A DNA stretch of 32,108 bases from Alphaproteobacteria bacterium SS10 (GTDB taxonomy: Bacteria; Pseudomonadota; Alphaproteobacteria; TMED2): the NCBI GenBank assembly GCA_019192455.1, contig JAHCML010000003.1, forward strand, positions 279,135-311,242, given 5' to 3'. Of this stretch, positions 1 to 32,108 are shown piece after piece. Position numbers and translations under genes: made by a program. Position 1 is the stretch's first letter. Every line of letters starts with the position of its first letter. The notes beneath the pieces are model-generated. The model was given only the letters and a program-made list of their open reading frames with translations. It was not told the origin of the DNA and made no database searches.

Positions 1-199
1 CCCGAACGAGCTCTGCCTGCTCATACTCTGGTTTGCGACGGCGGCTCAGGTAATCATTCACCTGCTTGGCAACGACTTCGAAAGCAATGTCTTCTGAGTT
101 CTTGGCGAACACCCCGTCACAGTCGAAGACCAGCGCATCAAACTTCGCACCTTCAGGTTGTGCGGCGGCGGGTCCAGGCGGGGCTTGGTCCAAAGGCAT
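1..199 (-). CDS. HAD-superfamily hydrolase, N-terminal part (cut by window edge)
   Basis: The first 66 residues of a minus-strand gene are visible; the rest lies beyond position 1. After a Pro/Ala-rich lead of about 20 residues comes the HAD motif I, FDCDGVF, whose first Asp would be the nucleophile and second Asp the general acid. This implies a phosphatase-type (or phosphomutase-type) HAD enzyme. A GAGGAAG ribosome-binding site precedes the ATG at 199 with good spacing. It lies downstream of, and on the same strand as, two mannitol-dehydrogenase-family genes. HAD hydrolases often accompany polyol dehydrogenases in alphaproteobacterial polyol operons, so a sugar or polyol phosphate substrate is a reasonable inference. 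The 111-bp gap to the upstream gene leaves room for its own promoter. The cap domain and motifs II-IV are outside the window, so the subfamily cannot be assigned. Confidence 0.8.
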   Translation of the reverse strand, partial: MPLDQAPPGPAAAQPEGAKFDALVFDCDGVFAKNSEDIAFEVVAKQVNDYLSRRRKPEYEQAELVR

Positions 200-298
200 G
201 TTTGCTTCCTCGTTATCCGTATCGCGATCTTGGTCGCCGCGATTTGGCTACAGACTTACTATGCCATGTTAGGGTGAAAGATGCTGGCTAATTTGCGT

Positions 299-316
299 TT
301 GTGATAGTGATCACAA
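299..316. promoter_or_regulatory. CRP/FNR-like palindrome
   Basis: TTGTGATAGTGATCACAA is a perfect inverted repeat with 7-bp arms. It contains the core TGTGA-N6-TCACA, the classic recognition pattern of CRP-type regulators. It overlaps the stop codon of the mannitol dehydrogenase gene and lies about 100 bp upstream of the HAD gene start. The pattern is seen directly; regulator identity and function are inferred. Confidence 0.45.
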
Positions 317-1792
317 CTCGCCAACGGCCGCTTTCGCGCCGTTATTGTGCAAGCGTTTGAGCCAGTAATCCACAGCCTTGGTGAAAGGCTCAGCCTGGGG
401 CAGGTCGCTGCCAAAGATCTCTGGAATCGCCAGGAATGGGGTCGGGTCATCGCCGCCGGCTTTGGCCGCTTGCTTGATCTTGTCAGCGAGGGGGTCTTTC
501 ACCTCAATCGTCGCCCCTTTCTCATCCGTGCCGCGTGAGCAGCGGATAAAGCTGGCAACGGCCAGGCCCAGCAGGTCGACGGAGCCGCCAGCGGCCAGGC
601 GATCACGGACAATCGGCATCATCTGGTTGCCGATCTTCTGAGAGCCGTCCATGCAGATGCGGGGCAGGCCATCGCGGATTGCGGGATTGGCGAAACGCTC
701 AATCAGCATGTCCTTGTAGCTTGGCAGATCAATGCCAGGGGCATCGGGCAGGGTTGGGGTAATCTCTTCATCCATCAGGCGGCGGACGAAGCGTTGGATG
801 CCCGGATCGGTGATCGCCTCATGAACGAAGTCATAACCCGCCAGTACGCCCAGATAGCAAAACGCCGAATGTGCGACGTTGAGCAGGCGAAGCTTGGTCA
901 GTTCATAGGGGTAGACGTCGCTGACAAACTGGGCGCCAACCTCATCCCAGGCGGGACGGCCCATGGTGAATTCATCTTCTAAGATCCATTGCCGGAAGGG
1001 TTCGCAAACCACCGGGGCGGCATCATCGATACCGAAGTGATCGCGGATCTCGGTCACATCATTTGGGCTGGTTGCCGGGGTGATGCGGTCGACCATGCTG
1101 TTCGGGAAGGCGCCATGCTCGCTGATCCATTCAGCCAGGCGCGGGTCCCGCTGCTCTGCGATCTCAAGGGTTAGGGCGCGGGTCAGGCTGCCATTCTTCT
1201 GCAGGTTGTCGCAGGACATGACCGTGAAGGGGGCGATGCCCATTTCCCGGCGCTGGTTCAGCGCCTCAACCACCATGCCGAGGGCGGTCTTGGGATTCTT
1301 TGGCATCATAAGGTCGGCGGCAACGTCGCTGCGGCCCTTATCCAGGGTACCCGTGGCCGGGTCATGGCCATAGCCGCGTTCGGTCACGGTGAGGGAGACG
1401 ATCTTGGTCGTCTTCTTCGCCATCTGGGCGAGGACCGCGCCGCGATCGGCGGGCGCAAACAGGACATCGGATAGGGAGCCAATGACCCGGGCTTTCATGC
1501 CGTCACTGTCGCGGGTCACCACGGTATAGAGGTTGTTCTGGCGGCTTAGTTGATCGCAAAGCTTTTGGTCGTGGGGTAGGGCGCCAACGCTGCACAGGCC
1601 CCAGCTGGCAAGGGCCGATGGATCCTTGGCGAGGAGGTCGTCGGTGTAGACGGCTTGGTGCGCGCGGTGGAAAGCGCCCAGGCTGATGTGAACGATGCCG
1701 GTCTTAAGCTGCGCGCGATCAAATGTCGGCCGCGCAATGCGTGCTGGCAAATCAGCCAGATTCGCGGTGTTAACTTTGACGGTATTGCCCAT
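311..1792 (-). CDS. mtlK: Mannitol 2-dehydrogenase family protein (long-chain polyol dehydrogenase)
   Basis: NAD-dependent oxidation of a polyol such as D-mannitol to the 2-ketose (fructose) is the family reaction, carried out in the cytoplasm. The 493-aa length matches the well-studied Pseudomonas mannitol 2-dehydrogenase. The N-terminal Rossmann region carries GIVHISLGAFHRAHQ (about residues 32-46). The family block FPNSMVDRITP is at about 229-239, and the catalytic K-x4-N-x2-H signature is K300, N305, H308. The C-terminal helical domain is complete. The gene follows a paralogous dehydrogenase on the same strand after a 163-bp gap and precedes a HAD hydrolase, suggesting a polyol-utilisation cluster. 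No transporter or kinase is visible in the window. The exact substrate (mannitol, arabinitol or sorbitol) cannot be read from sequence, so the symbol is by family resemblance. Confidence 0.85.
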   Translation of the reverse strand: MGNTVKVNTANLADLPARIARPTFDRAQLKTGIVHISLGAFHRAHQAVYTDDLLAKDPSALASWGLCSVGALPHDQKLCDQLSRQNNLYTVVTRDSDGMKARVIGSLSDVLFAPADRGAVLAQMAKKTTKIVSLTVTERGYGHDPATGTLDKGRSDVAADLMMPKNPKTALGMVVEALNQRREMGIAPFTVMSCDNLQKNGSLTRALTLEIAEQRDPRLAEWISEHGAFPNSMVDRITPATSPNDVTEIRDHFGIDDAAPVVCEPFRQWILEDEFTMGRPAWDEVGAQFVSDVYPYELTKLRLLNVAHSAFCYLGVLAGYDFVHEAITDPGIQRFVRRLMDEEITPTLPDAPGIDLPSYKDMLIERFANPAIRDGLPRICMDGSQKIGNQMMPIVRDRLAAGGSVDLLGLAVASFIRCSRGTDEKGATIEVKDPLADKIKQAAKAGGDDPTPFLAIPEIFGSDLPQAEPFTKAVDYWLKRLHNNGAKAAVGEL

Positions 1793-1955
1793 GCCTGAAG
1801 CGGAGCTCCCTCGATAACGTCTTCCAGTGTCGGCTTGCTGCCCTTAGATCGGTAGGCCGTTAGGTGAAAGCCGCCAACCGGGCGCGCTTATCGCACAGTC
1901 CGGCGCCTGACCCAAGGGCCAAGCCCAGACTCTGACAAAAAGCTGGATTGAGAGA

Positions 1956-3629
1956 TTAGCTAAGCTTAGGACCAGAGCGGTCTTCCGGACCCGGTGGCTT
2001 CGGCCCACCACTGGCGCCATCGTCTTTCGGAACTACCGGTTTTGGCAGTTCATCAAGGCGCATGGTCACCGCGCGAATAGCGGACATGGCGTCGCCTTTC
2101 AGCATGGTTTCCAGCGAGCTTTGCACGCGTCGGCGAAGGTCTTGGCCGTTCTTGCCGTACATTGACAGGCCAAACCCCATTGCCTCATGAACGCGATTAA
2201 CATTAGGACCTTCTTCCCGTGCCAAATCTTGCAGTTCTTTAGCACGAGGGTCACTGATCACATACACACGTCCCGTGTCTGTAACGCCTGTCGGTTTGTC
2301 CGAGCTTTCGGGTGTTGGGGTGTTTTGGCTGACACCACCAATGAAACGCTGCCAACCAGCCAGAGCAACGCCAAGTGCTTGATTAGGCGTTCCTTTGTGG
2401 ATTGAGGCATGGATCGCATCCATCAAGCGTGGCTTGAGTTTCTTGGATGTATCATTAGCCAACCGGTCTACGCTGTCTTTCAGCTGTGGGTTGTCAAAAC
2501 GCTCTACCAGATCGTCTGCATAGACTTGCATGTCGGTGCCAGGGATCGGATCAATGGTTGCTGCGACTTCTGAAAGGAAGCGTTTGGTGAACGCACCCAT
2601 GTCAGGGTCGGCCATCACCTCATCAACGGTTTTGAAACCGGCGACCCGGCCCAGCGCACCCATCATCATATGGGCGCCATTCAGCATTCGGATTTTGGCT
2701 GCCTCAAACGGGCGCACATCCTCGGTTAGCTTCACGCCTTGGACATCGCCAATCGGCGGCTTGGTGCCCTCGGCAAAGTTATCTTCAATGATCAGCTGAC
2801 GGTATGGCTCTGTGAACACTGGCGAGGCATCGCTGATGCCATGCTTGTCCACCAAGCTTTGGGCATCTTCCGCGCTAGCGGCCGGGGTGATTCTGTCCAC
2901 CATCGAGTTTGGGAACACGATGTTGTAGCCAATGTAGTCGGCAAGCTCTTTGCCGTATTTGGCTTCGGCAAACTGCTGCAGCACTTTCTTGGTCACAGCG
3001 CCATTGTCTGGAATGTTATCCAAGCAGGCCACGGTGATCGGCGGCAGGCCAGCTTCCTTGCGCTGCTTCAATGCTTCGGTCAGCACGGCAGGCATGGAAA
3101 CAGGTGGGGTTGTGCCAGCAATCTCATCGGCCACCCGCGGTGCTTCACCATCGACGAGATAGTCCTTGTCGATCGCATAGGCCTGCGGATCTAGGTTGTC
3201 GTCATCATCGCGCTTATACCCGCCCTGGGTGATGGTCATCGACACAACCTTAGTGTCGGGATGGGCAATGCGAGCGATCAGTCGCTGAGGATCTTCCGGA
3301 CCGACGAGGGTCTCTTTGACCGCTGAAATAATGCGGGTCTTGTCGCCTTCTGGCCGACGCTCGGTCAGGGTGTACAGATTGTCCTGCGGCTCAAGCTGGT
3401 CCCGGATGCGCGCGGAGCGCATGGAAACGCCGCTGATGCCCCAATCACCCTTTTGATCGGCTGGCATGTCATCAATGATGCTAGCCCAATGCGCACGGGC
3501 GAAGTTGCCGAGACCAAGGTGGACGATGCCGATCTTGCCATTCTCTGGTGGCTTCTCAACGATGGCCACGTTCTCTGGCGGGTTGTCCACCATGTCTTGG
3601 GACAGTGGGCGGGCGTTAGGCGTAGACAT
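1956..3629 (-). CDS. Second, divergent mannitol dehydrogenase family protein
   Basis: A 557-aa paralogue of the following gene, about 60 residues longer. It keeps the family skeleton: GIVHLGLGNFARAH near 34-47, FPNSMVDRITPA at 239-250, and the catalytic K312, N317, H320. It therefore looks like an active polyol dehydrogenase. Differences include FARAH where the family has FHRAH, an Asp-rich insertion near 140-148, an insertion of about 25 residues near 440-460 that is rich in Ser, Thr and Pro, and a Pro/Gly-rich tail. It is probably first in a transcript that continues into the second dehydrogenase and the HAD gene. The start ATG has only a weak AGGT element upstream. Substrate is unknown; divergence suggests a different polyol or sugar acid (mannonate and altronate oxidoreductases belong to the same superfamily). 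Confidence 0.8.
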   Translation of the reverse strand: MSTPNARPLSQDMVDNPPENVAIVEKPPENGKIGIVHLGLGNFARAHWASIIDDMPADQKGDWGISGVSMRSARIRDQLEPQDNLYTLTERRPEGDKTRIISAVKETLVGPEDPQRLIARIAHPDTKVVSMTITQGGYKRDDDDNLDPQAYAIDKDYLVDGEAPRVADEIAGTTPPVSMPAVLTEALKQRKEAGLPPITVACLDNIPDNGAVTKKVLQQFAEAKYGKELADYIGYNIVFPNSMVDRITPAASAEDAQSLVDKHGISDASPVFTEPYRQLIIEDNFAEGTKPPIGDVQGVKLTEDVRPFEAAKIRMLNGAHMMMGALGRVAGFKTVDEVMADPDMGAFTKRFLSEVAATIDPIPGTDMQVYADDLVERFDNPQLKDSVDRLANDTSKKLKPRLMDAIHASIHKGTPNQALGVALAGWQRFIGGVSQNTPTPESSDKPTGVTDTGRVYVISDPRAKELQDLAREEGPNVNRVHEAMGFGLSMYGKNGQDLRRRVQSSLETMLKGDAMSAIRAVTMRLDELPKPVVPKDDGASGGPKPPGPEDRSGPKLS

Positions 3630-3985
3630 GAAGCTGACCTATTACTCTTGTTGGTTGTTTCCCAATCTGTCTTTGGGCAGCCCGCTCTTGGTTTTAGATC
3701 GGCGGTTCTGCTTGCACGCAGGGTATTGAAAACCTGCGACGGGTATCTGTGTTTCCTGTATCCAATGCGCTTATTTTGCGCCTTGATCTGTAGTGTTGGG
3801 GCAAATTGGGAAAGCAACCAGCCCCGGTTTGTTTGTGTGCGACCAATGTTCGCGATTATGCTGATACTGTAGCGCCTTTTATGCACTTCGTGCGCGATAT
3901 TCTGTTGAGAAGTTAGAAAATTACCGTGCAGCCAATGGGGCGTTCAGTCCGCATGACGCAGAGCCGCGCTAATCCGGCGTTAAGC
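3630..3985. other. Intergenic region, 356 bp, no gene seen
   Basis: This lies between uppP (ending at 3986) and the start of the first dehydrogenase gene, both on the minus strand. It should hold the dehydrogenase promoter. No coding pattern and no strong terminator are visible. A short inverted repeat, GCGC-TTATTTT-GCGC, lies near 3767-3782. Confidence 0.5.
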
Positions 3986-4786
3986 CTAGAGGTAGATATA
4001 GGCTAGCAAGACCGCGCCCAGCAGCAGGCGATAGACGACAAACGGCATAAAGCTAGCCTTTGATAGCCAGCGCATCATGACCGCGATCGCGGCAAAGGCG
4101 GATAGGCCAGCCAATACAGCTGCCACGGCGAGGTCCAGGCCCAGCCGCCAGCTACCTGCCTGGTAAACGTCAATGGCGCCCAGCACGGCCGCACCGCCAA
4201 TCGCAGGGATTGAGAGCAGTAGCGAAAACCGTGCTGCCTCTTGCCGGGAATAGCCAATGAACCGCGCCATGGTCATGGTGATGCCTGATCGGCTTGTGCC
4301 TGGGATCAGAGCTAGGATCTGGGCCAGGCCGATTAGAATCGCATCCAATCGGTCCATACTGCCAACTGACTTACGCTTGGCGCCGATCCAATCCGCGACG
4401 CCCAGCAATATGCCAAAGATGATGGTCGACCAGGCGATCAGCTCAATCGCCCGCAGCCCGCCAGGCGCAATGCTGTGCAGGGTGAAGCCGGCAATAACAA
4501 TGGGGATGGAGGCCAGGATCACATGGAGCGCCAGCTTCGCCTCCGGCGCATTCCGGCTTTTGCCCAGCAGCTTCACTGTGCCAACCGGCAGTTGCAGCGT
4601 TTCCCGCCAGAAATAGACGCAGACGGCGACCAGCGTGCCAACATGGACCGCGATATCGACCAGGAGCCCCTGATCCGCCGTGCCCAGAACCACGGGTGCT
4701 AGCACCAGATGTGCGCTGGAGCTAATCGGCAAAAACTCGGTAATGCCTTGGATCAGGGCGAGAATGGCCAAATGCCAGAGGGGCAT
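3986..4786 (-). CDS. uppP: Undecaprenyl-diphosphate phosphatase
   Basis: An integral inner-membrane enzyme that dephosphorylates undecaprenyl diphosphate to recycle the lipid carrier of peptidoglycan and other surface polysaccharides; overproduction gives bacitracin resistance in other bacteria. The 266-aa length is normal for the BacA/UppP family. Diagnostic motifs are ALIQGITEFLPISSSAHL near the N terminus, with the catalytic Glu and the Ser-rich loop, and PGTSRSG in the middle of the protein. Multiple hydrophobic segments run to the C terminus, which ends in LLLAYIYL. It stands alone, divergent from the glutamate synthase locus. The start ATG at 4786 gives the standard N terminus. Confidence 0.95.
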   Translation of the reverse strand: MPLWHLAILALIQGITEFLPISSSAHLVLAPVVLGTADQGLLVDIAVHVGTLVAVCVYFWRETLQLPVGTVKLLGKSRNAPEAKLALHVILASIPIVIAGFTLHSIAPGGLRAIELIAWSTIIFGILLGVADWIGAKRKSVGSMDRLDAILIGLAQILALIPGTSRSGITMTMARFIGYSRQEAARFSLLLSIPAIGGAAVLGAIDVYQAGSWRLGLDLAVAAVLAGLSAFAAIAVMMRWLSKASFMPFVVYRLLLGAVLLAYIYL

Positions 4787-5222
4787 AGTGTTTGGTCTGA
4801 CGGTCTAAACCGGACGGATAGAGAGCATCGGCCCGGCAGTGGTGAGGCACCCTGTCTGTTGAGCGTGTTTTGCCGGGCTGGGCAAGCCCTGTCTCGCATC
4901 CTTGGCCACTCTTTGGCGCATGGCTGCGGGAATGAGCCATGCATTTTAAGCATGCTGCGTATTATGGCCGATATGAGACTAATTGCTGGATTTATGCTGC
5001 ATAGCAGCGTGATTTTTGGTTGTCTGGAACGTACGCAATCCAGAAAAGGTCACAATTTCTTACCTATTGGCGAAATTGGCCGCTGGAATTCGGTCCCTTA
5101 AGGCGTTGATTGCTGCGGGTGACCGGCTAACGAACAAAAATTACCGGCCCAGCCGGTGGCGGAAACATCGGTATGGTCGCCCCAGATCGGCGATCACTAC
5201 CCACCTAATAAGGAGATCGGTC
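4787..5222. other. Divergent intergenic region between uppP and gltD, 436 bp
   Basis: No convincing gene is present; open frames here have no ribosome-binding site and run into uppP antisense. The region must carry promoters for uppP (minus) and gltD (plus). A small hairpin, GCTGC-ATA-GCAGC, lies around 4997-5009. I saw no clear sigma-54 or NtrC-type site. A strong ribosome-binding site, AAGGAG at 5210-5215, fixes the gltD start. Confidence 0.5.
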
Positions 5223-6680
5223 ATGGCCGGCAAGATGCTTGGCTTTGTTGATACCGACCAGGAAACCCCCGAAAAACGAGCCTCGAATGAGCGGGCAAAG
5301 GATTTCGGTGAGATTTACCGCGAGTTCGCCGCTGAGAAGGCCGAAGAGCAGTCCAACCGCTGCTCCCAATGCGGGGTGCCTTTCTGCCAGGTGCACTGCC
5401 CGCTGCAGAACAACATCCCGGATTGGCTGAAGCTAACCGCCGAGGGGCGGTTGGAAGAGGCGTATGAGGTCTCCTCCGCCACCAACACCTTCCCGGAGAT
5501 CTGTGGCCGCATCTGCCCGCAGGATCGGCTGTGCGAAGGGAACTGTGTGATTGAGCAGTCCCAACATGGCGCCGTCACCATCGGCGCGGTTGAGAAATAC
5601 ATCACCGAAACCGCTTGGGAGAATGGCTGGGTTAAGCCACGCCTCCCTCGCCGTGAGATCGACCAAAGCGTTGGCATCATTGGTGCTGGCCCCGCCGGGT
5701 TGGCAGCGGCCGAAATGCTGCGCGCCAAGGGCTATCAGGTTCATGTCTATGATCGTTATGACCGCATTGGCGGCCTGCTGATCTATGGCATCCCGAACTT
5801 CAAGCTTGAGAAAGATGTGGTTGTCCGCCGGGGTGAGCAGTTGGTTGCCCAGGGCATCCACTTCCACCTCAACTGCGAGATTGGTCGCGACGTCACTTTC
5901 GAGGGGTTGCGGGAGAAGCACGACGCCGTGTTGATCGCCACCGGGGTCTATAAGCCGCGTGAGGCCCCAATGCCCGGTATTGGCCTGCCAGGTGTGACAC
6001 CAGCCCTGGACTTCCTAACCGCCTCAAACCGTAAGGGTTTGGGTGATGAGGTTGCCGATTTTGACAGCGGCTTGCTGAACGCTGAGAGCAAGAAGATCGT
6101 GGTCATCGGCGGTGGTGATACCGCGATGGACTGCGTGCGCACCGCCGTGCGCCAGGGCGCTGAGGCCGTCACCTGCCTCTATCGTCGTAACCGCGCGAAT
6201 ATGCCTGGCTCCCAACGTGAAGTGATGAATGCCGAGGAAGAGGGTGTCACTTTTGAGTGGCTGGCAGCACCGGAGGCGATTGTCGGCGACGACAAGGTGA
6301 GCGCGGTTCGTGCCCAACGCATGCATCTCGGCATGCCCGATGCCACGGGCCGTCAGATGCCGGAGCCGGTGCCAGACAGCAGCTTCAACATCGATGCTGA
6401 TCTGGCGATTATGGCGCTTGGCTTCGACCCAGAGGATCTGCCCGGCATGTTCGGCGCTGATGATCTGCCGGTTAGCCGTTGGGGCACTGTCTCGATTTCC
6501 TGGACCACCATGATGACCAAGCTGGATGGTGTTTTCGCCGCCGGTGACATTGTGCGTGGTGCATCACTCGTTGTGTGGGGCATCCGCGATGGCCGCGATG
6601 CCGCTGCTCAAATGCATAAGTACTTAAAGGCTAAGGCTGGTGCCGGTGACACATCCGTGCCGCTGGTTGCCGCCGAATAA
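5223..6680 (+). CDS. gltD: Glutamate synthase [NADPH] small (beta) subunit
   Basis: Supplies electrons from NADPH through FAD and iron-sulfur centres to the large subunit GltB, which makes glutamate from glutamine and 2-oxoglutarate. The ATG at 5223 follows AAGGAG by 7 nt and gives 485 aa, the usual size; an upstream in-frame start at 5016 is not used, because its extra 69 residues resemble nothing in the family. Cysteines for two 4Fe-4S clusters sit at C47, C50, C55, C59 and C94, C98, C104, C108. The FAD site GAGPAG is at 154-159, and a second dinucleotide site, VIGGGDTAMDC, lies in the middle. The gene precedes a receiver-domain gene and then gltB, so the two subunits are not directly adjacent. 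Confidence 0.96.
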   Translation: MAGKMLGFVDTDQETPEKRASNERAKDFGEIYREFAAEKAEEQSNRCSQCGVPFCQVHCPLQNNIPDWLKLTAEGRLEEAYEVSSATNTFPEICGRICPQDRLCEGNCVIEQSQHGAVTIGAVEKYITETAWENGWVKPRLPRREIDQSVGIIGAGPAGLAAAEMLRAKGYQVHVYDRYDRIGGLLIYGIPNFKLEKDVVVRRGEQLVAQGIHFHLNCEIGRDVTFEGLREKHDAVLIATGVYKPREAPMPGIGLPGVTPALDFLTASNRKGLGDEVADFDSGLLNAESKKIVVIGGGDTAMDCVRTAVRQGAEAVTCLYRRNRANMPGSQREVMNAEEEGVTFEWLAAPEAIVGDDKVSAVRAQRMHLGMPDATGRQMPEPVPDSSFNIDADLAIMALGFDPEDLPGMFGADDLPVSRWGTVSISWTTMMTKLDGVFAAGDIVRGASLVVWGIRDGRDAAAQMHKYLKAKAGAGDTSVPLVAAE

Positions 6681-6809
6681 CTGAAGCAAACCCGGCGTTT
6701 AGCCCGAACCACCTATTTTGAAAGGAGGCCGATTAACGGATCGCTTACCCACCGGGAAATACAGTGCTCACTCTAGGTGCAGTAACTATTTCCGATTGGG
6801 ACGACGGTT

Positions 6810-7301
6810 ATGGAATCAATTGAACGCTACGATCTACGGCCATTGAAGGTATTGGTCATCGATGATGAGCCAGCCATGCTTGAGATCGTAAAGGGCCTGC
6901 TGACCCGATGTGGGGTCGGTGAGGTTAAGACCAGCAGCGATGCGGCCATGGCGTTCGAACAGATGCGCTACAACGTGCCCGATATTATTCTGGTCGATTG
7001 GGAGATGGAGCCACTAGATGGTGGCGACTTCCTCCGCCTCGTTCGACAGGATACGCGGTTTCAGGATCGCGATATCGGTCTGTTCATCATTACCGGCTTC
7101 CCAGAAGAGTGGCGCGTTAACCAGGCGATACGGGCCGGTGCCGATGATTTCATCGCCAAGCCCATTTCGACCGCCGGGGTTAAAGGCAAGCTGATCCGCT
7201 ATATCGACCGTAAGCGCGAGGATCTGCAGCAGCGATGTCTAAACCCACGCTATCTAAAGCTCACAAATCTGGAATCGCAGGACGGCAAGGCGAGGGCCTA
7301 G
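6810..7301 (+). CDS. Stand-alone response-regulator receiver domain protein
   Basis: A 163-aa protein with one CheY-like receiver domain and no recognisable DNA-binding or enzymatic output domain. Receiver residues are all present: acidic pair D18/D19, phospho-acceptor D63 (in ILVDWEM), T95 (IITG) and K117 (IAKPIS). A tail of about 40 residues rich in Arg and Lys follows. It should accept phosphate from a histidine kinase not in this window and act by protein contact. It sits between gltD and gltB on the same strand; its 3' end overlaps the gltB reading frame by 67 bp if gltB starts at 7235. This implies co-transcription and perhaps a role tied to nitrogen metabolism, which is inference. The ribosome-binding site is weak (GGGACGACGG). 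The 129-bp gap after gltD holds no clear terminator. Confidence 0.88.
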   Translation: MESIERYDLRPLKVLVIDDEPAMLEIVKGLLTRCGVGEVKTSSDAAMAFEQMRYNVPDIILVDWEMEPLDGGDFLRLVRQDTRFQDRDIGLFIITGFPEEWRVNQAIRAGADDFIAKPISTAGVKGKLIRYIDRKREDLQQRCLNPRYLKLTNLESQDGKARA

Positions 7302-10300
7302 GCCCTACCGTGACTGCCGGTTCCGTCTGGACGCCCGAGACTTGGCGCGCTGAAACCGAGCGCCTGCAGGCACAGCATACCTATGACCCGGCGCTTGAGC
7401 ATTCCTCCTGCGGTGTTGGTTTTGTCGCCTCCCTTGATGGCTCACCCCGCCGGGATGTGGTGGTCGCCGGCATCGAGGCGCTGAAGGTGCTGTATCACCG
7501 TGGGGCGGTGGATGCCGATGGTAAAACCGGCGATGGTGCCGGCATCCATGTGCAGGTGCCCCAGGCGTTCTTCCATGAGCAGGTGGAGCGTTCGGGTCAA
7601 AAGCCAGATGATGGCGACCTCGCCGTTGGCATGATCTTCCTGCCGCGTACCGATTACGACGCCCAGGAACTCTGCCGCTCCATCGTTGAATCCGAGATCC
7701 TCGAGTATGGCTACCGCATTTATGGTTGGCGCCACGTGCCGGTGAATATCGATGTGATCGGTGAGAAGGCCAATGCCACCCGGCCTGAGATCGAGCAGAT
7801 CATGATCGCGAATAACAGCGCGGATGATAACGATCTCGATAAGTTTGAGCGCAACCTCTACATCATCCGTCGGAAGATTGAGGATGCGGTCACCAAGGCC
7901 GGTATCAATGATTTCTACATCTGCTCCCTGTCCTGCCGGTCCGTGATCTACAAGGGCATGTTCCTCGCTGAGCAGCTGGCCATCTTCTACCCCGATCTGT
8001 TGGATGAGCGGTTTGAGAGTAACTTCGCGCTCTATCACCAGCGTTATTCCACCAACACCTTCCCTACCTGGTCCTTGGCGCAGCCATTCCGGGTTCTCGC
8101 CCATAACGGTGAGATCAATACCCTGAAGGGCAACGCCAACTGGATGCGGGCCCATGAAACCCGGATGAGCCATGAGGTGTTCGGCAAAAACATCGCGGCC
8201 CTGAAACCGGTGATCCGCCCCGGTAGCTCTGATAGTGCCGCCCTGGATGCGGTGTTTGAGTTGATGTGCCGCGCTGGTCGGGATGCGCCAATGGTTAAAT
8301 CCATGCTGGTGCCGGAGGCTTACTCCGCCAAGAACACGGTGCCCGATGCCCATGTGGCGCTCTACAGCTATTGCAACGCTGTGATGGAGCCCTGGGATGG
8401 CCCGGCAGCGCTGGCGGCCTATGATGGCCGTTGGATCATCGGTGGCATGGACCGAAATGGCCTCCGCCCGATGCGCTACACGATTACCGGTGATGGCCTA
8501 CTGATCATGGGCTCAGAGACCGGGATGGTGAAGGTCGATGAGACCACCGTGAAGGCCAAGGGCAAGATCGGCCCGGGTGAGATGATCGGTATCGATCTGC
8601 AAGAGGGTAAGCTTTGGTACGATCAGGCGCTTAAGGATCAGCTGGCCGGTCGCCGCCCCTTTGCCGAATGGGTGAACAACGTCACTGAGCTTGACGACCT
8701 TGTTGCCAAGGCCGCTAAAGGCGAAACCCAGGACTATGATCGTGGGGAACTGCGTCGGCGCCAAACCGCCTATGGCATCACCATGGAAGATATGGAGATG
8801 ATCCTCCACCCCATGGTTGAGGGGGCGAAAGAGGCCGTCGGTTCCATGGGGGACGACACGCCGATTGCGGTGCTGTCCGACCACTATCGTGGCCTGCATC
8901 ACTTCTTCCGGCAGAACTTCAGCCAGGTGACCAACCCACCAATTGATAGCCTGCGTGAGCGCCGGGTGATGAGCCTGCGCACTCGCTTAGGTAACTTAGG
9001 CAATATTCTTGACGAGTCGCCATCGCAATGTGAGCTGCTACAGTTGGATAGCCCGGTGCTAACCAATGCAGAGTTCGCCGCCATGCGTGAGCATATGGGC
9101 GATACGGCGGTGGTGATCGATTGCACAATGCCCGTGGGTGTTGAGGGTTCGCTTAAAGAAGCGCTGGGCCGTATCCGGCATGAGGCGGCAGATGCCGTCC
9201 GTCGGGGGGCGACCCATGTGATCCTAACCGATGAGCATATCTCCGATGATCGGGCGCCAGTGCCGATGATCCTGGCGACCGGCGCGGTTCACACATATCT
9301 GATCCGCCAATCCCTGCGCACCTTCACCTCCCTCAATGTTCGGACGGGCGAGTGCATGGATGTGCATTACTTCGCCGTGCTGATCGGTTGCGGTGCCACC
9401 TGTGTGAACGCCTATCTCGCGCAGGAGGCTATTGCCGATCGTCAAGCCCGTGGCCTATTCGGCGATATGTCGCTCGCTGACTGTATGAAGCAGTTCAAGA
9501 AGGCGATTGATGAGGGGCTGCTGAAGGTTATGTCCAAGATGGGCATCTCCATTGTCTCCTCCTATCGCGGTGGCTGTAATTTTGAGGCGCTGGGCCTGTC
9601 CCGTGCGCTGGTCGCCGAGTATCTGCCCGGCTGTACCAGCCGTATCTCGGGCATTGGCCTGAACGGTATTGAGCGCAAGGTTTTTGACCAGCACGAGAAG
9701 GCATTCGATGAAGAGGTTATCGCCCTGCCAATCGGTGGCTTCTACCGATACCGTAAGGGCGGTGAGCGCCATGCCTGGGAAGGTGGCTTGATCCACACGC
9801 TTCAGGCGGCCGTCACCAAGGACAGCTATCAGGGGTATAAAAAGTACTCAAACGCCCTGAATGACCGCCCGCCGACCAATCTGCGTGACCTGCTTGATTT
9901 CCAGGCGATTGAAGAGCCGGTTTCCATAGATGATGTGGAGAGCATTACCGAGCTGCGGAAGCGTTTTGTCACCCCGGCGATGAGCCTCGGTGCTTTGAGC
10001 CCAGAAGCCCATGGCACGCTCAACGTCGCCATGAACCGCATCGGCGCAAAATCCGATAGCGGTGAGGGCGGTGAGGTGCCAGAGCGCTTCAAGCCCGATG
10101 AGAATGGTGACAATTGGAACTCTGCTATCAAGCAGGTGGCCTCGGGGCGCTTCGGCGTGACGGCTGAATATCTGAACCAATGTCGTGAGATTGAGATCAA
10201 GGTAGCCCAGGGCGCCAAACCCGGCGAGGGCGGGCAGCTGCCCGGCTTCAAGGTCACCGAGATGATCGCCCGCCTGCGGCACTCAACGCCCGGTGTGATG

Positions 10301-11848
10301 CTGATCTCGCCGCCGCCGCACCACGACATCTACTCAATCGAAGATCTGGCGCAGCTGATCTACGATTTGAAGCAGATCAACCCAGACGCCAAGGTCTGCG
10401 TGAAGCTGGTTGCGCGTACAGGTATTGGCACCATCGCCGCCGGGGTCGCCAAGGCCGAGGCTGATGTCATCCTGATCTCCGGTAATACCGGTGGGACGGG
10501 TGCTAGCCCGCAGACATCTGTCAAATTTGCCGGTATCCCGTGGGAGCTTGGGCTGTCTGAGGTGCATCAGATGTTGGTGCTTAACCGCCTCCGTCACCGG
10601 GTGAAGCTCCGCACCGATGGTGGGATTAAGACCGGCCGCGACGTTGTTATCGCGGCCATGATGGGCGCGGAAGAATTCGGGATCGGCACCGGCAGCCTGA
10701 TTGCCATGGGCTGCATCATGGTCCGGCAGTGCCATTCCAACACCTGCCCTGTCGGGGTTTGTACCCAGGATGAGGATCTGCGCGCCAAATTCACCGGCAC
10801 GCCGGAGAAGGTGGTCAACATGTTCACCTTTATCGCCGAAGAGGTGCGGGAGATCCTGGCCTCCCTCGGCATGAACAGCCTGAATGAGGTGATTGGCCGA
10901 ACCGATCTGCTGCACCAGGTCAGTCGGGGGGCGCCGCATCTGGATGATTTGGATTTGAACCCGCTGCTGGTCCGTCCTGATCCGGGTGACAATCCAATGT
11001 TCTGCACCATGACCGAGCGGAACCCGGTGCCGGACACTCTGGATGCCAAGATTGTTGAGGATGCCAAGCCCCTCTTCAAAGATGGTGAGAAGCTGCAGCT
11101 AGCCTATTCGGTGCGCAATGTGCACCGGGCGGTGGGCACGCGCCTGTCTTCACTGATCACCAGGCAGTTTGGGCAAAAAACCCTTAAACCCAATCACATA
11201 ACCGTTAAACTTCGTGGGACTGCCGGACAAAGTTTGGGCGCGTTTGCCGTCCAGGGCGTCCGGATTGAGGTGCTGGGCGATGCCAATGACTATGTGGGTA
11301 AGGGCTTATCCGGCGGCACCATCGTTGTGCGGCCGCTGAACTCTAGCCCGCTGGTCAGCCATGAGAATGCGATCATCGGCAACACGGTGCTTTACGGCGC
11401 CACGGCGGGTGAGCTCTACGCTGCTGGCCAGGCTGGTGAGCGGTTCTGTGTCCGCAACTCTGGCGCCACGGCGGTGGTTGAGGGCTGCGGCTCCAACGGC
11501 TGTGAGTATATGACCGGGGGTAAGGTCGCGATCCTTGGGTCGGTCGGGGAGAACTTTGCCGCCGGCATGACCGGGGGCATGGCCTATATCTACGATCCTG
11601 ATGAAACCCTGCCTGAGGTGATCAATGATGAAAGCGTCATCATGCAACGTCTGCAGGTTGAGCATTATGACCAGGAGCTGCAGACCCTAATCTCAGCCCA
11701 TGCAAAGGCGACTCACTCCAAACTGGCGGGTCGTTTGCTCAATGATTGGGACCGGGAGAAGGGCAATTTCTGGCAAATCGTGCCGCGTGAGCTGCTAAAC
11801 AAGCTTGAGGTGCCGGTTACCGATCCGATGGCGATTCCCGCTGAATAA
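7235..11848 (+). CDS. gltB: Glutamate synthase [NADPH] large (alpha) subunit
   Basis: Catalyses glutamine-dependent amination of 2-oxoglutarate; ammonia made in the N-terminal amidotransferase domain is channelled to the FMN-containing synthase domain. The 1537-aa product has the domain order glutaminase (N-terminal nucleophile C59 in SSCGVGF), central domain, FMN/synthase domain (GGTGASPQTS, then DGGIKTGRDV), 3Fe-4S cysteines C1160, C1166, C1171, and the C-terminal beta-helix with GXG repeats. Counting from C59 as mature residue 1, the cluster cysteines fall at 1102, 1108 and 1113, as in Azospirillum. The start is uncertain: ATG 7235 gives a 58-residue propeptide and overlaps the receiver gene. 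An in-frame GTG at 7310, just after the receiver gene stop, would give a 33-residue propeptide, closer to the 36 known in Azospirillum. Confidence 0.97.
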   Translation: MSKPTLSKAHKSGIAGRQGEGLGPTVTAGSVWTPETWRAETERLQAQHTYDPALEHSSCGVGFVASLDGSPRRDVVVAGIEALKVLYHRGAVDADGKTGDGAGIHVQVPQAFFHEQVERSGQKPDDGDLAVGMIFLPRTDYDAQELCRSIVESEILEYGYRIYGWRHVPVNIDVIGEKANATRPEIEQIMIANNSADDNDLDKFERNLYIIRRKIEDAVTKAGINDFYICSLSCRSVIYKGMFLAEQLAIFYPDLLDERFESNFALYHQRYSTNTFPTWSLAQPFRVLAHNGEINTLKGNANWMRAHETRMSHEVFGKNIAALKPVIRPGSSDSAALDAVFELMCRAGRDAPMVKSMLVPEAYSAKNTVPDAHVALYSYCNAVMEPWDGPAALAAYDGRWIIGGMDRNGLRPMRYTITGDGLLIMGSETGMVKVDETTVKAKGKIGPGEMIGIDLQEGKLWYDQALKDQLAGRRPFAEWVNNVTELDDLVAKAAKGETQDYDRGELRRRQTAYGITMEDMEMILHPMVEGAKEAVGSMGDDTPIAVLSDHYRGLHHFFRQNFSQVTNPPIDSLRERRVMSLRTRLGNLGNILDESPSQCELLQLDSPVLTNAEFAAMREHMGDTAVVIDCTMPVGVEGSLKEALGRIRHEAADAVRRGATHVILTDEHISDDRAPVPMILATGAVHTYLIRQSLRTFTSLNVRTGECMDVHYFAVLIGCGATCVNAYLAQEAIADRQARGLFGDMSLADCMKQFKKAIDEGLLKVMSKMGISIVSSYRGGCNFEALGLSRALVAEYLPGCTSRISGIGLNGIERKVFDQHEKAFDEEVIALPIGGFYRYRKGGERHAWEGGLIHTLQAAVTKDSYQGYKKYSNALNDRPPTNLRDLLDFQAIEEPVSIDDVESITELRKRFVTPAMSLGALSPEAHGTLNVAMNRIGAKSDSGEGGEVPERFKPDENGDNWNSAIKQVASGRFGVTAEYLNQCREIEIKVAQGAKPGEGGQLPGFKVTEMIARLRHSTPGVMLISPPPHHDIYSIEDLAQLIYDLKQINPDAKVCVKLVARTGIGTIAAGVAKAEADVILISGNTGGTGASPQTSVKFAGIPWELGLSEVHQMLVLNRLRHRVKLRTDGGIKTGRDVVIAAMMGAEEFGIGTGSLIAMGCIMVRQCHSNTCPVGVCTQDEDLRAKFTGTPEKVVNMFTFIAEEVREILASLGMNSLNEVIGRTDLLHQVSRGAPHLDDLDLNPLLVRPDPGDNPMFCTMTERNPVPDTLDAKIVEDAKPLFKDGEKLQLAYSVRNVHRAVGTRLSSLITRQFGQKTLKPNHITVKLRGTAGQSLGAFAVQGVRIEVLGDANDYVGKGLSGGTIVVRPLNSSPLVSHENAIIGNTVLYGATAGELYAAGQAGERFCVRNSGATAVVEGCGSNGCEYMTGGKVAILGSVGENFAAGMTGGMAYIYDPDETLPEVINDESVIMQRLQVEHYDQELQTLISAHAKATHSKLAGRLLNDWDREKGNFWQIVPRELLNKLEVPVTDPMAIPAE

Positions 11849-11890
11849 TTATTAGAATCAATGGTCTAGCGCTGCGCTGAACGCGTCGCC

Positions 11891-11923
11891 CTAAGATTTA
11901 ACTAAAATTGTTCTAAAATTTAG
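11891..11923. repeat. Three 11-bp-spaced direct repeats (possible regulator site)
   Basis: The octamer CTAAGATT at 11891, CTAAAATT at 11902 and CTAAAATT at 11913 recur at exactly 11-bp intervals in an AT-rich island between gltB and the next gene, ending about 57 bp before that gene's ATG. Direct repeats in helical phase with 11-bp period are typical of OmpR/PhoB-family response-regulator sites. The repeats are seen; the regulator is inferred. Confidence 0.4.
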
Positions 11924-11979
11924 CGTGACTCCAAATTGTGCCACGGATACCCTTAACGCGAATAAGGGGGGCCTTATCC

Positions 11980-12336
11980 ATGGAAAATTTCGGATCATCC
12001 GGCGTCGGTGCGATGCTGAACAAGATTACTGGCGGTACAGCCGGTGACTTGGGCGTGCTTGCTGCCGTTGGCGCGGGCGTTGTCGCGGCCAAGAAGGTTG
12101 GCGACGCTGCCATCCGCGAAACCGACCCCAACGGCCTCAGCATGGCTGAGCGGAACCAGCACACACTTGATACGGCACGTTGGCGTGCGAATAACGGCCT
12201 CGGTAATCAGGTTCCGGCTGAGCAGCAGATCCCGATGGCTTCTGCGCCACCGCCGGATGCGGAAGATTACTACCGCGCTGGCCCACCAGGTCAGAAGGGT
12301 GGCCCACCACCGGTAAGCCGACCCTCACCGTTCTAA
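11980..12336 (+). CDS. Small orphan protein with Gly/Ala-rich N-terminus and Pro-rich tail
   Basis: I do not recognise this 118-aa protein. The ATG at 11980 follows an AAGGGGGG ribosome-binding site (from 11964), which favours it over an upstream GTG at 11938. Residues 8-40 form a Gly/Ala/Val-rich segment (GVGAMLNKITGG, then LAAVGAGVVAAKK) that could be a short amphipathic or membrane-associating helix. A charged middle and a Pro/Gly-rich C terminus (GPPGQKGGPPPVSRP) look disordered. There are no cysteines and no signal peptide with a cleavage site. It has its own regulatory-looking repeats upstream and a perfect terminator downstream, so it appears to be an independent, regulated single-gene unit between gltB and the RNase J-like gene. 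Confidence 0.65.
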   Translation: MENFGSSGVGAMLNKITGGTAGDLGVLAAVGAGVVAAKKVGDAAIRETDPNGLSMAERNQHTLDTARWRANNGLGNQVPAEQQIPMASAPPPDAEDYYRAGPPGQKGGPPPVSRPSPF

Positions 12337-12376
12337 GGGTTTCTAGCACTCCAATCCCGTCAGGAAAGCTAGGTGG

Positions 12377-12413
12377 AAACTGCATGATCCCTCCGATCAT
12401 GCAGTTTTCTTTT
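12377..12413 (+). terminator. Rho-independent terminator after the 118-aa orphan gene
   Basis: A perfect 13-bp stem (AAACTGCATGATC at 12377-12389 pairing with 12395-12407) with a 5-nt loop, CCTCC, is followed by TCTTTT. It lies 40 bp after the stop codon. Confidence 0.85.
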
Positions 12414-12521
12414 GCCGTTCATTCTCGAAACCCGGCTTTTCTCCGGCCGTGACCCCGTTGCTTTCGTCGCAACCGCGTATGGTGCTGACGTGAAAAAGGA
12501 CGAACCCGCCGCGACGATTTT

Positions 12522-14117
12522 ATGAGCTTTGAATTACCACCGGTCGATGAACGTGCACTCAATGGCGCCTCTGGCGAGCTATTGATCTCGCCTTCTGGTG
12601 GCAATCAGGCCGATAGCGTCGGGGGCAATTCCCACCTGTATATCGATCGTTATCGCGACGCCGACGGTGTTTGGCGCGCGGATATGGTTGAGATCGATTT
12701 TGGCCTTTTACACCGCTCCGCTTTCTATGGTGATGAGGTTGAGCGGGTCGATACGCCCAATTCCCTGCCCTATCTGGCGGATGAGGGGGCACACAAGGAC
12801 GAAATCCAGGACCCGATCACGCCAAAGATCCAGCTGCGCCTCGCAACCCATGGCCATTCCGATCACATTGCCGGTCTGGCGCCCCAAGTGAAGGCGAAGG
12901 GCAGTGGCCCATCCGTTGCCGCGACGGCTTATACCCAGCATCTGATCACCCGTAATCTGATCCAGAACGGCCTTACCGCCGAGGATCAACCCGCTGACCG
13001 CACTATCAAGCCCGGCGATGTGTTGCAGGTGACCGAGCGGATGAAGATCCATGTGCTGGGCGCTACCCACTCAATTCCTGGCGCCTTAAGTTTTGTGATC
13101 GAAACCCCAGATGCGGTTCATTTCCATTCGGGCGACCTTAAAGTTGATGATACCTCGCTAGTGGCCGGCGGCACTGATCTGCAAGTCTTACGGAAGTTCG
13201 GCGATCGCGGTATCGATACCGCCATCATTGATAGCACCGGCGCACCGAGAGAAGGCTGGGCCAAGCGTGAGGAAGCCATTCGTGCCGAAGCGCTCGCGGT
13301 GGTCGAAGATAATCCATCGAAGCGCGTGACCTTTGGCGTGCTGGGTTCTTACGTAGAGCAATTGGCTGGCTTGGCCGAAGTAGCTGCCAAAAGCGGCCGT
13401 GCCCTGCTTTATGCCGGTCGGGATATCGAAACCCACCTCTCCACACTTGGCCCGTCGGGCATCGACCTTAAGGCGCTTATCGAAGAGCGGACGGGTAAAG
13501 AGCTGAAGATCATGCGGATCGGCAGCCCAGAGGCCGAGAAGCTGAAGCCCAATCAGGCACTGCAGATTGTCAGTGGCACGGATGGTTCGGCGACCGGACC
13601 GTTGGCCAAGGCTGTCGATGGCCGCCTAATTGGCTGGAAGCCATCGGCAGATGACGTTGTTATCTGGCCAGAGGGGTTCCGCACTGCTGATCGGCGCCAG
13701 ATGGATATGGTTGAGCGCGCCTACCGAAAAGCGCGTGTCGACCTGCGCCGGGACAGTAAACGGTCCGATTTTGGTGAGGGTCATGGCCGTCAGGAGGACT
13801 TAAACGCCATTTTGGAGGCGTTAAGGCCCAAAACCATCATCCCAACCCATGGGATCACGGCAATGCAGGAAGCATTGGGCAAGATTGCGACCCGTTTGGG
13901 AATCGAAACCAAATATGTCGACAATGGCGATATCGTTCGCCTGACCCGGGACGGGGCAGAGCTTATCGGCGAACGTGATGCCAAATGGATGCAAGCCAAC
14001 GACACCCGCTATCCGGATCAGCCCCGGTTCAGCAAAGATCAGGCTCCGCCAACCGATCCGCATCCAACCCGAGGCGCTGAGCAGGAATCACCCCGCCGCC
14101 CGGGCATTGCTTCCTGA
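12522..14117 (+). CDS. RNase J-like metallo-beta-lactamase / beta-CASP family protein
   Basis: A 531-aa protein with the layout of RNase J. The metal-binding residues are D59 (EIDFG), H110, H112, D114, H115 (THGHSDHIAG), H183 (THSIPGA), D205 (SGDLKVD) and H443 (IPTHG). The block AIIDSTGAPREG near 234-245 matches the RNase J block with DSTNAERPG. The beta-CASP part is recognisable but divergent: VTFGVLGS (269-276), IVSGTDGS (349-356) and GEGHGRQEDL (418-427), with H421 at the motif B position. A Pro-rich, charged tail of about 40 residues is probably disordered. The likely activity is a metal-dependent nuclease acting on RNA or DNA; loss of several consensus residues means function may have shifted. 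It is convergent with rsmB, 9 bp away. The start ATG has no strong ribosome-binding site. Confidence 0.8.
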   Translation: MSFELPPVDERALNGASGELLISPSGGNQADSVGGNSHLYIDRYRDADGVWRADMVEIDFGLLHRSAFYGDEVERVDTPNSLPYLADEGAHKDEIQDPITPKIQLRLATHGHSDHIAGLAPQVKAKGSGPSVAATAYTQHLITRNLIQNGLTAEDQPADRTIKPGDVLQVTERMKIHVLGATHSIPGALSFVIETPDAVHFHSGDLKVDDTSLVAGGTDLQVLRKFGDRGIDTAIIDSTGAPREGWAKREEAIRAEALAVVEDNPSKRVTFGVLGSYVEQLAGLAEVAAKSGRALLYAGRDIETHLSTLGPSGIDLKALIEERTGKELKIMRIGSPEAEKLKPNQALQIVSGTDGSATGPLAKAVDGRLIGWKPSADDVVIWPEGFRTADRRQMDMVERAYRKARVDLRRDSKRSDFGEGHGRQEDLNAILEALRPKTIIPTHGITAMQEALGKIATRLGIETKYVDNGDIVRLTRDGAELIGERDAKWMQANDTRYPDQPRFSKDQAPPTDPHPTRGAEQESPRRPGIAS

Positions 14118-14126
14118 TTTAGGTTT

Positions 14127-15551
14127 CTACTTATCCGCTAGCCGAGTTAGCCGGGCGGCGAAGAAGCCGTCGAGGCCACCTTGGTTTGGCCAATGGCTCG
14201 GTAACGCACGCAACCAGCCCTCTTCGGTCAACATATCCGCCGTTACACCCTGCCAACCCGCCTCAATCGGCTGGGTTTCAATGGGTGCACCAAGGGATAG
14301 TAAACGTTCTACCTGGGCTTCGCCCTCCATGGGCTCAAGCGAACAGGTGGCGTAGATGATGGTCCCTCCAGGCTTTGTCATCTCAATGGCATTGATCAAC
14401 ATCGCTGCCTGTTGTTCTGCTAATGCGTCGACATCGTCTGGGGTTTTCAGCCACGCCACATCGGGGTGCCGACGGATGGTGCCGGTAGCAGAGCAGGGGG
14501 CGTCAAGCAGGACACCGTCGAGCGGTTCTTGTGGGCGCCAGCTGCGGGCATCGCCGCGCATGGTTTTCACCTGCTCATCCAGCTTTAGTCGGATGATGTT
14601 CTCTTGCAGGCGCTCAAGCCGCGCAGAGGAGCGATCAAGTGCCAACACATCGGCCCCAGCAGCGGCGAGTTGGGCCGCTTTACCGCCCGGTGCCGCACAG
14701 AGATCGGCGATCCGCTTACCGCTCAAATCATCGCCAAACAGTTTTGCTGGGAGGCTGGCGGCGGCGTCTTGCACCCACCAATCACCCTCGGTAAACCCGG
14801 GTAGCTGATCAATCCCGCCACCCAGCGGTCGGCGTAAGCTGCCATTCGGCAGTGCCTCGGCCTCCAGGCTGGTTGCCAGTTCGGTGGCCTGTGCCGGGCT
14901 TTTAACCGTGATATCGATCGCGGGTGGTTCACGGTGTTGGGCGGCGATGGCCTCGGCCTGTTCGGCGCCGTATTGCTCAACCCAGCTTTCCCATAGCCAG
15001 TCCGGCGTGTTGATCTCACCGGTCAACGCGCCCTCAAGAATGGTTTCGCGCTCCCGGTCGATCCGGCGCAAAACGGCATTGGCGAGCCCCTTGGTCCGGC
15101 CAAGTTTGCGCGCGTCCGCCATATGTAGGCAGGTATCCACCGCGGCGTGCGGTGGGGTGTCTAGGAATAGCAGCTGTGCCGCGCCAATCCGCAAGATCTG
15201 ACGCAGATCATGTTCACGCAGGTCCTTGGGCTTGGTCAGGCATTTTTCAATTACCAGATCCAATGTGCCCAGATGGCGGAGGACAGCCAGCACCAAGCGA
15301 TAGCAGAGCGCCCGGTCTCGCGGGCTTAACCGGGTGAAGCTCTTCTCCTTATCAAGAAGGTCATCCAGCGGCTCTGTTTGGTTCAACACCTGATGCAACA
15401 GGTTGATGGCCGCTAGCCGTGGCGGCAGGCCCGCAGGCTCTTTGCCTGGTCCACGGTTGCTCTGGCTACGGCCACGCTTCTGGCCGCCATGGGGCGGTCG
15501 GTTGCGCCCTGGCTTCTCGCGCGCCGGTCGGCTTGTCATTTGTCGTCTCAT
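14127..15551 (-). CDS. rsmB: 16S rRNA (cytosine-967-C5)-methyltransferase
   Basis: Methylates C967 of 16S rRNA using S-adenosylmethionine. The N-terminal part, after a basic disordered lead of about 40 residues, is a NusB-like RNA-binding domain (about 45-180). The C-terminal domain is a class I methyltransferase: SAM site DLCAAPGGKAAQLA, acidic motif LALDRS, motif IV DAPCSATG with one conserved Cys, and YATCSLEPMEGE with the other. Both cysteines of the RsmB/Sun mechanism are present. At 474 aa it is slightly longer than E. coli RsmB because of the basic N terminus. It lies downstream of htpX on the same strand, an association common in alphaproteobacteria. An alternative start at 15539 (fifth residue, MTSRP) is also plausible; neither has a strong ribosome-binding site. 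Confidence 0.93.
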   Translation of the reverse strand: MRRQMTSRPAREKPGRNRPPHGGQKRGRSQSNRGPGKEPAGLPPRLAAINLLHQVLNQTEPLDDLLDKEKSFTRLSPRDRALCYRLVLAVLRHLGTLDLVIEKCLTKPKDLREHDLRQILRIGAAQLLFLDTPPHAAVDTCLHMADARKLGRTKGLANAVLRRIDRERETILEGALTGEINTPDWLWESWVEQYGAEQAEAIAAQHREPPAIDITVKSPAQATELATSLEAEALPNGSLRRPLGGGIDQLPGFTEGDWWVQDAAASLPAKLFGDDLSGKRIADLCAAPGGKAAQLAAAGADVLALDRSSARLERLQENIIRLKLDEQVKTMRGDARSWRPQEPLDGVLLDAPCSATGTIRRHPDVAWLKTPDDVDALAEQQAAMLINAIEMTKPGGTIIYATCSLEPMEGEAQVERLLSLGAPIETQPIEAGWQGVTADMLTEEGWLRALPSHWPNQGGLDGFFAARLTRLADK

Positions 15552-15605
15552 AAGCCGGGCTCTTAAACCCTAAACCTTCGAAAGTCTAACGACTTGGCTG
15601 CTGGA

Positions 15606-16571
15606 TCAGCCCCAGGGCCCTGCCTTACGTTGTCGCGGCTCGCGCCAGCGCTGCTGAGCCATACGCTGTCCAGCGGTGGGTGCCATGCGGCTTGGTTGGC
15701 TGGAAACCTTTGTCTGACCACCACCGCCCATGGCCATCAGGCGGCTAATCCGCTCTTCGGTTTTGGGGTGGGTTGAGAACAGGCCATCCATCGCATGCAC
15801 ATGCAGCGGGTTGATGATGAACATGTGCGCTGTCGCTGGGTTTGCCTCAGCCCGCGGGTAGTCGATGGTGCTGGCGGCACCTTGAATTCGTTGAAGGGCG
15901 GAGGCGAGCCAACGCGGCTCTCCGCAGATCTCTGCGCCAATACGGTCTGCCTCATACTCGCGCGATCGGCTGATTGCCATTTGCACGATCATGGCGGCGA
16001 ACGGGGCCAGGATGGCGACCAGAAGAACGCCGATAGGGCCTAGGGGGCTATTCCGATCCCGCCCACCAAAGAATAGGACAAAGTTGGCGAGCATGGAGAT
16101 GGCGCCGGCGATTGTTGCGGTCACCGTCATGATCAGGGTGTCCCGATTGGCGATATGGGCCAACTCATGCGCCATGACGCCGGCCACTTCCTCATCGGAT
16201 AGGCGTTGCAGCAGGCCGGTTGTGGCCGCAACGGCAGCATTCTCGGGGTTACGACCGGTGGCGAAGGCGTTTGGTTGCGGATTGTCGATGATATAGACGC
16301 GCGGCACAGGCATACCCGCGCGAACCGCCATCTCCCGGGTCATGCCATATAGTTTCGGCGCGCTACGCTCATCAACCTCACGGGCGCCATACATGCGCAG
16401 CACCATCTTGTCCGAGTTCCAATAGGCAAACCCGTTCATGGCGATGGCAAAGACAAGGGCCATAATCATGCCGCCCTCACCACCAAGCATAAAGCCAAGC
16501 ATAAGGAACACGGCGGTCATGCCCGCCATTAGCATTGCTGTTTTTGCGTAACCCATCATTGGGTCCACCAT
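15606..16571 (-). CDS. htpX: Membrane zinc metalloprotease HtpX
   Basis: An inner-membrane M48-family protease that degrades misfolded membrane proteins with FtsH. Two hydrophobic segments lie at the N terminus (about 9-30 and 33-48) and two more after the active site (about 146-170 and 177-199). The zinc site HELAH is at 135-139, and the third ligand is in the REYEAD motif near 204-209. The C terminus ([12 protein letters not shown]) is standard, followed by a basic Gln-rich tail. The length of 321 aa is a little over the usual 285-300. Homologues start at the equivalent of MGYAKTA, so the ATG at 16559 or 16556 may be the true start; the GGAGG element directly abuts the first ATG, which is too close. 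It leads the rsmB transcript and diverges from the SDHAF4-like gene. Confidence 0.94.
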
Positions 16572-16598
16572 CCTCCATCATTGGTCACGGCAGCGGTG

Positions 16599-16656
16599 CG
16601 GCAACCGTTATCCCGCGTCTATATGGGGCGCGTTGCCGCTCGCTCAACGGTTGCCG
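16599..16656. repeat. 11-bp inverted repeat in the htpX/SDHAF4 divergent region
   Basis: CGGCAACCGTT at 16599-16609 is perfectly complementary to AACGGTTGCCG at 16646-16656. Each arm itself holds a CGG-N3-CCG palindrome, and the palindrome centres are 49 bp apart. The location between two divergent starts suggests an operator pair or a structured leader. Confidence 0.4.
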
Positions 16657-16731
16657 AATGCCATGGCGTGCGCCATATCCTCTAGCAAGGCTGATTTATC
16701 AGTATTTATTCGATGATTTTTGGAACGACCC

Positions 16732-16902
16732 ATGACGGACGACACCAAATCTGCCGCCAATGATCAGGTTAGTGAAGAGGCTACAACCGATGACGCTGCG
16801 GCCAAGAAGTCTCGCAAGCTGAAAGAGATCGGCGGTCCACCGGGGCCTGAGCCTACGCGTTATGGCGATTGGGAAAATAAGGGGCGCTGTACCGATTTTT
16901 GA
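16732..16902 (+). CDS. DUF1674 / SDHAF4-like succinate dehydrogenase assembly factor
   Basis: A 56-aa protein with an acidic, Ala-rich, probably disordered N-terminal half. It has the diagnostic C-terminal block KEIGGPPGPEPTRYGDWENK followed by GRCTDF, the signature of DUF1674, whose mitochondrial member SDHAF4 binds flavinylated SdhA and promotes complex II assembly. The ATG at 16732 is chosen over an in-frame TTG at 16720. The ribosome-binding site is weak. Its place beside htpX and rsmB is a familiar alphaproteobacterial neighbourhood. A role in succinate dehydrogenase maturation is inferred from the family; no sdh gene is in the window. Confidence 0.88.
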   Translation: MTDDTKSAANDQVSEEATTDDAAAKKSRKLKEIGGPPGPEPTRYGDWENKGRCTDF

Positions 16903-16923
16903 TCGGCTAGTACTGCGTCCGGC

Positions 16924-18180
16924 CTAAACCTTCAGGCGATCCAGATAGCTCTGCGAGACATCGCGGAGCTCCTCTGCCTGGGCGGTCAGCATGTTTGACG
17001 CCTCATGCAACTCTTTGGCAGATGAGCTGGTGCTCGCCATCGAGGTATTTGCAGCCTCAAGGTTCTCACTGACATTACGCATGGCATCAGATGAATAGGC
17101 GACAGAGCGTGCGATCTCTGCGGTCGCGGCGGATTGTTGCTCAACTGCGGCGGCGATTGAGGTCGTAATCTGATCAATCTCACCAATCCGGCTGGAAATC
17201 TCACCGATGGCGCCGACGGTTTCCTCGGTTGCGCGCAGGATGGCATCAACCTGGGTTTGGATGTCCTCGGTCGCCTGTGCGGTTTGGTTGGCGAGGTCCT
17301 TCACCTCGGCGGCAACGACGGCGAAGCCACGTCCTGCATCCCCGGCGCGCGCCGCCTCAATCATCGCGTTGAGCGCCAGCAGGTTGGTTTGGCCGGCGAT
17401 TTCATTGATCAGCTTCACCACCGCATCAATCTTGCCTGTCGCCTCGGTCAGCTTGCTGACCACATCCTGGGTTTTCTCGCCCTGGTTCACGGCGGCGGCC
17501 ACTAGCCGAGTTGAGGTGTGGAACTGCTCACTCATCGATCGGATGGAGGTGGTTAGTTCTTCAGCAGCGACAGCGGCCGATTGGGCGTTGGCATGGGCAT
17601 CCTGGGCAGAACCAGAGGCGTCATTGCCCTGATCCTTGGCCTTGCTCGCATCCTCTTTAACGCCGAGCGCAGTGCGCTGAAGGAAACCCGCGCTATCGGC
17701 GACCGCATCGATGATGCGCTTGATGCTCGCCTCAAACTCATTGGTGTGGCGCACATTCTTGGTGATCATCGCCCAGGTCATCAGCAGCGCCTCGACCTGA
17801 CCGTCCTCATCGAGCACGGCGGATAAGCGTAGGCCCAACCATTCCTCGCCAACCTGCGCACGGTCGGAGATCGGCAATTTGTCAGGGTCTTGAAGATCAG
17901 CGCCATGGGCGGCGATGTTGGGATAGAGCACCTGCAGCGACTGGCCGGTGATCTTCCCATCTTCGGGTGAGATCACAGTGCGAAGCTTATCAAGCGTACG
18001 CTTCGCCTGCTGATTGAGATACAGAATCTCAAGCGTGTTGGCGTCCGCAATCGCAATGTTACTTGGCAGCTGGTCCAGCGCTTGAAACCGGATATCCGAG
18101 GCAATGGGATCGGCGCCCGCGCTCGCGGTGCCGGGCGCTGCGTTGCCGCGCGACTTCATGCCGTTCAGAAATCCACTCAT
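16924..18180 (-). CDS. Soluble methyl-accepting chemotaxis protein with PAS-like sensor
   Basis: A 418-aa chemoreceptor without any membrane segment or HAMP domain. Residues about 30-140 form a PAS-like sensor region ([20 protein letters not shown] near the start). A coiled linker of about 60 residues follows, then the kinase-control domain. The hairpin tip, [21 protein letters not shown] followed by [11 protein letters not shown], is the conserved CheA/CheW-contact region. A typical adaptation-helix stretch, [18 protein letters not shown], follows. The protein should signal to CheA from the cytoplasm, sensing an internal cue such as redox state or a small ligand; whether it binds a cofactor cannot be told. 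No che genes are nearby, so it is an orphan receptor. No flagellar sigma-28 promoter was evident upstream. Confidence 0.92.
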
Positions 18181-18339
18181 TCAAAAATGCGCTTATTACT
18201 GGGGTTTAAGACCAGGCTGACCCACCTATCAGTAGCCTACAGCAGTACCAAAAACGAGGGGCTTTGTGTTTGCCGACCCGCAGGCCGCCACTTGGCGCAC
18301 ATCAGAGTGTTGCGGCCCTGCACGATGTTTGTGGTCGTC

Positions 18340-18924
18340 TTAGGTAGTCGTTTCGCCAGGGTTTTCGTCCCCAACCGTGCGGTCTGTTAACCAGCGTGGC
18401 GCCACGCCGAGGAACAAAAAGTTGTCGGCGCTGGTGGTGTCCACCGTTAGCCCATGGCGCTGGGCGGCGATGGCCGCATACTCACCGACCGTGCCGAATT
18501 CAGCCAGATTGCTGTCTAGTTTTAGCTTTTGGCCGCTGCGGTGTGATAGCTCAAGCTGCAGCCAACCCTCATCCCGGTCACGCCTGGTTGAGTAGTAGCG
18601 AAGCTGGACCGCTTGAAGATCTTGCCAGGCCAGTGTTTCGGTCGATCCGACCCCGTTGCGCAGGGATAGCCCATTAGGGCTAACCGCGACCCGAACCGGC
18701 CAGCGCATACCCGTGCGGATTAGGAACCAGCTGAATAGGGCGCCCAGGCTGCCGAGAATGGCAACAAAGACCGGGTGCACATCGGGAACCAGTAGCAAGG
18801 GGCCAAAGGTGGCCGCGATGCCAAACACCCCACGGACTAGATCCCCGGTAATGGAAACCCGGTCATAGCTGAGGTTCTCCAGTGCCGCTGGCCAGTAGTT
18901 TTGATCGTCGTCAGCCAAGGTCAC
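18340..18924 (-). CDS. Conserved-type membrane protein with two N-terminal helices and a PH-like C-terminal region
   Basis: I do not recognise a named family for this 194-aa protein. Two hydrophobic segments lie at about 29-46 and 51-69, followed by a soluble beta-rich region with VRVAVSPNGLSLRNG and TLAWQDLQAVQLRYYSTRRD. This resembles the short PH-like (YcxB/DUF-type) domains found after paired helices in small bacterial membrane proteins. The start codon overlaps the stop of the histidine phosphatase gene by 4 bp (ATGA), so translation is probably coupled. It is the last gene of the five-gene minus-strand run. No catalytic motif is visible. Function is unknown. Confidence 0.75.
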   Translation of the reverse strand: MTLADDDQNYWPAALENLSYDRVSITGDLVRGVFGIAATFGPLLLVPDVHPVFVAILGSLGALFSWFLIRTGMRWPVRVAVSPNGLSLRNGVGSTETLAWQDLQAVQLRYYSTRRDRDEGWLQLELSHRSGQKLKLDSNLAEFGTVGEYAAIAAQRHGLTVDTTSADNFLFLGVAPRWLTDRTVGDENPGETTT

Positions 18925-19535
18925 CAGGCCTGCTTCTCAGCATTTGGGGCCAATGGGATGTTCAATTGCAGGATGGTCGGGTGGCCACCGGCATCCAGCT
19001 CATAGAGATGGCAGCAAGCATCGCGCAGCTTGTCCGCCGGGTCGTGGGTCATGTCCCAATCAACGGCGAGGCTGTAGAGGGCACGCATCACCCCCTTATG
19101 GCAAACGACCGCAACGGTGCCGTCAGTTCCGGCCATGTCGGTGAGGAAGGCGGCCAGGCGGTCGCGCGCCATACGTGGGCTCTCACCATTCGGTGGCAGG
19201 AAGTCAAGGCCCTTGGCTTCCAGTTTTTCCATCACATCGGGGATAGCGGCACGGATATCAGCGAGGCGTTGGCCATCCCAATCACCCCAATCTCCCTCAA
19301 TCAAGCGGTCATCGGTTTTGAGGTTCTGGGCACCGAGGCGGTTAGCCGTCTCAACAGCCCGGATCAGGGGGCTCGACCACCAGGCAGTGATTGGCTCACT
19401 GGTAGGTAGCTGCCAGCCACGGATAAGCTGTCGACCGTGGTCAGACAGGGGGACGTCGCGATGGCCCTGAACCCGGCCAGTGCGGTTCCAGTTGGTCGGC
19501 CCATGACGGCAGATAACAACCTTGGTGCCTGCCAT
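18921..19535 (-). CDS. Histidine phosphatase family protein (phosphoglycerate mutase-like)
   Basis: A 204-aa cytoplasmic phosphatase of the branch that forms a phosphohistidine intermediate. The catalytic motif RHGPTNWN has R10, H11 and G12 near the N terminus. SSPLIRAVETA supplies the second Arg, LIEGDWGDWDG the conserved Glu, and VVCHKGVMRAL the second catalytic His. This pattern fits small-molecule phosphatases (alpha-ribazole phosphatase or GpmB type), but the substrate cannot be assigned. The gene begins 4 nt after the xthA stop and overlaps the next gene by 4 bp, so it belongs to a tight operon. Confidence 0.9.
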   Translation of the reverse strand: MAGTKVVICRHGPTNWNRTGRVQGHRDVPLSDHGRQLIRGWQLPTSEPITAWWSSPLIRAVETANRLGAQNLKTDDRLIEGDWGDWDGQRLADIRAAIPDVMEKLEAKGLDFLPPNGESPRMARDRLAAFLTDMAGTDGTVAVVCHKGVMRALYSLAVDWDMTHDPADKLRDACCHLYELDAGGHPTILQLNIPLAPNAEKQAW

Positions 19536-19539
19536 CCGA

Positions 19540-20340
19540 TCAAACGTCCAAATCGATCATCACGGGGCAGTGGTCGGATGGTTTTGGTTCCCAGCCACGG
19601 ATCGGCTTTAAGATTTCGGCGTTGGTTACCTTGTCCGCAAGTGGCGGGGTCACCCAAATGTGGTCAAGGCGACGGCCACGGTCTGAGGCCTCCCAATCCC
19701 GTGCGCGGTAGCTCCACCAGGAATAGATTTTATCTTCCTCACCCAGATAGCCGCGAACTGCGTCGTGCCATTTGAAGCTGGCCTGCATCTTGTCCAGATG
19801 CTCAACCTCAATCGGTGTGTGGCTAACCACGTTCAGCAGTTGTTTATGTGACCAAACATCGGTTTCCAGCGGTGCAATATTGAAGTCGCCCACCGCGATG
19901 ATCGGGTTCTTGGTACTGCGTTTCGCCGGGAACCATTCGGTCAGCTCGGTGACGAAGTTCAGCTTGTGATCGAACTTCTCGTTCTTCTTCCGATCTGGCT
20001 CATCACCACCGGCTGGGATGTAGATTGAGTGGATTTCCGTGCCATCGGCGAGGCTGGCGGCCACGTGCCGACAATCTGACTTACCGCAGCGATCAAAGCT
20101 CTCACCATTGCTCAACGGATGCTTTGAAACGACAGCAACGCCGTTATAGCCCTTCATCCCGGCAATCTCGAGATGGGGGTAGCCCGCCTCCTCAAACGCT
20201 GCGGTCGGGAAGGCGCCATCTGGGCTCTTCGTTTCCTGAAGGCACAGCACGTCCGGCTGATACTCAGCGAGGAAACGCGTGACCATATCGATGCGCAGAC
20301 GCACGGAGTTGATGTTCCAGGTGGCAACGCGAAGCGCCAT
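19540..20340 (-). CDS. xthA: Exodeoxyribonuclease III
   Basis: A base-excision-repair enzyme: AP endonuclease and 3'-to-5' exonuclease on double-stranded DNA. The 266-aa length is standard. Family motifs in order are TWNINSVRLR, CLQETKSPD with the metal-binding Glu, GYNGVAVVSK, GDFNIAP, RRLDHIWVT and the C-terminal PSDHCPVMIDL with the catalytic Asp-His. It is third in the minus-strand run, 28 bp after the FAH-family gene and 4 bp before the histidine phosphatase gene. xthA near lolA is a common arrangement in alphaproteobacteria; here several genes have come between. Confidence 0.96.
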   Translation of the reverse strand: MALRVATWNINSVRLRIDMVTRFLAEYQPDVLCLQETKSPDGAFPTAAFEEAGYPHLEIAGMKGYNGVAVVSKHPLSNGESFDRCGKSDCRHVAASLADGTEIHSIYIPAGGDEPDRKKNEKFDHKLNFVTELTEWFPAKRSTKNPIIAVGDFNIAPLETDVWSHKQLLNVVSHTPIEVEHLDKMQASFKWHDAVRGYLGEEDKIYSWWSYRARDWEASDRGRRLDHIWVTPPLADKVTNAEILKPIRGWEPKPSDHCPVMIDLDV

Positions 20341-20367
20341 GGTTTTGGTGTCCTTAAACGTCGGGGG

Positions 20368-21069
20368 TTAAGTGATGTCGAAGCTGATCGGTGGCAGGCC
20401 GTCAATCGCGGCCTTGACCGTCTGCCCTCTGGTGACCGGGCCGACGCCATCCGGCGTACCGGTGTAAATCAGGTCGCCAGGCTCAAGATGGATGAGGGCA
20501 GACAGGCGGCTGATGATCGGCGGCAGCTTCCAGATCATGTGATCGAGATCTGAGCTTTGGCGCAACTCACCATCCACGGAAAGGGTGATCCCGCCTTTTG
20601 GCATGTCTTGCCCGGGCATCGGTTGGATTGGGCCCAGCGGGGCGGATTGGTCAAACCCCTTTGCCATATCCCAGGGCTGGCCAGCCTCGGCGGCGCGCTT
20701 TTGGATGTCACGACGGGTCATGTCGACACCAACCGCGTAGCCATAAACATGGCTTAGCGCGTCCGCTTCTGGGATGTGGCTACCACCAGATTTGAGGGCC
20801 ACGACCAACTCAACCTCATGGTGCAGGCTGTCAGTGCCGGGGGGATAGGCGACGCCAGTGGTGCCCTTATCATCGACCCGGACTACCGCATCGGCTGGCT
20901 TGGTGAAGAAGACCGGCGGCGTATCGCTTGGGTCGCCGCCCATTTCCCGCACATGGTCGGAATAGTTGCGGCCAACACAGAAGATGCGGCGGATTGGGAA
21001 TTGGGCCGCCGATCCGGCCACGGGCACCGCGACGGTGGCCGGTGGGTCAAAAACGAATTGGTTGGTCAT
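20368..21069 (-). CDS. Fumarylacetoacetate hydrolase family protein
   Basis: A metal-dependent enzyme of the FAH fold, used for hydrolysis, decarboxylation or isomerisation of acylpyruvate-type compounds. The ATG at 21069 is preferred over an in-frame TTG at 21081, giving 233 aa. Motifs are FCVGRNYSDHVREMG, FFTKPADAV, the metal-ligand segment HHEVELVVAL, GYAVGVDMTRRD and GDLIYTGTPDGVGPV. The short size, with no N-terminal extension, fits the acylpyruvase (FAHD1/YcgM-like) branch; oxaloacetate decarboxylase activity is also known there. It lies between the PuuD-like gene (50 bp upstream) and xthA (27 bp downstream) in one transcript. Confidence 0.9.
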   Translation of the reverse strand: MTNQFVFDPPATVAVPVAGSAAQFPIRRIFCVGRNYSDHVREMGGDPSDTPPVFFTKPADAVVRVDDKGTTGVAYPPGTDSLHHEVELVVALKSGGSHIPEADALSHVYGYAVGVDMTRRDIQKRAAEAGQPWDMAKGFDQSAPLGPIQPMPGQDMPKGGITLSVDGELRQSSDLDHMIWKLPPIISRLSALIHLEPGDLIYTGTPDGVGPVTRGQTVKAAIDGLPPISFDIT

Positions 21070-21119
21070 AAGCGCCTGCAAGGCATCCCTAGAAACGGGC
21101 GGTCGAAGAGGTCGGGAGC

Positions 21120-21962
21120 CTAGGCACTGGCCGCAACCGGTGCAAGGCCAGTTCGTTCATAATGTCGGGCGATGCTGGATTGTTGGAAGGCGCGGAACAG
21201 CGCCATTGAGGTCTCGCTGGTTTCGTAATGCCATTCTGGATGCCATTGCACGCCAACCGCGAAGTTTTTCGCGCCCTTAACCGAGACAGCCTCAATGGTG
21301 CCATCGGGGGCCACGCTCTCTTCCAGTAGGCCGGTGGCTAGCCGATCAATGCCTTGAGTATGGAGTGAATTGACCAGGGATTCGTCGCAATCCATGGCGA
21401 TTTGGAAGAACCCATCGGGGCGATGTTTCACCATATGGGCGGGACCAAAGCGCTCGGGCAAAGGTTTGCTCTCGTCATCACGATGGTCAAATCGGCCCGG
21501 CACCTCATGCAGCAACTGATGCAGGCTGCCACCTAGGGCAACATTCAGTTCCTGATGCCCACGGCAAATCGCCAGCAAGGGCACGCCCCGATCAATCGCG
21601 GCACGGATCAGTGGCAGCGTGTAGGCATCGCGGGCCGGGTCATGCTCGGTGCCTTTAGCACTGGGCGGGCCGTTATAGCGGGCGGGCTCAACATTCGATG
21701 GGCTGCCGGTGACCAGAATGCCATCCAGGGCGCCTAGCCAACCATCAATGAGGGCGGCGATGGTGCTCGCCTCCGCCGTTGCGGCACTTGGCAGTAGAAC
21801 AGGCACACCGCCGACCGCCTTAATCACCGCCTCAACATACGGGTCCTTGGTGAACCAGGCCGGCATGTTCTTGTCCGGATCTTTAGCTGGCTCGTAACAG
21901 GTCGTAATACCAATGATTGGCCTGACTTGACCCTGTTCTGATGGTGTCTGCTTAACGGCCAT
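21120..21962 (-). CDS. Gamma-glutamyl-gamma-aminobutyrate hydrolase family (PuuD-like, class I amidotransferase fold)
   Basis: A peptidase C26 enzyme predicted to cleave gamma-glutamyl amides such as gamma-glutamyl-GABA in polyamine breakdown. The catalytic triad is visible: Cys in AICRGHQELN (residue 133), and His and Glu in VQWHPEWHYE. The oxyanion region is ILVTGSPSNVEP. The start is set at ATG 21962 because AAGGAG lies 9 nt upstream; a longer GTG start at 21980 would place that ribosome-binding site inside the gene. The product has 280 aa. It heads the run PuuD-like, FAH, xthA, histidine phosphatase, membrane protein. No other putrescine-pathway genes are visible, so the physiological substrate is open. 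Confidence 0.9.
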   Translation of the reverse strand: MAVKQTPSEQGQVRPIIGITTCYEPAKDPDKNMPAWFTKDPYVEAVIKAVGGVPVLLPSAATAEASTIAALIDGWLGALDGILVTGSPSNVEPARYNGPPSAKGTEHDPARDAYTLPLIRAAIDRGVPLLAICRGHQELNVALGGSLHQLLHEVPGRFDHRDDESKPLPERFGPAHMVKHRPDGFFQIAMDCDESLVNSLHTQGIDRLATGLLEESVAPDGTIEAVSVKGAKNFAVGVQWHPEWHYETSETSMALFRAFQQSSIARHYERTGLAPVAASA

Positions 21963-22010
21963 CTTGCCGCACTCCTTCACAACTACTTCAGCCAGCCTTG
22001 GCCTAACCTC

Positions 22011-22880
22011 ATGCCTGTTTACATAATGCGAGTTATGGATCAGAGCACCCTCTTCCTCATCATAAAAGTTGCCGCCGTGTTCGGCTGGCTTGGCCTGCTG
22101 TTCACGCTTGAGCGGTGGCGACCGAAGGCGTTGGATGAGTTGCGGCAGCCAGCACCGCCGAATGAGGGGCGGTTTGGTTGGCGTCGCCTATTGCGCAATG
22201 GCACGCTATGGGCTGGCAACTTGTTGCTATCGCCAATGGTGGTGCTGCCGGTAACCGCCCTTGCCGCCAGTCTGTCTCCGGTCGTCCGGCCTGAGTTCTT
22301 GCAAGGTTGGACTGGCCTGGTCCTCGATATCCTAATCTTGGATATGGCGATCTATTGGTGGCATCGCTTCAACCATGAGGTGCCGTTCCTCTGGCGGTTT
22401 CATGAGATCCACCATCTGGATGAACGCCTGGATACCACCAGTGCTGTTCGGTTCCATTTTGGTGAGGTGGTGCTGTCAGCCTTCGCCCGTGCGGTGCCGG
22501 TTTTAGCGCTTGGCATCCCGCTCACCAGCGTTGTGGTGTTCGAGTTGCTGGTCCTGATCTCCGCGATCTTTCAGCATTCCAACATCAAACTGCCGCTAAA
22601 GCTTGAACGTGCCCTGTCGCGGGTCTTGATAACCCCATCGATCCACTGGGTGCATCACCATGCTAAGCGCGCGGATACCGACAGCAATTACGGCACGATC
22701 CTATCGATCTGGGATCCAATTTTCGGGACCAGAAGCGCGACGGAGCGTCAGGTGGATATGCGCATCGGTGTTGAGGGGCTGGGCGATCGGCCGTTGAAGG
22801 AGCTCTTGCTGCGCCCGTTTAGCCGACAGCATCCGCCGTCACTCAACCCCGCCAAAGCCGGGGCGGGAGAAAAAGAATAG
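22011..22880 (+). CDS. Sterol desaturase / fatty acid hydroxylase family membrane protein
   Basis: A 289-aa di-iron membrane enzyme predicted to hydroxylate or desaturate a lipid chain. The histidine clusters typical of the family are WWHRFNHEV (HRxxH), FHEIHHLD (HxxHH) and the late HWVHHHAKR, followed by NYGTILSIWDPIFGT. Hydrophobic segments are at about 13-32, 65-90, 100-115 and 160-185. Three in-frame ATGs occur at 22011, 22026 and 22035; the last gives the N terminus MDQSTLF and may be the true start. It diverges from the PuuD-like gene, and its last 42 bp overlap the end of lolA on the other strand. Substrate is unknown; hopanoid, ornithine-lipid or fatty acid modification are possibilities. 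Confidence 0.9.
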   Translation: MPVYIMRVMDQSTLFLIIKVAAVFGWLGLLFTLERWRPKALDELRQPAPPNEGRFGWRRLLRNGTLWAGNLLLSPMVVLPVTALAASLSPVVRPEFLQGWTGLVLDILILDMAIYWWHRFNHEVPFLWRFHEIHHLDERLDTTSAVRFHFGEVVLSAFARAVPVLALGIPLTSVVVFELLVLISAIFQHSNIKLPLKLERALSRVLITPSIHWVHHHAKRADTDSNYGTILSIWDPIFGTRSATERQVDMRIGVEGLGDRPLKELLLRPFSRQHPPSLNPAKAGAGEKE

Positions 22881-23492
22881 ATCCCGGTCGAGCTCTGTGT
22901 TCTCGAGCCAGTCGGTTAGGCGCACCTCAGTCTGGAAGCCCTGGGCATCCAGCACGACCCAGCGTGAGAGGGTGAGAGGTTCAGCATCGAAGATGACGGT
23001 TAGGCGGCCGCGGCCGGGATCATCGCGCAGCTCTAGAACCAGATAGACCTCATTATCAATGCGTTGAACTTCGCTGACGACAACACGCGGGGCCTCTTCA
23101 TCGTCGGCGCCGTGATAGAGGCGGATATCCTCTTGCAGCAGGACAAAGGCCAGGGTGTCGCCAATCGTGGTCTGTGAGACCTGCTTCAGGTCGTCATCCC
23201 AGAAATAGATGAAGGTCCCATCGGCGACGATAAAGCTCTCATTCGGCACATCGTACTGGAAGCGTAGGCGTCCTGGACGATCCAGATAGAAGGTGCCGGT
23301 GGCGGTCTCCCCGCCCTCATAAATTTGCTCGAACCCCGCCGTCGCGGTGTCCAACTCATTCAGGTAGCGCTGAACATCACTGATGATGTCATCCGGGCTC
23401 TGCCAATCAGTTTCGGCCATGGCCCGGGGTGCCATAGTGAGGCCAAGAAGAACGGTCAGTGTGATGGCGATAGCAGCGCGAAATAGGGTCAT
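22839..23492 (-). CDS. lolA: LolA-family outer-membrane lipoprotein carrier
   Basis: A periplasmic chaperone that receives lipoproteins from the LolCDE complex and passes them to the outer membrane. The 217-aa precursor has a signal peptide (Arg5, hydrophobic 6-20, cleavage likely after AMA at 24-26). The mature part starts with a helix and has FEQIYEGGETATGTFYLDR, PGRLRFQYDVP, FIVADGTFIYFWDDDLKQV and a C-terminal beta strand (LTDWLENTELDRDLFFF), the usual LolA half-barrel pattern. Alphaproteobacteria normally lack LolB, so it may act alone. Its 3' end overlaps the convergent hydroxylase gene. Upstream it is divergent from an orphan exported protein. Confidence 0.9.
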   Translation of the reverse strand: MTLFRAAIAITLTVLLGLTMAPRAMAETDWQSPDDIISDVQRYLNELDTATAGFEQIYEGGETATGTFYLDRPGRLRFQYDVPNESFIVADGTFIYFWDDDLKQVSQTTIGDTLAFVLLQEDIRLYHGADDEEAPRVVVSEVQRIDNEVYLVLELRDDPGRGRLTVIFDAEPLTLSRWVVLDAQGFQTEVRLTDWLENTELDRDLFFFSRPGFGGVE

Positions 23493-23673
23493 GTCGTTGG
23501 GCGTTGAGAATTGGGGGCGGGAAAGAGTGTTCTACCAATGCCAACCGAATATGGCGGCATTATGCGACAGGCAGCCAAAGGTGGTAAGCGAGGCACTTGT
23601 GGCTTAATCTAGGGTAATATCAAGCAAATTCCTGGGTGCAGGGTCGCACTCAGCATGATGTGAATACAGGTTG

Positions 23674-24489
23674 ATGACAGGGCAAACCCGGATGACAACA
23701 ATCCGCGATACGGTGAAATCGGATCGGTTTAGCGCGTTTAAAAGCGCTGGTCGGCTGCTAACTGGGGCTGCTTGTGCCCTTGGCATGCTGGCGGCACCGG
23801 TGCCCATGCTTGCCCATGCCCAGGGGTTGAACAGCGGCTCTGTCGCAACCGGTCAGGTACAAAGCTACTACCATGACCAGATTGATCTGGCGGGCTGCCC
23901 GCACCCGATTGCCCTGCGCCTCCCGGAGCCATTTCTGCCGGTCAGTAAGTCCCGGACACTGACTGAGTTTTTAAACGATCAGCTGATCAACAACACCTTC
24001 TCAGCTGTCTATCAAAGCAGCTTCTACGTGCATGAGCAGTGGGCTGTTCCATCGACGGTGAGTGTCGGCATCATGAACCGGAATGAGGAGATGCAAGGCT
24101 CCTTCACGGTTCAGGATTTCCAAAGCATCAATCAACGCGTGGCGGCTGGCCTGGTTGAGCGATCACAGAAGGTTAAGAACTATCTGCAGACGGTGCAGAA
24201 GACACGGCCGGCTGAGTATGGTGCGGCTAACTATCTGTTTAACAACACGTTCTATCTGAATGACGAGCACTTCATCTATTATGATGTGAGCACGGTGAAC
24301 GTGGCCGGGATCTACAACATCCCGAAGCTGAATGCGGCGAATTTCATCTATGTGAATGGCTGCGTGCTGTTTGTATCGGTTGAGGTGATCGATAACCTGA
24401 TCAGCTTCCACAATTTCCATGCGATGAACGCGACCCTATCTGCCGGGATGCCCCAGGCTGATACCCCGCGTTTTGGGTTTGTCGACTGA
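23674..24489 (+). CDS. Orphan exported protein, two cysteines in the mature part
   Basis: I do not recognise this 271-aa protein. It starts with a basic segment and a hydrophobic stretch ([20 protein letters not shown]) ending in AHAQG, a likely signal-peptidase I site near residue 49. An alternative ATG at 23692 gives a shorter signal. The mature part is rich in Asn, Phe and Tyr, and holds just two cysteines (LAGCPHP early, VNGCVLFV late) that could form a disulfide in the periplasm. The sequence is evenly soluble after the signal, with no lipobox, membrane helix or C-terminal beta-barrel signature. It is divergent from lolA and upstream of msrA. Confidence 0.7.
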
Positions 24490-24664
24490 TCGAAAGCCCG
24501 CGCTACAGGCTTTTCACGGTTATTTGACGCCAGTTTGGTGGCGCTGGACCCTGGCAAATTGTCTTCTGAACACCGATTTAAAGTATCAGACATCGACGGA
24601 TGACGACCGTCGCCCATCCCCCGCCGACTGGCGGGATGAGGACAGAAAGATAAGGAAAAGCATC

Positions 24665-25189
24665 ATGGCAGAGTTAGAGCGAGCGATCCTGGCCGGTGGT
24701 TGCTTCTGGGGCATGCAGGATTTGATCCGCAAGGTTCCTGGCGTGCGTGACACCCGTGTCGGCTATAGCGGTGGCGAGCTGGAGAACCCGACCTATAACG
24801 ACATTAAGAAGGGCGATACCAACCACGCTGAGGCGATTGAGATCACCTTTGACCCAAGCGCGCTTTCCTATCGTCGTCTGCTCGAGTTCTTCTATCAGAT
24901 CCATGACCCAACCACGGTGGATCGCCAGGGCAATGATCGCGGCACCCAATATCGCTCTGCGATCTTCTACCTAACGGATGAGCAGAAGCAGGCTGCCGAA
25001 GAGGTGACGGAAGCCGTCAACGCCTCTGGCCGCTGGCCAGGCCGGGTGGTGACTGAGATCACAGCCGCAAAACCGTTTTGGGAAGCGGAGGATTTCCACC
25101 AGGATTATCTGGTGAAGCAGCCAAATGGCTATACCTGCCATTGGGTGCGCCCCGATTGGGTGCTGACCGGCGAAAGCCTGGCCAGCTAA
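24665..25189 (+). CDS. msrA: Peptide methionine-S-sulfoxide reductase
   Basis: Reduces S-methionine sulfoxide in proteins, repairing oxidative damage. The catalytic Cys is in GGCFWGMQD near residue 13, followed by VGYSGG, the Glu in NHAEAIEI, the [19 protein letters not shown] block and AEDFHQDY. The ATG at 24665 follows AAGGA by 8 nt and gives 174 aa, the normal size; the open frame upstream to 24473 has no family similarity. A Cys near the C terminus (YTCHW) could be a recycling cysteine. A GC-rich hairpin (CCCGCC-GACT-GGCGGG, 24620-24635) sits in the leader about 16 bp before the ribosome-binding site. Confidence 0.95.
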
Positions 25190-25269
25190 CCCCGCGCCTG
25201 CCTGTTAAGTCGTTGCCGGGGATACCGCCCTGCTGTTAGCTTTAGCATGAGCTAATATGGGGGCGGGGT

Positions 25270-26181
25270 ATGACAGTATTGACGGTGGTGATCCCAACCG
25301 GGCTCGCCTTTGACCCGACCGGTCTTGTCGATCTTGATAGCCCGGATTTTGAACTACTGACCGCTGATGCTGGGGTGATCGAGATCCTCCGCTTCAACGG
25401 CTATATCGACCGTTATACCGGCAGTAATCTTGGTGCGCCCGATGGGTTGGTCACCGGCTACTCACTCCTGAACTCTGTTGATAACAGCACCGTCTTTACG
25501 CTGACGGATTTCACCCTGCCATTCGATCAGGTTGGTGGTGAGGCTGGGGATATCGTCTTTCAGACCCTACAGGGGAATGACGACCTCTTGGGCAGCATCG
25601 GCCCGGACCGTTTCTTCGGGTTTGAGGGTAATGACCTCATCGTCGGCAATGGCGGCGGTGATGTGATCTATGGCAATCGCGGTGCCGATATCATCTATGG
25701 CAACCAGGATGCGGACTTCCTTTTCGGTGGTCAGGGCGATGACGCCATGTTCGGTGGCCAGGGTGTGGATGTCCTCTACGGCAATCTGGCGGGTGATCAG
25801 CTTTACGGCAATTTGGCCGATGATTTCCTTTATGGTGGCGCCGGCAGTGACAGGCTGTTCGGCGGCAAGGGTGCCGATGTTCTGCAGGGCAATCGCGATG
25901 ACGATGTCCTGTTTGGCAATCGCGATGATGATGTGCTCGACGGTGGACCAGGCGCCGATACCCTGGTAGGCGGCGAGGGGGCCGACTTCTTCGTGCTCAG
26001 GGGCGATGTTGGCGCTGACCTGATTTTGGATTTTGAAGCGGGGATTGATCTGGTCGGTGCCGAACAGGTTATCGACGTTTTTGATACCCAGAATGGCGCC
26101 ATCATCAACACTGGTGTGAGTGAGGTAATCGTACTTGGCATCGACGCGGCGAGCCTATCCGCGCGCTTAGTGATGATTTGA
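25270..26181 (+). CDS. RTX-type (hemolysin-like) calcium-binding repeat protein
   Basis: A 303-aa protein, probably secreted by a type I system. Residues about 1-106 form an unassigned N-terminal region with no signal peptide. Residues 107-241 are 15 tandem nonapeptides of RTX type, for example FGGQGDDAM and YGGAGSDRL. About half have GN in place of the usual GG (YGNRGADII, FGNRDDDVL). The array is followed by ADFFVLRGDVGADLILDF and a short C-terminal domain, as in many type I substrates, where calcium folds the repeats after export. No ABC transporter or membrane-fusion gene lies nearby. No enzyme domain is present; adhesin, surface-layer or matrix protein roles are possible. The GGGGCGGGG element before the ATG may act as the ribosome-binding site. 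Confidence 0.88.
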   Translation: MTVLTVVIPTGLAFDPTGLVDLDSPDFELLTADAGVIEILRFNGYIDRYTGSNLGAPDGLVTGYSLLNSVDNSTVFTLTDFTLPFDQVGGEAGDIVFQTLQGNDDLLGSIGPDRFFGFEGNDLIVGNGGGDVIYGNRGADIIYGNQDADFLFGGQGDDAMFGGQGVDVLYGNLAGDQLYGNLADDFLYGGAGSDRLFGGKGADVLQGNRDDDVLFGNRDDDVLDGGPGADTLVGGEGADFFVLRGDVGADLILDFEAGIDLVGAEQVIDVFDTQNGAIINTGVSEVIVLGIDAASLSARLVMI

Positions 26182-26193
26182 TATCGCGCCCGC

Positions 26194-27021
26194 TTACTCT
26201 GCGCAGCTGAAGAAACTGTCTTGATCGTCGGCAAGAATCAGACGGCTTTCGAGGCGCCGATTGCGCACATCATCCAGCGCCACATGAGCGATCGCCAGAT
26301 ACCGGGGCGCGTTTGGCATTGGAATGCTGAGGTCAATTGGGCCAAACGCATCCGTTGGTAGCGCAAAGGCACTGAAGTCCGTCATGCCATCGGCTTCCAG
26401 AGCCAGCTGCATCGATCCATCACCTTTTTGAGCCGGGGAGGCCGTGACCCGCAACGTATCGTTATCCTGAATGGCATGAATGCTGGCGAAGCTGGCGGGC
26501 TGACCGGATAGCGCCGGCAGCGGGCCTGGAATGTCGCCAAGGGCAAGCGGCGGGGCCCCTTCACTGCGTCCGGTGATCGTAAAGCCCTCGAGCCAGGGGC
26601 CAAGCTGGTTCGGGAAGAGGGCGATATCAACGTCACAGAAGCCGTCGCGGCAGGCTGGTTCGCTATGCAACCAGGTGGCAGAGCCGGAGGCACCAAAGTT
26701 TGCCTTAAGGCGCCCGTTCGAGCGCTGGGCCGAAACCGTCAGCTCGTCCTCGCCGCTATAGGGTTTGAACTCGATTGCGGTTAGGTCTTCCAACTGTCCG
26801 GGCTTGTAGGCCAATGCGACGACCAAGCCGTCAATCTGCTCAACCTTGACGCTGTCACAGCTGTTTTGACTGGTGATCTGCCATTGCGCATGGCGTACCG
26901 AGGCATTCAGATTTGGGGTCTCTGCGTCCAACCAGAAGGTGATCGTGGCGCCGACACTGAGAAGGGCGGCGGTGATCGCTAGAAAGACATGTCGACCGGT
27001 GAACGGTGTCATCTTGACCAT
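26194..27021 (-). CDS. Orphan membrane-anchored or exported protein
   Basis: I do not recognise this 275-aa protein. A single hydrophobic segment at about residues 12-31 (VFLAITAALLSVGATITFWL) follows a short basic N terminus, so it is either a signal anchor or an uncleaved signal. The remainder is soluble, with beta-type composition. Four cysteines are spaced as SCDS, ACRDGFC and a final SCAE, compatible with disulfides in the periplasm. The ATG at 27021 has an AGAAAG element upstream; 27012 is an alternative. It is convergent with the RTX gene, 12 bp apart, with no terminator between. Confidence 0.7.
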   Translation of the reverse strand: MVKMTPFTGRHVFLAITAALLSVGATITFWLDAETPNLNASVRHAQWQITSQNSCDSVKVEQIDGLVVALAYKPGQLEDLTAIEFKPYSGEDELTVSAQRSNGRLKANFGASGSATWLHSEPACRDGFCDVDIALFPNQLGPWLEGFTITGRSEGAPPLALGDIPGPLPALSGQPASFASIHAIQDNDTLRVTASPAQKGDGSMQLALEADGMTDFSAFALPTDAFGPIDLSIPMPNAPRYLAIAHVALDDVRNRRLESRLILADDQDSFFSCAE

Positions 27022-27024
27022 CAA

Positions 27025-27572
27025 TCTTTCTGTTTCATCGCGCTTTCATCATCGATCGCCACGAATCATTTAGAAAGTTTTCAAAAAGGCAGGCGCAGAA
27101 TGTCTCTCAACTAGCCTCAGAACTGCCTACAAGCGCATGAATATTTCGCGTTTCGAAGCTTTTTTGAATGTTGTGTGATGTATCGATTATACGCATGGGC
27201 GCCCCCCGGCTTGGGCAATTGACTGAAAGTAAGATTGGCCCCATCTATAAGCCCATCACGAGATCGCCCGCCGCCATATCGGAATGGCCTCCCACTTTGG
27301 GTCTTCCGCGGCACTGCATCGTTTATGAGGCGCTTTGCAGGGGCACGCGTTCAACTATCAAGAACCGGTTAAGCGCCCCCGCTTACAGTTGGGTGACGGC
27401 GCCATCAAACCGGCACCCGGTAATAGGCGGATCTTTCGATTGATCGATCCTGGTCAGCGCAGCCGTTTACGGCGCGGTTAAGAGACCCGGATCGCTAGGC
27501 TCGGCACGCTGCTCTGCTCTGCACAGCCCAGCCACATACGGATTAGAGACAGAAAATCGTAAGGAGATTTAC
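27025..27572. other. Long non-coding region, about 550 bp
   Basis: The region is divergent between the orphan anchored protein (minus) and the DJ-1-like gene (plus). Short open frames here (for example 27168-27443) lack a ribosome-binding site and family resemblance. I saw no tRNA cloverleaf or clear terminator. The end holds AAGGAG at about 27561, serving the DJ-1 gene. It could carry a long leader or an unannotated small RNA. Confidence 0.4.
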
Positions 27573-28145
27573 ATGACCAACAGCACCCTCGCAGGAACCC
27601 GGATTGCAATGCTCGTCGCCAATGGCTTCGAAGAAGTTCATTTCACTGAGACCCAGCGTCGTTTCGCTGGCACTGGCGCCGAAGTGACTGTGATCAGCCC
27701 AGAGAATGGCCTGGTCAACGGTTGGCATGAAGGCTCCTGGGGCCATTACTTCCCAATCGACAAGCAGCTGAGCGACGTGCTCGCCGCTGATTACACCGCC
27801 ATCATCATTCCTGGTGGTCAACGCAGCATCGATAAGCTGGCAGCCAACCCCCATGCGCGCCGCATCGTGACTGGTTTCGTTGACGCTGAGAAGCCAGTCC
27901 TGGCCTTCGGTCACGCACCGAACCTGCTGGTCGCTTTCGAGCGCGCCGCTGGCACCAAGGTGAGCGCGGAAGCTGCTGTCGCTGAGAGCCTGACCGGCGC
28001 TGGCGCCACCGTTAGCGAAGAGATGACCACCCTGAGCGGTTCTCTGATGACCTCAACCGTTGTTGAGGAAGAGCCACTTCGTGAGGTTCTGGATCAAGCA
28101 ATCGAGCTGATCTCTGCTACCGGCCAAGTCGCCGACGCTGCCTAA
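27573..28145 (+). CDS. DJ-1/PfpI family protein lacking the nucleophilic cysteine
   Basis: A 190-aa protein with the class I amidotransferase-like fold of DJ-1/PfpI: IAMLVANGFEEVHFTE with the conserved Glu, VTVISPENG, YTAIIIPGGQRSIDKLA and the elbow region PVLAFGHAPNLL. In active members the elbow has Cys-His (AICHGP); here it is G113-H114, and the whole protein has no cysteine. Known PfpI or glyoxalase III activity that depends on that Cys is therefore not expected. Expression appears high: a strong AAGGAG ribosome-binding site, clean codon choice (CTG, GAA/GAG, CGT/CGC, like the nearby groES) and a strong terminator. It may be a binding protein or a stress-related non-catalytic paralogue. 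Confidence 0.88.
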   Translation: MTNSTLAGTRIAMLVANGFEEVHFTETQRRFAGTGAEVTVISPENGLVNGWHEGSWGHYFPIDKQLSDVLAADYTAIIIPGGQRSIDKLAANPHARRIVTGFVDAEKPVLAFGHAPNLLVAFERAAGTKVSAEAAVAESLTGAGATVSEEMTTLSGSLMTSTVVEEEPLREVLDQAIELISATGQVADAA

Positions 28146-28168
28146 GTCAGCAAGCTAGCACCAAGTTT

Positions 28169-28196
28169 AAAGGGCCGCATTTTTGCGGCCCTTTTT
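28169..28196. terminator. Terminator shared by the DJ-1-like gene and ctaA
   Basis: AAAGGGCCGC at 28169-28178 pairs perfectly with GCGGCCCTTT at 28185-28194 around a 6-nt loop, followed by TT on the plus strand. On the minus strand the stem also ends in a short T run. It lies between two convergent genes, so it can serve both. Confidence 0.85.
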
Positions 28197-28218
28197 CTAT
28201 GCGCGGTTTATGCCCACT

Positions 28219-29343
28219 CTATGCGGTGGCGGCTGATTTTGCCTCGCCCCGAACACTCCACATAAAGGCCGTTAACAGGGCAAGTAGGATAAGCGCACCA
28301 GCCTGGTGTACGGCAGCCAGGGGTATCCAGACCTGGCTTAACAGGGTGGCAATGCCCAGCAACGTCTGGAACAGCGCCATGCCCCCCACGCCGGCGCCTA
28401 ACACCCGAATGGGCATTGGCAGCGCGGTCTGTCGCCAGGCCCGTAGGCTAAACGCCGCGAGTACGATGGCTGTGGCAATGGCCAGATAGCGGTGGGTGAA
28501 CTGCACCAGCGCTGGATTATCCACGAGGCCAAACCAAAGCGGGCGTACATCAAAGAGCTCACTCGGCAGCCAGGCACCGTTCATCAACGGAAAGGTGTTG
28601 TAGAACAGGCCAGCATCTAGCCCGGCAACAAAGGCGCCCCAGACAATCGTCACGGATACCATGGCGAGGCCAAGCCAGCCATGGGTTATCAGCCCCCTGG
28701 ACGCCGTTGACAGGGATTGGCCAGCGGGGCGCACGATCTGGATTGCTGTTACCACCAGCATGGCGAAGATAAAGGTCGCCATGCCCAGATGCAGCGCTAG
28801 GCGGTAATGGCTGACCGAGGGCCGGTCGACCAGACCACTCATCACCATAAACATGCCGATCACACCCTGAAGGCCACCGAGGACCAACAGGATCCAAAGC
28901 CGACCGTGGAACCCAAGCGGAATCTGGCGACGAAATAGGAACCAGAAGAAGGGCAGGGCATAGACCACACCTATTAGGCGGCCCCATAGCCGGTGAAACC
29001 ACTCCCAGAAAAAGATCAGCTTGAACTGGTCGAGGCCCATGCCGGCATTCTTAAACTGATACTCCGGCGTGGCGCGGTATAGGTCAAAGACACGCTGCCA
29101 CTCCGCCTCATTCAGCGGAGGGATGGCCCCGATCAGTGGCCGCCACTCGGTCATCGACAGACCAGACTCGGTAAGCCGGGTAATCGCGCCAATGATGGCC
29201 ATGGCAAACACCATCCCGGCACTCGCCCAAAGCCAGATCGCAATGGCCCGGCGAGCCTTGTCCCGATCATCAATCTCTGCGGAGTCTATCTGTTGTGAGC
29301 CATCGAGGGCTGCCGTGCCTGCGTCTGACATCTTATTGACCAT
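28219..29343 (-). CDS. ctaA: Heme A synthase (COX15/CtaA)
   Basis: Converts heme O to heme A for cytochrome aa3 oxidase in the inner membrane. The 374-aa protein has about eight membrane helices after an acidic cytoplasmic N terminus. Conserved blocks are AIIGAITRLTESGLSMTEW, FKLIFFWEWFHRLWGRLIG with a heme-ligand His, GGLQGVIGMFMVMSGLVDR, HYRLALHLG, QFTHRYLA and the C-terminal VHQAGAL. This is the alphaproteobacterial/mitochondrial form. Start ATG 29343 has no clear ribosome-binding site; 29331 (MSDAGTA) is an alternative. No cytochrome oxidase genes are nearby, so it is a stand-alone unit. Confidence 0.95.
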   Translation of the reverse strand: MVNKMSDAGTAALDGSQQIDSAEIDDRDKARRAIAIWLWASAGMVFAMAIIGAITRLTESGLSMTEWRPLIGAIPPLNEAEWQRVFDLYRATPEYQFKNAGMGLDQFKLIFFWEWFHRLWGRLIGVVYALPFFWFLFRRQIPLGFHGRLWILLVLGGLQGVIGMFMVMSGLVDRPSVSHYRLALHLGMATFIFAMLVVTAIQIVRPAGQSLSTASRGLITHGWLGLAMVSVTIVWGAFVAGLDAGLFYNTFPLMNGAWLPSELFDVRPLWFGLVDNPALVQFTHRYLAIATAIVLAAFSLRAWRQTALPMPIRVLGAGVGGMALFQTLLGIATLLSQVWIPLAAVHQAGALILLALLTAFMWSVRGEAKSAATA

Positions 29344-29619
29344 GACGTGAGAAATTCTGCGTTGTCATAATCTGGGATCGTTAAAACCGCCAGAACAGCG
29401 CGCCTGAGCGCCGCACCCCTGTTTGGTCAGGGAGTGGTTAGCGTTTTATGAACAGTTCGCTTTTTAAATATCCCTTGCGCTTTCCTGTGCCTTGGGTAAC
29501 CTAAACCTACTCCCCTTGCTACCGCCCAATGTTTAACTTGGAAGAAGGTGTTCAGATCTCGACTAAAATGCTCAAAAACTTGAGACTATTGAGTTTGTCG
29601 ATCGATCGCTGGGGGCTCT

Positions 29620-30744
29620 ATGAACGCACTTGATTTGCTTGATGATCAACACGCCGCTTCACCACTGGAGAGCGGGGTATTTCGTGATCCGCTATACACG
29701 CACTCTCTGAAGGGCACCGATGGTGGTTTTGTCGTCGAGACAAAGACCAAGCTATCCGGCGTTAGCGGTATTCAGCATATCGGGACGACACCAGTTGCTG
29801 ACGGGGTTGAGGCCCAGGCTTACGTAAACGCCTTCGACCGCGCAGTTCTCGCTTACGGCGCTGAGCGCGGTATTAGCGTCCATACCTTCAAACAAGATAA
29901 AGATAGCGGCAAAGCGATCCTCACCGAACGCGCCGAGACCAATATGGGCGCGCTTATTCCGGGTGAGGTGGAGTTCAAGATCGGCCCGTTTGACAAAGAT
30001 GTATTTGGCCATCACGCCAGTTTTGAAGGCGTGACCGGTAGCGATGGTGTGAAGCTTCACCAAGAAGGTGTGTATTTCAAAGAGGTTGGTTTGTTGGCCA
30101 AACGCGCCGCAAAGGATCACCTCGCCCACCGCGCCGAAGCGGCCGTCGGACAATCTACAGGCTCTCCCGCCTTACCACTCGCCAACGCTAAGGCCATGAT
30201 TGGCGAGTTCAACTTGCGTGAATCCACGCACAACAGCGTCAGCCCTAGTACCGGGGCGTCTAAGGGCTCCAAAGACGATCCAGTGCCAGAACATGGTGCC
30301 CGGTTCCATTTCGGTGGTGGCCGGATTGATATGGTGTCAGACCCCGATAAGCCGGGTGAGGCGCGTTGGTCCTACCAAGTGCGCGAGAAGGATACCGGGA
30401 CTGGCGAGTATTCGTTTGTCGAGAAAAAGTCCGGTGATCTGAACTTTGCATCACTCCAAGGTCTGATGTCAGACCATAGTGCGAAGCGCTCTGGTAACTT
30501 CTCGGTTGTTCCGTTGGAGAAGCGGGCAGAGAAGATGCGCCGTGCAACCTTCGTTGAGGATTCCGGTGCACTGTTTAAGACGAAGCAGGGGCTTCCGGAA
30601 GTTCCGTCCACGGCGGATGGTGTTGCCGCTGTTGCGACCCCAGCTGCTGAAACCGCAGGTGTGCTCGCTGGTTGGCGTGAGTCTCATGCACCTAAGCCAG
30701 CCGCTGCCCAAACGGCGACCGCCACTCCACCGCGCACGCCGTAA
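29620..30744 (+). CDS. Large orphan protein, predicted soluble
   Basis: I do not recognise this 374-aa protein. It has no signal peptide, membrane helix or cysteine. The N-terminal part (1-175) looks folded, with alternating beta strands and a basic helix (FKEVGLLAKRAAKDHLAHRAEAA). A Ser/Gly/Lys-rich linker (about 200-227) leads to a second compact region (about 230-305) with RFHFGGGRIDMVSDPDKPGEARWSYQVREK. The last 50 residues are Ala/Pro/Thr-rich and disordered. The ribosome-binding site is GGGGG, 5 nt before the ATG. An AT-rich leader with a CTCAA-AAAC-TTGAG palindrome precedes it. It is convergent with usg, 15 bp apart. Composition would suit a cytoplasmic or type III/IV/VI-exported protein, but nothing shows which. 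Confidence 0.7.
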   Translation: MNALDLLDDQHAASPLESGVFRDPLYTHSLKGTDGGFVVETKTKLSGVSGIQHIGTTPVADGVEAQAYVNAFDRAVLAYGAERGISVHTFKQDKDSGKAILTERAETNMGALIPGEVEFKIGPFDKDVFGHHASFEGVTGSDGVKLHQEGVYFKEVGLLAKRAAKDHLAHRAEAAVGQSTGSPALPLANAKAMIGEFNLRESTHNSVSPSTGASKGSKDDPVPEHGARFHFGGGRIDMVSDPDKPGEARWSYQVREKDTGTGEYSFVEKKSGDLNFASLQGLMSDHSAKRSGNFSVVPLEKRAEKMRRATFVEDSGALFKTKQGLPEVPSTADGVAAVATPAAETAGVLAGWRESHAPKPAAAQTATATPPRTP

Positions 30745-30759
30745 ATCGTTCAAGTAAAC

Positions 30760-31020
30760 TTAGTTTATGGTGAACTCAGCGTTCACCATGTCCAGCTCAC
30801 CGGCACTGATGATGCCTTTGCTGGCGACCTGCACTGAATGCAGCTTGCCCTCGATCTCACGCTCCCAAAAGGTCAGAAACTTCTGCAATACAGGGTAGCG
30901 GGGGGCCATGTCGTAGTCCTGCCAGACAAAGCTCTGCAGCAGGTCTGGATGATCCGGCATGTGGTACAGGATCTCGGCGGTGGTTAGTCGGTAATCATCT
31001 AGCTGTTTTATCAAGCTCAT
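30760..31020 (-). CDS. usg: Usg family protein
   Basis: A small protein family of unknown function confined largely to alphaproteobacteria and first noted next to the tryptophan operon. The ATG at 31020 is chosen because GAGAGGTG lies just upstream, giving 86 aa; a longer frame to 31119 adds residues without family similarity. The typical sequence is present: LDDYRLTTAEILYHMPDHP, then LLQSFVWQDYDMAPRYP and FLTFWEREIEGKLHSV. It is divergent from groES, with CIRCE-type operators in the shared upstream region. The 3' end contains a perfect 9-bp inverted repeat (30767-30789). Confidence 0.9.
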   Translation of the reverse strand: MSLIKQLDDYRLTTAEILYHMPDHPDLLQSFVWQDYDMAPRYPVLQKFLTFWEREIEGKLHSVQVASKGIISAGELDMVNAEFTIN

Positions 31021-31145
31021 GGTTTCACCTCTCGACTTGTTCGGCCGGTTCTCGGCTTTCGTCGGCATCGCTTGAATGCCCATATCAAAAGTCTGAGGTG
31101 TATTAAGTACTCTGATCAAATAAAAAATCGTTTAATCACAGCTAT

Positions 31146-31172
31146 TTAGCACTCTGCGGATGAGAGTGCTGC
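31146..31172. promoter_or_regulatory. CIRCE-like operator, distal
   Basis: TTAGCACTC-N9-GAGTGCTGC matches the HrcA-binding CIRCE element (TTAGCACTC-N9-GAGTGCTAA) at 16 of 18 arm positions. It lies 125 bp upstream of usg and about 240 bp before groES, so it could act on either direction. Confidence 0.75.
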
Positions 31173-31237
31173 TAATTTCCTATCGTTTTGTGCCGAAAAA
31201 AAGCAACGAATGCACAAAGATTAAGCAGGTGCCCACC

Positions 31238-31266
31238 CTTGATCTCCCGGCGGTGGTTTCATAACT
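31238..31266 (+). promoter_or_regulatory. Putative groESL promoter
   Basis: CTTGAT at 31238 and CATAAC at 31260, with 16-bp spacing, sit just before the proximal CIRCE element, the usual arrangement. Both hexamers are imperfect; sigma-70 or sigma-32 use cannot be decided by eye. Confidence 0.35.
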
Positions 31267-31268
31267 AA

Positions 31269-31295
31269 CTGGCACTCATCGACCGAGAGTGCTAA
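31269..31295. promoter_or_regulatory. CIRCE operator, proximal to groES
   Basis: CTGGCACTC-N9-GAGTGCTAA has a perfect right arm and two mismatches in the left arm. It lies 89 bp upstream of the groES ATG, consistent with HrcA repression of groESL. Confidence 0.85.
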
Positions 31296-31384
31296 CAAGC
31301 GCCCAGTTTGCGTTTTGGCGCCGCTTTCGGTCACCGAGTCGCGCTACTGAATTCAACCTACCCAAGAGAGAGGGAGAACCGTCA

Positions 31385-31696
31385 ATGAGCTTCCGCCCAT
31401 TGCATGACCGCGTTCTGGTCCGTCGGATCGAGAGCGATGAGAAAACCGCTGGTGGGATCATCATTCCCGACAACGCTAAGGAAAAGCCACAAGAGGGTGA
31501 AGTCGTTGCCGCTGGCAATGGCGCCCGTGACGAGACCGGCAAAGTTCAGCCGCTCGACGTGAAAGCTGGCGACCGCGTTCTGTTCGGCAAATGGTCCGGC
31601 ACCGAAGTCAAGATCGACGGCGAAGAGCTGCTGGTCATGAAAGAGAGCGACATCATGGGTGTGATCGAAGGCAAGGCTGCCGCTAACGCTGCCTAA
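31385..31696 (+). CDS. groES: Co-chaperonin GroES (Hsp10)
   Basis: The heptameric lid of the GroEL folding chamber. The ATG at 31385 follows the purine-rich GAGAGGGAGAA ribosome-binding site and gives 103 aa. The sequence is canonical: [20 protein letters not shown], the mobile loop [20 protein letters not shown], then [19 protein letters not shown] and the final DIMGVIEG. It is followed after 62 bp by groEL. Codon use is biased as in highly expressed genes. HrcA control is expected from the CIRCE elements upstream. An in-frame upstream extension to 31289 is rejected. Confidence 0.98.
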
Positions 31697-31719
31697 TTGG
31701 CGCGTTCGATCCGCTTTAA

Positions 31720-32108
<389 letters not shown>

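Follow-up and report, generated by a model that had tools for sequence, protein, structure and literature searches.

The DJ-1 family is defined by one reactive cysteine, and whether it also has functions that do not depend on this cysteine has long been debated. Its PfpI-type members are stress enzymes that detoxify aldehydes. In a window of 32,108 nucleotides from Alphaproteobacteria bacterium SS10 (the whole stretch of DNA analyzed here), one gene encodes a protein of this family with no cysteine at all. This raises the question of whether the gene is decaying or misread, or whether it encodes a working protein, and if so, of what kind.

A cysteine-free protein with the PfpI fold

The features of the locus are listed in Table 1. 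The open reading frame is intact, the product contains no cysteine, and the nucleophile elbow reads L-A-F-G113-H114-A-P (LAFGHAP), confirming the first-pass annotation, which had placed Gly113 at the catalytic cysteine position within an FGHAP elbow.

Table 1. Coordinates of the features of the locus within the window
Feature	Position	Strand	Evidence
Cys-less DJ-1/PfpI-fold protein, 190 aa	27573..28145	+	Pfam DJ-1_PfpI match, AF2 model, best solved match PfpI 8r3n
Shine–Dalgarno AAGGAG, 6 nt 5′ of ATG	27561..27566	+	Read from sequence
Intrinsic-terminator hairpin followed by T-run	28169..28194	+	11 pairs, fold z-score −4.0
Glu21 codon; invariant in clade (46/46), variable in Cys-bearing relatives	27633..27635	+	
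His23 codon, at the catalytic Glu position (PfpI E22)	27639..27641	+	Profile alignment; PMC11987610
Asp87 codon, at the PfpI D86′ position; kept here, only 5/46 in clade	27831..27833	+	
Gly113–His114 codons, at the PfpI Cys112–His113 position	27909..27914	+	
C-terminal Ala189–Ala190 (GCT GCC), degron-like, universal in clade	28137..28142	+	
COX15/CtaA heme A synthase, convergent neighbor; synteny marker, functional link not implied	28219..29343	−	Pfam E 1e-99

Membership of the family is clear from both sequence and predicted structure. The protein matches Pfam DJ-1_PfpI (PF01965) with an E value of 9e-28 and 97.6 bits against a cut-off of 26.6. The AF2 model (pLDDT 94.7) is a plain PfpI fold, for which the best solved structure is PfpI 8r3n (Z 29.9, rmsd 1.3 over 178 residues). 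DR1199 of Deinococcus radiodurans, a stress-response member of the DJ-1 family, has the same fold (2vrn, Z 29.2 to the model) but carries a CHGP elbow, which the window protein does not. The fold is common along its whole length to Pseudomonas aeruginosa PfpI and Escherichia coli YhbO, both glutathione-independent methylglyoxalases, at about 25–28% identity, with G18, D63, P80, G81, G82, and similar core positions in common. The cut-offs of the curated PfpI deglycase subfamilies are missed (84.2 bits against 139.05 for TIGR01382, and 46.4 against 330 for NF040823). The protein is the sole close member in its own genome, where the other PF01965 matches are distant. Fold and descent make it a DJ-1/PfpI protein, but it falls outside the PfpI methylglyoxalases as these are defined by catalysis.

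The first-pass annotation had also drawn attention to the lack of cysteine elsewhere in the protein. This is correct for all 190 residues but unremarkable: a second cysteine is missing in 13 of the 21 Cys-bearing relatives, and any cysteine in 42% of similar-sized ORFs. Thiol avoidance was rejected as an explanation on these figures.

The strong ribosome-binding site, groES-like codons, and strong terminator previously claimed for the gene were all found. Its codon adaptation, calculated against the ribosomal genes of its own genome, is 0.766, which exceeds that of 98.8% of 337 sampled genes of the genome and is on a par with the ribosomal-protein genes (0.67–0.81); groES itself is at 0.822. 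Orthologues in five other genomes lie at percentiles 98, 98, 92, 83, and 54, so that high expression is frequent but does not extend to every genome. A Shine–Dalgarno core is present 5′ of 102 of 110 clade genes. The gene has no operon partners and has its own terminator.

Distribution and phylogeny

A search of genome contigs with the single protein gave no matches and a broad alignment was without a usable pattern, while a narrower alignment yielded 128 relatives. At an E value cut-off of 1e-30, 44 of 385 genomes sampled from the same class, representing about 20 families, have a homologue. A search of named genomes found 80 more, nearly all from Rhodospirillales and other Alphaproteobacteria, in genera that include Azospirillum, Skermanella, Inquilinus, Nitrospirillum, Niveispirillum, Thalassobaculum, and Nisaea, among others. 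A phylum-wide sample of 398 genomes gave two matches outside the class at E 1e-28, both Cys-bearing. One record labelled Mycobacterium sp. KBS0706 has a locus near-identical to that of Inquilinus limosus, and its organism name is probably wrong. Open-licence papers yielded no description of a Cys-less PfpI clade or of the Azospirillum orthologue.

The elbow cysteine is present in none of the 123 readable clade members. Gly or Asp predominates at position 113, with Asn, Ala, Ser, Glu, Thr, or others in some members. The first-pass annotation had asked whether the Cys-less homologues form a clade, and they do. In the maximum-likelihood tree, 46 Cys-less representatives lie on one side of a branch with support 100/99 and 21 Cys-bearing relatives on the other, and the cysteine label changes only once. 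The Cys-less proteins, which are 185–200 residues long, thus form a single, monophyletic alphaproteobacterial branch of the PfpI/YhbO-type DJ-1 family. Among close pairs within it, dN/dS is 0.04–0.29, indicating strong purifying selection.

These results dispose of the simplest explanation, namely that a single genome carries a decaying gene or a sequencing artefact, which the loss of the catalytic cysteine in itself might suggest. A sequencing error hiding a TGT at 27909–27911 is excluded, because no clade member has cysteine there, and decay is refuted because the whole clade shares the loss. Purifying selection, codon bias of ribosomal level, the Shine–Dalgarno sequence, and the terminator all point the same way, as the first-pass annotation had argued in part, and we regard this explanation as having practically no chance of being right.

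Genomic context

The next gene here, in convergent orientation, is COX15, and its recurrence in the same arrangement in Nitrospirillum and in several distant clade lineages supports orthology. In Azospirillum, Arenibaculum, and the TMPK1/f15 lineage, aceA (isocitrate lyase) lies directly upstream on the same strand. Neither adjacency is universal, and there is no operon shared across the clade, the neighbors varying by lineage. A chemotaxis receptor gene is found downstream of the clade gene in Azospirillum.

The 548-bp gap upstream of the gene (27025–27572) contains no notable ORF and, in a consensus scan, no sigma-70 consensus promoter; no Rfam family scored above its gathering score near the gene. 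The gap between aceA and the gene in Azospirillum is also roughly 500–960 bp. A general-stress promoter of the EcfG type was considered for the clade and rejected: just 2 of 110 clade genes have an EcfG-like site (GGAAC-N16-18-nGTT), so membership of the clade in the EcfG regulon is not apparent. Such sites are present 61–72 bp 5′ of the start in three of five Cys-bearing alphaproteobacterial relatives. On this promoter comparison, the Cys-bearing and Cys-less branches seem to be in different regulons.

Elsewhere in the window, ORFs 311–1792 and 1956–3629 (minus strand) have similar translations, of mannitol/polyol dehydrogenase type by eye, and may have arisen by tandem duplication; the second extends further at the C-terminal end.

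Loss of the catalytic site

The catalytic residues of P. aeruginosa PfpI are E22, C112, and H113, together with D86 of the other protomer, and the mutants C112A, H113A, and H113E are all inactive (PMC11987610). In our profile alignment, E22, D86, C112, and H113 correspond to positions 23, 87, 113, and 114 of the window protein, which are His23, Asp87, Gly113, and His114. Of these four residues, the window protein therefore retains His and Asp, which are found in only 7 and 5, respectively, of 46 clade representatives; Glu occurs in 23/46 and Cys in 0/46. The 19 Cys-bearing relatives that were aligned have all four residues in 19/19 cases. P116 and W117 of the elbow are likewise lost in the clade.

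The first-pass annotation held that the conserved Glu and His are kept. For His this is true of His114 here but not of the clade. For Glu it identified the wrong residue, since the profile alignment places the catalytic Glu at position 23, and E20 and E21 are merely adjacent. As judged from the alignment, all four PfpI catalytic positions are shown to have been abandoned across the clade. Taking the sequences together with the published PfpI mutants, we consider it very probable indeed that canonical Cys-dependent catalysis has been lost; as the first step of our proposed mechanism, PfpI-type Cys-dependent methylglyoxal chemistry would be impossible. The suggestion of a non-enzymatic or differently catalytic protein is therefore well supported, by the clade-wide loss of the tetrad as well as by purifying selection and codon bias.

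Newly invariant residues

The clade has also gained conserved residues of its own. E21, Q28, H94, and R97 are present in 46/46 representatives and H58 and R84 in 44/46; at the same positions, the Cys-bearing relatives are variable or have another residue. This pattern of conservation is most simply read as a putative binding site, for either a ligand or a partner protein, and such binding would form the second step of the mechanism.

Alternatively, E21, H58, R84, H94, and R97 could form an acid–base/oxyanion site for a carbonyl or carboxylate, making the protein an enzyme with relocated, Cys-independent chemistry. The invariance of six polar residues in 44–46 of 46 members is as expected for such a site, a ligand of the glyoxylate type would agree with the aceA gene upstream in Azospirillum, Arenibaculum, and the TMPK1/f15 lineage, and DJ-1 and DJ-1d have been crystallized with glyoxylate (entries 4ogf and 4ogg). 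However, free variation at the elbow and its neighboring positions shows that catalysis does not constrain the old pocket, aceA is not adjacent in the window or in many members, and no known relative of this fold operates in this way. We therefore think relocated chemistry unlikely, and prefer a binding function for the rebuilt site.

The C-terminal Ala-Ala tail

The best indication of how the protein is regulated comes from a feature that was absent from the first-pass annotation. Each of the 122 complete proteins of the clade has Ala-Ala at its C-terminus, and so does each of their 82 distinct 12-residue tails, whereas positions −3 to −12 are variable (entropy 2.7–3.3 bits). The background frequency of a terminal -AA is 19/337 (5.6%) in the same genome, 29/834 (3.5%) in neighboring ORFs, and 10/239 (4.2%) in five relatives, and among 45 neighborhood protein clusters the Cys-less clade is the only one rich in -AA. 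The clade relatives are not independent samples, yet they span approximately 20 families with free variation immediately before the AA. Among 21 Cys-bearing relatives there are two -AA tails, or three if a further relative (L120) is read through to its stop. PfpI ends at approximately residue 182 of the model, and the clade tail is thus an added stretch of about eight residues. Together with the abandoned catalytic positions and the new invariant set, this tail is what distinguishes the clade from PfpI and YhbO.

The closest parallel is CdnL of Caulobacter, which ClpXP degrades via its last two alanines, and which is stabilized both in vivo and in vitro when Ala-Ala is changed to Asp-Asp (PMC11034885). 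All six genomes examined, including this one, encode a CdnL that ends in AA, and the Caulobacter-type ClpXP degron is therefore probably ancestral in these Alphaproteobacteria. CdnL and the clade belong to the same bacterial class and have the conserved C-terminal AA in common, but CdnL is a CarD family transcription factor of unrelated fold, and degradation is demonstrated for CdnL, whereas for the clade it is predicted. The genome's own tmRNA tag, ANDNYAAPTALAA, ends in ALAA. In the clade, the position before AA usually carries a polar or charged residue (K, E, or Q), unlike the hydrophobic one of ssrA tags; the CdnL tails examined carry K, D, or A there. By analogy, we infer that the universal Ala-Ala tail may be a degron recognized by ClpXP or by another AAA+ protease related to it. 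The third step of the mechanism would then be that the level of the protein is set by AA-dependent proteolysis, most likely by ClpXP and probably conditionally.

The tail might instead serve structure or docking, for example, as the last part of a long helix at the C-terminus that makes contacts within an oligomer or with a partner, in which case the protein would be stable, and structural or chaperone-like. The modelled C-terminal helix does extend to residue 189, with its last residues at pLDDT 74, which makes the accessibility of the tail uncertain, and the literature treats several members of the DJ-1 family as chaperones. A packing helix should nevertheless conserve several residues, and positions −3 to −12 are almost unconstrained; the exact terminus is retained although the length preceding it differs (185–200 residues in total); and -AA is an established recognition signal in the same bacterial class. 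A docking role is accordingly improbable in our view, and a degron remains the reading that we prefer.

Discussion

The clade protein is widespread and looks like a regulator that is abundant, lacks enzymatic activity, and has its level controlled by proteolysis. The best explanation, which we hold to be probable though by a long way not certain, is that it is a catalytically dead, usually well-expressed protein of the PfpI fold that binds a partner or ligand at its rebuilt site and is cleared by ClpXP-type proteolysis. A constitutive degron is hard to reconcile with high codon bias, because continual destruction of a well-expressed protein would be wasteful; degradation that depends on conditions, or a tail that is masked most of the time, would remove this difficulty, and it is for this reason that we suggest conditional proteolysis.

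A more speculative idea, which we rate as a long shot, is that the abundant AA-tailed pseudoenzyme acts on ClpXP itself, as a competitor, an allosteric regulator, or a ligand-gated adaptor. There is a precedent in LarA of Caulobacter, a heat-shock protein that activates Lon via its own C-terminal degron (PMC10665427), and thus a small alphaproteobacterial protein with a conserved C-terminus that engages an AAA+ protease; LarA is, however, a different protein acting on a different protease, and its tail ends in His. If this idea were true, a metabolite bound at the rebuilt site would tune the amount of free ClpXP, giving metabolite-sensing control built on the DJ-1 fold, by a logic similar to that of LarA on Lon.

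For the DJ-1 family, a natural, selected clade that has lost the cysteine and the catalytic set but retained the fold is a clean control, supplied by evolution, for roles that do not need the cysteine, and it points to positions that can be mutated. If the tail is a degron, the protein would also be a new, and probably abundant, client in the regulated proteolysis network of the Alphaproteobacteria.
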